Of a stretch of DNA of 64,000 nucleotides, positions 1 through 64,000 are shown piece after piece (within the stretch, counting starts at the first letter, position 1; every line of letters starts with the position of its first letter). This DNA comes from Streptomonospora salina (lineage in GTDB: Bacteria; Actinomycetota; Actinomycetes; Streptosporangiales; Streptosporangiaceae). Where the stretch lies: NCBI RefSeq assembly GCF_014204715.1, contig NZ_JACHLY010000001.1:124001-188000 (forward strand). Direction: 5' to 3'. The notes under the pieces were generated by a model. It saw only the letters and a list, made by a program, of their open reading frames with translations, was not told where the DNA came from and searched no databases. The position numbers and the translations under genes are program-made.

Positions 1-471
1 CCGCCGGTTCGCCTGATCCGCATACCGCGGTCCCGCGACACGTGTCCTGTCCGCCCGCCGCGGCACCCGGTTCGGCCGATCCCGGCCCAGTGTATGCTGG
101 CCCGCCGCCGGTCCGCCCCGCGCCCTCCCCTGCGGAAGCACCGCGCCGCAGGACGGAGCCTTCCCGCCCACGCGGGCCGATGCGACCGCACTTACCCGAT
201 CCTGACCGGTTCGTTGCCCGCCGGCGGTCTCCGGACCTGCGGCGGCGACCCGGGCGGGCTCCCCCCACCCGCCGCAGGCCGCCGCCTTCGAAGGTCCGCC
301 CGCGTGATCGACCCGCTACCCCCCTCAAGGCACCGGGTACGGGCGGACGTGGTCGTCGCGGCCCCGCGCCGCTGCACATCCGACTCGACCGCATCACCCC
401 AGGCACAAGCAAAGGTTGCACGGGGTTGCATTTTAACTACGCACGGTGTTTCCAGTGTTTCGAAGCACCCG
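1..471. other. Gene-less left edge with possible leftward promoter
   Basis: I see no convincing gene here; the open frames are low-complexity antisense frames. One AT-richer patch at 414-460 holds a direct repeat GGTTGCA at 414-420 and 424-430, and on the minus strand a TAAAAT hexamer (435-430) that would suit a -10 element for a gene lying left of the window. The -35 is poor. GAF-domain regulators of the type encoded next door often adjoin aldehyde dehydrogenase genes, which could be the off-window target, but that is inference. Confidence 0.3.
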
Positions 472-491
472 CGGGCCGGGGAGCCGGCCCG
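472..491 (-). terminator. Hairpin downstream of the GAF regulator
   Basis: An 8-bp GC stem (CGGGCCGG paired with CCGGCCCG) with a 4-nt loop lies 30 bases beyond the stop codon of the GAF regulator. There is no U-tract, as is usual for actinobacterial terminators. Confidence 0.45.
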
Positions 492-521
492 GGGACGACG
501 CACCGAGCCGCCGCGGGCGCC

Positions 522-1835
522 TCAGCCCGGCAGCGGCGTGCCCGGCGCGGCGGCGCCGCGGGCCGCCTCGCCCCGGGCGCGCCGGATCCCGGGCGCACGC
601 GAGGCCGGCAGCAGTTCGGCCGCGTGCTCGGGGGCGCGCACGCGCACCCGCAGGCCGTCGCCGAACCGGTAGGGGCGGCTCTCCACCACGCCGCCGAGGC
701 GGCGGCGCAGGCGCGACATCTCCGCGCGCACGGTCACCAGCCGCTCGGCGTCGCCGAACAGCTCGCCGGCGAGCTCGGCGGCGCTGCAGCCCTGAGGACG
801 GCGCGACAGCAGGAACAGCAGCTCGCAGTGGCGCAGGGTGGGCCGGTGTGTCCACGTCCCGCTGTGGCCGGAGACGGTCACCTGGGGCGCCGCGGCGTCG
901 GCGAGATCCAGTACCACTTCGGTGGGCGACGGCTCCGCACCGGCACCGGGCCGCAGCAGCCACCCGCCCGGGAGGGGTTCCACGGCGCACTCCCCCAGCC
1001 CCGGCAGCCGGCTCCCCCCGCCCTGGAGGCGGCGGGGCAGCAGGACGCGGCGCGGCGGGTCCATGTGGACCGCCGTCGCCGTCCAGCCGTCGGAGTCGAC
1101 CACCAGGGCCTTTTCGCCGATGCCCGACAGCAGCGGCGCGGAGACCGCGCGCAGCCGCTCCAGGTGGGCGTGGTGGCGGCCGCGCAGCTGCGATTCGGCG
1201 TGCTGGGCGACGACACTGACCAGAGCCAGGGTGGCCGGGTGCACGGTACGGGCGGGGCCGGTCAGGTTGACGGCGCCCAGAGCGCGCCCGTCGCGCGGGT
1301 CGTGTACGGGCGCGCTGGAGCAGGTGGCCTGGTGCAGCCCGCGGGCGTAGTGCTCGGCGGAGTAGACCTGAAGCGGGCGGTCCACGGCCAGCGAGGTCCC
1401 CACGGCGTTGGTGCCCGCGGCCTCCTCGCTCCAGTGCGAGCCCTCGACCAGCCCCATGGCGTCGGCCATGCGCCGCATCCGCACCGGGCCGTCGCGCCAG
1501 AGCAGGCGGCCCCTGTCGTCGGTGACGACCATGACGTGGGAGGCGTCCTCGGCGACGGGCATCAGCGCGTCGCGCAGCATGGGCAGCAGGTCGGCCAGCG
1601 GCGAGGCGCCGCGGAGGGTCTGCAGATCGTCGCGGGCCAGCACCGGGGCGGGGCGGGCGTCGTCGGGGTCGATGCGGGACCGGCGCATCCGCTCCCAGGA
1701 ATCGGCGATGACCGGGCGGGGCCGGGCGGGCGGGCTGTCGCCGGCCAGGACCGCGTCGTGCACACGGCGCAGCAGCCGCGCGTAGTCCCTCGGGTCGACA
1801 CCGGCAGGCACTGCGGTGTCCAGATGCGGCTGCAC
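522..1835 (-). CDS. GAF-domain transcriptional regulator
   Basis: About 437 residues. The N-terminal half contains an AcoR-like GAF sensor region (around residues 80-200, with the typical EEAAGTNAVGTSLA stretch). The AAA domain of sigma-54 activators is absent. The C-terminal third has a winged-helix-like DNA-binding segment (near the FGDAERLVTVRAEMSRLRRRLGG stretch), followed by an Ala/Arg/Pro-rich tail. This architecture is common in actinobacteria as a stand-alone regulator beside aldehyde dehydrogenase genes. I chose the GTG at 1835 because a GGGGG-type ribosome site precedes it and the conserved region follows; an upstream ATG at 1904 is possible. The ligand is unknown. Confidence 0.75.
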   Translation of the reverse strand: MQPHLDTAVPAGVDPRDYARLLRRVHDAVLAGDSPPARPRPVIADSWERMRRSRIDPDDARPAPVLARDDLQTLRGASPLADLLPMLRDALMPVAEDASHVMVVTDDRGRLLWRDGPVRMRRMADAMGLVEGSHWSEEAAGTNAVGTSLAVDRPLQVYSAEHYARGLHQATCSSAPVHDPRDGRALGAVNLTGPARTVHPATLALVSVVAQHAESQLRGRHHAHLERLRAVSAPLLSGIGEKALVVDSDGWTATAVHMDPPRRVLLPRRLQGGGSRLPGLGECAVEPLPGGWLLRPGAGAEPSPTEVVLDLADAAAPQVTVSGHSGTWTHRPTLRHCELLFLLSRRPQGCSAAELAGELFGDAERLVTVRAEMSRLRRRLGGVVESRPYRFGDGLRVRVRAPEHAAELLPASRAPGIRRARGEAARGAAAPGTPLPG

Positions 1836-2063
1836 TATCGCGCCCCCGCTGAGCCGACGGATCCAGGACCCCTCAATCCTTGTCCCCGCGTGCGCGGGCG
1901 GCAACCGATACGCGAACAGGCGTAGCGCTTTGTGCAGCGGGAACCCCGAGTGGTCCCGAAAAGCCCGCTGCAGATCCCGGGTGTCCGCCGATTCGGCTTC
2001 GCACGCCGGGTTGCGTCGACGCCCGTCCGGCCTGGCGGGGCCGCGCCCCCGCAGGCGGAGGCG

Positions 2064-2696
2064 TCAGGAGGGCTGGATATCGCCGGTGGTGTAGCGATCC
2101 ACCCCGACCAGGGCCAGATTGGTGACGCGGTCGATCAGGCCGTCGGGGCTCTCTTCGGGGTGCTCCAGCAGCCAATCGCTGAGCGAGTCGGCCGCGCCGA
2201 TGGCGATGCGGGCGAGGATCTCGGCGTCGCGCTCGGTGACGATGCGCTCGCCGCCGCCCAGTCGGGTGCCGGCCACGACCATGCGGGTGATCTCCTCGAT
2301 GACGCGGCGGCGGGCCTCGCTGACCTCCTGGGCGAAGGGCTCGCCCTGGGTACGGGCGTGCTGGTAGAGCACCGCCCAGCTGTCCCGGTTGTCGGCGACG
2401 AAGCGGAAGAACACCCGCAGGCCCGACCACAGCCCCAGTTCCGGGGGCTCGTCGGCGTGCACCGCTGCACGCACCGCCTCGACCACGCGGTCGGCCTCGC
2501 GGTGGATGCAGGCGGTGAACAGCCGCTCCTTGGATCCCAGGTAGATGTAGACCATCGGTTTGGAGATGCCCGCCGCCTCGGCGATCTCCTCGACGCTGGC
2601 CGTGTGGTAGCCGGAGCGGGAGAAGACCCGCACCGCGGCGTCGATCATCTGGCGCTCGCGCACTTCGCGCGGCAGGCGCTGCTGTTTGGTGGCCAC
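2064..2696 (-). CDS. TetR/AcrR-family transcriptional regulator
   Basis: A 210-residue repressor. The N-terminal helix-turn-helix is clear (residues about 15-60, including TASVEEIAEAAGISKPMVYIYLGSKERLF), followed by the variable ligand-binding helices usual for the family. It starts with GTG. It is divergent from the alcohol dehydrogenase/acyl-CoA ligase pair, and the 187-bp gap contains a perfect 14-bp palindrome overlapping a TATAAG element, so autoregulation plus control of that pair is likely. The effector cannot be read from sequence; an acyl-CoA or aldehyde-type ligand would fit the neighbours. Confidence 0.85.
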   Translation of the reverse strand: MATKQQRLPREVRERQMIDAAVRVFSRSGYHTASVEEIAEAAGISKPMVYIYLGSKERLFTACIHREADRVVEAVRAAVHADEPPELGLWSGLRVFFRFVADNRDSWAVLYQHARTQGEPFAQEVSEARRRVIEEITRMVVAGTRLGGGERIVTERDAEILARIAIGAADSLSDWLLEHPEESPDGLIDRVTNLALVGVDRYTTGDIQPS

Positions 2697-2809
2697 GCCC
2701 CGACCCTATCGAGCGGACCGGTCCCGCCGCCGCGGGACCGGGCGACCGGAATCCGCCCTCCGACGGGCGATCCGAGCGTCCCCGGCACCGTCCGGGCGGT
2801 CCTTACCCC

Positions 2810-2858
2810 ACTAGTAAACCGACTAGTCGGTCTTATAAGGTCGCGGTACTTCGAAGTA
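2810..2858. promoter_or_regulatory. TetR operator and divergent promoter region
   Basis: Position 2818-2831 is a perfect palindrome, ACCGACTAGTCGGT. Its core ACTAGT (2822-2827) is repeated at 2810-2815, 12 bp away. TTATAA at 2833-2838 gives a TATAAG -10 candidate on either strand. A second perfect palindrome, TACTTCGAAGTA, lies at 2847-2858, 25 bases before the alcohol dehydrogenase start. The first is the likely TetR site; the second may bind another protein or act in the 5' leader. Confidence 0.65.
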
Positions 2859-2883
2859 ACCGGGATCACATGAAGGGCCCCAC

Positions 2884-3975
2884 ATGAGCACCACCGTCAG
2901 TGCCGCCGTCGTCGCCGGGGTCGACGAGCCGCCGAAGATCGAGCGCATCACCCTCAACGAGCCCGGACCGGGGCAGGTGCGGGTGCGGCTGGCCGCAGCG
3001 GGCGTGTGCCACTCCGATCTGTCGCTGGCCCAGGGCGTCCTGCCGCAGAAGCTGCCCGCCGTACTCGGCCACGAAGGCGCCGGCACCGTGGAGGCCGTCG
3101 GCCCCGGCGTCACCGGGCTGGAGCCCGGCGCCTCCGTCGTCCTCAACTGGACACCGCCCTGCCGCGCATGCTGGTACTGCGACAACGGCGAGCCCTACCT
3201 GTGCGAGCACGGGATGGACGCAGCCCAGCAGGCCTACGGCAAGCGCGCCGACGGCACCGCGGTCTATCCGGGGCTGGGCACAGCGGCCTTCGCCGAGGCC
3301 ACGGTCGTCCCGGTCAACGGTGTGGTTCCCATGCCCGAGGGCGTCGACGCCGCGACCGCGGCCCTGCTGGGCTGCGCCGTGCTGACCGGCTGGGGCGCGG
3401 TCACCAACACCGCCGGCGTGCGCGCGGGCCAGTCGGCGGCCGTGATCGGCCTGGGAGGCGTGGGCCTCGCTGCGCTGCAGGCCGCCGCCCTCGCCGGAGC
3501 CGACCCCGTCATCGCCGTCGACGCCTCCCCCGGCAAGCGCGACCTCGCCCTCGCCCTGGGCGCCACCCACTTCGTGCAGGCCGGATCCGAGCTCGCCGGC
3601 GAGGTGCGCGCACTGACCGGCGGACGCGGCGTCGACCACGCCTTCGAGGTCGTGGGCTCCAGTACGACCATCCGCGCGGCCTGGGACATCAGCCGGCGCG
3701 GCGGCGGGGTGACGGTGGTGGGCGCCGGCGCCCTCGGCGACAGCGTCTCCTTCAGCGCTCTGGAGATCTTCCACCAGGCGCGCACCCTGCGCGGGTGCTT
3801 CTACGGCTCCTGCGACCCCGACCGCGACGTCCCTCTGGTCGCCGACCACGTCCGCGGCGGCGGCCTGGACCTGGCGACGATGGTCACCGACGAAGTCGGC
3901 CTCGACGAGCTGCCCGAGGCCTTCCAGCGGATGCGCGACGGCCGCGGCGGGCGTTCGCTGATCCGGTTCGACTGA
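2884..3975 (+). CDS. Zinc-dependent alcohol dehydrogenase (MDR family)
   Basis: 363 residues, a normal length for the medium-chain dehydrogenase/reductase family. Visible features are the catalytic zinc ligand region at Cys42-His43 with GHE at 63-65, the four structural-zinc cysteines (93, 96, 99, 107), and the Rossmann motif GLGGVGLAA near residue 180. It should oxidise a primary alcohol or reduce the aldehyde with NAD(P). The closest named group by feel is the class III/mycothiol-dependent formaldehyde dehydrogenase-like set, but substrate cannot be assigned. A GAAGGG ribosome site precedes the ATG. It is followed 110 bp later by an acyl-CoA ligase, suggesting an alcohol to aldehyde to acid to CoA-ester route. 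Confidence 0.88.
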   Translation: MSTTVSAAVVAGVDEPPKIERITLNEPGPGQVRVRLAAAGVCHSDLSLAQGVLPQKLPAVLGHEGAGTVEAVGPGVTGLEPGASVVLNWTPPCRACWYCDNGEPYLCEHGMDAAQQAYGKRADGTAVYPGLGTAAFAEATVVPVNGVVPMPEGVDAATAALLGCAVLTGWGAVTNTAGVRAGQSAAVIGLGGVGLAALQAAALAGADPVIAVDASPGKRDLALALGATHFVQAGSELAGEVRALTGGRGVDHAFEVVGSSTTIRAAWDISRRGGGVTVVGAGALGDSVSFSALEIFHQARTLRGCFYGSCDPDRDVPLVADHVRGGGLDLATMVTDEVGLDELPEAFQRMRDGRGGRSLIRFD

Positions 3976-4085
3976 GCAGGGCCGTCCGCCGCACGGGGCG
4001 GGCCCGTGCGCGTGCCGCCCGCTCCGCGCTCCCGCCTGCTCCCGTTTTTCCGAGGATCCGCCGCAGCCGACCGTGGGGAGTTCCC

Positions 4086-5849
4086 GTGGAAGAGCAGTCG
4101 TCCGAACCCGAGATCGCCCGCCCGACGCGCTCGCTCGCGGCGGTTACCGCGCAGCTGCTGGTCAGCGGCGGCCCCTTCGAGATGGAAACGGCCGAGGTCG
4201 GCGGCGTCGCCACCCGCGTGTGGAAGCACGCGCCGCCGCATATGCGCGCCGTCATCGAGTCGAGCCTGGAGCACGGTGAGGCGACGGCGCTGGTCTACGG
4301 TGACGAGCGCCTCACCCATTCCGCGTTCTACCGGAGCACCGCCGCCCTGGCGCGCCGCCTGATCGACGACTACGGCGTGGCCAAGGGCGACCGGGTGGCG
4401 ATCGCGATGCGCAACTATCCGGAATGGGTGATCGCCTACTTCGCCGCGACCGCCATCGGTGCGATCGCCGTTCCCCTCAACTCCTGGTGGAGCGGGCCGG
4501 AGCTCGAATTCGGCCTCACCGACAGCGGGGCCGCGGTGCTGGTGGCCGACCGGGAGCGCATCGAGCGGCTGGGCGGAGCACTGGAACGGCTGGAGCTGCC
4601 GCTGATCGGGGTGCGCACCGAGGAGCTGCCCGAGGGCGCACGCTCCTGGGACGCCGTGCTGGGCACGGTCGCCTGCGACCAGCGCCTGCCCGAGGCCGAG
4701 CCCGCCCCCGACGATCCGTGCACGCTGTTCTACACCTCGGGCACCACCGGCCGTCCCAAGGCGGCGGTGGGCTCGCACCGCAACCTGGCCACCAACATCG
4801 TCTCCGGCTCCTACTCGCGGTTCCGCTCGCTGATGCGGCTCGGGCTGGAGATGGAGGAGGTCCAGGCCTACGTCGACGGAATGGGCCCCTCGGTCGTGCT
4901 GTGCGTCCTGCCGCTGTTCCACGCCACCGGCGCGCAGACGGTCATGCTGCCCACGCTCGCCAACGGCGGGACGCTGGTGCTGATGTACAAGTGGGACCCC
5001 GAGGAGGCGATGCGGCTGGTCGAGCGCGAGCGGGTCAGCGCGATCACCGCGGTGCCGTCGATGATCGCGCAGATGACCGCTTCGCCCCGGCTGGGCGACT
5101 ACGACCTCTCCAGCCTGATGATGCTGGCCTCGGGCGGCGCGCCGGCCGCGCCCGCGCTGGTCTCGCGCACCCGCCGCAGCATGCACGAGATGCTGCTGGG
5201 GCAGGGATACGGGCTCACCGAATGCTCGGCGACGGCGACCACCAACGGCGGCAGCGACTACCTGCTGCGGCCCGACAGCGCCGGGCTGCCGGTGGCCACG
5301 GTCGACATCGCGATCTTCGACGCCGCCGAGCAGGAGCTGCCGCCGGGCGAGATCGGCGAGGTCTGGATCCGGGGCCCGGGCGTGGTGCACGGCTACTGGC
5401 AGCGCCCCCAGGCGACGGCGGCCGCTTTCAGCGGCGGCTGGCTGCGGACCGGCGATCTGGGGCGGCTGGACGACGAGGGATTCCTCTACATCGTCGACCG
5501 CGTTACCGACATGATCATCCGCGGCGGCGAGAACGTCTACTGCGCCGAGGTGGAGGCCGCCGTCCACGAGCACCCCGCGGTGGCAGAGGTGGCGGTGGTC
5601 GGGATCCCCGACGAGGTCATGGGCGAGGAGGTGGGTGCGGTGGTGCGCCTGCTCCCCGGTCGCGAGCTGACCGGCCAGGAGCTGGCGGAGTTCCTCGAAC
5701 CGCACCTCGCGGGGTTCAAGATCCCCTCCCGCGTGCACGTGGTGACCGGGGAGCTGCCGCGCAACGCCGCGGGCAAGCTGCTCAAGAAGCACCTGAAGCG
5801 CGAGTACGGCTGGAGCGCGGACGAGGAGGGCCCGGCGGGCGTGCCCTGA
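4086..5849 (+). CDS. AMP-dependent acyl-CoA synthetase/ligase
   Basis: 587 residues, class I adenylate-forming enzyme. The phosphate-binding loop FYTSGTTGRPKAA (about residues 215-228), the YGLTE motif, the hinge TGDLGRLDDEGF and the GGENVYCAEVE stretch are intact, as is the C-terminal catalytic lysine region (NAAGKLLKK). It activates a carboxylic acid with ATP and transfers it to CoA. Start GTG 4086 is set by GGGGAG five bases upstream. The first ~80 residues precede the usual ligase N-terminus. It shares a transcription unit with the upstream dehydrogenase. Chain-length preference is not readable. Confidence 0.87.
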   Translation: MEEQSSEPEIARPTRSLAAVTAQLLVSGGPFEMETAEVGGVATRVWKHAPPHMRAVIESSLEHGEATALVYGDERLTHSAFYRSTAALARRLIDDYGVAKGDRVAIAMRNYPEWVIAYFAATAIGAIAVPLNSWWSGPELEFGLTDSGAAVLVADRERIERLGGALERLELPLIGVRTEELPEGARSWDAVLGTVACDQRLPEAEPAPDDPCTLFYTSGTTGRPKAAVGSHRNLATNIVSGSYSRFRSLMRLGLEMEEVQAYVDGMGPSVVLCVLPLFHATGAQTVMLPTLANGGTLVLMYKWDPEEAMRLVERERVSAITAVPSMIAQMTASPRLGDYDLSSLMMLASGGAPAAPALVSRTRRSMHEMLLGQGYGLTECSATATTNGGSDYLLRPDSAGLPVATVDIAIFDAAEQELPPGEIGEVWIRGPGVVHGYWQRPQATAAAFSGGWLRTGDLGRLDDEGFLYIVDRVTDMIIRGGENVYCAEVEAAVHEHPAVAEVAVVGIPDEVMGEEVGAVVRLLPGRELTGQELAEFLEPHLAGFKIPSRVHVVTGELPRNAAGKLLKKHLKREYGWSADEEGPAGVP

Positions 5850-5851
5850 CG

Positions 5852-5867
5852 GCCCGGCACGCCGGGC
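5852..5867 (+). terminator. Hairpin after the acyl-CoA ligase
   Basis: GCCCGGC and GCCGGGC form a 7-bp stem three bases after the ligase stop codon, in the convergent gap before the RHH gene. There is no U-tract. Confidence 0.5.
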
Positions 5868-5967
5868 TCGCCCAGCCCCTCCTGCGCCACCGCGACGCCC
5901 CACCGCCCGTACCGGCCGGCCTCCGCCTCGGCACGGTGCGGCGACGCGGCCGGCGGGGCCGGGCCGG

Positions 5968-6243
5968 TCAGGCGGTGCCGTCCGGGCCGGTGCCGTCCGG
6001 GCCGTCTCCGGACGCGCCGTCGCCGTCCTGCCCGCCGCCGTCGTCGCGGATCCGCTTGCGCGGTCGGCCGCGGCGGGGAATGCCCGCGGTGTCGCCGGGC
6101 AGCCGGCCCGCGTCGGCCAGCGCGCGGCGCAGCAGGAACTCGATCTGGGCGTTGGTGCTGCGCAGCTCGTCGCCGGCCCAGCGGGCAAGCGCGTCGTGCA
6201 CGGCCGGATCCAGCCGCAGCAGGATCTTCTTGCGCTCAGCCAC
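5968..6243 (-). CDS. Ribbon-helix-helix (Arc/MetJ-like) protein
   Basis: 91 residues from the GTG at 6243 (TGGAG ribosome site). Residues 1-45 match the RHH fold used by Arc-type proteins (ERKKILLRLDPAVHDALARW, then STNAQIEFLLRRAL), followed by a basic RGRPRKRIR patch and a Gly/Asp-rich tail containing a short repeat (DGPDGT twice, a 15-bp direct repeat at the 3' end). It begins 17 bases after the SPFH gene stop and is therefore the second gene of an SPFH-RHH operon. It probably binds DNA as a dimer; autoregulation of the operon is a reasonable guess. Confidence 0.75.
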   Translation of the reverse strand: MAERKKILLRLDPAVHDALARWAGDELRSTNAQIEFLLRRALADAGRLPGDTAGIPRRGRPRKRIRDDGGGQDGDGASGDGPDGTGPDGTA

Positions 6244-6260
6244 GGTGCTCCAGGTCTCGG

Positions 6261-7184
6261 CTACTGGTAGAGGGAACCGGCGTTGACCACCGGGCTCGCC
6301 GGCCGGTCCGAGCACAGCACCACGAGCAGGTTGCTCACCATCGTCGCCTTGCGCTCCTCGTCCAACTCCACCACCTCGCGCTCGGCCAGGCGGTCCAGAG
6401 CCGCGTCGACCATACCCACCGCCCCCTCCACGATCTGGCGGCGTGCGGCGACGACGGCGCCGGCCTGCTGGCGCTGCAGCATGGCCTGGGCGATCTCCTG
6501 AGCGTAGGCCAGGTGGGTGATGCGCGACTCGGCGATGCGCACGCCCGCCGACTCCACGCGCTCGGCGATCTCCGCCGACAGGCGCTCGGTGATCTCCTCG
6601 GCGTTGTCGCGCAGGGTCATGACCTGTTCGGCCGGGGCGTCGTAGGGATAGTTGTTGGCGATGTGCCGCACGGCCGTCTCGGTCTGGATGGACACGAACT
6701 CCACGAAGTCGTCGACCTCGAAGACCGCCCGCGCGGTGTCCTCGACCTGCCAGACCACCACGGCGGCGATCTCGATGGGGCTTCCGCCGGAGTCGTTGAC
6801 CTTCAGCACCGACGTCTCGTGGTTGCGGATGCGGGTGGAGACCTGCCGGCGCGTGGTCAGGGGGTTGACCCAGCGCAAGCCGTCCGCGTGCACCGTGCCG
6901 ACGTAGCGGCCCAGGAACTGCAGGACGCGGGCCCGGTTGGGCGCGACCACGGTGAGCCCGGCGGCGGCCACCACCGCGGCGGCGGCCGGGACGGCTCCGG
7001 CCGCGATCAGCGGCCCCGACCCGGAGTCGGCTCCCGCCACGATCGCGGCCGCCGCCGCGAGCAGAACGAGCAGGCAGGCGCCCGCGACGGGCAGGCCGGG
7101 CAGCTGCAGCGCGAGGCGCTCCCGGTACTTGGGCGCGGGCATCCGGATACCGGCACCCGGTGCGGGGGATTCGGACGGCGTCAT
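6261..7184 (-). CDS. SPFH/band-7 domain membrane protein
   Basis: 307 residues. Two hydrophobic N-terminal segments (about 35-55 and 60-80) precede a band-7 domain (about 85-240), recognisable by [20 protein letters not shown] and the [21 protein letters not shown] region, then a helical segment ending in the conserved [21 protein letters not shown] stretch. SPFH proteins oligomerise into membrane scaffolds. It is the first gene of an operon with the RHH protein and is divergent from two bacterial-PH proteins. The linkage suggests a membrane-organisation or stress role; no specific substrate is visible. Confidence 0.85.
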
Positions 7185-7210
7185 GGGGCGGGATCCCCTT
7201 TCCTTCGATC

Positions 7211-7243
7211 GATGATTGCTTCATCATAGCATTGTGATATCAC
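7211..7243. promoter_or_regulatory. AT-rich divergent control region with two inverted repeats
   Basis: The 102-bp gap between the SPFH and PH-domain genes has an unusually AT-rich core. It contains an inverted repeat GATGA-N5-TCATC at 7211-7225 and a perfect palindrome GTGATATCAC at 7234-7243. Either could be an operator; the co-transcribed RHH protein is a candidate ligand because RHH dimers bind short palindromes. Confidence 0.45.
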
Positions 7244-7286
7244 TTTCCACGTCGCATCGTCCCGACCACGAGAGGGGATCCGGGTC

Positions 7287-7820
7287 ATGACACTCACCCG
7301 ATCCGCCCCGTCCGCACCCGTCCTGCGGCCTCCTCGCCACCGCGTCGCGCGCCGCGCCGTCGCCTGGTGGAGCGCCCGCATTCTGACGCTGACCGCCGCC
7401 GGCGCGGCCACTCCGGCGCTCGCCGCCCTGATCGTTCCCGCAACCGGAAACCCGCCTCCGGTGCTGGCCGCCGCCCTGGTGTGGGCGGCGGCCGCGGCCG
7501 GCGCGGCGGGACTGGCGGCCGCAGCGGTGGTGCCCCTATGGCGCTTCCGCGTGCACCGCTGGGAGGTCGCCGACACCGCCGTCTACACCGCATCCGGCTG
7601 GCTCTGGCAGGAATGGCGGGTGGCGCCCATGTCGCGCATCCAGACCGTGGACACCCACCGCGGCCCGCTGCAGCGGCTCTTCGGACTCGCCGACGTCGTG
7701 GTCACCACCGCCTCGGCCGCCGGGCCCATCTCCATCGTCGGCATCGGCGCCGCGCAGGCCGAGCGCGCGGCCGCCGAACTGACCGAGGCCGCCCGCGTTT
7801 CGGAAGGCGACGCGACATGA
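7287..7820 (+). CDS. Bacterial PH-domain membrane protein (YdbS-like)
   Basis: 177 residues. Two hydrophobic segments (about 30-50 and 55-75) are followed by one bacterial PH domain (bPH2, about 80-165) with the hallmark WEVADTAVYTASGWLWQEWRV and MSRIQTVDTHRGPLQRLFGLADV stretches. The family resembles B. subtilis YdbS, linked by homologues to membrane stress and bacteriocin resistance. Its stop overlaps the start of the larger PH-domain gene (ATGA), so the two are translationally coupled and probably form a complex. Confidence 0.82.
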   Translation: MTLTRSAPSAPVLRPPRHRVARRAVAWWSARILTLTAAGAATPALAALIVPATGNPPPVLAAALVWAAAAAGAAGLAAAAVVPLWRFRVHRWEVADTAVYTASGWLWQEWRVAPMSRIQTVDTHRGPLQRLFGLADVVVTTASAAGPISIVGIGAAQAERAAAELTEAARVSEGDAT

Positions 7821-9559
7821 GCGCGCATGCACCGGTTCCGGGAGCCGACACCGATTCCGCTCCCGATTCCGCTCCCGATTCCGATTTCGGCTCCGGCTCC
7901 GGCTGGCGGCGGCTGAGCCCGCTCACCGTCTGGGCGTGGGCGCTGGGGCTGGGCGCGGTCGCCGTCCCCGGCTCGGCCGCGGGCACCGTCCTCGTGCGCC
8001 TGGGCGGCGGGTCCTGGCTCTGGGTGGCGCTGATCGTACTCGGCGCCGCCGCCGGCACAGCCCTACCCACGGCGGTCGCGGCGCTGCGCTGGAGTCGGAC
8101 CCGCTACCGGATCTCCGGCCGGCGCCTGGAGATCCGCACCGGCGTCGCGGCGGTTTCGTACCGCTCGGTGCCCCGCGAGCGCATCCGCAGCGTCGACGTG
8201 GCCGTGCCGCTGTGGATGCGGCCGCTGGGACTGTGCGCCCTCAGTATCGGCACGGCCGAGCAGGCCGGCTCCGGAGGCGCGCAGATCCGGCTCAGCGCCG
8301 TCCGGCGCGACGAGGGCGAGCGGCTGCGCGCACGACTGCTGCTGCGGGATCCGGCGGATCCGGCGCAGGCGCCCGCCGGATCCGCCGGCGACGGCCGCTC
8401 CGGCGCGGGAACCGCGCGCGAGCTGGTGCGGCTGCGGCCGGTGTGGCTGGGCTATGCCCCGGTTTCGGCCGCCGCGCCCGCGCTGGGCGCCGCCGCCGTC
8501 GGCGCCGCCTTCAACGTGCTGAGCCTCGCCGGCCGCGACCGGGCCGACGCCGCCGTGGCCGCCGTATACGGCCAGGTCCTCGACCGGCCGCTGCTCCTGC
8601 TGCCCGGCGTCGCCGCGGCACTGCTGGTCGGTGCGGCCGCGGCCGCCGCCGTGCAGGCCGAGGCGTGGTGGGGCTACCGCGTGGACCGCGAGCCCGACGG
8701 CACCCTGCGGCTGCAGCGCGGCCTGGTCACCACCACCTCGCTGTCGCTGGAAGAGCGGCGGCTGCGCGGCGTCGAACTGCGCCGGGCGCTGCCCCAGCGC
8801 TGGTTCGGCGCGGCACGGGTCCGGGCCGTGGCGACGGGACTGGCCGCCGAAGGCGGGCGCGGCGATCCGGTGCCGCGCAACGCGCTCTCGCCGGATCTGC
8901 CGCACCGGCGCGCACTCGCGCTCAGCGCCGCGGTGGTGGGCGAGTCCGAGTCGCCCGCCGCCGCGCCGCTGCGGAGCCACCCCCGGGCGGCCCTGCGCCG
9001 GCGCGTCGTCCGCGCCCTGGCGGGCACGGCGGTCGCGGCCGCCGCGGGTGCGGGCCTGGCGCCGGCGGCGCAGTGGGCCCTGGCGCAGACGCCCGCCGGC
9101 ATGCGGGCGCTGGCCGAAGCCGACACGGCGACGGCACTGGCGGCCGGCGCATCGGCCGGCGCGCTGGCGGTCGGGCCGCCGCTGGCCGGCTGGGCGGTAT
9201 CGGCCTACCGCGGGCTCGGACACACGGTGCTGCCGGGCTACCTGGTCACCCGCACCGGCGCGTTCGTGCGCACGACGGTGGCGCTGCGGCGCGAGGGGAT
9301 CATCGGCTGGCGCATCTCCCGCTCGCCGTTCCAGCGCAGGGCGGGGCTGGCGACGGTGACCGCGACCACCGCGGCGGGGCCGGGGCGCTTCTCCGTGCCC
9401 GACGTCGCACTCGGTACGGGCCTGCGGCTCGCGGACGCGTCGGTGCCGGGCCTGCTGGGCCGGTTCCTGGTCCGCCCCGCCGCCGAGCGGTTCACCGGCG
9501 TCGGCGCGGCCGGTTCCGGCCGCGGCGCCGTCAGCGCCGGGCCGCCGAACGGGCGGTGA
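7817..9559 (+). CDS. Multi-bPH2-domain membrane protein (YdbT-like)
   Basis: About 580 residues, the size of B. subtilis YdbT. After an Asp/Ser/Pro-rich leader encoded by a short tandem repeat (CCGATTCCGCTC twice near 7851), there are repeated units of paired hydrophobic helices plus bPH2 domains. Each domain is marked by a tyrosine-arginine entry and a PRERIRSVDVAVPLWMRPLGL-like or SLEERRLRGVELRRALPQRWF-like segment; three copies can be seen. The start ATG at 7817 overlaps the previous stop by four bases. The 3' end overlaps the convergent STAS gene by 29 bp. Confidence 0.82.
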   Translation: MSAHAPVPGADTDSAPDSAPDSDFGSGSGWRRLSPLTVWAWALGLGAVAVPGSAAGTVLVRLGGGSWLWVALIVLGAAAGTALPTAVAALRWSRTRYRISGRRLEIRTGVAAVSYRSVPRERIRSVDVAVPLWMRPLGLCALSIGTAEQAGSGGAQIRLSAVRRDEGERLRARLLLRDPADPAQAPAGSAGDGRSGAGTARELVRLRPVWLGYAPVSAAAPALGAAAVGAAFNVLSLAGRDRADAAVAAVYGQVLDRPLLLLPGVAAALLVGAAAAAAVQAEAWWGYRVDREPDGTLRLQRGLVTTTSLSLEERRLRGVELRRALPQRWFGAARVRAVATGLAAEGGRGDPVPRNALSPDLPHRRALALSAAVVGESESPAAAPLRSHPRAALRRRVVRALAGTAVAAAAGAGLAPAAQWALAQTPAGMRALAEADTATALAAGASAGALAVGPPLAGWAVSAYRGLGHTVLPGYLVTRTGAFVRTTVALRREGIIGWRISRSPFQRRAGLATVTATTAAGPGRFSVPDVALGTGLRLADASVPGLLGRFLVRPAAERFTGVGAAGSGRGAVSAGPPNGR

Positions 9560-9902
9560 ACGGCACCTGGGCCTGCGGCAGGACGGTGAAGCAACCTGCC
9601 AGGCCCAACGCCTCCAGCGTGCGGAGAACGGCGGGGGACGGCCCGCCCAGTGCCATCCGCACACCGCGCGCGTCGAGGCGCCGGCGCACCGCCATCAGCG
9701 CGCGAACGCCGCTCGCGTCGAAGAATCCGACCCCGGAGAGGTCGGCGACCAGCAGCGCGGTGCGCCGCTCCTCCCCCGCCGCGGCGAGCATCCGGTCGCG
9801 CATGTCGTCGGCCGTCGCGATATCGATCTCGCCCCGGACCGCGACGACCGCCGTATCCTGGTGATCGAACCGCGGGCCGCTTACTCCGGTCTGTCCGGGC
9901 AC
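9531..9902 (-). CDS. STAS-domain anti-sigma factor antagonist
   Basis: 123 residues from the GTG at 9902, preceded by GAGAGG. A single STAS domain of the SpoIIAA/RsbV type: VVAVRGEIDIATADDMRDRM, then LLVADLSGVGFFDASGVRALM. The serine in the DASGV motif is the residue phosphorylated by partner anti-sigma kinases in this family. No anti-sigma kinase gene is adjacent, so its partner is unlinked. Its last 29 bp overlap the end of the convergent PH-domain gene. Confidence 0.85.
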   Translation of the reverse strand: MPGQTGVSGPRFDHQDTAVVAVRGEIDIATADDMRDRMLAAAGEERRTALLVADLSGVGFFDASGVRALMAVRRRLDARGVRMALGGPSPAVLRTLEALGLAGCFTVLPQAQVPFTARSAARR

Positions 9903-10217
9903 ACCGTTCCGCCTCTCACTCGCCTGTCCGAATTCCCTGCCCCCGGGAGCATGATCGTATCGGTTGCCGGCCGTCTCCGCCCTCCTCCGAGAGTCCCGGG
10001 ATCCACCGGTTCGCGGGCGATCGGGCGTTCTCCGGGGCCACCCGCCGAGCACGCCGCCGGGCGTGCCGAACAGGAACCGGCATCGGGAGGGTCTGGGCCG
10101 ACCGGAAGTACACGGGCGGGACGCGCGGGAACGACGCGGCCGTGCTGCGGAATGCCGATTGCCGGGTGACCCGGTGGCGGCCGGCAGCCGGGTGCCCGGC
10201 GCGGGCGCCGGGCACCG
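9903..10217. other. Gene-less stretch upstream of the sugar-regulon promoter
   Basis: No coding frame has protein-like composition here. The stretch holds the upstream side of the STAS gene and ends at the strong promoter of the following unit. Confidence 0.4.
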
Positions 10218-10266
10218 TTGACATCGAACGGCGGGCTGCCTAGATTGATCTGGCAAGCGCTTTCCA
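10218..10266 (+). promoter_or_regulatory. Strong sigma-70-type promoter with LacI-family operator
   Basis: A perfect -35 TTGACA (10218-10223), a 17-bp spacer and a -10 TAGATT (10241-10246) place the start of transcription near 10253. That falls inside the near-perfect palindrome TGGCAAGCGCTTTCCA (10251-10266). The identical 16-mer recurs at 13208 and variants lie at 13691 and 18249, all around the LacI regulator gene. The geometry (operator at +1) is that of repression. Confidence 0.75.
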
Positions 10267-10711
10267 AGGGTGCTGCAGGACTGCCGCCGACCGAAGGAGG
10301 TCGTGGACTCGCACCGCTCGCCGCCTTCTCCGCGGCCCTCCTCCACACGTCGGCCGCGTCCACCCCCGGCCCGGACCGGAACCGTTCGCGAAGGCAGGCC
10401 CGTGGACGTCCTCCCCTTGTGGGGAGGGACCCCGGCGGTCGCCCGCCGAGGAGGACCGCTTCGTCGCCGACCGCCCGGTCCGAGAGGACTCCTGTCGGGA
10501 TCCGACACCCGAGCCCGCCCGCACCTGCCCGCTTCGGCGGCCCGCGTAGCGCGCACGCCCCTCCGCGCCGAACCGCCCCCGGACACGGTCGTCGCGGGCA
10601 CGGCCGCACCCTCGGACCGGCCCCCGTTCCAGCCATCGTGCACGCCTCGACCAGGAAGGAGAGGGCGCCTCGCTCCCGCGTGAAGGCGGGGCCGGCGCGC
10701 CCGACATCCCG
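10267..10711 (+). other. About 445-base leader without a convincing gene
   Basis: Between the promoter/operator and the first clear gene there is no reading frame with normal composition. A good ribosome site (GAAGGAGG, near 10294-10301) is followed by a GTG frame that is Pro/Arg-rich and looks like noise, and AGGAAGGAGAGG (near 10652) sits about 50 bases before the next ATG. Either a very diverged or decayed gene or a long leader is possible. Confidence 0.4.
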
Positions 10712-11908
10712 ATGAGTGAATCCCCCGTTCCGGTCGTACTCGCCGGCGCCCACGGGCACGGGCGTTCGCACCTGCGCAATGTCGGGGCGCTCGCCGAAGA
10801 GGGACTGGTCCGGCTGGTCGGAGTGTGCGACCGGGTCCCGCTTCCGGAGTCCGAGCTTCCCGCCCGCTCCGGGGTCGAGCAGGGCGCCGACCTCGGCGCG
10901 CTACTGCGGCGCACCGGGGCCGCCGTCACGATCCTGTGCACTCCGATCCACACGCATCTCCCCCTCGCCCGCACGGCGCTGGAGGCGGGCTCGCACCTGC
11001 TGCTGGAGAAACCGCCCACCGCCACGGCCGGCGAATTCCACGCCCTGCGCGAGGCCGCAGCCGCCGCAGGCCCCGCCTGCCAGATCGGATTCCAGAGCCT
11101 CGGCTCGGCCGCCATCGCTGCGGTGCGGTCCCTGATCGCCGACGGGGCCGTCGGCACGGTCCGCGGCATCGGGGGCGCGGGAACGTGGGTGCGCACCTCG
11201 CAGTACTACGACCGCGCCGAATGGGCGGGCCGGCGCACCCTCGGCGGCGTCGACGTCGTCGACGGCGCGCTGACCAACCCGTTCGCGCACGCGGTGGCCA
11301 CTGCATTGGCCCTGGCCGGCGTGCAGCGCAGGACCGCCGACGGCATCGAACTGGAGCTCTTCCGCGCCCACGGCATCGAAAGCGACGACACCTCGTGCCT
11401 GCGCCTGCACACCCCCGACGGGATGCCGATCAGCATCGCGGTCACCCTCTGCGCGGCGGTCCACCGCCCGCCGCGGCTGATCGTCCACGGCGACGCCGGA
11501 CGCATCACGCTGTTCTACACCCGCGACGAGGTCCTGCTGGAGCGCCCCGGCGCGGAGCCCGAGACGACCGTCCACCCGCGCACCGACCTGCTGCGCAACC
11601 TGATCGACCACGTACGCGGCGAGGCCGAGCTGCTGGTTCCGCCCGAGGAGACCACCGGTTTCACGGCGGTGCTCGACGCCGTGCGCCGAGCGCCCGACCC
11701 GTTGCCGATCCCCGCCGGAATGCAGCTCGTGAGCAGCGAGGACGACGGTGTGCATCGAGTGGTGGAGGGAATCGACGATCTGATCGCACGCAGCGCCGAG
11801 CGGATGGCGCTCTTCTCCGAACTGGCGGCTCCCTGGGCGGTGCCCGGCCCGACCGGGACGGGAGCCCGCCCCGAAGCGGTCTCCGATCGCGGCGGCGGCA
11901 CGGGCTGA
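10712..11908 (+). CDS. Gfo/Idh/MocA-family sugar oxidoreductase
   Basis: 398 residues. The N-terminal NAD(P)-binding region is recognisable (VVLAGAHGHGRSHLRN; the loop GAHGHG replaces the usual GxGxxG), followed by the family signature EKPPTATAGE (about residues 97-106) and the C-terminal substrate domain. Such enzymes oxidise or reduce hydroxyl groups on sugars, inositols or their derivatives. No good ribosome site precedes the ATG. It is first in the LacI-controlled unit and is followed by the DUF6807 gene. Confidence 0.82.
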   Translation: MSESPVPVVLAGAHGHGRSHLRNVGALAEEGLVRLVGVCDRVPLPESELPARSGVEQGADLGALLRRTGAAVTILCTPIHTHLPLARTALEAGSHLLLEKPPTATAGEFHALREAAAAAGPACQIGFQSLGSAAIAAVRSLIADGAVGTVRGIGGAGTWVRTSQYYDRAEWAGRRTLGGVDVVDGALTNPFAHAVATALALAGVQRRTADGIELELFRAHGIESDDTSCLRLHTPDGMPISIAVTLCAAVHRPPRLIVHGDAGRITLFYTRDEVLLERPGAEPETTVHPRTDLLRNLIDHVRGEAELLVPPEETTGFTAVLDAVRRAPDPLPIPAGMQLVSSEDDGVHRVVEGIDDLIARSAERMALFSELAAPWAVPGPTGTGARPEAVSDRGGGTG

Positions 11909-12037
11909 CGCCGCCGACCGCGTATCCGGGGCACGGCAGCGGCCCCGCCCCGGGCGGCGGCCGGAACGAGCGGGCCGACGGCCCGCGGCCCCGACGACAC
12001 AGCGGCGCAACACGGCGGAAAGGACGGGTGCAGCCCT

Positions 12038-12964
12038 ATGGCGGCAGGAGATGCGGACGGCGGCCGGGCCGGGAGCGGACACGGCGAAGGCGCAGCGGTG
12101 CTGCGGTGCCGGGGATCGGTGGTCGCCGAGTGGAACAGCGGCGCCGGCGTCGATCCGCAGCTGTCGCCCCGCCCCTACCTCCACCCGGTGCGCACCCCGG
12201 CGGGCACCACCGTCACCGAGGTCCGTCCCGACGACCACCTGCACCACCTGGGCGTCGGCGTGACCGTGCCCGACGTCAACGGCAGCAGCTTCTGGGGCGG
12301 CACCACCTTCGTCCGCGACCGCGGTCCGGTGCTGCTGGACAACCACGGGCGCCAGGAGCACCGCGGCTGGGACGCGGCCGCCGACGACCGGTCGGTCGAG
12401 CGGATCGCCTGGGTCGGGCGCGACGGTACCGAACTGCTCGGCGAGGTCCGCGAGACCGCCGCATGGGAGGTGGACGCGCACACGTGGGCGCTGGATCTGC
12501 ACACGCGGCTGGTCGCCGGCGAGCGCGACCTGGAGGTCAACAGCCCGGCGACCAAGGGCCGCCCCGGGGCCGGCTACGGCGGGTTCTTCTGGCGCGCTCC
12601 GCGCCACGCCCGTCCGCCGCGGGTACTCGGTCCCGGTGCCGAGGGCGAGGACGCGCTGCACGGCTCGCGCGCCCCTTGGCTGGCGCTGCAGGGCACCTCC
12701 GACTCCGAGCAGCGGTGGAGCCTGGTGTTCGCCGCAGCGGGCCCGGTGGCGGACCCGTGGTTCGTGCGCGCCGGTGAGTACCCGGGCGTGGGCGGCTCGC
12801 TGGCCTGGCGCGATCCGCTGCACGTGGCGGCGCGCTCGGCGGTGGAGCGCCGCGTCCTCACCCTGGTCGCCGACGGCCATCCCTCCCCCGATCGCCTGGC
12901 CGGTCTGGTCGCGACCGCCCGCGACCGCCTGGGCGCGCCCGCTCCGGAGCGCTCCGCGGCGTGA
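12038..12964 (+). CDS. DUF6807 (PmoA-like) family protein
   Basis: 308 residues, recognised by the family pattern RPYLHPVRTPAGTTVTEV followed by RPDDHLHHLGVGV, and by NGSSFWGG. These proteins are annotated as 'PmoA family' although they are not methane monooxygenase subunits. They occur in sugar-catabolic operons with Gfo/Idh/MocA enzymes and LacI regulators, and their activity is not established. No signal peptide is evident, so it is probably cytoplasmic. It is co-transcribed with the upstream oxidoreductase under the same LacI operator. Confidence 0.8.
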   Translation: MAAGDADGGRAGSGHGEGAAVLRCRGSVVAEWNSGAGVDPQLSPRPYLHPVRTPAGTTVTEVRPDDHLHHLGVGVTVPDVNGSSFWGGTTFVRDRGPVLLDNHGRQEHRGWDAAADDRSVERIAWVGRDGTELLGEVRETAAWEVDAHTWALDLHTRLVAGERDLEVNSPATKGRPGAGYGGFFWRAPRHARPPRVLGPGAEGEDALHGSRAPWLALQGTSDSEQRWSLVFAAAGPVADPWFVRAGEYPGVGGSLAWRDPLHVAARSAVERRVLTLVADGHPSPDRLAGLVATARDRLGAPAPERSAA

Positions 12965-13010
12965 CGCCCGCGGGCCGGTTCCCCGCCTCGGCGCACCCGG
13001 GCGGGTCGGG

Positions 13011-13026
13011 CGGCGCACGTGCGCCG
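13011..13026. terminator. Perfect 16-bp palindrome after the DUF6807 gene
   Basis: CGGCGCACGTGCGCCG can fold into a 6-bp stem with a 4-base loop 46 bases beyond the DUF6807 stop. It is either a terminator or, read on the minus strand, part of the sequence following the orphan omega-RNA-like scaffold. Confidence 0.4.
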
Positions 13027-13032
13027 AGCGGG

Positions 13033-13147
13033 TCGACGTCCGCTCCCCGGCCGCGAAGCCGGGGATTCCTACGGCGGTCGGGTGACCGCTTCGGCGGTTT
13101 CCCGCTTCGTCGCGCCGCAGGCACCCGGACCTGAGGCCGTCCGGGTG
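13033..13147 (-). ncRNA. Orphan omega-RNA-like segment (TnpB guide RNA scaffold relic)
   Basis: Positions 13033-13112 align without gaps to 42980-43059, the 3' end of the IS605-type tnpB, with 67 of 80 identities. Both carry GTAGGAATCCCCGGCT, both fold a GC hairpin directly after it, and both have a second hairpin just upstream (here CACCCGGAC paired with GTCCGGGTG, 13122-13147). In IS200/IS605 elements this region is the right end and the TnpB guide-RNA scaffold, whose 3' end adjoins flanking DNA used as the guide. No tnpB or tnpA lies here. It is a solo right end or an orphan guide RNA. Expression is unknown. Confidence 0.6.
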
Positions 13148-13184
13148 CGGCGGGGTCCACTGGCGGCGCCCGCCGTCTGCTGCT

Positions 13185-13223
13185 CTCCTACGACGCGCGA
13201 AACTCAATGGCAAGCGCTTTCCA
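13185..13223. promoter_or_regulatory. LacI operator with possible leftward promoter
   Basis: TGGCAAGCGCTTTCCA at 13208-13223 is identical to the operator at 10251. On the minus strand its left half supplies TTGCCA (13213-13208), 17 bp from TAGGAG (13190-13185), a weak promoter pointing at the orphan omega-RNA-like segment. On the plus strand I see no good -35/-10 pair, and no gene follows for about 650 bases. Confidence 0.5.
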
Positions 13224-13690
13224 GTGGAGGAGGCGCACCCGGAAGCGCACGCGGCCGCGCGGGTCCGCACCGCACGCGCCCGACGACGCGAACAGGACGG
13301 CCATGCGCATCCCCGCCACCGGTGGCACGGGCCGAATCGGCCGCCGCGCGGGCGCGGCACCGACGGCCCGCTGCCATGACGCCCCTCGGCCGACCCGCCT
13401 CCCGCGGCTTCGGACGGCGGTGCCGGCTCCCCTACGGCAGTCCTGCCCGACGAGGCCGCGCGCGAGGATCCGTTCGCCCCGCTGCGCCCCGATCCCGCCC
13501 GCAGGGGCGGCGTCGACCACGCGCCCCCGTGGACGCCCTTGCGCCGGAACCGTCGGCCGAACCGGCGCCCCGCCTCCTCGGGCACCGCCGAAGCCGCGGC
13601 CGGTCCCGCCGGTCGGCATGGGCGTTCAGCCCCGCACCCGCCGCCGACCGGCTAGGCTGGCGCCCGCAGCGGATCCGGCGCGACGAACCA
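13224..13690 (+). pseudogene. Gene-less stretch with a possible relic of a Rossmann enzyme
   Basis: No frame is convincing over this stretch. An ATG at 13303 (GGACGG upstream) begins MRIPATGGTGRIGRR, which resembles the N-terminus of NAD(P)-dependent epimerases/SDR enzymes (the usual form is M-R-I-L-V-T-G-G-x-G-x-I-G). The frame then becomes Arg/Pro-rich and loses any family resemblance. With an operator directly upstream, this may be an eroded sugar-epimerase gene. The resemblance is short and could be chance. Confidence 0.25.
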
Positions 13691-13707
13691 CTGGAAGCGG
13701 TTTCCAG
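13691..13707. promoter_or_regulatory. LacI-family operator variant
   Basis: CTGGAAGCGGTTTCCAG is a near-perfect palindrome of the same TGGAA-N-CG-N-TTCCA type as the other operators of this region, about 170 bp upstream of the lacI-type gene. Confidence 0.55.
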
Positions 13708-13826
13708 CGGGGGCCAGGGCACGGTCGGCGCGGCCGCCCCGCCCGCCCGGCGCACTCTCCTCAGCGTGTCGGGGTGCACCGCGCCGCGCCGCGGATGCGG
13801 CTGGTAACGGGGGTTGCGCGCACGCG

Positions 13827-13861
13827 TAGGATCGGACTGCGGAAAAAGTTTTCCCGCAGTC
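13827..13861 (+). promoter_or_regulatory. Promoter and inverted repeat upstream of the LacI regulator
   Basis: TAGGAT (13827-13832) is a plausible -10. Just downstream, GACTGCGG (13835-13842) and CCGCAGTC (13854-13861) form a perfect 8-bp inverted repeat around an A/T-rich centre (GGAAAAAGTTTTCC). This differs from the AAGCGCTT operators and sits at the expected start site. It may be an autoregulatory site or the target of another regulator. Confidence 0.45.
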
Positions 13862-13879
13862 GGGGCGAAAGGTGAAGCC

Positions 13880-14914
13880 GTGGGCAGCGGATACGTGACA
13901 TTGGATCAGGTCGCCCGGCACGCCGGCGTCTCCCTGGCCACCGCCTCGCGCGTCCTCAACGGCAGCACCCGCCAGGTAGGGCGCACCCTGCACGAGCGCG
14001 TCACGGCCAGCGCCCGCGAGCTGGGCTACCTCGCCAACGCCTCGGCCCAGACCCTGGCCCGCAACACCAGCTCACTGGTCGGACTCATCGTCCACGACAT
14101 CGCCGACCCCTATTTCTCCAGCATCGCCTCCGGTGTCACCCGCACGGCCGAGGACGAAGGACTGGTCGTCGTGCTGGGCACCACCGGCCGCACCCCGCAG
14201 CGCGAACTGGAACTGCTCGCCACGCTGCGCTCGCACCGCGCCCGCGCGGTCGTGCTGGCGGGCAGCCGCACCATCGAAGAGGAGACCACCCGGCGGCTGG
14301 CCGACGAGATCGCCGCCCTCGGGGCCCGCGGGGGCCGCATCGCCTGCGTCTCCCAGGAGGGCCTGCCCGCCGACACCGTGGTGCCCAGCAACCGCGACGG
14401 CGCCGCCGAACTCGCCCGGCACCTGATCGGGCTGGGGCACCGCCGCTTCGCACTCCTGGCCGGACCCAACAACCTGCGCACCGCCCGCGACCGGCTCGAC
14501 GGCTTCCACGCGGCGCTGTCGGCGGCAGGCATCGAACCGGACCCGCGCAACGTCGTGCACGGCGCCTTCACCCGCGACGGCGGCTACGAATCCACCCGCC
14601 GCCTGCTGTCCGCCGATACCGACGCCACCTGCCTGTTCGCCGTCAACGACGTCATGGCCACCGGCGCCGTCGCGGCGCTGCGCGACGGAGGGCTGGAGGT
14701 TCCCCGGGACATGTCGGTGGCCGGCTTCGACGACATCCCCACCCTGCGCGACCTCACCCCCGGCCTGACGACGGTGCGCCTGCCGCTGGAATGGATGGGC
14801 GAAGAGGCCGCCCGCCTGGCCCTGGACGACGACGAGAACACCGAGCCGCGCACGGTGCCGGTCTCGGGCGAGGTCGTCGTGCGCGAGAGCACGGCCCCGC
14901 CCGCCCGCTCCTGA
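13880..14914 (+). CDS. LacI-family transcriptional regulator
   Basis: 344 residues from GTG 13880 (AAAGGTG upstream). The HTH is complete (VTLDQVARHAGVSLATASRVLNG, residues about 6-28), with a hinge helix region and a periplasmic-binding-protein-like sugar-binding domain (VGLIVHDIADPYFSSIASGV onward; C-terminal AGFDDIPTLRDLTPGLTTV). It is surrounded by palindromes containing AAGCGCTT, the kind of operator LacI proteins use, so it is the likely local repressor of both flanking sugar-catabolic units. The inducer is unknown. Confidence 0.9.
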   Translation: MGSGYVTLDQVARHAGVSLATASRVLNGSTRQVGRTLHERVTASARELGYLANASAQTLARNTSSLVGLIVHDIADPYFSSIASGVTRTAEDEGLVVVLGTTGRTPQRELELLATLRSHRARAVVLAGSRTIEEETTRRLADEIAALGARGGRIACVSQEGLPADTVVPSNRDGAAELARHLIGLGHRRFALLAGPNNLRTARDRLDGFHAALSAAGIEPDPRNVVHGAFTRDGGYESTRRLLSADTDATCLFAVNDVMATGAVAALRDGGLEVPRDMSVAGFDDIPTLRDLTPGLTTVRLPLEWMGEEAARLALDDDENTEPRTVPVSGEVVVRESTAPPARS

Positions 14915-14927
14915 GCGGCGTTCCCGC

Positions 14928-14953
14928 TCCGGGGTCCGCACCCGGGCCCCGGA
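14928..14953. terminator. Convergent terminator hairpin
   Basis: TCCGGGG and CCCCGGA form a 7-bp stem with a 12-base loop between the convergent LacI gene and the isomerase gene. Confidence 0.45.
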
Positions 14954-14995
14954 ACCGTCCGTGGACCGCCCGGGGCCGGGGCTGCGGACCGGCGC

Positions 14996-15901
14996 TCAGG
15001 CCAGGTAGCGGACGTGCCGGCGCGCCACGGTGGCCAGTACCGCGTCGGGGTCGGCCGACCACACGTCGGCGTTGAAGATCTCCACCTCGATGTCGCCGGT
15101 ATATCCCGCCGCGTCCACGGCCCGGTGCAGCGCGGGGATGTCGGCGTGCCCGTCGCCGACCATGCCCCGGCCCAGCAGCGGGTCGGCCGGCAGCGGCAGC
15201 ACCCAGTCGCAGACCTGGAAGGCGGCGATGCGCTCGCCGGCGCGGGCGATCTCCCGGTGGAGGCGGGGGTCCCACCACACGTGGTAGGAGTCCACGACCA
15301 CGCCGACCTGGCCGACGGGGAAGCACTCGGCGACGTCCAGCGCCTGGCCCAGGGTCGACAGCACGGCCCGATCGGCGCAGAACATCGGGTGCAGGGCCTC
15401 CAGCGCCAGACACACGCCGCGCTCGGCGGCGTAGGGTGCGAGCTCGGCGATCGCCTCGGCCATGCGCTCGCGGGCGCCGACGAGGTCGCGGTCGCCGTCG
15501 GGCAGTCCGCCGACCACCACCACCAGGCAGGGCGCGCCGAGCTCGGCGGCCTCGTCGAGGGCCCGGCGGTTGTCCTCCAGCGCCGGGGTGCGGTCGCAGC
15601 CGGTGAGGAAACCGCCGCGGCAGTAGGAGGACACCCGCAGCCCGGACTCGCGCACCAGCCGGGCCGAGCGTGCGATGCCGGCCTCGGCGGCGTGCTCGCG
15701 CCACAGTCCGACGGAGCCGATGCCCGCGCGCAGGCAGCCGTCGACGGCCTCGGGCAGGCTCCACTCGTTGACGGTCTTCTGGTTGATCGACAGCCGGGCC
15801 AGTCGCGGGTCTCCGGGCTCCGGCGCGTCCCCCGCGGGCGCACCGGAGGGGACGTCGACGGCCGTAGGCGCGGCCGGACCGCCGTGCGCTCGTGCCGCCA
15901 T
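14996..15901 (-). CDS. Sugar phosphate isomerase/epimerase (TIM barrel)
   Basis: 301 residues of the AP-endonuclease-2-like xylose-isomerase TIM-barrel family. Recognisable stretches are LSINQKTVNEWSLPEAVDG, CLALEALHPMFCADRAVLST (catalytic Glu/His region), VVVDSYHVWWDPRLHREI and DIEVEIFNADVWSADPD near the end. These enzymes isomerise or epimerise sugars or inositol derivatives with a divalent metal. The ATG shares one base with the stop of the DUF993 gene (TGATG), so translation is coupled. It is last in the three-gene leftward operon starting at 18227. Confidence 0.82.
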   Translation of the reverse strand: MAARAHGGPAAPTAVDVPSGAPAGDAPEPGDPRLARLSINQKTVNEWSLPEAVDGCLRAGIGSVGLWREHAAEAGIARSARLVRESGLRVSSYCRGGFLTGCDRTPALEDNRRALDEAAELGAPCLVVVVGGLPDGDRDLVGARERMAEAIAELAPYAAERGVCLALEALHPMFCADRAVLSTLGQALDVAECFPVGQVGVVVDSYHVWWDPRLHREIARAGERIAAFQVCDWVLPLPADPLLGRGMVGDGHADIPALHRAVDAAGYTGDIEVEIFNADVWSADPDAVLATVARRHVRYLA

Positions 15902-17073
15902 CACCGCACCCCCGAGATCTCCAGCAGGCCGCGCATCCGGGCGACCGCCAGGTCGGGGTCGGTGAGGACCCCGGCGGCGTCGGCCAGACGCAGCGCCTCC
16001 GACAGGTGCACCAGGTCGCGGGCGCTGTGCAGGCCCCCGACCATGGTGAAGCCGGGCTGGTGCCCGTTGAGCCAGCTCAAGAACGCGATCCCGGTCTTGT
16101 AGTAGTACGTGGGAGCGGCGAAGATGTGGCGGGCCAGCGGGACCGTGGGCTCCAGCAGCGCGCGGTAACCCGCGGTGTCGCCGGCGTCCAGCGCACGCAG
16201 CGCCGCCGCGGCGGCCGGGGCGATGGCGGCGAAGATACCGAGCAGGGCGTGGGAGTGGCCGCCGGCGTCGCCTTCGATGAGCTCGGGATAGTTGAAGTCG
16301 TCGCCGGTGTAGAGCCGAACGCCCGCCGGCAGGCGTTCGCGCAGCCGCACCTCCAGCGCGGCGTCCAGCAGCGACACCTTGATCCCGTCGATGCGGGAGG
16401 CGTGCTCGGCGATGATTCCGGCGACCGTGTCGATCGCTTCGGCCGGATCGTCGTGGCCCCAGTAGCCGGCCAGCGCCGGATCGAAGGCGGTGCCCAGCCA
16501 GTGCAGAATGACGGGGCCGCGTACCTGCCGCAGCAGCCGTCCGTACACGGCGGCGTAGTCGGCGGGGCCGCGGGCGCAGGCGGCCAGGTGCCGGCTGGCC
16601 ATCAGCACGGGGATGGCACCGGCGCCCTCGACGGTCTCCAGCTGTTCGGTATAGGCGGCCTCGACCTCCGTGAGCGTCGTCCCCGCGCCGGGTTCGAGGT
16701 GGTCGGTGCCGGCGCCGCAGCACACGGCGGCGCCGCGGGACGCGGCCTCGGCCGCGCTGCGGCGGATCAGCTCGGCCGTGGCGGGCCAGTCCAGACCCAT
16801 GCCGCGCTGGGCGGTGTCCATGGCGTCGGCCACGCCCAGGCCCAGGTCCCACAGGTGGTGCCGGAAGGCCATGGTGGCTTCCCAGTCGAGGCGGGCGGGG
16901 GCGCCGATGGCGTTGCCGGCCAGCGGGTCGGCAACGACGTGGGCCGCTGCGTAGGCGGTGCGCGACCCGGGCGGCGGGGCGTCGGCGGCCGCGGGGGCCG
17001 GCGGTGCGCCGCGGGGGGTGAATCCGTTCAGCCGGCCGTCGGCGGTCGGCAGCATCAGTGTCGGGCCGCTCAC
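15901..17073 (-). CDS. DUF993 family protein (dihydrodipicolinate synthase-like)
   Basis: 390 residues, in the DUF993 family that resembles the DHDPS/NAL aldolase TIM barrel. Stretches such as DWEATMAFRHHLWDLGLGVADAMDTAQRG, the HWLGTAFDPALAGYWG segment and IDGIKVSLLD (a lysine in the usual Schiff-base strand) fit. It probably cleaves or forms a keto-acid-type intermediate in sugar breakdown, but no activity is proven for the family. Its GTG start overlaps the stop of the upstream oxidoreductase by four bases (GTGA). It is the middle gene of the LacI-controlled operon. Confidence 0.8.
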   Translation of the reverse strand: MSGPTLMLPTADGRLNGFTPRGAPPAPAAADAPPPGSRTAYAAAHVVADPLAGNAIGAPARLDWEATMAFRHHLWDLGLGVADAMDTAQRGMGLDWPATAELIRRSAAEAASRGAAVCCGAGTDHLEPGAGTTLTEVEAAYTEQLETVEGAGAIPVLMASRHLAACARGPADYAAVYGRLLRQVRGPVILHWLGTAFDPALAGYWGHDDPAEAIDTVAGIIAEHASRIDGIKVSLLDAALEVRLRERLPAGVRLYTGDDFNYPELIEGDAGGHSHALLGIFAAIAPAAAAALRALDAGDTAGYRALLEPTVPLARHIFAAPTYYYKTGIAFLSWLNGHQPGFTMVGGLHSARDLVHLSEALRLADAAGVLTDPDLAVARMRGLLEISGVR

Positions 17074-18227
17074 GGCAGATCCACCTCCTCCAGCTCGACG
17101 CGGTTGCCCGAGGCGGCCGAGCGCAGCCCGGCCTCGGCCAGGTGCAGGCCCCGCGCCCCCGAGAGCAGGTCGTAGGGGAAGGAGGTACCCGCGCACACGT
17201 GGGAGATGAACTGTTCCCACTGGGTGCGGAAGCCGTTGTCGAAGACGGCGTTGTCGGGGACCTGCTCCCACTGGTCGCGGTATCCGCCCTGGTCGGAGGG
17301 GGCGTCGGGGTCCCAGAACGCGCGGGGGGTGGCGACGCGGTGCTGGATGCGGCAGTCGCGCAGTCCGGCCACGGCGCTGCCCTCGGTACCGTCGACCTGG
17401 AACTCCACGAGTTCGTCGCGGTCGACCCGCACGCACCAGGAGGAGTTGATCTGGGCGGTGATGCCGCCTTCGAGCTCGAAGACGGCGTAGGCGGCGTCTT
17501 CGGCGGTGGCGGCGTAGGGGCTGCCGCCTTCGTCCCAGCGCCGGGCGATGTGGGTGGCGGTGGTGGCGTTGACCGCGCGCACCGGGGCGAAGAGCTGCTC
17601 CAGGATGTAGTGCCAGTGCGGGAACATGTCCAGCACGATGCCGCCGCCGTCCTCGGCGCGGTAGTTCCAGCTGGGCCGCTGGGGCTCCTGCCAGCCGCCT
17701 TCGAAGACCCAGTAGCCGAACTCGCCGCGGATGGACAGCACCCGGCCGAAGAAGCCGCTTTCCAGCAGCCGGCGCAGTTTGAGCAGGCCGGGCAGGAACA
17801 GCTTGTCCTGCACGACGCCGTTGCACACTCCGGCGTCGCGGGCGAGCTTGGCCAGCTCCAGTGCCGCGCTGAGCGTGGAGGCGGTGGGTTTTTCGGTGTA
17901 GATGTGCTTGCCGGCCGCGATCGCCGAGCGCAGCGCCTCCTCGCGGGCGCTGGTGATCTGGGCGTCGAAGTAGGCTTCGATGCCGGGGTCGGACAGCACG
18001 GTGTCGAGGTCGGTGCTCCACCGCTCGACGCCGTTGGCTTCGGCGATGCGCCGGAGCTTGTCCGCGGACCGGCCCACGAGGACGGGCTCGGGCACCACCC
18101 GTGATCCGTCGGGGAGCTCGACTCCGCCGGCCTTCCTGATCGCCAGCACCGACCGCGTCAAATGCTGTCGGTAGCCCATGCGGCCGGTGACGCCGTTCAT
18201 GGCGACGGCCAGCACCCGATCTTGCAT
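17070..18227 (-). CDS. Gfo/Idh/MocA-family oxidoreductase
   Basis: 385 residues. The N-terminal region (VLAVAMNGVTGRMGYRQHL) carries a dinucleotide-binding loop, followed by the family signature YTEKPTASTL (about 110-120) and a C-terminal substrate domain with DGGGIVLDMFPHWHYILEQLF. It likely oxidises a sugar derivative before DUF993 and the isomerase act. First gene of the leftward operon; the operator with the AAGCGCTT core lies 22-40 bases upstream of the ATG. Confidence 0.85.
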   Translation of the reverse strand: MQDRVLAVAMNGVTGRMGYRQHLTRSVLAIRKAGGVELPDGSRVVPEPVLVGRSADKLRRIAEANGVERWSTDLDTVLSDPGIEAYFDAQITSAREEALRSAIAAGKHIYTEKPTASTLSAALELAKLARDAGVCNGVVQDKLFLPGLLKLRRLLESGFFGRVLSIRGEFGYWVFEGGWQEPQRPSWNYRAEDGGGIVLDMFPHWHYILEQLFAPVRAVNATTATHIARRWDEGGSPYAATAEDAAYAVFELEGGITAQINSSWCVRVDRDELVEFQVDGTEGSAVAGLRDCRIQHRVATPRAFWDPDAPSDQGGYRDQWEQVPDNAVFDNGFRTQWEQFISHVCAGTSFPYDLLSGARGLHLAEAGLRSAASGNRVELEEVDLP

Positions 18228-18248
18228 GCGTCGTCCTATCACTCGATT

Positions 18249-18274
18249 GAGAAAGCGCTTTCCAACGTACTTTA
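18249..18274 (-). promoter_or_regulatory. Promoter and LacI operator of the leftward sugar operon
   Basis: On the minus strand TAAAGT (18274-18269) is a good -10, placing transcription start near 18262, inside the operator TGGAAAGCGCTTTCTC (18264-18249). The operator matches the TGGCAAGCGCTTTCCA copies at 13 of 16 positions. The -35 is poor. Confidence 0.65.
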
Positions 18275-18405
18275 ACCTGCTTTCCGACGCCAGAGGCGTA
18301 TCCGCGCACGGTGCCGGCCGCCCCGACGCCCCGACGGCGCCGATCCGGCCGGGCGCACGCCGATCGCACGGCGGAAAACCCGCCGGTGACCTGCCCGACA
18401 CTAAA

Positions 18406-18420
18406 GGAAGGCGCTTACCA
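18406..18420. promoter_or_regulatory. Weak auxiliary LacI operator
   Basis: GGAAGGCGCTTACCA resembles the AAGCGCTT-centred operators with a degraded half. It lies about 157 bp from the main operator at 18249, a spacing that could support looping. Confidence 0.3.
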
Positions 18421-18428
18421 TAGCCCTC

Positions 18429-18466
18429 GCGGGGCCCGCGCGGCGCGACCGCCGCGCGGGCCCCGC
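18429..18466 (-). terminator. 17-bp perfect hairpin after the Rv3235-like gene
   Basis: Arms 18429-18445 and 18450-18466 are perfectly complementary over 17 bp with a 4-base loop, 8 bases beyond the stop of the Rv3235-like gene. A strong intrinsic terminator without a U-tract. Confidence 0.75.
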
Positions 18467-18473
18467 CGGCCGG

Positions 18474-18983
18474 TCAGCTCCCGGCCGTCGAGCACACGTC
18501 GGTTTCGATGTGCGTGCACAGCCAAGCGTGCTGGGCATAAGCCACGCGCAGCGCGAGCGCACGGCAGCGCGCACCGCAGTCGACCACCGCAGTCAGCTCG
18601 GCGACGTCGGGCGCGGGTGTGCGCAGCACCGTCCGCCGCAAGCGGGGGCTGTAGGCGCCCGCGTAGCAGCCGGCGCGGCGCAGCAGCAGCGCATAGGCGC
18701 GCCGCCCCAGCAGCGGCCGGACCTGGTGGACCGGCCGCTGCCCCGCCAGCACCTCGGCCAGGATCTGGGCGAAGCGCGACAGCTGCTGAGGGCTGCGGCG
18801 GTGCGGATAGGCCACCGGGTGCGAGCGTGCGGGACCGCGCCCGGGACGCGGCCGGCGGGTCGGGGCGTTCGGGGAGCGGCGCGCCGGCGGGTGCGAACCG
18901 CCGGTGCGGTCGACGGGCGGGGCCGGTGGGCCGGCGGGTGTGGAGGCGTGGGCGGAGGCGGTGTGGAGCTGGTGACCTGCCAA
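18474..18983 (-). CDS. Rv3235-family protein
   Basis: 169 residues if it starts at TTG 18983, which has GGAAGGG eight bases upstream; there is no ATG or GTG with a better site. A Pro/Arg-rich N-terminal half is followed by the family core (QQLSRFAQILAEVLAGQRPVHQV and GRRAYALLLRRAG). The C-terminal part has several cysteines. The family has no known function and in many actinobacteria sits beside secA, which is not seen here. A 17-bp terminator hairpin follows the gene, supporting that it is a genuine transcription unit. Confidence 0.65.
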   Translation of the reverse strand: MAGHQLHTASAHASTPAGPPAPPVDRTGGSHPPARRSPNAPTRRPRPGRGPARSHPVAYPHRRSPQQLSRFAQILAEVLAGQRPVHQVRPLLGRRAYALLLRRAGCYAGAYSPRLRRTVLRTPAPDVAELTAVVDCGARCRALALRVAYAQHAWLCTHIETDVCSTAGS

Positions 18984-19208
18984 GGCTGCGTCCCTTCCGC
19001 GACGGATGCGGTCTCTTCCGCGGGCGCCGGGCGCCCGCGGAGGCGGCGGAGCCGGCGCGGCGCCGATCCGCCTCCCACTCAGAGCGCCCGGCACCGCCGC
19101 GATGCCACCTGGAATTCCAGGTTTCTCGCGCCGGTTCCGGGGCCGGCGCCCGCGCGGCCCTGGCCCGGGGCGTGGTCCCGGAACCCGGCAGCGGGCATAC
19201 TGCTGGCT

Positions 19209-20024
19209 GTGACACACCGGTACCTCGACACACCCGCCCCCATCGCGCTGGCCCACCGCGGCGGCCGGCTCACCGACGCCTCCGGTGCCGTGGACACGTC
19301 GCTGGAGAACACCGCCGTCGCCTTCCAGCACGCCGTGGACCTGGGCTACCGGTACCTGGAGACCGACGTGCACGCCACAGCCGACGGCGTGCTGATGGCC
19401 TTCCACGACACCACGCTGGACCGGGCCACCGACCGCAGCGGCCGCATCGCCGACCTGCCCTACGCCGAGGCCGCCCGAGCGCGCGTCGCCGGGCGCGAGC
19501 CCATCCCGCTGCTGGAGGACCTGCTGGGTGCCTGGCCCCACGTGCGGCTCAACGTCGACATCAAAAGCGACGCGGCCGTGGCCCCGCTGGTGCGGACCCT
19601 GCGCCGCACCGCGGCCTGGGACCGCGTGTGCGTGGGCTCCTTCGACCAGCGGCGGGTGAACCGCGCCCGCCGGCTGTTCGACCGCCCGGTGGCCACCTCG
19701 TGCGGTCCGGTCGAGGTCGCCCGGCTACGCGCCGCCTCCTTCGCCGCACCGCTGCGCCCGCTGGCGCCGACGGTCCCGGTCTGCGCGCAGATTCCCCTCA
19801 GCCACAGCTCGATCCCGCTGGTCAGCAGCGATGTGATCGCCACGGCCCATCGCCTCGGGCTGCAGGTGCACGTGTGGACCATCAACGACACCGGCGTGAT
19901 GGAACGGCTGCTGGACGCCGGCGTCGACGGCATCGTCACCGACGACACCGAGGGTCTGCGCCGCGTGCTGCGCCGTCGCGGCGCCTGGCAGGATTCCGGC
20001 GGCGACCCGGTCGCCGACCGGTAG
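19209..20024 (+). CDS. Glycerophosphodiester phosphodiesterase
   Basis: 271 residues, GDPD family. The catalytic motifs are intact: ALAHRGG near residue 14, SLENT, ETDVHATADGVLMAFHDTTLDRAT and a C-terminal VHVWTINDTGVMERLLDAGVDGIVTDD. It hydrolyses glycerophosphodiesters to glycerol-3-phosphate and an alcohol. No signal peptide is seen. A CATACT hexamer (19196-19201) seven bases before the GTG, with no ribosome site, suggests leaderless translation. The MFS gene follows 38 bp downstream. Confidence 0.87.
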   Translation: MTHRYLDTPAPIALAHRGGRLTDASGAVDTSLENTAVAFQHAVDLGYRYLETDVHATADGVLMAFHDTTLDRATDRSGRIADLPYAEAARARVAGREPIPLLEDLLGAWPHVRLNVDIKSDAAVAPLVRTLRRTAAWDRVCVGSFDQRRVNRARRLFDRPVATSCGPVEVARLRAASFAAPLRPLAPTVPVCAQIPLSHSSIPLVSSDVIATAHRLGLQVHVWTINDTGVMERLLDAGVDGIVTDDTEGLRRVLRRRGAWQDSGGDPVADR

Positions 20025-20062
20025 CCGCCCCCACCGCCCCGCCCCCGGACAAGGATCCGACC

Positions 20063-21475
20063 ATGGCCACCACTCCCCCTCCCCCGGCTTCCCCGCCGCC
20101 CGGCGCGGCACCCGGCCCGCCCTCCGCCACGGGACGCGAGCGCCGCGCCTGGTACTTCTACGACTGGGCGAACTCGGTCTTCTTCACGTCGGTCATTTCG
20201 GTCTTCTTCGGTCCGTACCTGACTACTCTGGCCCAGAACGCCGCCGGCCCCGGAGGCCGGATCAGCGTGCTGGGCTGGATGATCGACCCCACCGCGCTCT
20301 ACCCCTACGCGACCTCGCTGTCGGTACTGCTGCAGCTGGTGGCACTGCCCGCCGTGGGGGCGATCGCCGACTACACCGGACGCAAGCGCGAGCTGATGGG
20401 CGTGCTGGCCTACATCGGGGCCTTCGCCACGATGGGCCTGTACTTCGTCGACGGCACCGAGTACCTGCTGGGCGCCGGCCTGTTCGTGCTGGCCAACCTC
20501 GTCCTGGGCGCGTCGGTCGTGGTCTACAACTCCTTCCTTCCGGACTTGGCCGCGCCCGACGAGCGCGACACCGTCTCTTCGCGCGGCTGGGCGCTGGGCT
20601 ACCTCGGCGGCGCGCTGCTGCTGAGCCTGCACCTGGTGCTCTACCTCTTCCACGGGGCGTTCGGCCTGGAGCAGGGCCACGCCGTGCGCATCGCCATGGC
20701 GTCGGCGGGCGTGTGGTGGGCGGTGTTCACCCTGATCCCGCTGACGCGGCTGCGCAACCGCTACCGCGGCAGCGTGCTGACGGGCACCCGGCCCGCCGAA
20801 CCGGGCCGGGCCACCACTTCCCGCATGGTGACCGGCAGCTTCGTCCAGCTCTGGCACACCGTGCGCAGTCTGCGCGCCTACCCCCGGACACTGCTGTTCC
20901 TGGTGGCCTACATCCTGTTCAACGACGGCATCCAGACCGTGATCGCGTTCGCGGCGACCTTCGCCGACCAGGCGCTGGGCCTGGGCCAGGAAGTGCAGAT
21001 CGGCGCCATCCTGATGGTGCAGTTCGTGGCCTTCGGCGGTGCGCTGGCGGTGGGCGCGATCGGGCGCCGGCTGGGCACCAAGCGCACGATCCTGGGCAGC
21101 CTGGTCGTATGGACGGCGGTGGTGGCCGTGGCGCCGCTGCTGAGCGAGGGATCGGCGGTGCAGTTCTTCATCCTGGCGTTCTTCATCGCCATCGTGCTGG
21201 GCGGCACCCAGGCGCTGTCGCGGTCGCTGTTCTCCCACCTGGTCCCGGCCGGCAAGGAGGCCGAGTATTTCGGCCTCTACGAGATCAGCGACAAGGGGTC
21301 GGCGTTTCTGGGGTCGCTGGCGCTGGGGGTGGCGCTGGACGCCACCGGCGGCGACTACCGGCTGGCGATCCTGTCACTGGTGGTGTTCTTCGTCCTGGGC
21401 TTCGCGGTCCTGGCTTCGCTGGGTGTATCCCGCGGCATCCGCGACGCCGGCAACACCGTGCCCGACGCCGTCTAG
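20063..21475 (+). CDS. MFS transporter, UMF1/Atg22-like family
   Basis: 470 residues with a Pro-rich cytoplasmic leader and about 12 hydrophobic helices. The signature FYDWANSVFFTSVISVFFGPYL at the first helix is typical of the Atg22-like UMF1 family, whose yeast member exports amino acids from the vacuole; bacterial substrates are not established. The conserved loop DYTGRKRELMG and GGTQALSRSLFSHLVP are present. It is probably co-transcribed with the GDPD gene. Confidence 0.85.
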   Translation: MATTPPPPASPPPGAAPGPPSATGRERRAWYFYDWANSVFFTSVISVFFGPYLTTLAQNAAGPGGRISVLGWMIDPTALYPYATSLSVLLQLVALPAVGAIADYTGRKRELMGVLAYIGAFATMGLYFVDGTEYLLGAGLFVLANLVLGASVVVYNSFLPDLAAPDERDTVSSRGWALGYLGGALLLSLHLVLYLFHGAFGLEQGHAVRIAMASAGVWWAVFTLIPLTRLRNRYRGSVLTGTRPAEPGRATTSRMVTGSFVQLWHTVRSLRAYPRTLLFLVAYILFNDGIQTVIAFAATFADQALGLGQEVQIGAILMVQFVAFGGALAVGAIGRRLGTKRTILGSLVVWTAVVAVAPLLSEGSAVQFFILAFFIAIVLGGTQALSRSLFSHLVPAGKEAEYFGLYEISDKGSAFLGSLALGVALDATGGDYRLAILSLVVFFVLGFAVLASLGVSRGIRDAGNTVPDAV

Positions 21476-21513
21476 AACCGCCGAGAACCCGGCCGGGGAC
21501 GGGTCGCGTGTGC

Positions 21514-21568
21514 GGCGCGGACGGGTGTCCGCCCGCGCCGCCCGGACCGGCCCGGCCCCGGCCGGTCC
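21514..21568. terminator. Paired hairpins in a convergent gap
   Basis: Two hairpins fill the 92-bp gap between the MFS gene and the convergent peptidase gene. One is an imperfect 7+3-bp stem at 21514-21539. The other is a 9-bp perfect stem, GGACCGGCC with GGCCGGTCC, at 21544-21568, whose last base is already in the peptidase stop codon. Confidence 0.6.
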
Positions 21569-23007
21569 TACCGGAATCCGCGCTCGACCCGCTCCCGGCG
21601 CTCGCCGGCGTCGTCGAGTTCGGGCACCCGGTCGGCCATAGTGGCGGGCTCGTCGCCCACGCCGCTCCAGCGGCGCAGCGCCGCGGTGGCCGCCGAGCGG
21701 TCCTCGCCGGACAGCGCGGCGATGTCGGCGCCGTGGTTGGCACCCGGGGCGACGAAGCGCATGGTGTCACGCTTGCCGAGGACCCTGAAGGGCTCGGCGC
21801 CCCACGGGTCGTACTCGCCGTCGACGAAGAGCATGCGCTCGGACCGGTGGGTCACCCAGTGGTCGATGTCGGGCATGGCCCACCGGTCGAAGCGCGGGAC
21901 GTCCATGTCCTCGGGCAGGTAGCTGCCGGCCTGGAACAGGCCGGGGTAGCGCAGCAGGCCGTCGAGGTGGCGCGTGGGCACGCTCGGGGTCCCCAGCTGG
22001 GTGGCGGCCTGGAAGTAGTAGGGGATGTAGGGCTCGGTTCCCTGGTCGGTGTAGAAGGCGAACCCGGCGACCTCGTCGAGGAACGCCGCGATGTCGCCGG
22101 TGGAGGCCTCGGGCGCCGGCACGTCGGCGCAGGCCTCGGTGTGGGGCTGGTATTGCCAGAACGCCCAGGGGGTGTCGAGGACGAGCATCTCCAGGGCCTT
22201 GTCGGCGCTGCCGAGGGAGCGGTGGAAGGTCCAGCCGTTCTCCTCGGCCCGTCCCCTGTAGTGGTCCACGAGCTCGTCCCGCCGCTCCAGCGCCGCGCGC
22301 TGGAGGTCCTCCAGGCCCCGCCGGCACCGGGGGTCGTCGCCGACGGTGCGGAAGAACCGCCGGTAGGCGTGGTCCTCGTGGTCGAGGACGTCGTTGGGGG
22401 CGACGTAGGCGACGGTGCCGTCGACGTCGCCGGGGTAGAAGCGGCGGTGGTAGACCGAGGTCATGCCGCCCTTCGAGGCTCCGGTCGAGATCCACTCCCG
22501 CTCGTAGACGTCGTCGAGCGCCTCGACGAGGCGGTGGTGGTCGGCGGCGGCCTGGCGGATGTCCAGATCGTCCCAGTCGGCGGGGTCCGGGCGGGAGGGC
22601 TCGAAGAACCGCTGCTCGGTGGAGATCTGGTTGCCGTCGACGATGCGGGTGGGCTCGCTTCGGAAGGCGCCGAGGCCGACACCGTATCCGCTGGTGTGCA
22701 GTACGGTGGGCCGGTCGAGGCCGCGGTGCAGCAGGGTCAGGCGCTGTTCGAAGCTGTCGCCGCCGGGGGCGGCGTGGTCGGCGGGCTGCTCGTACCCCAG
22801 GACGAAGTAGCGGAATCCGGGTGCGGTGTCGGTCTCGTCGATGATGCGCAGGCCCGGTACTGCCTCGATCCGGTCGGTGATGTCGCCGGCGGCGGGAGCG
22901 GGGTCGGCGGCGGCCGGTGCCGCGGTCAGCAGCAGTGCGGTCGCGGTCAGCAGGGCTCCGGCGGCGCTGCGCCGGGACGGTTCCGTGTGCGGTTTTCGGG
23001 CGGTCAC
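21568..23007 (-). CDS. Secreted S37-type tripeptidyl aminopeptidase
   Basis: 479 residues from GTG 23007 (GGAGG upstream). A classical signal peptide covers residues about 1-35 (twin Arg, hydrophobic ALLTATALLLTAA, then APAAADPA). The catalytic nucleophile is likely Ser178 in GASKGG, and a C-terminal GANHGAD supplies the histidine. The sequence matches the Streptomyces PS-10/S37 peptidase family, which removes tripeptides from protein N-termini outside the cell. It is alone and convergent with the MFS gene; a TetR-like palindrome lies upstream. Confidence 0.82.
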   Translation of the reverse strand: MTARKPHTEPSRRSAAGALLTATALLLTAAPAAADPAPAAGDITDRIEAVPGLRIIDETDTAPGFRYFVLGYEQPADHAAPGGDSFEQRLTLLHRGLDRPTVLHTSGYGVGLGAFRSEPTRIVDGNQISTEQRFFEPSRPDPADWDDLDIRQAAADHHRLVEALDDVYEREWISTGASKGGMTSVYHRRFYPGDVDGTVAYVAPNDVLDHEDHAYRRFFRTVGDDPRCRRGLEDLQRAALERRDELVDHYRGRAEENGWTFHRSLGSADKALEMLVLDTPWAFWQYQPHTEACADVPAPEASTGDIAAFLDEVAGFAFYTDQGTEPYIPYYFQAATQLGTPSVPTRHLDGLLRYPGLFQAGSYLPEDMDVPRFDRWAMPDIDHWVTHRSERMLFVDGEYDPWGAEPFRVLGKRDTMRFVAPGANHGADIAALSGEDRSAATAALRRWSGVGDEPATMADRVPELDDAGERRERVERGFR

Positions 23008-23064
23008 CCGTCGAACCTCCTCGGTAGGGGGCCGCCCCGGCGGGGGTGGCGGGGCGGGTCGTTT

Positions 23065-23086
23065 ACCGACTGACCGATCATTCGGT
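23065..23086. promoter_or_regulatory. TetR-like operator candidate
   Basis: ACCGA-N12-TCGGT around TGACCGATCATTCGGT (positions 23071-23086) forms an imperfect 22-bp palindrome with 8 of 11 complementary pairs between the divergent peptidase and oxidoreductase genes. It is of the general TetR type; the regulator is not adjacent. Confidence 0.4.
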
Positions 23087-23237
23087 GCGCCGCGTCCGCA
23101 GTCAAGCGGTCGCCGCGTGTCGCGGGTCCCGGTGTGGCCGGGGCGGATCCGCCGCCGCGGATGGCTATGCTGGCCAGTCGGCCGAGACGACGACGGCGCC
23201 GCCGCCTCCGGGCGGTTCCGGCGCGGAAGGGGAGCAC

Positions 23238-23642
23238 ATGCTGTTCGGCAAGGAGCACGTCGAGCGCTACCGCGCGACCGACGGCGCGGAGGGCCACGAG
23301 TGGAACGGCACCACGGTGCTGCTGCTGACCACAACCGGACGCAATTCCGGCGAGCCGCGCACCACGCCGCTGATCTACCGGCCCGACGGCGGGGCCTACG
23401 TGGTCGTGGCCTCCAACGGCGGCGCACCCGACCACCCGCAGTGGTACAAGAACCTGCAGGCCGACCCGCAGGCGCGGGTGCAGGTCGGAGCCGAGGAGTT
23501 CGGCGCCCGGGCGCGCACCGCCGCCCCCGGGGAGAAGAGCCGGCTGTGGTCCTCCATGGCCGAGGTGTGGCCGCAGTACGACGAGTACCAGAAGAGCACC
23601 GACCGCGACATTCCGGTCGTGCTGCTGGAGCCCGTGTCCTGA
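23238..23642 (+). CDS. Deazaflavin-dependent nitroreductase-family oxidoreductase
   Basis: 134 residues, the length of the actinobacterial Ddn/FDOR-A-like family. The GTTVLLLTTTGRNSGEPRTTPLIY segment (phosphate-binding for F420-type cofactors) and the GGAPDHPQWYKNLQADP stretch are diagnostic. It likely uses reduced F420 to reduce an unsaturated or nitro compound; the physiological substrate is unknown. A strong GGAAGGGGAG ribosome site fixes the ATG. Confidence 0.87.
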   Translation: MLFGKEHVERYRATDGAEGHEWNGTTVLLLTTTGRNSGEPRTTPLIYRPDGGAYVVVASNGGAPDHPQWYKNLQADPQARVQVGAEEFGARARTAAPGEKSRLWSSMAEVWPQYDEYQKSTDRDIPVVLLEPVS

Positions 23643-23654
23643 CGTCCGCGCCGC

Positions 23655-23677
23655 GGCGGCCCACCCGGGCGGCCGCC
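23655..23677 (+). terminator. Hairpin after the FDOR gene
   Basis: GGCGGCC and GGCCGCC form a 7-bp stem with a 9-base loop, 13 bases after the stop codon. Confidence 0.5.
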
Positions 23678-23974
23678 GGCTCCGGCGACCGCCCCGGTAC
23701 GGGAATCCGGCCCCGGTGGCGGTGCGTTGGAGCTGACGGCCGGGGAGGGCCGCGCGCGCCGCGGTACGCCGACGGCGGGGAGCGGCCTGCCGCCCGGCGT
23801 CGGCTCACCGGCCGATCCCGGTAAAGATTGTGTCAAGACCGCACGGGGAATGCAGGGGTGCGACCGGGCCGTGTGCTCGGCGTTGTGCGCCCGTGTCCTG
23901 TGGCTACTACCGTTCGGCGCGCCCCGGTCACCGGCGACCGGGCATTATCGCACGGTTGGTTCACCGATGTGCGG
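23678..23974. other. Gene-less upstream region of rbpA
   Basis: No gene is visible in the 400 bases between the oxidoreductase and rbpA. The stretch is likely promoter space. A separate AT-richer segment near 23820-23845 (TAAAGATTGTG) could hold a second, housekeeping promoter. Confidence 0.4.
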
Positions 23975-24000
23975 GGAATCTTGGCACGGACCGACGTGTT
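23975..24000 (+). promoter_or_regulatory. SigR-type promoter of rbpA
   Basis: GGAAT (23975-23979), exactly 18 bases, then GTT (23998-24000) matches the GGAAT-N18-GTT consensus of the thiol-stress ECF sigma factor SigR of Streptomyces. rbpA is an established SigR target in that genus. The transcript would have a leader of roughly 35 bases before the ATG. Confidence 0.72.
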
Positions 24001-24042
24001 AGACCCATGTATCCCGCAAGAGCGCCTGGAGGCACGCAACCG

Positions 24043-24426
24043 ATGGCCGAGCGAGCACTTCGCGGCACACGACTCGGGGCGACGAGCTACGAGAACGACC
24101 GCAACACCGACCTGGCACCGCGCCAAGAGGTCACCTACGACTGCCCTCGGGGTCATCGCTTCCCCATCACGTTCGCGACCGAAGCCGAGGTCCCCACGAA
24201 CTGGGAGTGCCGCTTCTGCGGCGAGACCGCGCTGATGGTCGACGGCAAGGAGTCGCAGGAGAAGAAGGCCAAGCCCGCGCGGACCCACTGGGACATGCTC
24301 CTGGAGCGCCGCAGCATGGAGGACCTCGAAGAGGTCCTCAACGAGCGCTTGGAGCTGCTCAGGTCCCGCCGCAGGGAAGAGCAGGAGCACATGGAGGCGA
24401 TCGCCGAAGAGCGGCGCAGCGCCTGA
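24043..24426 (+). CDS. rbpA: RNA polymerase-binding protein RbpA
   Basis: 127 residues. The family is unmistakable: MAERALRGTRLGATSYEN at the N-terminus, a zinc-ribbon-like core (CPRGHRFPITFATEAEVPTNWECRFCG), then the basic linker and C-terminal sigma-interaction domain (RTHWDMLLERRSMEDLEEVLNERL). RbpA binds group 1/2 sigma factors and RNA polymerase and stabilises the open promoter complex. The ATG at 24043 follows GGAGG. A SigR-type promoter motif lies about 45-70 bases upstream. Confidence 0.96.
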   Translation: MAERALRGTRLGATSYENDRNTDLAPRQEVTYDCPRGHRFPITFATEAEVPTNWECRFCGETALMVDGKESQEKKAKPARTHWDMLLERRSMEDLEEVLNERLELLRSRRREEQEHMEAIAEERRSA

Positions 24427-24452
24427 GCACCGGCAGGGGGCGCGCACGCGCG

Positions 24453-24484
24453 AGGGGCGGAGGCGGGAGGGCCTGACCGCCCCT
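24453..24484 (+). terminator. Hairpin after rbpA
   Basis: AGGGGCGG and CCGCCCCT form an 8-bp stem with a 16-base loop in the convergent gap between rbpA and the HAD phosphatase gene. Confidence 0.45.
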
Positions 24485-24518
24485 TCGCATGTGCGCGGAT
24501 CCCGCTCGTGCGGCGGGT

Positions 24519-25343
24519 TCAGGAACCCTGAGCCTGGTCGGCGGTCGTGTCCTCGCCGAAGGGGTCGCGGGTGTGGCCCACGAGGTCGGCCACCGAATTC
24601 AGGACCTTCGTCGGGCGGTAGGGGAAGAGCTCGGCCGTCTCGCGGCCGGAGATCCCCGACAGCACCAGCAGCGACTGCAGGCCCGCCTCCAGTCCGGAGC
24701 GCACGTCGGTGTCCATGCGGTCGCCGATCATGACGGTGCTCTCGGAGTGGGCGCCCAGCGCCCGCAGCGCCGAACGCATCATCAGCGGATTGGGCTTGCC
24801 CACGTAATACGGCGCTCGCCCGGTCGCGCGCTCGATCAGCGCCGCCACCGCGCCGGTGGCCGGCAGCGACCCTTCGCGACTGGGCCCCTTCTCGTCGGGG
24901 TTGGTCGCGATGAACCGCGCGCCGCTCTCCACCAACCGGATCGCGCGGGTGATCGCCTCGAAGCTGTAGGTGCGGGTCTCGCCCAGCACCACGTAGTCGG
25001 GGTCGCGGTCGGTGAGCACGTAGCCGATGCTGTGCAGCGCGGTGGTCAGGCCCGACTCCCCCACCACGTAGGCCGATCCGCCGGGCCGCTGCTCGCGCAG
25101 GAACCGCGCGGTGGCCAGAGCGGAGGTCCAGATGGATTCCTCGGGGATGTCCAGGCCGCTGCGCCGCAGGCGGGCCCGCAGGTCGCGCGGCGTGTAGATG
25201 GAGTTGTTCGTCAGGACCATGAAGCCGATTCCGTTCTCCCGCAATTCGGAGACGAACACGTCGGCGCCGGGGATGAGGTGCTCTTCGTGCACCAGGACCC
25301 CGTCCATGTCCATGAGGTAGTTCCACGGCTTGTCGTCGTTCAC
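24519..25343 (-). CDS. HAD-IIA family hydrolase (NagD-like)
   Basis: 274 residues. The HAD nucleophile motif MDMDGVL is near the N-terminus, the threonine motif is VLTNNS, and the C-terminal Mg-binding segment is [18 protein letters not shown]. The C2-type cap is that of the NagD/PGP subfamily, which dephosphorylates small phosphorylated metabolites. The GTG start has no ribosome site, but a TAGTGT hexamer (25356-25351) lies seven bases upstream, consistent with a leaderless mRNA. Substrate unassigned. Confidence 0.88.
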
Positions 25344-25407
25344 GCCCGCAACACTACCGCCGGGGATCCGGTCCGGCCGGGCGGTGCCCGGCCCGGATCG
25401 GCCGGGA

Positions 25408-25902
25408 TCACTCGTCCTCGACGATGCGGCCCCGCACGACGCGGCCGCCGCCGGGGGCGCGGCCGTCCTTGCCTCCGGGCTCGGGCGGGATGCGGCCGCC
25501 CCGGGCGACGAACTCGGCCTCGGCGGCGTCGCGCATGCGGGTGACGCGGCGCTCGGCCCAGGCCGCGAACGCCCAGCGCAGCGCCGGTCGGGTGAAGGGC
25601 AGCGCCATCACGGCGCCGAAGGCGGCGGTGACGAACCCCGGGGTGAGCAGCAGGATGCCGCCCACCATCAGCATCAGCGTGTCCAGCAGCCCCGACTGCG
25701 GAGGCGAGCCGGTGCGCATGGCCTCGTTCGCCTCGCGGAAGGTCTTGGTTCCGGCGCTGCGCAGCACGACGACGCCCGCGGCGCTCAGCGCGAACAGCAG
25801 CGCGACGGTCCAGGCGACGCCGATCTGCTGGCCGACCATGATCATCAGCCAGATCTCCAGGAAAGGCAGCGCCATCAGCGCGATGACGATCAGCAGGGGC
25901 AT
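25408..25902 (-). CDS. fxsA: FxsA-family membrane protein
   Basis: 164 residues from ATG 25902 (GAGGATGG upstream; another ATG at 25911 is possible). The FxsA core is clear: N-terminal helix [20 protein letters not shown], two further hydrophobic segments, and the [22 protein letters not shown] motif, ending in a basic/Gly-rich tail. FxsA of E. coli alleviates exclusion of phage T7 by the F plasmid when overproduced; the normal role is unknown. It sits between the lnt gene and the HAD phosphatase. Confidence 0.85.
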
Positions 25903-26035
25903 GGGCACCATCCTCGACTCGGCCGGTCTCCCTGACGGGTACAACGCCTGAACGGCCCTGAGCGTTCCCGCACCGGCCACAGCGGATCGGGATCCGCCCG
26001 GGGCGACCGATCCGGTCCTGTGCTCCCGCTCAGGC

Positions 26036-27703
26036 TCACTGCGCCGCCTCCGGCGGATCGGCCCCGCCCGCGCCGCCGGACCGCCCGCCCCGGGCGGGCT
26101 CGGCGCGTGCCCGGCGGAGGCCCCGCCCGGCCGCCGCCGCGAGCGCGCCCAGCGCCAGGGCGCACAGAGCGGCTTCGGGCAGCGCCCCCAGGCGGGTGGC
26201 CGGAGTCTGCCCGGTCATGGCGGGGATCTCGGCGACGTGCACCGCCGGCTCGGCCTCGGGCGAGCGGTAGTCGATCCGGCCCCCGGCGGTGACCACGGCG
26301 CTGATGCCGCTGGTGGAGGCCACCACGGCGGGGCGGCCGTGCTCGACCGCGCGCAGCCGGGTGATGGCCAACTGCTGATCGGATTGGCCGGTGAAGTTGT
26401 AGTTGGCGTTGTTCGTGGGGACCGCGATGATCTGGCCGCCCGCGGCCACCGCTTCGCGGACCGGCCGGTCGAAGGCCACGTCGAAGCAGATCGCGGTGGC
26501 CAGCGCCGTACCGCCCATGTCCAGCGCGCCGGGCTCGGTTCCGGGGACCGCGTCGCTGCCGACCTGGTCCAGCCGCTCGACGAAGCGGGTGAAGAAGTCC
26601 CGGTAGGGGACGTACTCGCCGAAGGGCACGAGGTAGCGCTTGGTGTAGTGGTCGACCGGCCCCGCACCGGGCTCCCACACCACGCTGCGCACCTCGCGCT
26701 CGGTGCCGTCAGCGCTGTAGCGGGTGATCCCGAACAGCAGGGGGGCGCCGATGTCGCGGGCGGCAGCGTCGATCATGTCGGCGGCGGCCGGGTCGGCGTA
26801 GGCGTCGATGTCGCTGGCGTTCTCCGGCAGCACCACGAGGTCGGGCCGGGGCGCCTCGCCGGCCTCGACGCGCTCGGCCAGCCGGTGCACGCCGTCGACG
26901 TGGTTGCCCAGCACCTCCATGCGCTCGCCCAGGACGCTCATCTGCCCCACGCCCGGCACGTTGCCCTGGACGAGGGCGACGGTGGCGGTGTGGTCGACGG
27001 CGGGCGCGGTGGCGGCGGGCAGGACCGCGCCGGCTCCGGTGAGCGCGACGGCGCCCGCGAGCAGGCCGGCGGCGGCCGGCGCCCGGCGCGCCCGGCGCGG
27101 CCGGCGGGCCAGGCGCAGCGCCGCCGCCAGCAGCAGGGCGCCTACCAGCGCCACGGCGAACGTGGTCAGCGGCGACGATCCCGCGGCCGCATAGCCGGTG
27201 AAGGGGGTGTCGGGCTGGGCGAAGGCGAGCTTGCCCCAGGGGAATCCGCCGAGCGGGAACCGGGCGCGCACGGCTTCCTGCAGCACCCACAGCGCCGCGG
27301 TCCACACCGGCCATCCCGGCAGCCGTACGACCAGGGCCAGGCCCGCGGCCATCGGGGCGAAGTAGACGGCCTCGGCGGCGGCGATCAGCAGCCATACGTC
27401 CGTGCCGAGGACGTCCTGCCAGCGCAGCAGGGGAACCATCAGCGCCGCGCCGCAGACCGCGCCCAGCCACGCCGCGCGGCGCGCGCGGGCGCCCATGACG
27501 GCAAGAGTGAGCAGGGCGGCGCCGACCGGTCCGAGCCACCAGAGGCCGTACGGGGGCAGGGAGAGAAGTTGGCACAGCCCCGCCGCCGCGGCCGCGAGGG
27601 CGCGCGGGGCGGGGCCGGTCAGCGAGCTTCGAGGGGGTTGCCGGACCGCCGGAGCGGCGGCCTGCGCGTTGTCGCCCGTGTCCTGGGCGTCGTCGGTAAC
27701 CAC
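26036..27703 (-). CDS. lnt: Apolipoprotein N-acyltransferase
   Basis: 555 residues. Six to eight N-terminal membrane helices are followed by a nitrilase-like domain (about 240-490) with the triad visible as Glu in VVLPENASD, Lys in [19 protein letters not shown] and Cys in [11 protein letters not shown]. It adds the third acyl chain to the N-terminal cysteine of lipoproteins. The lipoproteins encoded here (the sugar-binding protein and the FKBP protein) are plausible substrates. It starts at GTG and is divergent from the MsiK-like ATPase gene. Confidence 0.93.
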
Positions 27704-28491
27704 GCCGGGCTCGCTTTCACCAAAGTTGGGGGGACGCGGAAAAGGCCCGAAAGCACCCTTCGGACCGGATCCGTCTCGTCGGCGGCGAGCGCGGAGACCG
27801 TTGTCTACTGGATGTTCGGGCCTTCTCCGGGTCCAACCCCCCGCCCGGCCGCGGAACCCCGGTCCTTATCAGGCCGGCGAACGCACCTGGTGCGTGGTGC
27901 GACGCCGGGCAAGACAACGACCGGACCGCTCGACCGGTCCGTCCAGTGCTGGACTGGTCCGTAGATTACCCAGACTCGCAGCCGTACGCCGCAACGCTTC
28001 GCCGACGTGTCGGGGAGAGGAATCCCGCCCGCTCACGCACGCGGAGCCTGCGAGACGACCGGATCCGGGCAACCGTCGCCAGGCTAACGCACCCGGGGAC
28101 CGCACGCCAGTCTGCCCACTCGGCGGCGGGCGCACCTAAACCCCCTCTATACAGCGCCGTGCGCTGCACCGACACACGGATCGCCGCGGTTTCGGGGACG
28201 CTCGGCACCCCGCGCGCGCCGGAGCGTGCGCGCACGGCGATACGGGATCCGCAAGCGCGGAGCCGGACGCCGGCGCGCGGCCCACCGCCCCGCCGCGCCG
28301 TGGCCCGCGCCACACGCGCGACGCTCGTCTCACATCGTGAACGCAATCGGATCGAAATCGCGCGAACTATCGACAGATCGGCGCCATTGATGTTCAGTAT
28401 TGGTCAACACATCGATATAGAGCGATCACCACAGCGGACAAGCCCGATCCCGCGAGCCGGGGCGGGCCACGGACACGGGAGCTGTTACCCC
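27704..28491. promoter_or_regulatory. 788-bp divergent control region of lnt and the MsiK-like gene
   Basis: No gene is supported here. A perfect inverted repeat GTCCAG-TG-CTGGAC lies at 27941-27954, flanked by GGTCC on both sides. The segment 28320-28430 is markedly more AT-rich than the rest of the window (TTGATGTTCAGTATTGGTC, GATATAGAGCG) and probably holds the promoter of the ATPase gene. I could not settle on one -35/-10 pair. Confidence 0.4.
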
Positions 28492-29709
<1,218 letters not shown>

Positions 29710-29749
29710 TCGCGACACCCTTCCCCGGCCGCAGCGGGCCCTCCCCTCC

Positions 29750-29832
29750 CCGGCCGCCGCGCTCGCCCGCGGCGGCCGGCCCGGTCCGCGGCATCCGACG
29801 GGCTCCGGGCGCACCGCCCCGGGGCCCGTCGG
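29750..29832. terminator. Two strong hairpins between convergent ABC units
   Basis: A 12-bp stem with a 6-base loop spans 29750-29779 (inner arms GGCCGCCGCG and CGCGGCGGCC). A second structure, with 9-bp outer arms CCGACGGGC (29795-29803) and GCCCGTCGG (29824-29832), follows. Both are GC-only hairpins without U-tracts and would stop transcription from either side. Confidence 0.75.
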
Positions 29833-29955
29833 CGGTTCGGGTCCGACGCCGGACGCCGCGACGCTCACCGCGCGAGCCGCACCCCTCCGCGGCCTCCGGG
29901 GCGGCCGCGACCGGACGGTTGGCCCGGAGGAGCCCGCACGGTCGGCGGTACGCCG

Positions 29956-30885
29956 CTATTTCACCGCTCCGGCCATCACGCCCTGCACGAAGTACCGCTG
30001 GAAGGCGAAGAACACCAGCAGCGGCACGATCATCGACAGGAACGCGCCCGATGCGATCACGTCGATGTTGGCCCCGAACTGGCGCATCTCCGACTGCAGG
30101 GCCACGGTCATGGGCCGGCTGGTCTCCGCGGCGAAGACCAGTGCGACCAGCAGGTCGTTCCACACCCACAGGAACTGGAAGATGCCCAGCGAGGCGATCG
30201 CGGGACCGCCCAGCGGCAGGATCACCCGGCGGAAGACGGTCGGTTCCGTGCCGCCGTCCATGCGCGCCGCCTCCAGCAGGTCCCGCGGAATGGACGCGAA
30301 GAAGTTGCGCAGCAGGAAGATCCCGAAGGGCAGCCCGAATCCCACGTGGAACAGCACCACGGCCGGGATCGACCCGTACAGCGGCGTGCCGCCGTACAGG
30401 CGGGAGATGGGCACCAGCGCCACCTGGATCGGCACCACCAGCAGCCCCACCACGCCCAGAAACAGCCAGTCGCGGCCGGGGAACTCCAGCCAGGCGAAAG
30501 CGTAGGCGGCCAGAGCGGCCACGACCACGATGATCAGTGTGGAGGGCACCGTGATCAGTACCGTATTGGCGAAGGACGCGACGAAGTCGGGGTTGTCCAG
30601 CAGGTTCGCGTAGTTGCGCAGAGTGATCCGGGCGGGCTCGGTGAACACGGTCCACCACCCCGACGCGGCGTTGTCCGCCGACGAGCGCAGGCTGGAGAAC
30701 AGCAGGCCCAGGGTCGGCACCATCCAGAACAGCGCGATGAGGATCAGCAGCACCTGCACCAGCCCCGACCCGGCGCGCGCCACCAGGCGCGCGGCCGGCG
30801 AGCGGTGCGGCGCGCCCTCGCCGCCCGGTCCTGGAGGTGCGGCGCCCTCCTGGGCCGATGCGGCCGGTTCGGCGTGTGCGCTCAT
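29956..30885 (-). CDS. Sugar ABC transporter permease (MalG-type)
   Basis: 309 residues with six hydrophobic helices. The permease EAA loop is visible (LLEAARMDGGTEPTVFRRVILPLGGP), as is the SLGIFQFLWVWNDLLVALVF motif typical of MalG-type subunits. It forms the heterodimeric channel with the preceding MalF-type permease. The ATG (30885) overlaps the stop of that gene by four bases (ATGA), so the two are coupled. Last gene of the operon; terminator hairpins lie downstream. Confidence 0.9.
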   Translation of the reverse strand: MSAHAEPAASAQEGAAPPGPGGEGAPHRSPAARLVARAGSGLVQVLLILIALFWMVPTLGLLFSSLRSSADNAASGWWTVFTEPARITLRNYANLLDNPDFVASFANTVLITVPSTLIIVVVAALAAYAFAWLEFPGRDWLFLGVVGLLVVPIQVALVPISRLYGGTPLYGSIPAVVLFHVGFGLPFGIFLLRNFFASIPRDLLEAARMDGGTEPTVFRRVILPLGGPAIASLGIFQFLWVWNDLLVALVFAAETSRPMTVALQSEMRQFGANIDVIASGAFLSMIVPLLVFFAFQRYFVQGVMAGAVK

Positions 30886-32228
30886 CGCTCCTCCCGGCGG
30901 AACCGTCGGATCTGGAAGACCATCGCGGGCACGACCAGGATCAGCAGGAACACCGCGAGCGCGCTGCCCAGCCCCTGGTCGCTGGCGCCGAAGGAGACCT
31001 GCCACATCTCCAGTGCCAACACGTTGGCGTCGGCGCGCACCGATCCCGGCGCGATCACGAACACGAGGTCGAAGATCTTCAGAACGTAGATCATCAGGGT
31101 CACGAAGACCACCATGAGCACCGGGGACAGCAGGGGCACGGTGACCCGCCTGAACACCTGCCACTCGGTCGCCCCGTCGACGCGGGCGGCCTCCAGCGAC
31201 TCGCGCGGGATGGCCGAGAGCCCGGCGGCGATCAGCACCATGGCGAACCCCGCCCACACCCACAGATAGGCGGCGATGATGGCGGGTGTGATCAGCGTGG
31301 GGCCCAGCCACGTCACCCCGTTGTAGGGATCGGAGAAGTTGGAACCCGACAGCCGCAGCGTGTACCGGCCGTCCTCCAGCCCGGTCAGAGCGAACGTGCC
31401 GTCGGCGCCGGTGGCGGTGGCCGCCACCGCGTCGCCGTCGCGCACCGCCTCCACACGCAGCGCGGGAAGCCCGGTCTCGCCGGGGTCGACGGCTCCCTCC
31501 CGCCCGCCGCCTCCGCGGGTGAAATCCATCCACACCGTCCCGGCGACCTCGCCCCGGCCCGCCCGGGGCTCGACCGCGTCCTGGGCGTCTGCGGGCAGGT
31601 TGTCGGCTGAGACGCCCACCAGCGGAAGGGCCACCGCGTCCCCGGGGGCGACGGGGTCGGCGAGCCGGTAGCCGCCGCCCGGCGCCTCCTCCAGCGGCGC
31701 ACCGTCGCGCGGACCGGCGCCGGGATAGGCACCGGTGGGGGCGATCGTGTCCTGGACGGTGGTGATGGCCGCGTTGGCCAGGCCGCGGTCGGGGTCCTGC
31801 TCGTAGACGATCCGGAAGATCACACCGGAGGCGAGGAAGGAGATCGCCATCGGCATGAACACCACGATCCTGAAGGCGGTGGCCCAGCGGATGCGCTCGG
31901 TCAGCACGGCGAAGATCAGCCCGGCCGCGGTCACCACGGCCGGCGCCACCGCGATCCAGATCACGTTGTTGCGCAACGCGGTGAAAGTGTCGGCCCGGGT
32001 GAACATCCGGACGTAGTTGTCCAGCCCGACGAACTCCGCACCCGCGGCGTCCCACAGGCTGCGGTAGACGGAGAACAGGATCGGGTAGACCACGTAGACG
32101 CCCAGGAACAGCAGGGCGGGCAGCAGGAAGAACAGCGCCAGCCACGGCGGCGGGCCCAGACGGCCCCGCCCGGCCCCGGGACCGCCGGCCTGCTCGTCCT
32201 CACGGGCGGGGGCCTCCTCCGCGGTCAC
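30882..32228 (-). CDS. Sugar ABC transporter permease (MalF-type) with extracellular insert
   Basis: 448 residues, about 130 longer than most MalF-type permeases. The helices and EAA loop (SLEAARVDGATEWQVFRRVTVPLLSP) are normal. Between the third and fourth helices (about residues 145-280) there is a large extracellular insertion whose second half (PALRVEAVRDGDAV, DGTFALTGLEDGRYTLRL) looks like a CnaB/carboxypeptidase-regulatory-like beta sandwich. E. coli MalF also has an extracellular domain at its P2 loop that contacts the binding protein; this insert may act alike. Coupled to the MalG-type gene by a 4-bp overlap. Confidence 0.87.
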   Translation of the reverse strand: MTAEEAPAREDEQAGGPGAGRGRLGPPPWLALFFLLPALLFLGVYVVYPILFSVYRSLWDAAGAEFVGLDNYVRMFTRADTFTALRNNVIWIAVAPAVVTAAGLIFAVLTERIRWATAFRIVVFMPMAISFLASGVIFRIVYEQDPDRGLANAAITTVQDTIAPTGAYPGAGPRDGAPLEEAPGGGYRLADPVAPGDAVALPLVGVSADNLPADAQDAVEPRAGRGEVAGTVWMDFTRGGGGREGAVDPGETGLPALRVEAVRDGDAVAATATGADGTFALTGLEDGRYTLRLSGSNFSDPYNGVTWLGPTLITPAIIAAYLWVWAGFAMVLIAAGLSAIPRESLEAARVDGATEWQVFRRVTVPLLSPVLMVVFVTLMIYVLKIFDLVFVIAPGSVRADANVLALEMWQVSFGASDQGLGSALAVFLLILVVPAMVFQIRRFRREER

Positions 32229-32262
32229 CGCATCCGCCCGCCTTCCGCGTCCCCGCGGCGCA

Positions 32263-32287
32263 GCGGCGCCGCCGGAGCCGGCGCCGC
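32263..32287 (-). terminator. Intra-operon hairpin
   Basis: GCGGCGCCG and CGGCGCCGC form a 9-bp stem with a 7-base loop between the binding-protein gene and the permease genes. Such hairpins often raise binding-protein mRNA over permease mRNA by attenuation or 3'-end protection. Confidence 0.55.
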
Positions 32288-32312
32288 CCTCGTCACCGTC
32301 GCCATGTCGGCG

Positions 32313-33612
32313 CTACTCCGCGTTCGCGGCGGCCCGCTCCAGCCGCTGCGCCGCGGCCCCGGGGTCGGAAGGATCGCGCAGGAAGTCCTGCAGCACGGCC
32401 CACATCCCCTTGCCCTCGGTCGCGCCGAACCGGCTGGGCACCTGGTCGGAGAGGTCGTAGCGGACGTCGTCGCCGGACTCCAGGATGGTCTGGGCCAGCT
32501 CCTGGGTGAACTCGTCGGGGTAGGCGCCGGCCTCGACCCCGGAGTTCGCGGAAAGGTAGCCGCCCAACCCCGCCCAGTCGGTCTGGGCCTTCGACGACGC
32601 CAGGTAGGCCACGAGCCGCTGCACGCCCTCGGACTCGCTCATGGCCACGGCGATGTCGCCGCCGACCACGACCGGTGCCCGCTCGCCCACGGCCGGGAAC
32701 GGGAAGGCCCGGGCGGTCTCGCCGACCGTGGCGCCGGCCTCCTGGGCGCTGGCGGCGACGAAGTCGGCCTCATAGACCATGGCTGCCTGCTCCTGGCCGT
32801 AGACCTGCGAGACGCAGGTGGGGAAGTCGGTCTGCACGGCGCCCCGCGTGCCGCCGGCCATCCAGTCGCTTTCGCTCCACACGTCCGACAGGGTCCGCAG
32901 GGCCTGCACGACGCTGTCGTCGGTCCAGGGGATCTCGCGGTCGGCGAGCCGGTCGTACTTCTGCGGTCCGGCCTGGGCGAGATAGACGTTCTCGAACCAG
33001 TCGGTCAGCGTCCACCCGGAGGCTCCGCACATGGCGAAGGGGGTGATTCCGGCGTCGGACAGCGTGGGCGCGGTGGTTCCGGTCATGGCGTCCCAGGTCT
33101 CGGGCGGATTGACGCCCGCCTGGTCGAAGGCCTCGGGCCGATACCAGACGACGGACTTGTGCGCCGCCTTGAGCAGCACGCCATAGGAGTCGCCCCCGAC
33201 CGAGCCCAGGTCCTGCCAGTAGTCGGTGTAGTCCTCCTCCAGGCGTGCGGCCGCGTCGCCGGACAGCGGCACCAGCGCGTCCTGCGCGGCGTACTCCGCA
33301 AGCAGGCCGGGTTGGGGGAGCACGGCCACATCCGGCGGCTCGCCCGCCTCGATCTTGGGACCGAGGTAGGCGCCGGTGTCCTCCCCGGTGGACTCGTAGG
33401 TGACGGTGGCGCCGGTCTCCTCCTCGAAACCGGACAGCACCTCGGTGAAGTTGTCCTCCTCTACGCCGGTCCATTTGGCCGCCACCAGCAGCTCCACGCC
33501 GGCGAGGCCCCCGGAGCCGCCGGAGGGCGCCGATCCCGGGCTGCAGGCGGTGGCGGCGACCAGGGCCGCGGCCGCCGATACGGCCACCGCTGCGCGTCCG
33601 GACCGCAGGTGC

Positions 33613-33620
<8 letters not shown>
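32313..33620 (-). CDS. Sugar ABC transporter substrate-binding lipoprotein
   Basis: 435 residues. A lipoprotein signal peptide (SGRAAVAVSAAAALVAATAC, lipid cysteine about residue 26) is followed by the extracellular solute-binding family 1 fold (LVAAKWTGVEEDNFTEVLSGF, GEPPDVAVLPQPGLL). The best guess is an oligosaccharide or glucoside importer; specificity is not readable. The start overlaps the end of the ATPase gene by 8 bp, and the two permeases follow after a hairpin. Confidence 0.88.
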
Positions 33621-34845
<1,225 letters not shown>

Positions 34846-34917
34846 TCGCGCCTCCGACGCCGTTCGCCATTCGGATAGGCAGCGGCCGACCCCGGCCGCG
34901 TCAGGCGGGCTGCGTCA

Positions 34918-34936
34918 CACGGGCTCGTGACCCGTG
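34918..34936. promoter_or_regulatory. Inverted repeat upstream of the sugar ABC operon
   Basis: CACGGG (34918-34923) and CCCGTG (34931-34936) form a 6-bp inverted repeat with a 7-base spacer about 75 bp upstream of the ATPase start, in the leftward promoter region. It is a candidate operator for an unlinked regulator. Confidence 0.4.
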
Positions 34937-35045
34937 CCACACCAGCGCTCGCACTCTTGTACCAGCCGACGCCGCGATGTGCACAGCCCCCGCCACAGCG
35001 GTGTTACCGATTCTTGACCGCCTCCCGGCAGCCGGCGGCCGGCGG

Positions 35046-36209
35046 TCATCCGGCGTCGGCGGAGCGGGCGAGGTCGCGGCCGATCACCATGCGCTGGATC
35101 TGGTTGGTTCCCTCGACGATCTGCAGCACCTTGGCCTCGCGCATGTACCGCTCGGCGGGCAGGTCGCGCGTATAGCCCGAGCCGCCCAGCACCTGAACGG
35201 CGTCGGTGGTGACGCGCATCGCGGTGTCGGTGGCCAGGAGCTTGGCCATGGCCGCCTGGGTGCCGAAGGCGAGCCCGGCGTCGCGGCGGCGGGCGGCCGC
35301 CAGGTACAGCTCGCGCGCGGCCTGCACACCGGTGGCCATGTCGGCGAGCATGAAGGAGATCCCCTGGAAGTCGCCGACGGCGCTGCCGAACTGGCGGCGG
35401 GTGCGCGAGTAGGCCACCGCCTCGTCCAGCGCGGCCTGGGCGACGCCGACCGCGCAGGCGGCGATGCCGAGACGGCCGGAGTCCAGCGCCGCCAGGGCGA
35501 CGGCCAGGCCCTGCCCCTCCTCGCCGACGCGGTGCTCGGCGGGCACCGGTGCCCGGTCGAAGCGCACGGCCGCCGTCGGCGACGAGGCCATGCCCATCTT
35601 GCGTTCGGGCGCGTCGGCCTGCACTCCGGCCGTGTCGGCGGGGACGTGGAAGCAGCTGATGCCGCGGCCGCCGGAGTCGGACTCGCCGGTACGGGCGAAC
35701 AGGGCGTAGTAGTCGGCGGCGCCGCCATGGGTGATCCAGGATTTGGCGCCGTCGACCACGTACCCGTCCTCCGCGGCGCGGGCCCGGGTGCGCATGGCGG
35801 CGGCGTCGGATCCGGACTGGGCTTCGGACAGGCAGTAGGCACCCAGCCGCTCCCCGCCGAGCATGTCCGGCAGCAGTTCGGCGCGCTGGCGCTCGGTTCC
35901 GTAGGCGGCGACGGGGAAGCAGGACAGGGTGTGCACGCTCACGCCCAGCCCCACGGCCAGCCAGCGGGCGGCCAGCTCTTCGACGACCTGCAGGTAGACC
36001 TCGTAGGGCTGGTCACCGCCGCCGTAGTCGGCCGGGTAGGGCAGGCCGAGCAGCCCGGAGGCGCCCAGCAGCGCGAAAGCGTCGCGCGGGAAGGCGCCCT
36101 GCTCCTCGTCGCGTGCGGCGCGCGGGGCCAGTTCCGTGTCGGCGATGCCGCGGGCCAGCTCCAGCAGGTCCCGGGCCTCGGATGTGGGCAGGATGCGCTC
36201 GTGGGCCAT
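35046..36209 (-). CDS. Acyl-CoA dehydrogenase
   Basis: 387 residues, the standard length. Flavin- and substrate-contact segments are intact (YCLSEAQSGSDAAAMRTRA, KSWITHGGAADYYALFARTG), and near the C-terminus the YMREAKVLQIVEGTNQIQ motif contains the glutamate that acts as catalytic base in short-chain family members. It oxidises acyl-CoA to enoyl-CoA with FAD. Single-gene unit; an unusually good inverted repeat lies 50-77 bases upstream of the ATG, so expression is likely controlled by a fatty-acid-type repressor encoded elsewhere. Confidence 0.92.
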   Translation of the reverse strand: MAHERILPTSEARDLLELARGIADTELAPRAARDEEQGAFPRDAFALLGASGLLGLPYPADYGGGDQPYEVYLQVVEELAARWLAVGLGVSVHTLSCFPVAAYGTERQRAELLPDMLGGERLGAYCLSEAQSGSDAAAMRTRARAAEDGYVVDGAKSWITHGGAADYYALFARTGESDSGGRGISCFHVPADTAGVQADAPERKMGMASSPTAAVRFDRAPVPAEHRVGEEGQGLAVALAALDSGRLGIAACAVGVAQAALDEAVAYSRTRRQFGSAVGDFQGISFMLADMATGVQAARELYLAAARRRDAGLAFGTQAAMAKLLATDTAMRVTTDAVQVLGGSGYTRDLPAERYMREAKVLQIVEGTNQIQRMVIGRDLARSADAG

Positions 36210-36258
36210 ATCTGGGCTCCCTGGAGTCGGGGCGGGGTCCCCGCCCGGAGAACTATGT

Positions 36259-36286
36259 GGACGTCCTACTTGTTACTAGGACGTCC
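36259..36286. promoter_or_regulatory. Perfect 10-bp inverted repeat operator
   Basis: GGACGTCCTA (36259-36268), 8 bases, then TAGGACGTCC (36277-36286). Each arm contains the self-complementary octamer GGACGTCC. It lies in an AT-rich patch just upstream of the acyl-CoA dehydrogenase gene and is probably an operator. Confidence 0.7.
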
Positions 36287-36446
36287 GAATATATACGGCG
36301 GCTCCGGGGCCGGGACCACCGCCCCGCCCGGTTTCCGCCCATGTCCGGGACGCTCCCCCGTCCGGGCGCAGCTCACTCGCCGGCCGGGCCGCACCCGCAT
36401 GCCGCAGTCTCCGGGGCGGGCCCGGCCGCGGACGCCCGGCGGCCCT

Positions 36447-37562
36447 TCAGCGCTCCGCCGCCGGCTCCAGCCGTGCCAGCATCCGCTCCCAGGTCCACTC
36501 CGCGCATACGCACTCGCGCCCCCGCTCCCCCATCGCCCTGGCGGTGTCGGGGTCGGACAGCAGCAGCGACAGCTTGCGGGCGACCGACCGCGCATCCGCG
36601 CCGTCGACGACGTAGCCCGTCTCGGCGTGGCGCACCCGCTCCCCCGCCGCCGCTCCGGCGACCACCGGCAGCCCGCAGGCCGCGGCCTCCAGCAGCCGCG
36701 CCCTCGAATCGGCGTTCCGGTGGTCGGAATCCGCGCGGCACGGGAGCGCGAACACGTCCGCGGCGGCATAGAGCCCCGGCAGCTCGGCCCGGGTGAACGG
36801 GCCGGCGAAGACCACCTCGTGCTCGACGCCCGCCCAGGCGGCCAGCGCGCGCAGCCGCCGCAGGTCCGGTCCCCCTCCGGCCACCAGCAGCCGCACCCCC
36901 GGGACGCGTACCCGCAGCCAGGTCATGGCCCGCACCAGGCTGTCGGCACCGCAGTCGCGCGTCAGCCGGCCCGCGCACAGAACCACCGGGCCCGCTCCGA
37001 GACCGAAGCGGCCGCGTGTCTGCGCGCCGTCCGATCCGGGTCGGAAAACGCCGGTATCCACGCCCTCGGCCAGCCGGACCAGCCGCACCGGTGTGTCGGG
37101 GTCCAGCATGCCGCGGACCCGCACCCGTGCTGCCTCGCTCGGGCAGGCCAGCACGTCGGCGCCGGAGGCGATGCCGCGCAGCACCGGCCGCGCGGCCGGG
37201 CCCCAGGCGCCGATCCCGCGAGTGGCGGCCACGACTTCGCCGCCGCTCCCGGCCCGCACGCGGGCGGCCATCAGGCCGAGCCCGGCCTCGGCCAGCAGCA
37301 CCCGGTCGCAGCCGTAGCCGCGCATCAGCGCCGCCACGCGGCGCGCGGTGCGCGGGGTCGGCAACAGGCGCGGTCCGGAGCCGCGCTCGATCGGATAGCC
37401 CTGGTGATCGTCGTAACCGCCGGTCCCCGACGCGACCGTGTGCACGACCGCACCCAGCCCGTCGTCGCCGGCCAGCCGCCGGGCCAGCCGGCTGCCGAAC
37501 GTCTCGGATCCGCCCCCGCGTCCGGGGAAGTCGTTGGTGACCAGCAGAGTGCGCGCTGCCAT
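36447..37562 (-). CDS. Glycosyltransferase family 4-like (GT-B)
   Basis: 371 residues from ATG 37562 (GGGGG upstream). N-terminal TLLVTNDFPGRGGGSETFGSRLARRL is the acceptor-domain start of GT4 enzymes; the donor domain shows VVLCAGRLTRDCGADSLVRAM and, near the end, the E-x7-E-like region DSRARLLEAAACGLPVVAG. It resembles mycobacterial mannosyltransferases such as the PimB group, so a phosphatidyl-inositol mannoside or cell-wall glycolipid role is possible but not proven. Monocistronic by spacing. Confidence 0.82.
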   Translation of the reverse strand: MAARTLLVTNDFPGRGGGSETFGSRLARRLAGDDGLGAVVHTVASGTGGYDDHQGYPIERGSGPRLLPTPRTARRVAALMRGYGCDRVLLAEAGLGLMAARVRAGSGGEVVAATRGIGAWGPAARPVLRGIASGADVLACPSEAARVRVRGMLDPDTPVRLVRLAEGVDTGVFRPGSDGAQTRGRFGLGAGPVVLCAGRLTRDCGADSLVRAMTWLRVRVPGVRLLVAGGGPDLRRLRALAAWAGVEHEVVFAGPFTRAELPGLYAAADVFALPCRADSDHRNADSRARLLEAAACGLPVVAGAAAGERVRHAETGYVVDGADARSVARKLSLLLSDPDTARAMGERGRECVCAEWTWERMLARLEPAAER

Positions 37563-37818
37563 GGCAGCCCCCGTATTCCTCGTCACGGCACCGGTGGCGG
37601 CCGTGAACATCCTCGCCTGCAGCATTGTCCGCCCGGCCGGCGGGCAATCCCCGTCCCACCCGGCCGGCGCGGCACCCCGGTATCGGCGCCCCCGCAGCGC
37701 ACATCCTCCGGTGACCGGTCCCGGCCGCCCTCGACGGCCGGCACCGCCATTGTGCCGGTCGGCGCCGCCCCCAAGCGGGCGTTCGCGCCGCCCGGCCCCC
37801 GCCGGCGGGGCCGCAGGA

Positions 37819-40665
37819 TCAGCCCACCGAGGAGTAGGCGACCACCCCGCGGCGGACGAGGTCCACGGCGCGGCGGGCGCTGCGGCGCACTCCGCTGTCC
37901 TCGGGGGCGGCGCCGGCGATCTGGCCGAGCATGTCGACCAGCTGCTTGGTGGTGCGCACGAAGTCGCCGGCGGGCATGTCGGCCTCACCGAGGATGCGGT
38001 CCAGCCGGTCGCCGCGCGCCCAGCGGTGGGTGATCCACACGAATCCCAGGTCGGGGCGGCGCAGGAACCCGACGCCGTTGTCGCGTTCGACCTCGTGCAA
38101 CTCGCCCCACAGCCGCTCCATCTCCTCCAGCACCGCGGCCGGAGGGCCGTCGGGCACCCGCGGGAACGGGTCGTCGTTCCGCCGCGACTCATAGACCAGC
38201 GAGGACGCGCACGTGGCCAGGTCCTGGGGGGCGAGGTCCTCCCACACGCCCCGGCGCAGGCACTCCGAGACCAGCAGGTCCATCTCGGAGTAGACCTTGG
38301 CCAAGCGGGCCCCCTCCTCGGTGACGGTGTCGCCGTCGAGGTACTCCAGGGTCTCCAGCACGCCGCAGACGCGGTCGAAGGTGCGGGCGATGACGTGGGA
38401 ACGCCCTTCGACGCGGCGGCGCAGCGACTCGGTGTCCTTGCGCAGCCGGAAGTAGCGCTCGGCCCAGCGGGCGTGGTCCTCGCGGTCCTGGCAGGCGTGG
38501 CACGGGTGGCGCCGCAGATCCCGGCGCAGGCGGGTGATCTCGGCGTCCTCGGGGGCCTCGCCGCCCCCGCCCTGCTTGGCCGGGTCGACTCCGCCGGTCT
38601 CTTCGAGCTTGGCGCGCAGCGCCGAGGCCAGCTCGGTGCGCGACTGCGCCGATCGGGCCGAGAAGTTCTTCGGAATGCGCAGTCGCCCGGCCGGCTCCAC
38701 CGGCACCGGGAAGTCGGCGGCGTTGACCCGCTTGACCTGCCGCTTGGAGGTCAGTACCAGAGGCGCCGGGGTGTCGCCCTTCAACCCCGGGTCCAGGACC
38801 ACGGCGAAGCCGGTGTGGCGTCCGGAGGGCACGCGGATGACGTCGCCGGAACGCAGCCGCTCCAGGCTGCGCACCGCTTCGTCGCGGCGGCGGGCGCTGC
38901 GGCCCTTGGCCGCCTGGTTCTCGCGGTCGCTGAGTTCGCGCCGCATCCCGGCGTACTCCATGAAATCGCCCAGGTGGCACTGCGCCGCTTCGGCGTATCC
39001 CTGCAGGGCCTCCTCCTGCTTGCGCAGCTGCTTGGTCAGGCCCACCACCGCGCGGTCGGCCTGGAACTGGGCGAAAGAGGCCTCCAGCATGGTGCGGCTG
39101 CGCTCGCGTCCCACCTGGCCCACGAGGTTGACCGCCATGTTGTAGGAGGGCTGGAAACTGGAGTTCAGCGGATAGGTGCGGGTGCTGGCCAGCCCCGCCA
39201 CGGCCTCGGGGTCGGTGCCGGGCTGCCACACCACGACGGCGTGGCCTTCGACGTCGATGCCGCGCCGCCCGGCGCGCCCCGTCAGCTGGGTGTACTCTCC
39301 CGCCGTGAGCGCTGCGTGGGTCTCACCGTTCCACTTGTCGAGCTTTTCGATGACCACGGTGCGCGCGGGCATGTTGATGCCCAGCGCCAGGGTCTCGGTG
39401 GCGAAGACCGCCCGGATCAGGCCGCGGGAGAACAGCGTCTCCACGACCTCCTTGAACGTCGGCAGCAGACCCGCGTGGTGGGCGGCCACGCCGTGCTCCA
39501 GGGCGCGCAGCCACTCCTCGTAACCCAGCACCGCCAGGTCGCGGGCGGGGATGTCGGAGCAGTGGCGCTCGGCGAAGGCGCGGATCTCCGCGGCCTCCTC
39601 CTCGGTGGTCAGCTCCAGCCCGGCGTATACGCACTGGCGCACGGCGTCGTCGCATCCGGCCCGGCTGAAGATGAACGCGATCGCCGGCAGCAAGCCCTCG
39701 TGGTTGAGTTCGTCGACGACCTGAACCCGGTTGGGCGGGGCGTACTTGGTCTTGGGACGGGGCGAGGTGCGCGCCCGCGACTGGGGGTGGCGCCGGCGGT
39801 GGGCCAACTGGGTGATGCGGTCCTCTTCGGTGGCCAGCCGGATCAGCCGCGGGTTGACCGCCATGCGCTCGCCGCTGACGACGATTTCGGAGGGGCGGGC
39901 GTGCGATGAGCGGTCGCGCTTGCGGGTGCGCTTTCCGCCGCCGCCCCGGGAGCCGCCCTGCTCTCCGCCGTCCTCCTCCCCGTCGAGGGGCACGAACAGG
40001 TCGTGGATGCGCTTGCCGGTCATAACGTGCTGCCACAGCGGCACCGGACGGGTCTCGTCGACGATGACCGTCGTCTCGCCGCGCACCTGCTGCAGCCATT
40101 CGCCGAACTCCTCGGCGTTGCTGACCGTGGCCGACAGCGCCACCACCCGCACCGATTCGGGCAGGTGGATGATGACCTCTTCCCACACCGCCCCGCGGAA
40201 GCGGTCGGCGAGGTAGTGGACCTCGTCCATGACCACATAGGCCAGCCCGGCCAGGGTGCGCGAGCCCGCGTAGAGCATGTTGCGCAGCACCTCGGTGGTC
40301 ATGACGACGATCGGCGCCTCGCCGTTGACCGTGTTGTCGCCGGTGAGCAGACCGACCTGCTCGGCTCCGTAGCGGCGCACCAGGTCGGTGTACTTCTGGT
40401 TGGACAGCGCCTTGATGGGCGTGGTGTAGAAGCACTTGGCGCCGTCGCGCAGCGCGAGGTGCACGGCGTATTCGCCCACGATGGTCTTGCCCGAGCCGGT
40501 GGGGGCGGCCACCAGCACTCCCTCGCCCGACTCCAGCGCCTTGCAGGCCCGGATCTGGAAACGGTCGAACTCGAATCCGTAGAGACCCTGGAAATCCTCG
40601 ATGGCGGCGCTGGATTCTGCTTGGCGCCGGCGGAAAGCGGCGTACCGGGCGGCGTGGGTACTCAT
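37819..40665 (-). CDS. helY: HelY-type DEAD/DEAH-box helicase
   Basis: 948 residues. Motif I APTGSGKT, DEVH, SAT and the C-terminal helicase motifs (QLTGRAGRRGID) are present, followed by a long C-terminal region with a DUF3516/rRNA-exosome-like domain. It is homologous to M. tuberculosis HelY and to Ski2/Mtr4 RNA helicases. Its place next to tatC is conserved in actinobacteria. The start is ATG 40665: a TAGGCT hexamer (40679-40674) lies eight bases upstream, so the mRNA may be nearly leaderless; GTG 40671 is the alternative. Confidence 0.92.
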   Translation of the reverse strand: MSTHAARYAAFRRRQAESSAAIEDFQGLYGFEFDRFQIRACKALESGEGVLVAAPTGSGKTIVGEYAVHLALRDGAKCFYTTPIKALSNQKYTDLVRRYGAEQVGLLTGDNTVNGEAPIVVMTTEVLRNMLYAGSRTLAGLAYVVMDEVHYLADRFRGAVWEEVIIHLPESVRVVALSATVSNAEEFGEWLQQVRGETTVIVDETRPVPLWQHVMTGKRIHDLFVPLDGEEDGGEQGGSRGGGGKRTRKRDRSSHARPSEIVVSGERMAVNPRLIRLATEEDRITQLAHRRRHPQSRARTSPRPKTKYAPPNRVQVVDELNHEGLLPAIAFIFSRAGCDDAVRQCVYAGLELTTEEEAAEIRAFAERHCSDIPARDLAVLGYEEWLRALEHGVAAHHAGLLPTFKEVVETLFSRGLIRAVFATETLALGINMPARTVVIEKLDKWNGETHAALTAGEYTQLTGRAGRRGIDVEGHAVVVWQPGTDPEAVAGLASTRTYPLNSSFQPSYNMAVNLVGQVGRERSRTMLEASFAQFQADRAVVGLTKQLRKQEEALQGYAEAAQCHLGDFMEYAGMRRELSDRENQAAKGRSARRRDEAVRSLERLRSGDVIRVPSGRHTGFAVVLDPGLKGDTPAPLVLTSKRQVKRVNAADFPVPVEPAGRLRIPKNFSARSAQSRTELASALRAKLEETGGVDPAKQGGGGEAPEDAEITRLRRDLRRHPCHACQDREDHARWAERYFRLRKDTESLRRRVEGRSHVIARTFDRVCGVLETLEYLDGDTVTEEGARLAKVYSEMDLLVSECLRRGVWEDLAPQDLATCASSLVYESRRNDDPFPRVPDGPPAAVLEEMERLWGELHEVERDNGVGFLRRPDLGFVWITHRWARGDRLDRILGEADMPAGDFVRTTKQLVDMLGQIAGAAPEDSGVRRSARRAVDLVRRGVVAYSSVG

Positions 40666-40747
40666 ATCCACCTAGCCTAGAACGTCGGGGCGGATGGGGA
40701 GCACGCGGCGCAGCGCGCCGCCGCGCCGGCGACGGTGCGCAGGCGGA

Positions 40748-41161
40748 TCAGCTCTGCTCACCCTCGGCCTGCGCGCCGCCCTCCTCCGCGGATGCGTCCC
40801 CGGCACGGCCGGTCTCGCGGGAGGCGGGTGCGACCACCGCACGCACCGGGACCTCGCCGCGCTGGATGGCGGCTTCCTCGGCCGTGAGGTACTCCTCGGG
40901 GATGTCGAACTCGCCGTCCTTGGCGCCCAGCACGAACGCGTCCCACTCGGCGGGGGTGAAGAACAGGGTGCCCTTCTCGGGGTGCTTGCCGTCGCGCACC
41001 GCCCGGTACCCGTCCTCGAATTCGGCGACCTCGACGACGGCCGAGGAGTTCTCGCGCGAGAGCGAAGAGCGCTTCCACACGGCGTCGGTGGTGTCGTGCC
41101 ACTTGGAGTTGCCGCGGGCCTCGGGCGGCAGGTCCCGGGAGGCGGGCGTGGCGTTGTCCAT
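40748..41161 (-). CDS. DUF397 domain-containing protein
   Basis: 137 residues. The DUF397 core is visible (WKRSSLSRENSSAVVEVAEFEDGYRAVRDGKHPEKGTLFFTPAEWDAFV), followed by an acidic Ala/Glu-rich tail. DUF397 proteins are an actinobacterial expansion, usually paired with an XRE regulator as partner or antagonist. Here no XRE gene is adjacent, and the gene sits between tatC and helY. GAGGAG upstream supports the ATG at 41161. Confidence 0.88.
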   Translation of the reverse strand: MDNATPASRDLPPEARGNSKWHDTTDAVWKRSSLSRENSSAVVEVAEFEDGYRAVRDGKHPEKGTLFFTPAEWDAFVLGAKDGEFDIPEEYLTAEEAAIQRGEVPVRAVVAPASRETGRAGDASAEEGGAQAEGEQS

Positions 41162-41222
41162 CTGACTGCTCCTCGGCGAACGTCGGATCACCCCGCTGAT
41201 CGGGGGTTCGGCGTGTCCGAGA

Positions 41223-42083
41223 CTAGCGCTTCGGATCGGGGCCGGGCACCGACTCCGCGTCATCGAGCGGAGAGATCTCGTCGTCGTCGAGCCCGGCGAG
41301 ACCGTCGCGGGCGCGGCGGCGCCGGTCGTTGACGAAGCAGAACAACTCGGCGGCCTCGAACAGCGCGATGAGCGGAAGCGCCAGCGCCAGCATCGACAGC
41401 GGCTCGGCGGGGGTGGCCACCGCCGCCAGCACGAAGATGCCGAAGAGGATGATGCGGCGCGAGCGCGCCAGCGCCTCGTGGCTGAGGACCCCCAGCAGGT
41501 TGAGCAGGGCGACCAGCAGCGGGGTCACGAAACCCAGCCCGAACACGAGCATCATCAGCATCATGTAGCTGAGGTAGTTGGTGATGGTGATCATCGCCGT
41601 CGCGCCCTCGAACGCGAAGCCGAACAGCACCGTCATCGCGAGGCTGGTGATGTAGTAGGCCAGTGTCGCGCCGCCGACGAACAGCACCGCGGCCAGCGGG
41701 ACGAAGACGTAGGTGTAGCGCTTCTCGCGGCCGTTGAGCGCCGGTGCGACGAACGCCCACAGCTGGTACAGCCAGAACGGGCAGGACACCGCCAGGCCCA
41801 CGATCAGCCACACCCGGAAGGCGACGAAGAAGGGATCGAACACGCCGGTGAAGATCAGGTCGCATTCCTGGCCGCCGCCGCGCACGTCGGCCGGAAGGGA
41901 GCAGTAGGGTTCACTGAGCCAGGCCCACACCGGGTCTTCGACCAGGTATCCCACCACGGCGCCCGCCGCGATGAACACCATCGCCTTGAGCACCCGGTTG
42001 CGCAGCTCGCGCAGGTGGTCCATGAGCGGCATGCGGCCCTCGGGGTCCCGCGACCGCCGCTGCCGTGCTCGCCCCGCCTGCAT
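41223..42083 (-). CDS. tatC: Sec-independent translocase subunit TatC
   Basis: 286 residues with six hydrophobic helices. The N-terminal cytoplasmic motif PLMDHLRELRNRVLKA, which docks twin-arginine signal peptides, and the FELIFTGVFDPFFVAFRV-like first loop are present. With TatA it exports folded proteins. The tail is acidic (DDDEISPLDDAESVPG). tatA lies 110 bp upstream in the same orientation. Confidence 0.95.
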   Translation of the reverse strand: MQAGRARQRRSRDPEGRMPLMDHLRELRNRVLKAMVFIAAGAVVGYLVEDPVWAWLSEPYCSLPADVRGGGQECDLIFTGVFDPFFVAFRVWLIVGLAVSCPFWLYQLWAFVAPALNGREKRYTYVFVPLAAVLFVGGATLAYYITSLAMTVLFGFAFEGATAMITITNYLSYMMLMMLVFGLGFVTPLLVALLNLLGVLSHEALARSRRIILFGIFVLAAVATPAEPLSMLALALPLIALFEAAELFCFVNDRRRRARDGLAGLDDDEISPLDDAESVPGPDPKR

Positions 42084-42193
42084 CGCCCGCTACGCTCCTC
42101 GTGCCCGGCCTCGTCCGTTCGCCGGCGCGCCCGTGTACGCGCCGTTCGCCGCAGCGCCCCCGCTGAAGGCGCCGTCCTCCGTCCGTCCGGATT

Positions 42194-42529
42194 CTAGCCG
42201 CTGCTGCTGCGGCGGACGGGCTCACCGTTCTCGTCGACGACCTGCCGACCGGACGGAAGCTCCGGGTAACCGCTGCGGGCGTCCTGCTGCGGCTGCTGCG
42301 GGGGCGCGTCGACGCCGGACGGCGCGCCCGCCTGGGTGCCGGCCCCGCCCTGCGTCTTCTGGTCGGACGTGTCCTCGGCCTCTTCGTCGGCCAGGCCCTT
42401 GGTCTCGGCCTTGAGGATCCGGGCACTGCGGCCCAGCGACCGCGCCAAGTCGGGAAGCCGCCGCGCACCGAACAGGATCAGCGCGATGACCACCAGAAAA
42501 GCCAACGTCTTGGGATCGAACAAACCCAT
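42194..42529 (-). CDS. tatA: Twin-arginine translocase subunit TatA
   Basis: 111 residues. A short N-terminal helix (LFDPKTLAFLVVIALILFGA), the hinge FGARRLPDLARSLG, an amphipathic helix and a polar Gln/Pro-rich tail are the TatA/E architecture. AGAGG precedes the ATG. It is the pore-forming partner of the TatC encoded just downstream; a tatB gene is not visible here. Confidence 0.94.
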   Translation of the reverse strand: MGLFDPKTLAFLVVIALILFGARRLPDLARSLGRSARILKAETKGLADEEAEDTSDQKTQGGAGTQAGAPSGVDAPPQQPQQDARSGYPELPSGRQVVDENGEPVRRSSSG

Positions 42530-42591
42530 GTCTCAACCTCTTTTCCCGGCGCCACCTGCGCCATCGATGGTACGCCCCGGCGGTGCCAGGA

Positions 42592-42783
42592 TCACGGGGC
42601 GCCCACCTTGTCGCGCCCGGTGCGGGCGCGCAGCCTGTCGTATGCCGGTTCGACCTGGTCACGGGTCCGCTCCAGCTGGTTGCGGAGCCGCCGCAGTTCG
42701 GCGAGCATCCGCAGGGCGCACGCGCCCACGCAGATCAGCCCGACGGCGGTCAGCGCGATCAGCACAGCGAACACGAACACCAC
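42592..42783 (-). CDS. Small membrane-anchored coiled-coil protein
   Basis: 63 residues: one N-terminal transmembrane helix (MVFVFAVLIALTAVGLICVG) followed by a charged helix (MLAELRRLRNQLERTRDQVE) and a basic tail. Not recognised as a named family. It is codirectional with tatA, 62 bp upstream of it, and its normal codon use suggests a real gene. Its position at the edge of the IS605-type insertion makes it the last gene of the ancestral tat segment. Confidence 0.6.
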   Translation of the reverse strand: MVFVFAVLIALTAVGLICVGACALRMLAELRRLRNQLERTRDQVEPAYDRLRARTGRDKVGAP

Positions 42784-42963
42784 TCCAGCTTACTGCCCGT
42801 CCCGCGCAATGCGGATTGCCTCGGGATGAATCCGACCGATCGGGTGTGCGAACCGCGGTCGGTCCCGTCCGGTCATCCTAGGCTCCCCGCCCGCAGGCGG
42901 AAAGGGGTCCCCACCGCCCGCTCAGCCGGCACACCCCGGGCGCCGGGCGCGCCGGGCAGAAGT

Positions 42964-43082
42964 CCGCACCCGGATCGTCTTGACTTCCGCTCCCCGGGCT
43001 AAGAGCCGGGGATTCCTACGGCGGCCGGTCGGCCGCTTCGGCGGGTTCCCGCTTCATCGCGCTGCGCCCGAACGGGTTCGGG
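42964..43082 (-). ncRNA. Omega-RNA (reRNA) of the TnpB element with guide
   Basis: On the minus strand the 3' end of tnpB runs through a hairpin (43082-43067, CCCGAA/TTCGGG) and the scaffold 43059-42980, which ends GCGGAAGTCAA. IS200/IS605 guide RNAs end their scaffold in such a TCAA, after which flanking DNA is the guide; here it would begin GACGATCCGGGTGCGG (42979-42964). The tnpB stop codon lies inside the scaffold, as in known elements. Transcription and processing are inferred. Confidence 0.65.
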
Positions 43083-44219
43083 TCTTACCTGCGCTCCACG
43101 GGCTGATGCCGCCAGTCCGGCGGCCGTGGCGACGTTGACCGCCGCGTTGACGTCCCGGTCGAGGACGGCCCCGCAGTCGCCGCACGTCCACACACGTACA
43201 TGCAAAGGCTTGGGCCCGTCCTTGACGCCGCACACCGAACACACCCGGGACGTGGGTTCGAACCGCCCGATCCTGACCAGCCTCCGGCCGTACCGCGCGG
43301 CCTTGTACTCCAGCATGCGCACGAACGCCGACCACCCCGCGTCATGCACCGACTTAGCCAGCCTGGTGCGGGCGAGCCCGTTCACCGCCAGGGTCTCCAC
43401 GGCCACCGCTTGGTTCTCGCGGATCAGCCGGGTGGAGAGCCGGTGGTGGAAATCGCGCCGTGCGTCGGCGACCCGGGCGTGAGCGCGGGCGACCTTCACC
43501 CTGGCCTTGTCCCGGTTGGCCGACCCCTTCTGTGTGCGGGACAGGCGGCGCTGTTCCCGCTTGAGCTTCTTCTCGGCCCGGCGCAGGAACCGGGGCGAGT
43601 CGACCTTCGTGCCGTCCGACAGCACCGCGAAGTGCCCCAACCCGAGGTCGATGCCGACCTCGCCGGTGGTCTCGGGCAGCGTCTCGTCCCGGCCGGTCTC
43701 GACGACGAAGCTCGCGAAGTACCGTCCGGCGGCGTCCTTGACCACGGTGACCGACGACGGCACCGACGGTAGCGCGCGGGACCACGTCACGCGCACGTTC
43801 CCGATCTTGGGTAGCGACAGGTCGCCGCCGGTCGTGATCCTCCAGCGGGCGTTGGCAGTGAACCGGACGGTCTGACGCCGGTCTTTGCGGGACTTGAACC
43901 GGGGTGCGCCCATGCGCGGGCGCTTGCCCGTGAGGCCGTCGAAGAAGGTGCGGTAGGCGGCGTCCAGATCCCTCAGCGCCTGCTGCAGGACCACGGCGGA
44001 CACGTCGCCCAACCATGCGCGCTCGGGGGTCGCCTTCGCTCGGGTGATCAGCTTCTTGGACAGGTCCCCGGTCGTCGGGAACGCGTCGCCGCCGGTGCGG
44101 GCGGTCTCCCGCGCCCGCAGCGCGTCGTTGTAGACCACGCGGGCGCAGCCGAACGCCTGCGCCAACGCTTGGCGCTGGGGGCCGTTGGGGTACAGGCGGA
44201 ACCGGTACCGGAGCTGCAT
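42999..44219 (-). CDS. tnpB: TnpB RNA-guided nuclease (IS605 OrfB family)
   Basis: 406 residues from ATG 44219. The RuvC triad is complete: Asp191 in GIDLGLGHFAV, Glu275 in AVAVETLAVNGL and Asp356 in DRDVNAAVN. The zinc finger cysteines are 327, 330, 346 and 349 (CSVCG and CGDCG). N-terminal REC/WED segments (LRYRFRLYPNGPQRQALAQAFGCARVVYND) are normal. The triad spacing is nearly that of ISDra2 TnpB (191, 278, 361, from memory). TnpB cuts DNA next to a short TAM guided by the RNA from the element's right end. No disruption is seen. Confidence 0.93.
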   Translation of the reverse strand: MQLRYRFRLYPNGPQRQALAQAFGCARVVYNDALRARETARTGGDAFPTTGDLSKKLITRAKATPERAWLGDVSAVVLQQALRDLDAAYRTFFDGLTGKRPRMGAPRFKSRKDRRQTVRFTANARWRITTGGDLSLPKIGNVRVTWSRALPSVPSSVTVVKDAAGRYFASFVVETGRDETLPETTGEVGIDLGLGHFAVLSDGTKVDSPRFLRRAEKKLKREQRRLSRTQKGSANRDKARVKVARAHARVADARRDFHHRLSTRLIRENQAVAVETLAVNGLARTRLAKSVHDAGWSAFVRMLEYKAARYGRRLVRIGRFEPTSRVCSVCGVKDGPKPLHVRVWTCGDCGAVLDRDVNAAVNVATAAGLAASARGAQVRPEPVRAQRDEAGTRRSGRPAAVGIPGS

Positions 44220-44655
44220 GCGAACAAACGTACTACAGGGGGGCACGGGCCCACACGAGAACGCCGGAACCGGCAGACACCGCGTTTCCGTTCTGCATGC
44301 GCACTCGGTTTTCGTTACGAAGTACCGGCATGCGGTGTTCTCCGACGCCCACCTTCACCGCATGGAGGAGGTCATGCGGTCGGTGTGCACCGACGTCGCG
44401 GCCGATCCGGTGGAGTCCGACGGCGCGGGCGAGCACGTCCACCCGCCGGTGCACCTCCCGCCCGACACCGCGGCCTCCACACCGGTCGACAGCCGCACGG
44501 GCGTGTCCCCGCGCCGGTCGCGCCCGGAATTCTGCGAGCGTGTCCGCCACTGCCAGCGCGGGCGAGCGGCCCCGGTCGGGCTCCTACTCCGCCGGCCCGG
44601 CCGGCGACACCCCGTCGACCGCGGTACGGCGGAGCACTGCCGACGACCCCGGTAG
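44218..44655 (+). pseudogene. tnpA: Decayed Y1 (HUH) transposase tnpA
   Basis: The plus frame from ATG 44218 reads GRHRVSVLHAHSVFVTKYRH, then AVFSDAHLHRMEEVMRSVC and HVHPPVHLPP, which follow the IS200 TnpA order (HUH motif kept as HVH). After about 44570 the family resemblance moves to another frame (SGSYSAGPAGDTP), so there is a frameshift. The segment that normally carries the catalytic tyrosine (LRQYIE) reads VRRSTAD. It is therefore inactive. Its ATG overlaps the tnpB start on the opposite strand. Confidence 0.75.
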
Positions 44656-44726
44656 CGTTCTCAACGGCCGCGGGTCCGGGCAGGCCGACGGGCCCGACAT
44701 CGCATCCTCGGGGGGGGGATCGGGAC

Positions 44727-45512
44727 ATGCAGAACAGGTTTTCCGGCAAGGTCGTGCTCATCACCGGCGCCGGCTCGGGGCTGGGCAGGGCCGCGGCGGT
44801 CGAGGTGGCGGCGGAGGGGGCGCGGCCGGCGCTCGTGGACGTCAGTGAGCGGGGGCTGGCCGATACCGCCGCGGCGGTCGAGGAGGCGGCGCCGGGCGCC
44901 GAGGCGCTGCGCATCACCGCCGACGTCACCGACGAGGACGCCGTCCGCCGCTACGTCGACGCGACCCGGCAGGCCTACGGCCGTATCGACGGGTTCTTCA
45001 ACAACGCCGGTGTCGAAGGCAGGCAGAACCTCACCGAGGACTACGGATCCGAGGAGTTCGACAGGGTGGTCGGGATCAACCTCCGCGGTGTCTTCCTCGG
45101 GCTCCGCTACGTGCTGGCGGTCATGCGCGAGCAGGGTTCGGGAACCGTGGTCAACACGGCGTCGGTCGGCGGTATCCGCGGTGTCGGCAACCAGTCCGGC
45201 TACGCCGCGTCCAAGCACGGTGTGGTGGGGCTGACCCGCAATTCGGGCATCGAATACGGCCCCTTCGGGATCTCGGTCAAGGCCATCGCGCCGGGCGCGA
45301 TCATGACCCCGATGGTCGAGGAGTCCCTGAAGCAGATCGACCCGGAGAACTGGCAGGAGGCGGGGCGCGAGTTCGTCAGCGCGAACCCGATGCGGCGCTT
45401 CGGCCGCCCCGAGGAGATCGGGCATCTCGTCGCGTTCCTGCTGTCCGACCAGGCCGGATTCATCAACGCCACCACGGTGCCGATCGACGGCGGCCAATCG
45501 GAGCAGTACTGA
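44727..45512 (+). CDS. Short-chain dehydrogenase/reductase
   Basis: 261 residues, classical SDR. Cofactor loop TGAGSGLG (about 13-20), NNAG, the catalytic serine in TASVGG and the YAASK pair near residue 160 are all present, as is the C-terminal substrate-closing AIAPGAIMTPM. It oxidises or reduces an alcohol/ketone with NAD(P). It lies between the IS element and pafBC, on the strand opposite the surrounding tat and paf genes, so it may have arrived with or beside the insertion. Confidence 0.9.
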   Translation: MQNRFSGKVVLITGAGSGLGRAAAVEVAAEGARPALVDVSERGLADTAAAVEEAAPGAEALRITADVTDEDAVRRYVDATRQAYGRIDGFFNNAGVEGRQNLTEDYGSEEFDRVVGINLRGVFLGLRYVLAVMREQGSGTVVNTASVGGIRGVGNQSGYAASKHGVVGLTRNSGIEYGPFGISVKAIAPGAIMTPMVEESLKQIDPENWQEAGREFVSANPMRRFGRPEEIGHLVAFLLSDQAGFINATTVPIDGGQSEQY

Positions 45513-45516
45513 TCCC

Positions 45517-45547
45517 CGCGGCTGCGCCCCGCCGGGGCGCAGCCGCG
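45517..45547. terminator. 14-bp perfect hairpin between SDR and pafBC
   Basis: CGCGGCTGCGCCCC (45517-45530) and its exact complement (45534-45547) form a 14-bp stem with a 3-base loop, five bases after the SDR stop and upstream of the convergent pafBC stop. Confidence 0.75.
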
Positions 45548-45626
45548 TGCCGACGCGCGTGCTCCCGGGGCGGTCAGATGCAGCGGGCCGCGCGCCGAAA
45601 CGGTCGGGGCCGCCGCGGCGATCCGG

Positions 45627-47702
45627 TCAGCCGTCCTGCCCGTAGGCGGCCAGGGCTCCCCGCGCCTCCTCGCGCACCCGTTCGGCCAACTCCAGCGGGG
45701 CCACCACGCGCGCCAGCGGCCCCAGGCGCAGCGCCAGCCGGCACACCCACGCCGGCGCCGGGGTGCGCAGGACCGCGCGCACCCGCCCGCCCTCGAACTC
45801 GCGCACCGACGAGCACAGGTACTCCTCGGTGACCCACCGTGCCGCGGGGGCGAGGTCCAGCGTCACGCGGGCGTCGTCGGCCGACAGCTGCAGCACGCCC
45901 TCGCTGAGGTCGCGGCGCCGGGCGCGGTCCGGGACCTGCGCGGGCTCGGGCAGCACCGTCAGGTCCAGCACGCGGTCCAGCCGGAACAGCCGCACGTCGC
46001 CGCGCAGCCGGCACCAGCCCTCCAGGAACGCGTGGCCGTCGTGCACCACCAGCCCCATGGGGTCGACGTCGCGCTCGGTGACCTCGTCGGCGTAGCCGGC
46101 CAGGTACCGCAGGTGCACCAGCTGCCCGCTCCGCAGCGCTTCGTCGCAGCGCCGCTGGACCTCGCGCACCTCGTCGCCGAGTTCGATGCGCACCCCCACC
46201 GACCCCGCCAGGCGCTCCAGCGGGTCGGGGGCCTCCTCGGCGGCGCCGGCTTCGCGGGCACCCGCGGCCTCGCCGATTCCGGACGGGGCGGCCGCCGCGG
46301 ACCGCAGCTTCTCGCCGACCCGCTTGAGCGCCTCGCTGTCGGCCACACCGGGCAGTTCGGCCAGCAGTTCGACGCCGATGACCAGACTGGCGGCCTCGTC
46401 GGCGGTCAGCCGCAGCGGCTGGGCCAGGGTGTCGGCGTTGCCGATGATGATCTCGCCGGTGGCCTCGGCGGCCTCCAGATCGACGTCGATCAGGTCACCG
46501 GGAGTGTAGCCGGGCAACCCGCACATCCACAGCAGGCTCAGGTCCTTGAGCACCTGGCGCTGGTCGAGGTTGAAGTGGGCGGCGACCTCGGGCACGCGCA
46601 CGTCGTGGCTGAGGGCGTAGGGCACCAGCATCAGCAGCCGGCGCAGCTGCTCGGAGGAGGCCGACTGGCGGCGGGTGGCGGTCCAGGGGCCGGGGCCCTC
46701 GTCGGATGCGGCGGCATCACGCGGATCGGGGTCGCGGGCGGCCAGCTCGGCCAGGTGGGCGGCCACGGCTTCGCGGGCCTCGGCGGGCGCCTCGATCACC
46801 GCGCGGTCGCCGAAGCGGGCCACCGCCCCGACGAGGTCGGCGACGTCGGTGTAGGGCAGGTCGAGCACGTCCCAGCGCCGGTTCTCGGCGCTGTGCTCGC
46901 CGGCCACGATGCGCTGGGCGGAGCGGCGCAACTCGTGCCCGGCGTCGGCGCGGACCCGTACCCGGGCCAGCCCTTGCGGCTCGCTGCTGCGGCCCAGCCG
47001 CACCACCGTGCGCACGTCGACCCCCTCGGGCACGTGGACGGGCGGGCCCGCGGAGGCGACCTCGACCTCGCCGGCGATGCGGCCCAGCCGGAAGACCCGG
47101 CGGTCCCCGCGGTCGCGGTCGTAGCCGGCGACGTACCAGTGGCCGTGGACGTTGACCACACCCCAGGGCTCCAGGCTGCGCCGGGCGGCGGCTTCGTCGC
47201 CGGGCTTGCGGTAGTCGAAGCGGATCGGCCGGCGGTCGCGCACCGCCTGCCAGATCGGAAGGAACGCCGGTTCCTCGGTGCCCAGCACGGGTGTGAGGGC
47301 GGGGGCGGCGTCGGTGTCGACGGGTACTCCGGCGGCGCGCAGCTTGAGGATGGCGTTGGCGGCGGCCTCGCCGAGCGCGGCGTGCCGCCAGGCGCGGGCG
47401 GCCAGGCCGAGCACGGCGGCCTCGTCGGCCAGCAGCTCGATCTCGGGCAGCCGGTAGTGGGCCCGCAGGATGCGGTAGCCCTCCTCGCCGCTCCAGACGT
47501 CGCCGCCGCCGGTCTCGATCGGGATCCCGGAGTCGCGCAGTTCGCGCTTGTCCCGTTCGAACATCCGCTTGAAGGCGGAGTCGGTTTCGGCGTCCTCGTA
47601 GCCGGCGACCGTCGAACGGATCTCCCGCGCGGTGAGGAAGCGCCGGGTGGCCAGCAGGCAGATCACCAGGTTGAGCTGCCGTTCGGTCTTCTTGCGCGAC
47701 AT
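45627..47702 (-). CDS. pafBC: Fused PafB-PafC WYL-domain transcriptional activator
   Basis: 691 residues, equal to PafB plus PafC. Each half has a winged-helix N-terminus (first: LVICLLATRRFLTAREIRSTVAGY; second: SSEQLRRLLMLVPYALSHDVRVPEVAAHFNL), a WYL domain (RDRRPIRFDYRKPGD; GQLVHLRYLAGYADEVTERDV) and a C-terminal WCX extension. In mycobacteria PafB and PafC are separate genes and form a complex that activates the RecA-independent DNA-damage response; single-chain forms are known in some genera. It keeps its usual place near the proteasome genes, though two genes and an IS now lie before tatA. Confidence 0.92.
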   Translation of the reverse strand: MSRKKTERQLNLVICLLATRRFLTAREIRSTVAGYEDAETDSAFKRMFERDKRELRDSGIPIETGGGDVWSGEEGYRILRAHYRLPEIELLADEAAVLGLAARAWRHAALGEAAANAILKLRAAGVPVDTDAAPALTPVLGTEEPAFLPIWQAVRDRRPIRFDYRKPGDEAAARRSLEPWGVVNVHGHWYVAGYDRDRGDRRVFRLGRIAGEVEVASAGPPVHVPEGVDVRTVVRLGRSSEPQGLARVRVRADAGHELRRSAQRIVAGEHSAENRRWDVLDLPYTDVADLVGAVARFGDRAVIEAPAEAREAVAAHLAELAARDPDPRDAAASDEGPGPWTATRRQSASSEQLRRLLMLVPYALSHDVRVPEVAAHFNLDQRQVLKDLSLLWMCGLPGYTPGDLIDVDLEAAEATGEIIIGNADTLAQPLRLTADEAASLVIGVELLAELPGVADSEALKRVGEKLRSAAAAPSGIGEAAGAREAGAAEEAPDPLERLAGSVGVRIELGDEVREVQRRCDEALRSGQLVHLRYLAGYADEVTERDVDPMGLVVHDGHAFLEGWCRLRGDVRLFRLDRVLDLTVLPEPAQVPDRARRRDLSEGVLQLSADDARVTLDLAPAARWVTEEYLCSSVREFEGGRVRAVLRTPAPAWVCRLALRLGPLARVVAPLELAERVREEARGALAAYGQDG

Positions 47703-47824
47703 CGGACCTCCGTTATCCTTCCGCGCCGCGGCCGCGGGCCTTCACGCCCTGACGGTACCGCGCCCGGGAGGCGGGAGTGACGCCGTGCACAACCGGCGCC
47801 CGCGCACGGGGCGGGGCCGCCGGA

Positions 47825-47869
47825 CGCGCAGGGGCGCCCGGCCCGGAGCGGGCCGGGCGCCCCTGCGCG
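47825..47869 (-). terminator. 20-bp perfect hairpin after the FKBP gene
   Basis: Positions 47825-47844 pair perfectly with 47850-47869 around a 5-base loop, the longest perfect hairpin I found in the window. It lies 15 bases after the FKBP stop codon and is very probably the terminator separating that gene from pafBC. Confidence 0.8.
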
Positions 47870-47883
47870 CGGAAACCGTGCGG

Positions 47884-48978
47884 TCAGCCGTCGTCGGAGC
47901 CGCCGCCGTCGCCCGAGCCACTACCGTCGCCGGATCCCTCGCCCGATCCCTCGCCGGAGCCGTCGCCCTGCTCCTCTTGGGGTGCGCTGTTGACCGCGTC
48001 GAGGATGTCGATGACGAACACCAGGGTGCCCTCGGGCGCCCCCTGCTGCGCGGCGCTGTCGCCGTAGGCCAGGTCCGGCGGAACGACCAGCAGCATGCGG
48101 CTGCCGACGTTCGCACCGACCAGGCCCTCGTCCCAGCCCTCGATGACCTGGCCGTCGCCGATGAGGAAGGTGGCGGGCACGCCTTCGGCGCCCTCGCGGC
48201 TCCAGGTGGAGTCGAACTCCTCGCCGTTGTTCCACTGCACGCCGGTGTACTGCACGACCAGCTGCTGGCCCGCCTCGACCTCGGGACCGTCGCCCTGGAT
48301 CAGCGCTTCGGTCCGCATCTCCGCCGGAGGATCGGTGTCCTCGGGGACGGTGATGTCGGGCTGGTCGTGGCCGCTCTGCTCGACGGTGGGCAGCCCGTCA
48401 CCGCCCTCGCTGTCCTGCTGGCCGGGCACGACCTCGGCCTCGCCGTAGCGTTTGCGGATGTCCAGTACCGACACCGAGCTGCCCGGTTCGGGCGAGGGCT
48501 GGCCCTGCTGCTGGGCCTGCTCGGGGTCCTGGGGCGGGAAGGCGTAGACGACCCGGGTGCCGACCGGCTGGTTGACCAGGCTCTCGGTCAGGTTCTCCTG
48601 GAGCTGGCCGAGGTTGAGCAGGATGGGGGCGTCGGCCTCATACGTCGACTGGGTCTGCTCCGCCTTGCCCTCGGCGGTCCACTGGTACTCCACGACGTCG
48701 GCCTGGACGATGTCGCCGCCGCGGATGAGGTCGTTCTCGCCGTCGCCCTTCTCGACCACGCCGGAGACCTGCTCCTGGGGCGGGGCCTTGCCGCTGAAGT
48801 CGACCTCGGGTTCCGTGCCGAATTCGCCGCTCACCTCGGGCAGCCGGTCGTCGATCTCCTGGCGGTCGGTCTCCAGGAAGGCGGGCGTGCGCCAGTCCTC
48901 GGGGATGGCACTGCAGCTCGACACCGCGAGCAGCACGGCAAAAGACGGCACCGCGATGGCGGCGGCACGCAGTCGCAT
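47884..48978 (-). CDS. FKBP-type peptidyl-prolyl isomerase lipoprotein
   Basis: 364 residues. A lipoprotein signal (VPSFAVLLAVSSC, lipid cysteine about residue 22) precedes a degenerate first FKBP-like region and a full FKBP domain (VEAGQQLVVQYTGVQWNNGEEFDSTW, then FLIGDGQVIEGWDEGLVGANVGSRMLLVVPPDLAYGDSAA). A Gly/Ser/Asp-rich low-complexity tail ends the protein. It should fold extracytoplasmic proteins. An FKBP gene between pafA and pafBC is usual in actinobacteria. Confidence 0.9.
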   Translation of the reverse strand: MRLRAAAIAVPSFAVLLAVSSCSAIPEDWRTPAFLETDRQEIDDRLPEVSGEFGTEPEVDFSGKAPPQEQVSGVVEKGDGENDLIRGGDIVQADVVEYQWTAEGKAEQTQSTYEADAPILLNLGQLQENLTESLVNQPVGTRVVYAFPPQDPEQAQQQGQPSPEPGSSVSVLDIRKRYGEAEVVPGQQDSEGGDGLPTVEQSGHDQPDITVPEDTDPPAEMRTEALIQGDGPEVEAGQQLVVQYTGVQWNNGEEFDSTWSREGAEGVPATFLIGDGQVIEGWDEGLVGANVGSRMLLVVPPDLAYGDSAAQQGAPEGTLVFVIDILDAVNSAPQEEQGDGSGEGSGEGSGDGSGSGDGGGSDDG

Positions 48979-49149
48979 AGGTCACTACCTCAGATATCCG
49001 GCTCGGGTCCCCGACACACTATCGGAGTGCCCATGATGCAGTAGTTCTGTGAGAACAGCGTAAGAGCCGGAAGCGCGCGGTGACATACCGATCGCATACC
49101 GGTCGGCGCGCCCGCCCCGCCCCGGGCGCGCCGGTTGCGCGGACCGGGG

Positions 49150-50508
49150 CTACATGCCGGCGATGAGCTTGTCGACGCGCTCGTCGACGGACTTGAAGGG
49201 GTCCTTGCACAGCACCGTGCGCTGAGCCTGGTCGTTGAGCTTGAGGTGGACCCAGTCGACGGTGAAGTCGCGCCGCTTCTCCTGGGCCTTGCGGATGAAC
49301 TCGCCGCGCAGCCGGGCCCGGGTGCTCTGGGGCGGCACCGACTTGGCCTCGAAGGAGTGCAGGTCGCCGATGACGCGGTCCATCTGGCCCTTGCGCTGCA
49401 TCAGGTAGAACAGCCCGCGGTCGCGGTGGATGTCGTGGTACGTCAGATCCAGCTGGGCCACCCGCGGCGAGGACAGCGACAGCCCGTGCTTGGTTCGGTA
49501 GCGCTCCAGCAGCAGGTATTTGGACACCCAGTCGATCTCGCGCGCTACCAGTTCGAGGTTCTGGGTCTCGACGGCTTCGAGGGTGCGCGCCCACAGTTCC
49601 AGCACCCGCTTGCCGGTGGCGTCGGTGCCGTTGCGGTCGACGAAGTTCTGCACCTTCTCCAGGTATTCGCGCTGGATCTCCAGGGCGCTGGCCTCGCGCC
49701 CGTTGGCCAGGCGGACCTTGCGCCGCCCGGTCATGTCGTGGCTGATCTCGCGGATGGCGCGGATGGGGTTCTCCAGCGTGAAGTCGCGCATCACCACCCC
49801 GTTCTCGACCATGCGCAGCACCAGGTCGGTGGAGGCCAGCTTGAGCAGGGTGGTGACCTCGCTCATGTTGGAGTCGCCCACGATGACGTGCAGCCGGCGG
49901 AAGCGTTCGGCGTCGGCGTGGGGCTCGTCGCGGGTGTTGATGATGGGCCGCGACCGGGTGGTCGCCGAGGAGACGCCCTCCCAGATGTGCTCGGCGCGCT
50001 GGCTCACGCAGTACAGCGCGCCGCGGGGCGTCTGCAGCACCTTGCCGGCCCCGCACACGATCTGGCGGGTGACCAGGAAGGGGATGAGGATGTCGGCCAG
50101 CCGGCCGAACTCGCCGTGCCGCCCCACCAGGTAGTTCTCGTGGCAGCCGTAGGAGTTGCCGGCGGAGTCGGTGTTGTTCTTGAACAGGTAGATCTCGCCG
50201 GCGATGCCCTCTTCGTGCAGGCGCTGCTCGGCGTCGACCTGCAGCCCCTCCAGAATGCGCTCGCCGGCCTTGTCGTGGGCGATGAGGTCGGCGAGGCTGT
50301 CGCACTCGGGGGTGGCGTACTCGGGGTGGCTGCCCACGTCCAGGTAGAGCCGGGCGCCGTTGCGCAGGAACACGTTGCTGCTGCGGCCCCAGGAGACCAC
50401 GCGGCGGAACAGGTAGCGCGCCACCTCATCGGGGGAGAGCCGCCGCTGGCCCCGGAACGTGCAGGTGACGCCGTATTCGTTCTCAAGACCGAAGATCCGA
50501 CGTTCCAT
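49150..50508 (-). CDS. pafA: Pup--protein ligase PafA
   Basis: 452 residues, the exact family size. N-terminal [18 protein letters not shown] holds the ATP/Mg-binding glutamates of the carboxylate-amine ligase fold; [15 protein letters not shown] and [20 protein letters not shown] follow, with [20 protein letters not shown] in the centre. It lacks the Dop-specific loop. It joins the C-terminal Glu of Pup to substrate lysines. It lies downstream of prcA after a structured gap. Confidence 0.97.
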
Positions 50509-50610
50509 GTGGTCTCACCAATCCCGTCCTGTCACCGCCCCCGGCCGGTATCCGGAGTGCTGCAACGGCTCCCAGAGTATTCATCGCCCACGGGGGTGTG
50601 CGGAAACCCC

Positions 50611-50679
50611 GGCGGGCGCGGCCCCGCGCCGCGGCGCCCGCCGCTGCGGGCAGTGCCGGGCTGCCGGGCCGCGCCCGCC
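50611..50679 (-). terminator. Long-armed hairpin between prcA and pafA
   Basis: GGCGGGCGCGGCCC (50611-50624) pairs perfectly with GGGCCGCGCCCGCC (50666-50679) over 14 bp; the 41 bases between can fold further small hairpins. It lies just after the prcA stop and may terminate the pup-prcB-prcA transcript. Confidence 0.55.
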
Positions 50680-50688
50680 GATCGCGTG

Positions 50689-51468
50689 TCAGGAACCGTT
50701 CGTCCGGTCCTGGGAGCCGCCGCCCGGCTCCTCCGCCGCCGAATCCTGCGCCGGATCCGCTCCGCCCGACGCCGCACCCTCTTCCATCAGGGAGGTGAGC
50801 CGGTCGCCGGTGACGCGCCGGAACTTGCGGTGCTCGCGGCGCCCGCGCTCCAGGACGGCCACCTCCAGTCCGGAAGAGTCCAGATCACGCTCCTCGCCGT
50901 TCTCGTGGCGCAGCGCGTGCACGGCGGCGTTGACGGCGGCGCCGAGCGAGGCGTCCTTGTCGAACCGCTCCTTGAGGGCGGTGGTGACCTGCTCCGCCGA
51001 TCCGCCCATCGCCAGATAGCCCTGCTCGTCGACCACCGAGCCGTCGAAGGTGATGCGGTAGATCTGGTCGGAGGCGGCGTCGTCGCCGACCTCGGCGACG
51101 ACGATCTCCACCTCCCAGGGCTTGTTGCTCTCGCTGAAGACGGTGCCCAGGGTCTGGGCGTAGATGTTGGCCAGCACCCGGCCGCTGACGTCGCTGCGGT
51201 CGTAGGCGTAGCCGCGCACGTCGGCGAGGCGCACCCCCATCTGGCGCAGGTTCTCGAACTCGTTGTAGCGGCCCACCGCGGCGAAGGCGATGCGGTCGTA
51301 GAGCTCGCTGATCTTGTGCAGGGTGCGGGAGATGTTGTCGGCAACGAACAGGATGCCGCCGTCGTACTGCAGCACGACGGCGCTTCGGCCGCGGGCGATG
51401 CCCTTGCGGGCATAGTCCGCCTTGTCCTTCATGCTCTGTTCGGGCGAAACGTAGAACGGCATCGACAC
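50689..51468 (-). CDS. prcA: Proteasome subunit alpha
   Basis: 259 residues if begun at GTG 51468, giving [23 protein letters not shown], which has the same length as M. tuberculosis PrcA from its first residue, and AAAGGA ten bases upstream; ATG 51462 is the alternative. The alpha-subunit gate region, [12 protein letters not shown] and [10 protein letters not shown] are typical. Alpha rings cap the beta rings and form the ATPase docking surface. The Ser/Gly/Asp-rich tail is poorly conserved. The gene follows prcB after 40 bp. Confidence 0.95.
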
Positions 51469-51508
51469 CGCGAATCGTTCCTTTGCTACAGATCGTCGGG
51501 GCGGGGGC

Positions 51509-52357
51509 TCAGCGCAGCGGTGCCCGAGGGCCGTCGGGCCGCTGCGCACGCTCCTCGACCACCGCGGTGGCCAGGCGCGCGACGTCCTCCTCCGCCATGC
51601 GGCGGTGGCCGTCCTCGGTGATCACGTCGACCAGCGGGTAGATCTTGCGGTGCAGATCGGGGCCGCCGGTGGCGGAATCGTCGTCGGCGGCGTCGTAGAG
51701 CGCTTGGAGCGCCACGCGAACGGCGTCCTCCTCGGCCAGGTCGTCGCCGAAGAGCTTCTTGAGCGAACCGCGGGCATAGACCGCGCCCGATCCGATGGTG
51801 TGGTAGTCGTGCTCTTCGCTGCGCCCGCCGACGGCGTCGTAGCTGAAGATGCGGCCCAGGCCGCGATCGGTGTCGTAGCCCACCAGCAGCGGCAGCACCA
51901 CGAAGCCCTGCAGCGCCATGGGCAGGTTGCCCCGGATCATCGTGGCCAGCCGGTTGGCTTTGCCCTCAAGGGACAGCGAGCGCCCCTCCATCTTCTCGTA
52001 GTGCTCCAGCTCCACCTGGAACAGCTTGGCCATCTCGATGCCGACACCGGCGGCCCCCGCGATGGCCACGGCCGAGAACTCGTCGGTGCGGTAGAGCTTG
52101 TCCACGTCGCGGTTGGCGATGACGTTGCCGGTGGTCGCCCGGCGGTCGCCTGCCAGTACCACGCCGTCGGGGAAGGTCAGGGCGACGATCGTGGTGGCCT
52201 CGGGGGTCATGTGCGTCGTGGTGGCGCCCTGCGGGAGCTCCCGTGCGGTCGGCAGCAGGTCGGGAGCGACCACGCCGAGCAGCTCGGCGAACGAAGAGGT
52301 TCCCGGATTCATGAACGCGGCCGGCAGCTGTCCACCGCCGTCGAACGCTTCGGACAC
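51509..52357 (-). CDS. prcB: Proteasome subunit beta
   Basis: 282 residues from a GTG preceded by GAAGGGAG. A propeptide of about 54 residues ends at PEA, and the mature enzyme would begin [24 protein letters not shown], so Thr55 is the expected catalytic nucleophile. [12 protein letters not shown] and [18 protein letters not shown] are typical. It forms the two inner proteolytic rings of the 20S core. A 220-bp gap containing a small GC hairpin (52379-52397) separates it from pup. Confidence 0.96.
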
Positions 52358-52578
52358 TCGGCTCCCTTCGGATTGCGCCCCGCCCGGTGGGGGCGGGCGG
52401 GACGCGTGAGGTTGTTCTGTCGGCAGGTACCGGCGACCCTAGTGAGCGCCGAGACGAGCGGCGCACCGGCGTGCCGGGACTTGGCTGAGAGCGAACCGGC
52501 CGGCGGCCCGGCCCCCCGGCCGGGGCCGTTCCCGCCGCGCCGGGTGCCGCGGCACCCGGCCTCCGCCCGGGTCGCGGA

Positions 52579-52782
52579 TCACTGGCCGCCCTTCTGCACG
52601 AACTGGCGCACGAAGTCCTCGCTGTTGGTTTCGAGAACCTCGTCGATCTCGTCGAGGATGTCGTCGGTGTCCTCGTCCAGCTTCTCGTTGCGCTCCTGCG
52701 CCTCGGTGCCGGCCTCGGTCTCCTCGACCTCTTCCTCATGGCGGCTGCCGTGCTTCTGGCCGCCGGTGTCCTTCGTCGCCAT
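52579..52782 (-). CDS. pup: Prokaryotic ubiquitin-like protein Pup
   Basis: 67 residues from ATG 52782 (GAGGAGG upstream). Mostly acidic and disordered, with the ARC-binding helix (DDILDEIDEVLETNSEDFVR) and the C-terminus QKGGQ. The final Gln must be deamidated by Dop to Glu before PafA can use it. The gene is between dop and prcB, the conserved order. Confidence 0.97.
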   Translation of the reverse strand: MATKDTGGQKHGSRHEEEVEETEAGTEAQERNEKLDEDTDDILDEIDEVLETNSEDFVRQFVQKGGQ

Positions 52783-52882
52783 GGATGCAACCTCCTCGAT
52801 GGAGCATTCGCCCTTATCTTGGCCCAAGCGCGGGCGCCTCAACCTCGATTGCGGTGCCTGTTGTGCTTGCGTTACCGGCCGC

Positions 52883-52973
52883 CCCGGGCACCGCCCTGTG
52901 CCCGGGCGAACGCGCCCCGCCGCACGGGGATTCCCGGCCGCCGGCGGGGCGGCCCTCCAGCGGGCGGGCCGCC
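52883..52973 (-). terminator. Two hairpins between dop and pup
   Basis: Immediately after the dop stop, GGCGGCCC (52948-52955) pairs with GGGCCGCC (52966-52973). Farther on, CCCGGGCAC (52883-52891) pairs with GTGCCCGGG (52898-52906) over 9 bp with a 6-base loop. They suggest that pup has its own promoter and is separated from dop at transcript level. Confidence 0.5.
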
Positions 52974-52977
52974 GGGC

Positions 52978-54498
52978 TCAGCGGCGGTCCCCGGTCAGGA
53001 CCGAGACCAGGTCGGCGGCGGTGGCCGACTGCTCCAGCAGGTCGCCCACGTGCTCGCGGGTCCCGCGCAGGGGCTCCAGCGTGGGCACGCGCTGCAGCGA
53101 GTCGCGGCCGGGCAGGTCGAAGATGACCGAGTCCCACGAGGCCGCGGCCACCGAGTCGGCGTACTTGGCCAGGCAGCGCCCGCGGAAGTAGGCGCGGGTG
53201 TCCTCGGGCGGCTCGGTGACGGCCCGGTCGACCTCCCCGTCGCCCAGCAGCCGCTGCATGCGCCCGCGGGCCGCCAAGCGGTTGTACAGGCCCTTGTCGG
53301 CACGCACGTCGGAGTACTGCAGGTCGACCAGCTGGAGGCGGTGGTGGCCCCAGTCGATGTCGTCGCGGCTGCGGTAGCCCTCCAGCAGCTTGAGCTTGGC
53401 CACCCAGTCCAGCTCCTCCGAGAGCTGCATCGGGTCGGCGGCCAGGCGCTCCAGGGTCGATTCCCAGCGGTCGAGGATGTCGGCGGTTTCGGCGTCGACG
53501 TCGGGACCGAACCGGTCCTGGACGTACTTGCGCGCCAGTTCCAGGTACTGGCGCTGCAGTTCCACCGCGGTCATCCGGCGGCCGTCGCGCAGCCGGGCGG
53601 CGTGGGTGAGGCCGGGGTCGTGGGAGAACGCCCGCAGGTCGGACACGGGGGTCTCCAACGACAGGTCCACGTTGAGGAAGCCGTCCTCGACCATGGCCAG
53701 CACGAGCGCGGTGGTGCCGAGCTTGAGGTAGGTGGAGACCTCGCTCATGTTGGCGTCGCCGACGATGACGTGCAGGCGCCGGTACTTGTCGGGGTCGGCG
53801 TGGGGCTCGTCGCGGGTGTTGATGATGGGCCGCTTCAGGGTGGTCTCCAGGCCCACCTCGACCTCGAAGAAGTCGGCGCGCTGGCTGATCTGGAATCCGC
53901 TGTCACGGCCGTCGGCGCCGATCCCCACACGTCCCGCCCCGCAGATCACCTGGCGGGAGACGAAGAAGGGGATGAGGTGGCGGACGATGTCGCCGAACGG
54001 CGTGGACCGGCGCATCAGGTAGTTCTCGTGGCAGCCGTAGGAGGCGCCCTTGTTGTCGGTGTTGTTCTTGTAGAGCTGGATCGGCTCGACACCGGGGATG
54101 GTGCTCGCGCGGGCGCAGGCGTCGGCCATCACGCGCTCTCCGGCCTTGTCCCACAGGACCGCGTCGCGGGGGTTGGTGACTTCCGGAGCGGAGTACTCGG
54201 GATGGGCGTGGTCGACGTAGAGGCGCGCGCCGTTGGTCAGGATGACGTTGGCCAGCCCGAGGTCCTCGTCGGTGAGCTGGGTGGAGTCGGCGACCTCGCG
54301 GGAGAGGTCGAATCCGCGCGCATCGCGGAGCGGGTTCTCCTCCTCGAAGTCCCAGCGGGCCTTGCGCGCTCGCGCGGCGGAGGCCGCCAGGTAGGCGTTG
54401 ACCACCTGTGTGGAGGTCACCATCGCATTGGCACCGGGGTTTCCGGGCACGGAGATGCCGTACTCGGTCTCGATGCCCATAATCCGCTGCACACTCAT
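52978..54498 (-). CDS. dop: Pup deamidase/depupylase Dop
   Basis: 506 residues. N-terminal [15 protein letters not shown] carries the metal/ATP-binding glutamate; [20 protein letters not shown] and [23 protein letters not shown] run parallel to PafA. The extra segment after residue 35 ([21 protein letters not shown]) is the Dop loop that distinguishes it from PafA. It deamidates Pup's C-terminal Gln and removes Pup from conjugates. It lies between arc and pup. Confidence 0.96.
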
Positions 54499-54745
54499 GC
54501 TGGAAGGTTATCCATCGTCGCGGGGTCTTGAACTCCCTTCAGCGAATTGTGGCCCGACAGCCACCGGTTTACCCCCTTTGCGCCCGCTTCGTCATATCCG
54601 AGAGGCCGTGCTGTGCCCGGGATGCGGGGCCGGAACCGCCGTGGGCAGGTTTCCAACGGGCCGGTCGGCCGCCGGGCGTGGCGCGGGGGCCGGCCGCACG
54701 CGCTTCCGGACGGGCACCGCGGGCGCCCGCCGCCCACGAGCGGAA

Positions 54746-54772
54746 GGCCGGGCCGCGCGGGGCGGCCCGGCC
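54746..54772 (-). terminator. Hairpin after arc
   Basis: GGCCGGGCCGC and GCGGCCCGGCC form an 11-bp perfect stem with a 5-base loop, 17 bases beyond the arc stop codon. Confidence 0.7.
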
Positions 54773-54788
54773 TACTGCGTCGGGCATC

Positions 54789-56558
54789 CTACAGGTACTG
54801 GCCGGTGTTGGCCACGGTGTCGATGGAGCGCCCGGAGTCGGCGCCCTTCTTGCCCGAGACCAGGGTGCGGATGTAGACGATCCGCTCGCCCTTCTTCCCG
54901 GAGATCCGGGCCCAGTCGTCGGGATTGGTGGTGTTGGGCAGGTCCTCGTTCTCGCTGAACTCGTCGACGCAGGCCTGCATCAGGTGCGAAACGCGGATGC
55001 CGCGTGCGTCGTCGTCGATGTAGTCCTTGATGGCCATCTTCTTGGCCCGGTCGACGATGTTCTGGATCATCGCGCCGGAGTTGAAGTCCTTGAAGTACAG
55101 GACGTCCTTGTCACCGTTGGCGTAGGTGACCTCCAGGAAGCGGTTCTCCTCGCTCTCGTCGTACATCCGCTCCACCACGCGCTGGATCATGGCGTCGACC
55201 GTGGCGCGCGCGGACCCGCCGTGCTCGGCGAGGTCCTCGTCGTGCAGGGGCAGGTCGTCGGTGATGTACTTGGAGAAGATGTCGCGCGCGGCCTCGGCGT
55301 CGGGACGCTCGATCTTGATCTTCACGTCCAGGCGCCCGGGCCGCAGGATCGCCGGGTCGATCATGTCCTCGCGGTTGGAGGCGCCGATGACGATGACGTT
55401 CTCCAAGCCCTCCACACCGTCGATCTCGCTGAGGAGCTGGGGCACGATGGTGTTCTCGACGTCGCTGGACACCCCGGACCCGCGGGTGCGGAAGATGGAG
55501 TCCATCTCGTCGAAGAACACGATGACCGGCGAGCCCTCGCTGGCCTTCTCGCGGGCGCGCTGGAAGACCAGGCGGATGTGGCGCTCGGTCTCGCCCACGT
55601 ACTTGTTGAGCAGTTCCGGGCCCTTGATGTTGAGGAAGAAGCTCTTACCGACGTCGCGGCCGGTCTTGTCCGAGACCTGCTTGGCCAGGGAGTTGGCCAC
55701 CGCCTTGGCGATGAGCGTCTTGCCGCAGCCGGGCGGCCCGTAGAGCAGCACGCCCTTGGGCGGGCGCAGCTGGTGCTCGTAGAAGAGGTTCTTGTGCAGG
55801 TACGGCAGTTCGACCGCGTCGCGGATCATCTCGATCTGCCCGCCGAGGCCGCCGATGTCGGTGTAGGCGATGTCGGGGACCTCTTCGAGGATGAGCTCCT
55901 CGACCTCCGACTTGGGGATGCGCTCGTAGATGTAGCCCGAGCGCGGCTCCAGCAGCAGCGAGTCGCCCGGGCGCACCGGCTGGTCGCGCAGCGGCTCGGC
56001 GAGCCGGACGATCTTCTCCTCGTCGTGGTTGCTGATCACCAGGGCCCGGTCGTTGCCCTCGAGGAACTCCTTGAGGAGCACGACCTCGCCGATGGTCTCG
56101 AACGACTGGACCTCGACGACGTTGAACGCCTCGTTGAGCATCACCTCCTGGCCGGGACGAAGGTCGCCGACCTCCACCGAAGGGCTCACGCTGACCCGCA
56201 TCTTGCGCCCGTTGGTGAAGATTTCGACGGTCTCGTCCTCGCGTGCCCCCAGGAACACGCCGAATCCCGACGGAGGCTGCGACAGCCGGTCGACCTCTTC
56301 CTTCAAGGCCGTGATCTGGTCGCGAGCCTCCTTGAGTGTCTCCACGAGGCGCTCGTTCTTACCGTTCGCGGCGGCCAGGTTGGCCTGCGCCTCACGCAAC
56401 CGGTCTTCGAGCAGCCGCACGTGGCGGGGGGAATCGGCGAGCTTGCGCCGGACTACGCTGAGCTCCTTTTCCAGATAGGAGACTTGAGCGGTGAGTTCCG
56501 CGACTTCACGGTCGCGTTCGGTCTGACGCTCGTCGTCGCGATCGGCCACGTCCGCCAC
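54789..56558 (-). CDS. arc: Proteasome-associated AAA ATPase ARC/Mpa
   Basis: 589 residues. An N-terminal coiled coil (about 10-90) binds Pup, an OB-fold double ring follows, then one AAA domain with Walker [14 protein letters not shown], Walker [13 protein letters not shown] and the arginine finger region RPGRLD. The protein ends in the QYL tripeptide that docks in the 20S alpha ring. It unfolds pupylated proteins into the core. A SigR-type promoter motif lies 28-53 bases upstream. Confidence 0.97.
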
Positions 56559-56585
56559 CTCCCTGTAAGAAGGACGACTACTCGA

Positions 56586-56611
56586 AACCCTACCTACCCG
56601 TGGACGATTCC
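56586..56611 (-). promoter_or_regulatory. SigR-type promoter of arc
   Basis: On the minus strand GGAAT (56611-56607), exactly 18 bases, then GTT (56588-56586) matches the SigR consensus GGAAT-N18-GTT. The start of transcription would fall about 20 bases before the arc ATG. The same motif with the same spacing lies before rbpA. Confidence 0.68.
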
Positions 56612-56713
56612 TAACCTCCCGGCGGCCGCGAGTGTCATAGCGCTCACTTTTCGATGTTGTGAACGCCTAGGTCACCCTGATAAGAGCCGGTGCGGCGTAA
56701 CGCGAACGTAATG

Positions 56714-57670
56714 TCACTCGCCGCCGCCGGCCCCCGCGGGACCGGTGTCCGCGGCGCCGGATCCGGAGGAAGGCCGGGCGCCCGCCGCCGCACGCGCCTC
56801 CTGCTCGCGCTGCCAGTCCTGGCCGTAGGCGCCCTTGGAGGGGCGCCGACGGCGGTCGGGCGGCACCGCGCCGTCGGCCAGGCGCCGTGCGGTCACCAGG
56901 AATCCCGTGTGTCCGATCATGCGGTGGTCGGGGCGCACGGCCAGGCCTTCCACGTGCCACTCCCGCACCATCGTCTCGAAGGCGCGCGGCTCGTAGAAGG
57001 AGCCGTTGTCGCGCAGCTCCTCGACCACCCGCGAGATCTGCGTCGTAGTGGCGACGTAGACGCACACCAGCCCGCCCGGAATCAGCGCCGTGGAAACGGC
57101 CTCCAGGCACTCCCACGGGGCGAGCATGTCCAGCACCACCCGGTCGAGGTCGGTCTCGGCGAGCTCCTCGGCCAGATCCCCCACGGTCAGCCGCCAGGCC
57201 GGGTGCTCACCGCCGAAGAAGCGCTCCACGTTGGTGCGGGCGATCTCGGCGAAGTCGGCGCGGCGCTCATAGGAGGAGACCAGCCCCTGCTCGCCCGCAG
57301 CGCGCAGCAGCCAGCTGGTAAGCGCACCCGAGCCGCCTCCGGCCTCGGCGACCCGTGCGCCCGGGAAGATGTCGGCCTGAGCGACGATCTGCGCGGCGTC
57401 CTTGGGGTAGACGATCGTCGCGCCGCGCTTCATGGACAGCGTGAAGTCGGCCAGCAGCGGACGCAGGGCCACATAGGCGGTGTTGGAGGTCGCACGCACC
57501 ACGCAGCCCTCAGAGCTGCCGATCAGCTCGTCGTGGTCCAGGCGCCCCCGGTGGGTGTGGAAAGCGGCTCCGGCCTTGAGGGTGATGGTGTGCATCTTGC
57601 CCTTGGGGTCGGTCAGCTGGACGATGTCGCCCTCGCGGAAGGGGCCGCGGCGGGCGTGGATGCCGGTCAC
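56714..57670 (-). CDS. trmI: tRNA (adenine-58-N1)-methyltransferase TrmI
   Basis: 318 residues from GTG 57670, where the conserved protein begins (TGIHARRGPFREGDIVQLTDPKGK). The SAM-binding site reads GARVAEAGGGSGALTSWLLRAAGEQG, and VVLDMLAPWECLEA is the next strand. It methylates A58 of tRNA. Its position directly upstream of arc is conserved in actinobacteria. A C-terminal Gly/Ala-rich tail is extra. An in-frame ATG at 57799 is open but lies in non-conserved sequence. Confidence 0.92.
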   Translation of the reverse strand: MTGIHARRGPFREGDIVQLTDPKGKMHTITLKAGAAFHTHRGRLDHDELIGSSEGCVVRATSNTAYVALRPLLADFTLSMKRGATIVYPKDAAQIVAQADIFPGARVAEAGGGSGALTSWLLRAAGEQGLVSSYERRADFAEIARTNVERFFGGEHPAWRLTVGDLAEELAETDLDRVVLDMLAPWECLEAVSTALIPGGLVCVYVATTTQISRVVEELRDNGSFYEPRAFETMVREWHVEGLAVRPDHRMIGHTGFLVTARRLADGAVPPDRRRRPSKGAYGQDWQREQEARAAAGARPSSGSGAADTGPAGAGGGE

Positions 57671-57877
57671 AGGTACTCGTCTCTTCGCGGTTTCGGTCGT
57701 TGCACTGGGGCGGGCAGTCGCCCACGTTAGCGGCCCGGACACCGCACGGCGTAATCGCGCGCCCACCCCGTCCCGCACGGCGCGCAGCGCACGCGCCACG
57801 TCCCGGAAGGCGGCACAATCGGACTACGGGCACACGCGGGCCGGGGTTTCCCGGCGGGCCGGGAAGGACGGGACGAC

Positions 57878-58687
57878 ATGGCGCCCAGCGCACCCCGGAC
57901 GGGGATCGGAATCGACATCGGCGGCAGCGGGATCAAGGCCGCGCCGGTCGACCTGGAGCAGGGGACGTTCCTGGTGGAACGGCTCAAAACGGCGACGCCC
58001 CGCCCCGCCACCCCCGAGGCGGTGGCCGAGGTCGTCGCCGACCTCGCCGCCTCCTTCCCCGAGCACGTGTCCGAGTCGGCGCCGCTGGGCGTGACCTTCC
58101 CGGCGGTCATCCAGCACGGGGTCGCCCGCAGCGCCGCGAACGTCGACCCCTCCTGGGTCGGCGCCGACGCCGAGAAGCTGCTGTCGGAGGCGACCGGGCG
58201 CGCGGTCGGCGTCGTCAACGACGCCGACGCCGCCGCGGTGGCCGAGCACCGCTACGGCGCCGCGCGCGGCGTACGGGGCGTGGCGCTGCTGACCACGCTC
58301 GGCACCGGCATCGGCACGGCGCTGCTGGTGGACGGCCGCCTGGTGCCCAATACCGAGTTCGGGCACCTGGAGATCGACGGCTACGACGCCGAGACCCGGG
58401 CCGCCTCCAGCGTGCAGGACCGCGAAGGGCTGTCGTACGAGCAGTGGGCCCGGGAGCGGCTGCAGCGCTACTACGACGAGGTGGAGCGGCTGCTGTGGCC
58501 CGACCTGATCGTGGTGGGCGGCGGGGTGAGCCGCATCGCCGACCGGTTCCTGCCCTACCTGGACCTCAACGCCCCCATCGTGCCGGCCGAGCTGCGCAAC
58601 ACGGCGGGGATCGTGGGCGCGGCCTGCCTGGCGGTGGAGCGGTTCGGCCCGGCGCGGACCGGCGGTGCCCCGCAGCCGTCGACGTGA
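57878..58687 (+). CDS. ppgK: Polyphosphate glucokinase
   Basis: 269 residues. The ROK-type fold shows [21 protein letters not shown] (phosphate 1), [48 protein letters not shown] (glucose site) and a C-terminal [13 protein letters not shown]. The early [11 protein letters not shown] pattern fits the polyphosphate/ATP-dependent actinobacterial enzymes. It phosphorylates glucose at O6. GGACGGGAC precedes the ATG. It is divergent from trmI. Confidence 0.93.
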
Positions 58688-58726
58688 CCCGGCCCGACTC
58701 CTGCGGCAGGCCCGCCCGACGGCCGA

Positions 58727-59092
58727 TCAGCCGTGGCGGGCCCGCAGCACCCGGGCGATCCTCCGTGCGGCCTCGGCGGGCCGCGCAGCGGGCGCAAGCG
58801 GGGTCCGGTGCGGCGGCGGCAGCGCCGGGTCGGCGCCGCAGTCCAGCCACCACCACAGCCGGCCGCGGTGCGGCCGCAGCAGGGCCTGCTGCACCCGCGG
58901 TCGGGGGCCGTCGGCGACGGCGTCGACCGCGCCGACGACGCGGTCCGTGCGGGCCCGCACGCCCATCGACCGCAGTTCGGCACTGAGACCGCTGAGCGCG
59001 CTGCTCCAGTGCGGACCGTCGGCGCCGCTGTCAAGCGTGTGGCCGCGTGCGGCCAGTCCGGACGTTCCACCGGGCGGGGTACCGACGGTCAT
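58727..59092 (-). CDS. Hypothetical protein upstream of an XRE regulator
   Basis: 121 residues, ATG with AGGAG five bases upstream. No named family is recognised. It has a Trp-rich central strand (GRLWWWLDCGADPAL) and a C-terminal AEAARRIARVL. Small proteins of this look often stand next to XRE-type regulators in actinomycetes. It is divergent from the XRE-TPR gene across an AT-rich 163-bp gap with an ATGCG/CGCAT inverted repeat near 59182-59196, so shared control is likely. Confidence 0.6.
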   Translation of the reverse strand: MTVGTPPGGTSGLAARGHTLDSGADGPHWSSALSGLSAELRSMGVRARTDRVVGAVDAVADGPRPRVQQALLRPHRGRLWWWLDCGADPALPPPHRTPLAPAARPAEAARRIARVLRARHG

Positions 59093-59255
59093 GGGCGCTC
59101 CTGATCGCTACACACATCCCCGACACGACAGGGACTTCGGACCCTTGACTCTGCCTCGGGAGCGAACTCCGCGTAACCCTCCATGCGCATTACGCATAGC
59201 AGTATCTTTTTCACACATAGCCACCGATGCCTGGTGGAACCTTTAATCTAGGCTC

Positions 59256-60521
59256 ATGCCCCGACGAGACAGCGCGCTGCCGCCGGACTTCTGGGAACGC
59301 GACGGCATCACCGAGGCGCTGGCCACCTGCGACCTCGCCCGTGTCCTGGAACAGGTGCGCCTGGCCCGCGACTGGTCCCAAGGCGAGCTCGCCGCCGCCG
59401 TCGGCTACTCGCAGAGCTGGGTGTCGCGGGTGGTCAACCGGCAGCAGTCACTCACCGTCGACCAGGTCCGCGAGATCGCCGGGCGGCTGGGGATCCCGAT
59501 CCGCCTCCTGCGGTTCGCGGGCTCCGCCGATCCGGACAGGGGGGCCGATCCGACGAGACGACGGGAATTCGGCACGGTCGTCGCCACGGCGGCGCTGACG
59601 CCCGGAGCGATCCCGCGCGACGGGGTCGACGAAGGCACCGCCCAGACCCTGCGCGCGATCACCGGCGGCCAGCGGCGCCTGGACGGCGCCTCGCCGTCGC
59701 GCGACCTCGCCGGCGGCGCGGTCGCCCACGTGGAACTGACCGGGCGGACGCTGGCCCGGGCCCGCCGCACGCCGTTCGCGCCCGGTATCGCCGCGGCGGC
59801 CGGCGAAGCCGCCGGCTTCGCCGCCTGGCTGCACGCCGACATGGACGACGCCGGATCGGCGCGCGGCTACTACCGCACCGCGGTGCGCAACGCCCGGCTG
59901 GCCCGCGATCCGCTGCTGGGCGCCTACATGGTGGGCAGCCTGGCCGCGTTCGAGACCGAGACCGAGGACGCCGCGGCCGGGCTGAGCCTGGTCGGCGAGG
60001 CGGCGCGGCTGCTGGGCGGCGGCACCCACCCCACCGCTGCGGCGTGGCTGTCGTGCACCCGCGCGATGGCCTACGCCACGCTCGGCGACGCCTCCGCGGC
60101 CGACGCCGAGATCGCCTCCGCCGAGCGCGCGGTCGCCCGCAGCGACAACACCGAGCCGCCCTGGCCCTGGGTCTTCCCCTTCACTGACGCGAAGGTCGCC
60201 GGGTACCGTGCCCGAGCGGGCGTGCGGCTGCACCGTCCGCGCGAGGCGCGCGCCGCCTTCGCCGAGGCGTTCGGCGGCACTCGGCCCGCGGCCAAGAGCG
60301 GCGCGAACCTGATGGTGGAGCTCGCCGGCGCCCACGCCGACGCCGGCGACGTCGACGAAGCGTTCTCGCTGGCCGCCGATTCTCTGCGGATCGCCGTGCA
60401 CTTCCGCTCCGATCGGCTGATATCGCGGGTGCGGCGCTTCCGCCGCGCCTACCGGGGGCCCGGCGCACGCTGCGTCAAGGAGCTCGACGAACAGCTCGCC
60501 TCGGCGGCGCTGACCGCCTAG
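59256..60521 (+). CDS. XRE-family regulator with TPR-like sensor domain
   Basis: 421 residues. An N-terminal HTH (LEQVRLARDWSQGELAAAVGYSQSWVSRVVN, about 30-60) is joined to a long helical-repeat region (about 140-400) with TPR-like units. TAATCT (59244-59249) lies six bases before the ATG without a ribosome site, so the mRNA is probably leaderless. Such XRE-TPR proteins often control small neighbouring genes in response to a bound peptide or ligand. The SLOG-like gene follows 53 bp later in the same direction. Confidence 0.85.
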   Translation: MPRRDSALPPDFWERDGITEALATCDLARVLEQVRLARDWSQGELAAAVGYSQSWVSRVVNRQQSLTVDQVREIAGRLGIPIRLLRFAGSADPDRGADPTRRREFGTVVATAALTPGAIPRDGVDEGTAQTLRAITGGQRRLDGASPSRDLAGGAVAHVELTGRTLARARRTPFAPGIAAAAGEAAGFAAWLHADMDDAGSARGYYRTAVRNARLARDPLLGAYMVGSLAAFETETEDAAAGLSLVGEAARLLGGGTHPTAAAWLSCTRAMAYATLGDASAADAEIASAERAVARSDNTEPPWPWVFPFTDAKVAGYRARAGVRLHRPREARAAFAEAFGGTRPAAKSGANLMVELAGAHADAGDVDEAFSLAADSLRIAVHFRSDRLISRVRRFRRAYRGPGARCVKELDEQLASAALTA

Positions 60522-60574
60522 CGCCGCCTGTGCGCACCCCGCGTGGCGGGTGCCCGGGCCAGAGAGGAAGGGCG

Positions 60575-61048
60575 ATGCGGCGTATCGCGATCACCGGCCA
60601 CCGCGGCCTGCCCGAGGAGGTCGCTCGTGCGGTGGACTCCGTCCTGCGCACCCGCCTGCGGGGCATCGGGCCGTACCTGACGGGGCTTTCCTGCCTCGCC
60701 GACGGCGCCGATGCGCTGTTCGCGCGCGCCGTGCTGGACGCCGGCGGCGCTCTGGAGGCGGTGGTGCCGGCCGACCGCTACCGCGACGGCCTGCCCGAGT
60801 GGCACCGCGCCACCTACGACGCGCTCATGGCGGAGGCGTCGCTGGTGCACCGGCTGCCGTACGTGGAGTCCACCTCCCAGGCCCACCTCGAAGCGGGCCG
60901 CTACCTGGTGGAGCACTGCGACGAGCTGCTGGCCGTGTGGGACGGCTGCCCGCCGCGCGGGCCGGGCGGAACGGCAGACATCGTCGACTACGCCCGCTCC
61001 CGCCGGCGCCACGTGACCGTCGTCTGGCCCGAGGGCGCCACCCGCTGA
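60575..61048 (+). CDS. SLOG-like (Rossmannoid nucleotide-binding) protein
   Basis: 157 residues from ATG 60575 (GAGAGGAAGG upstream). MRRIAITGHRGLP at the N-terminus, LSCLADGADALFARAVLDAGGALEAVVPADRY in the middle and CDELLAVWDGCPPRGPGGTADIVDYAR near the end follow the SLOG/YpsA/DprA-type fold that binds nucleotides or nucleotide-derived ligands. Downstream of an XRE-TPR gene this pair recurs in actinomycetes. Function unknown; a sensor of a nucleotide signal is a plausible reading. Confidence 0.7.
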   Translation: MRRIAITGHRGLPEEVARAVDSVLRTRLRGIGPYLTGLSCLADGADALFARAVLDAGGALEAVVPADRYRDGLPEWHRATYDALMAEASLVHRLPYVESTSQAHLEAGRYLVEHCDELLAVWDGCPPRGPGGTADIVDYARSRRRHVTVVWPEGATR

Positions 61049-61081
61049 GCGGGCCCCGAGCGCATCCGCCGGCCGACGGCC

Positions 61082-62245
61082 TCAGCGCCGGACGAAGGCC
61101 TGCTGGATGTCGGAGGTGTAGAGCGCGCCGTAGACGCTGCCGTCGGCCTCCACCAGCAGGTACTCCTGGGCGGGGTGGGCGCGCAGCGCCTCCAGCAGCT
61201 CCTCGCCTTCCAGGTCGGCGCCGACGACCGCCCCGGAGGTGATCGCGCGGGCCACGCTGGAGACCGGCACCCACGGGAGCCGGGTGTCGGGCACGGCCGC
61301 CGCAGCGGCCTCGTTGACGATGGACGTGGGGGTTCCGGCGGTGTCGGCGACCACCACCGCCCGCGCGCCCGCCGCCTCCATGCGCCGACGGGCTTCGGCC
61401 ACCGACGTGTCGGCGCCGACGGCGACCACGCGCCGACCCAGCCGCCGCGCGCGCAGCGTGGGCACCCGTTCGCGTACACGCGCGGCCCGCAGTGCCGAGG
61501 CCGCACCCATCCACATGAACGACGCCAGCAGCACCGCCCACACCATGCCGAACAGGTCGGGCGCGCTCCCGGTGGCCAGCCCGTACAGGACCGGGACGGC
61601 GACGATGGCCACCGCCAGCAGCCGCCCGCCCCAGGCGGCGACCACGGTTCCGGCGTAGGGCCTGCGGGTGAGCGCCCACACCGCGGCCCGCACCAGGCGT
61701 CCGCCGTCCAGCGGCAGGCCGGGCAGCAGGTTGAACACGCCCACCAGGAGGTTGGCCACCCACAGCTGCCACACCAGCACGCCCACGACGGTCTGGGGAT
61801 CGACGAGCCAGTAGCCCGCGAACCCGGCGGCGGCCAGCGCCAGCGACAGGACCGGCCCCGAGACCGCCACCAGGAACTCGCGTCCGGGTGTGGGCGCCTC
61901 GCGCTCGATCTGGGACAGCCCACCGAGCATGTACAGGGTGATCCGGGCGACGGGCAGCCCGAACATGCGCGCCGTGACGCAGTGGGCGAGCTCGTGGATC
62001 AGCACCGACGCATACAGCAGCACCGCGAAGACGAAGGCCACGACGTAGGAGAGCGGCCCCAGGTGGAGGGTGCGCTCGACCACGGGCTCGTAGATCAGCG
62101 TGATCACGGCCGCGATGATCAGCCACGAGGGTGTCACGTAGACGGGGATGCCGAAGGGCCGCGCCATGAGCCAGCCCGATCCGTCGCGGGTGCTGCGGGC
62201 GGTACTCGGGCTCTCGGGCGGAGTGCTGCTGCCGGAATGGGTCAC
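61082..62245 (-). CDS. M50 (site-2 protease) metallopeptidase with CBS domains
   Basis: 387 residues. HELAHC (His84, Glu85, His88) and the third ligand in NLLPGLPLDGGRLV define a membrane zinc metalloprotease of the SpoIVFB/Rip3 type with four to six hydrophobic helices. The C-terminal 150 residues carry two CBS-type motifs (AVVVADTAGTPTSIV, YLLVEADGSVYGALY). It could cut a membrane anti-sigma factor or clear signal peptides. TAGGCT lies six bases before the GTG: probably leaderless. Confidence 0.9.
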   Translation of the reverse strand: MTHSGSSTPPESPSTARSTRDGSGWLMARPFGIPVYVTPSWLIIAAVITLIYEPVVERTLHLGPLSYVVAFVFAVLLYASVLIHELAHCVTARMFGLPVARITLYMLGGLSQIEREAPTPGREFLVAVSGPVLSLALAAAGFAGYWLVDPQTVVGVLVWQLWVANLLVGVFNLLPGLPLDGGRLVRAAVWALTRRPYAGTVVAAWGGRLLAVAIVAVPVLYGLATGSAPDLFGMVWAVLLASFMWMGAASALRAARVRERVPTLRARRLGRRVVAVGADTSVAEARRRMEAAGARAVVVADTAGTPTSIVNEAAAAAVPDTRLPWVPVSSVARAITSGAVVGADLEGEELLEALRAHPAQEYLLVEADGSVYGALYTSDIQQAFVRR

Positions 62246-62345
62246 GGCCCCAGCCTATGCAACCTGCCTGCGCGCGCCGGGACGGTGCGGGCGGGCTGTG
62301 GACGGCCCGCCCGCCGGTACCCACGCGAAGCCGTACGGTTGGGCC

Positions 62346-63170
62346 ATGGACTCGCCCGACGACGCCCCCGTGATCGGCGCCCTGTCGCCGTCGCGGGCCG
62401 CCGACTTCCTGCAGTGCCCGCTGTTGTTCCGCTTCCGGGCCATCGACCGGATTCCCGAGCGCCCCAGCGCCGCCGCGCTGCGCGGCACCCTGGTGCACGC
62501 GGTGCTGGAGCGGCTCTTCGAGCTGCCTTCCGGGACCCGCACTCCGCGCACGGCGCTGTCGCTGATCGGTCCGCAGTGGGAGCTGTTGCGCGCATCGCAG
62601 GCCGAGGCGGTCGCCGAACTGTTCGCGACCGAGCAGGAGGTCGACGACTGGCTGGCCCAGGCGCGCGCACTCGTGGAGCGCTACTTCGAAATGGAGCAGC
62701 CCCAGCGGCTGGAACCGCGCGAGCGCGAAAAGCGCCTGGACGTCACGCTGCAGTCGGGGTTGCGGCTGCGCGGCTATCTCGACCGCCTCGACGTCGCCCC
62801 CGCCGGCCAGATCCGCATCGTCGACTACAAGACCGGCAAGTCGCCCCGCCCCCGGTTCGAGGACAAGGCGCGCTTCCAGATCTTCTTCTACGCCGTGATG
62901 CTCTGGCGCGAACTCGGCGAGGTCCCGGCCCGGCTGCAGCTGATGTATCTGGGCGACGGCGGAGTGCGCTGGTACGACCCCACCGAGCAGGAGCTGCGGG
63001 CGGCCGAGTCGGAGATCCTGGGCATCTGGCGCGACATCGAGGACACCGCCCGGTCGGGCACCTGGCACCCGCGCCCCAGCAAGCTGTGCGGCTGGTGCGA
63101 CCACCAGGCGCTGTGCCCGGAGTTCGGCGGCACCCCTCCCCCGCTGCCCGATCCCGCACCGGCACGGTGA
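62346..63170 (+). CDS. PD-(D/E)XK nuclease, RecB-like
   Basis: 274 residues. LSPSRAADFLQCPLLFRFRAID and RGTLVHAVLERLF are the entry motifs, IRIVDYKTGKSPRP holds the catalytic Asp and Lys, and QIFFYAVML is the QhxxY motif. One cysteine near the start and three near the end (CGWCDHQALC) fit a 4Fe-4S cluster of the AddB/Cas4 type. It is the family found free-standing in actinobacteria, with a DNA-repair role presumed. TACGGT six bases before the ATG suggests a leaderless mRNA; the divergent M50 gene shows the same arrangement. Confidence 0.87.
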   Translation: MDSPDDAPVIGALSPSRAADFLQCPLLFRFRAIDRIPERPSAAALRGTLVHAVLERLFELPSGTRTPRTALSLIGPQWELLRASQAEAVAELFATEQEVDDWLAQARALVERYFEMEQPQRLEPREREKRLDVTLQSGLRLRGYLDRLDVAPAGQIRIVDYKTGKSPRPRFEDKARFQIFFYAVMLWRELGEVPARLQLMYLGDGGVRWYDPTEQELRAAESEILGIWRDIEDTARSGTWHPRPSKLCGWCDHQALCPEFGGTPPPLPDPAPAR

Positions 63171-63264
63171 CCGGCGCCGCCCCGGACGCGTCCTACCGGC
63201 GGAGGAGACGGGATCGGCCGGGCGAAGGGCGGCGTGTGCGGCACGCGCCCCTAGCGTGGAGCAG

Positions 63265-64000
63265 GTGACCGCCGCACCAGCCCCACCCGAAGCCGACACC
63301 GCCGCCGCGCCCCGAGACGCCGGGTCCTCCCCGCTGCGCGGGGGCCGGTGGCCGTGGACGGGCGACGCGGCCGTCGTGGCCGCGCTGGCGGCGGCCAACT
63401 CCGCGCTGGTCACGCTCAGCCGCGAAACCCCCGCCATGGCAGCCGTGTGGCATGACCACACGGCCGGCTACATCGCCGGGATCCTGCTGTCGCTGGTGCT
63501 GTTCGCGCGGCGCTACCTTCCGTTCACCGTGCTCATGCTGGTCACACTCGGCGGGCTCGCCGGCGACTTCGCCGGAATCCTGGTGTGGGGCGCCGCGAGT
63601 CTGGGTATCGCGGCGGCGGCCTATTCGGTCGGCCGGTACCTGCCGCTGGTGCGTTCGCTGGCCGGGCTGGCCGCCGCGATGGCGGTCAACGTCGCCTCGA
63701 CCGCGCTGAGCCCGGCCACGACCGCGCCCGGCGGCGGCGAAACCGACGGCGCACCGTGGTGGATCAACCAGGCCTTCTATCTCGGCTGGATCGCGGGGTC
63801 CTGGTGGGTGGGGCGGCTGGTGCGCATGCGCTCCTTCCACATGATGGAACTGGCCGCCCGCGCCGAGCGCCTGGAGCGCGCCCGCGACGCCCACACCCGC
63901 GCGGTTCTGGCCGAGGAGCGCACGCGCATCGCCCGCGAGCTGCACGACGTCGTGGCCCACCACGTCAGCGTGATGACGGTGCAGGCCACCGCCGGGCGCC
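63265..64000 (+). CDS. Sensor histidine kinase, truncated by the window end
   Basis: At least 245 residues, open at the window end. Five to six hydrophobic segments follow a Pro/Ala-rich leader, then a coiled linker and the HisKA_3 phosphoacceptor motif ERTRIARELHDVVAHHVSVM, whose His is the phosphorylation site. The ATPase domain and, presumably, a NarL-type response regulator gene lie outside. I chose GTG 63265, seven bases after TAGCGT (63252-63257), a leaderless arrangement; GTG 63256 is in frame too. Confidence 0.85.
   Translation, partial: MTAAPAPPEADTAAAPRDAGSSPLRGGRWPWTGDAAVVAALAAANSALVTLSRETPAMAAVWHDHTAGYIAGILLSLVLFARRYLPFTVLMLVTLGGLAGDFAGILVWGAASLGIAAAAYSVGRYLPLVRSLAGLAAAMAVNVASTALSPATTAPGGGETDGAPWWINQAFYLGWIAGSWWVGRLVRMRSFHMMELAARAERLERARDAHTRAVLAEERTRIARELHDVVAHHVSVMTVQATAGR

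Follow-up and report, generated by a model that had tools for sequence, protein, structure and literature searches.

A truncated IS200/IS605-type right end in Streptomonospora salina: very probably the relic of an inserted element

Introduction

A piece of TnpB right end that stands apart from any tnpB gene may be a guide-RNA gene or the stump of a transposon, and which of the two it is becomes a question at positions 13033-13148 of the DNA analysed here (C1:124001-188000 of the Streptomonospora salina genome; this whole stretch of 64 kb is called the window). The initial annotation offered both readings: a solo right end, or an orphan guide-RNA gene that the intact TnpB encoded at 43-44 kb could use in trans. 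Stand-alone HEARO/omega-RNAs are reported for IscB, and TldR proteins descended from TnpB. A guide-RNA gene and a transposon stump can be told apart by the 5' pseudoknot strand and by the empty site. With one intact TnpB of this family, no complete Y1 transposase found and a few complete right ends that lack a working tnpB, this is a fair genome in which to ask about trans guiding, though with copies other than the present one.

Methods

Right ends were counted by BLAST of the 115-base segment against the whole own genome (5.6 Mb, three contigs), covering the best 40 of 109 candidates; positions outside the window are given as contig and coordinate. The tnpB codons retained by each copy were determined by tblastn with four TnpB queries at the fetched loci of the 12 BLAST copies. 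A covariance model, R1, was trained on 13 right ends from the own genome and its relatives, the 13033 segment being left out.

Results and discussion

The segment and the intact copy

The gap-free match between 13033-13112 and the tnpB right end at 42980-43059 that had drawn attention to the locus was reproduced (67 of 80 identities), and in the own-genome BLAST the window tnpB end is found with E = 2.8e-20, so that the similarity is not due to chance. The gap-free homologous block shared with the window tnpB copy covers 13035-13118; the closest copy among the matches listed is C1:3378610-3378689, 91% identical over query bases 7-86. It also holds, as first described, that the stop codon in the hairpin loop is lost (TCTTAG in the window tnpB copy, TTCGCG here) and that neither tnpB nor tnpA lies nearby: a whole-TnpB query finds 43002-44219 as its sole match within C1:124001-188000, the window's sole Y1 transposase match is the remnant listed in Table 1, and the tnpB remainder at the site amounts to 19 codons by tblastn. 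The terminus reads GTCGA, for GTCAA in other right ends. An Rfam scan of the window gave 0 matches at gathering scores.

Table 1. Positions of features within the window and of a repeat found elsewhere in the genome
Feature	Position	Strand	Remarks	Basis
DUF6807 protein gene	12038-12964	+	Upstream neighbour; stop codon at 12964	Domain search
Host DNA where a guide would sit	13015-13032	-		Homologous to uninterrupted G001 sequence
Truncated right end, IS200/IS605-type (TnpB) element	13033-13118	-	Last ~86 nt of scaffold	BLAST, covariance model, copy comparison
Perfect 10-bp hairpin	13121-13148		Arms 13121-13130 and 13139-13148	Lies where other copies have the first scaffold hairpin
Presumed LacI-type operator palindrome	13208-13223		TGGCAAGCGCTTTCCA	Motif
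NAD-dependent epimerase pseudogene	13297-13714	+	Three pieces in three frames; ~480 bp missing	Comparison with four relatives
LacI-family regulator gene	13880-14914	+		Domain search
Right-end scaffold of window tnpB, complete, 117 nt	42980-43096	-	Reference copy	Copy comparison
Intact tnpB	42999-44219	-	406 aa; related to ISDra2 TnpB	Domains and alignment
Truncated Y1 transposase (tnpA) remnant	44284-44544	+	Profile positions 2-88 of 121	Profile match
Conserved left end	44626-44657	-	CGCTACCGGGGTCGTCGGCAGT...	Common to window copy, four other own-genome copies and one G002 copy
GCGAATATGCGGAGCTTGCGGAGCTCGCACAGTAGGGG repeat, six loci	C1:718998-719049, C1:1363303-1363358, C2:314664-314796, C1:4903129-4903220, C1:240242-240293, C1:90042-90069		~40 bp, palindromic	

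The TnpB at 43-44 kb carries the Pfam domains OrfB_IS605, Cas12f1-like_TNB and HTH_OrfB_IS605, and its residues 6-380 align with ISDra2 TnpB (8bf8; E 2e-70). In this alignment the Asp/Glu/Asp of the RuvC site and the CxxC pairs are in place, at positions which we take, apart from D191, to be those of ISDra2 TnpB. The complete scaffold of this family is about 117 nt long and runs from GAGCGCAG to GTCAA. The CTAC within the conserved left-end block may be the target motif; empty sites would be needed to divide the block into target and element, and no conservation is seen in the bases that precede it. A complete Y1 transposase was not found in the genome, which has just two partial Y1_Tnp matches (profile positions 2-88 and 75-121 of 121).

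Next to the truncated end lies the perfect hairpin, which may be, at least in part, a diverged form of the first scaffold hairpin, since the copies at C1:279640 and C2:314557 align with the segment, with gaps and at 80-81% overall, up to 13139. Alternatively, it could be debris of a rearrangement of the host flank, which an inverted repeat with that flank (12986-13004 and 13137-13155, 84%) that includes one hairpin arm would fit.

A right end without its 5' scaffold part

On the minus strand, R1 scores 70.7 bits over 13033-13126, but with five unaligned bases in place of its positions 7-34. The skipped positions comprise the 5' pseudoknot strand (AGGTAAGACC) and the first hairpin, and positions 1-6 fall on one arm of the 13121-13148 hairpin with four of six letters alike. 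Within the skipped part, GAC (positions 13-15) is able to pair with the terminal GUC, and this pairing corresponds in place to the ISDra2 pseudoknot (-105 to -103 with -5 to -3; PMC10097598). For the GAC strand no aligned counterpart was found in the segment, even when gapped BLAST was extended over the hairpin. In what remains of the scaffold, the stems and the GUC of the 3' strand are intact, and the 3' stem-loop and the terminal scaffold adjoining host DNA are present. Of the earlier description as right end plus guide-RNA scaffold, the right end therefore stands, and the scaffold is just partial, a complete one having about 117 nt.

The argument rests on the missing model positions and not on the score. 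The six own-genome copies that trained R1 reach 116-134 bits, values favoured by construction, and L012, at 130.6 bits, is letter-identical to the trained window copy over R1. Untrained copies score 91.3 (L015), 81.5 (L191), 41.8 (L016), 41.1 (L018) and 40.9 bits (L017), a range that includes the value of the segment.

Comparison with ISDra2 indicates what the loss may mean. The ISDra2-type IS200/IS605 right end with its TnpB reRNA/omega-RNA (PMC8612924, PMC10097598) resembles the segment in the 3' stem-loop scaffold, the four-base loop, the terminal GUC and host DNA immediately 3', and resembles the window copy in that the tnpB ORF overlaps the scaffold and a related TnpB is present in the genome. 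Unlike that system, the segment lacks the 5' scaffold quarter (pseudoknot strand and first hairpin) and tnpB, and its terminus and loop letters are altered. The bound ISDra2 scaffold, -116 to -1, includes the pseudoknot (PMC10097598), and in a mutational scan (PMC11844463, preprint) truncations and deletions in the pseudoknot, which inactivate, are depleted. The 5' pseudoknot part is probably needed in the window tnpB family too, because it is conserved among the 13 right ends, positions 7-34 being nearly invariant at their own 5' side in the 13-row alignment.

The locus in related genomes

The segment lies between the DUF6807 stop codon (12964) and the palindrome at 13208-13223, on the strand opposite to the DUF6807, epimerase and LacI genes, all of which are on the plus strand. 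The palindrome TGGCAAGCGCTTTCCA, which we take to be a LacI-type operator, occurs in identical form at 10251-10266 and 13208-13223, about 3 kb apart; the window's epimerase pseudogene still has a recognisable operator. The order DUF6807 - NAD-dependent epimerase - LacI was found in G001, G003, G004 and G005. Against the intact epimerase of G005 as query, G001, G003 and G004 match at least 293 of 329 residues in one frame, and G002 has a 31-residue remnant in the stretch searched. The window LacI protein shares 91% identity with its S. mangrovi counterpart and 94% with the one in the genus member G005; the most similar DUF6807 gene is that of G001 (83%).

Host homology to G001 ends at 13032, one base before the last position of R1, i.e. 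the element terminus, at which the segment begins as a solo right end should. It resumes at 13148 (local alignment) or 13162 (BLAST). Between these borders lie about 190-210 nt of different sequence in G001, and the right end and the hairpin in the window. This G001 segment (1590-1800) has no counterpart at the locus in the other relatives fetched, so that a deletion in the window and an insertion in G001 fit alike.

The conservation at the same locus that the initial annotation had proposed to look for is not seen: an R1 search run without filters gave no match in the interval from DUF6807 to LacI in any of the five genus relatives (G001-G005). The best of eight weak R1 matches in the fetched stretches of these relatives has 13.5 bits and lies outside that interval. 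Among the matches listed from a genus-wide covariance-model search, right ends occur in G001, G002 and G005 only at other loci, and there are none in G003 and G004. A likeness between 13044-13057 and CCGCTCCCCCGCCG in G005 was considered as a shared relic and rejected, S. mangrovi having the same letters directly before a TTGACC box; it is taken as host sequence that would resemble the scaffold by chance.

Nor was a left end found. The left-end alignment over 13119-13400 scores 17; 500 mononucleotide shuffles average 17.6, with 309 of them scoring at least as high, and four real left-end regions reach 62-121. Neither GTAGCG nor GGTAGC occurs on the plus strand of 13119-14300.

Stems and folding

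All ten differences from the closest copy fall outside the stems of the segment (40 stem positions of 86), as do all five changes private to it with respect to seven other copies; in these seven, eight of 13 private changes lie inside stems. The chance of five misses of five is 0.03 from the pattern of the other copies and 0.04 under random placement. The decay thus seems not to have been entirely random, but the counts are very small and the changes may predate insertion. Of the signs of a dead relic named at the outset, absence from close relatives is present and random decay is not clearly so.

The 115-nt segment folds at -67.8 kcal/mol, better than 200 of 200 dinucleotide shuffles (z -3.2); among 3196 windows of equal length in the GC-rich 64 kb, 191 reach the same stability or exceed it. 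For the genuine scaffold at 42980-43096 z is -0.4, and for the 13121-13148 hairpin alone -3.8. The stem-avoiding changes and the stable fold speak against a dead relic and leave room for a structural role, for example as a terminator; they do not restore the missing pseudoknot strand.

Right ends elsewhere in the genome

At least 12 right-end copies, the 13033 segment included, were found in the own genome by BLAST. Five of the 12 have longer tnpB parts: the window copy (406), C1:3378610 (349 + 64, frameshifted), C1:13452 (187 residues), C1:677123 (155) and C1:4812006 (95). Six, the segment among them, retain at most 75 tnpB codons with no longer piece of the same copy nearby: the segment itself (19), C1:279640 (31), C1:240156 (31 + 9), C2:314557 (60 at 53% identity, + 15), C2:376241 (0) and C1:1931862 (0). 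The twelfth, C1:1363196 (31 codons), is the tail of a copy at C1:1367093-1368085, about 3.8 kb away. The proposed search for other solo copies thus succeeded, and the segment proved not to be unique. In the covariance-model search at least 24 own-genome matches have E <= 1 among the best 150 of 14236 candidates, some of which belong to further TnpB families. Right ends that lack a working tnpB are a common feature of the Streptomonospora salina genome, and the copies form a series from one intact tnpB to end-only pieces.

A comparable IS605 decay series of many graded copies, few working genes and end-only pieces is described for Halanaerobium hydrogeniformans (PMC7290912), so that a truncated right end is ordinary for this genome and of a kind already known. 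The ends-only piece in that report keeps 28 nt of the left end (PMC7290912); at the 13033 segment no left end was detected.

Interpretation

We regard the segment as very probably a dead relic that comprises the terminal ~86 bp of an IS200/IS605-type right end of the same family as the 43-44 kb element, because its terminus coincides to one base with the end of G001 host homology, its inner border cuts off the 5' scaffold part, no left end, no tnpA and just 19 tnpB codons were detected, none of the five relatives has a right end at the locus, and the adjoining epimerase gene is also broken. An IS605-type element would have inserted here in minus-strand orientation, after which a deletion or rearrangement would have removed everything from inside the scaffold outwards. 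Adjacent host DNA may have gone too, since the window lacks the ~190-210 nt of G001 noted above, although a deletion of host DNA is not proven; the hairpin would have been left at the junction. Most likely the segment does nothing as a guide RNA, and its hairpins at most end or stabilise transcripts of the DUF6807 gene.

That last role, a relic co-opted as a terminator or mRNA-stabilising 3' structure, is improbable, if the least so of the alternatives. Three stable plus-strand hairpins begin about 80 nt after the DUF6807 stop codon, and the private changes leave their stems unbroken. However, no T-run terminator lies at the segment, the only one in 12800-14000 being a minus-strand terminator at 13852-13870; the fold of the plus strand (z -1.9) is matched by four of 200 shuffles and by 435 of 3196 windows; and the right end is absent here from five relatives. 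A non-autonomous mini-element (MITE or PATE-like, with left-end hairpin and right end) moved in trans by a transposase is hardly to be expected. One hairpin plus a right end is indeed what the window has and G001 lacks, and an IS605 ends-only sequence is published (PMC7290912). Yet left-end similarity is no better than in shuffles and both short motifs are missing, the right terminus is altered (GTCGA), only partial Y1 transposases exist in the genome, and none of the 11 other copies listed matches all 115 bases, the longest covering bases 3-107 with gaps at 81%.

The case for an orphan guide RNA that serves the TnpB at 43-44 kb in trans and takes its guide from the adjoining host DNA consists of the intact protein with its aligned catalytic residues and, in the segment, the unbroken retained stems, the kept GUC and the private changes that avoid stems. 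We nevertheless judge this reading very unlikely, and this claim of the initial annotation is not upheld: neither AGGTAAGACC nor the first hairpin (positions 7-34) has a counterpart, in ISDra2 the pseudoknot belongs to the bound scaffold (PMC10097598) and truncations in it inactivate (PMC11844463), and the locus has no right end in five of five relatives. The would-be guide of 18 nt has its own locus as only exact match in the genome. None of three further one-mismatch places, for which a rough fifth-order Markov model from the window expects 0.3 with at most one mismatch, has CTAC, the putative target motif, directly upstream (CTAG, TCAA and CTCG instead). With up to three mismatches there are 80 places (34 forward, 46 reverse), against 64 (28 + 36) for the reversed pattern. 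A sigma-70 consensus scan of 12800-14000 gave 0 promoters, which says little, as shuffles likewise have a mean of 0.0. In a full-text literature search, with subscription journals mostly outside it, no solo TnpB right end guiding in trans was recognised, though this does not prove that none exists. The precedent for domestication of a guide RNA of TnpB origin would be TldR, a group of RNA-guided transcription factors (PMC13418256); unlike there, no sign of a maintained guide is seen, and the only intact TnpB of the family has its catalytic residues. A tempting but weak guide-RNA candidate is thereby removed.

The idea may be widened to a scattered set of guide RNAs, right ends without working tnpB being kept for use by TnpB in trans, with the 13-kb copy shortened and a new hairpin in place of its lost 5' part; this too has very little probability. 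The strongest members would be C1:279625-279741 (122 bits) and C2:314555-314671 (116 bits), both in the training set of the model, which are complete 117-position scaffolds without working tnpB and better candidates than the 13033 segment. A third complete scaffold, C1:1363194-1363310, lowers the odds of such a set, being the cut-off tail of a longer copy.

A split copy and a palindromic repeat

This third scaffold had been a candidate solo end and was rejected as such. C1:1368643-1367069 corresponds to window 44657-43101, and C1:1363311-1363193 to window 43097-42979, so that C1:1363193-1368643 is one element of the same family split at the tnpB/scaffold border by about 3.8 kb of other DNA. 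Two of four ORFs tested in part of this gap match families (Rce1-like and DUF3887), and none of the four is a transposase.

A 40-bp palindromic repeat stands on the scaffold side of the split. At each of the six loci found (nine matches; Table 1) the repeat (GCGAATATGCGGAGCTTGCGGAGCTCGCACAGTAGGGG) immediately adjoins a right-end scaffold on its 5' side, with a slight bias toward scaffold-adjoining places because the last bases of the query are scaffold letters. The scaffolds belong to more than one TnpB family, the weakest (32 bits) being at C1:90066. Of 200 genomes of the family, 12 contain related repeats, the own genome being one of them, and just one of nine loci fetched from family genomes (L255) has a right end beside the repeat. 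The repeat would be either a REP-like intergenic repeat that entered right ends or a module exchanged between them.
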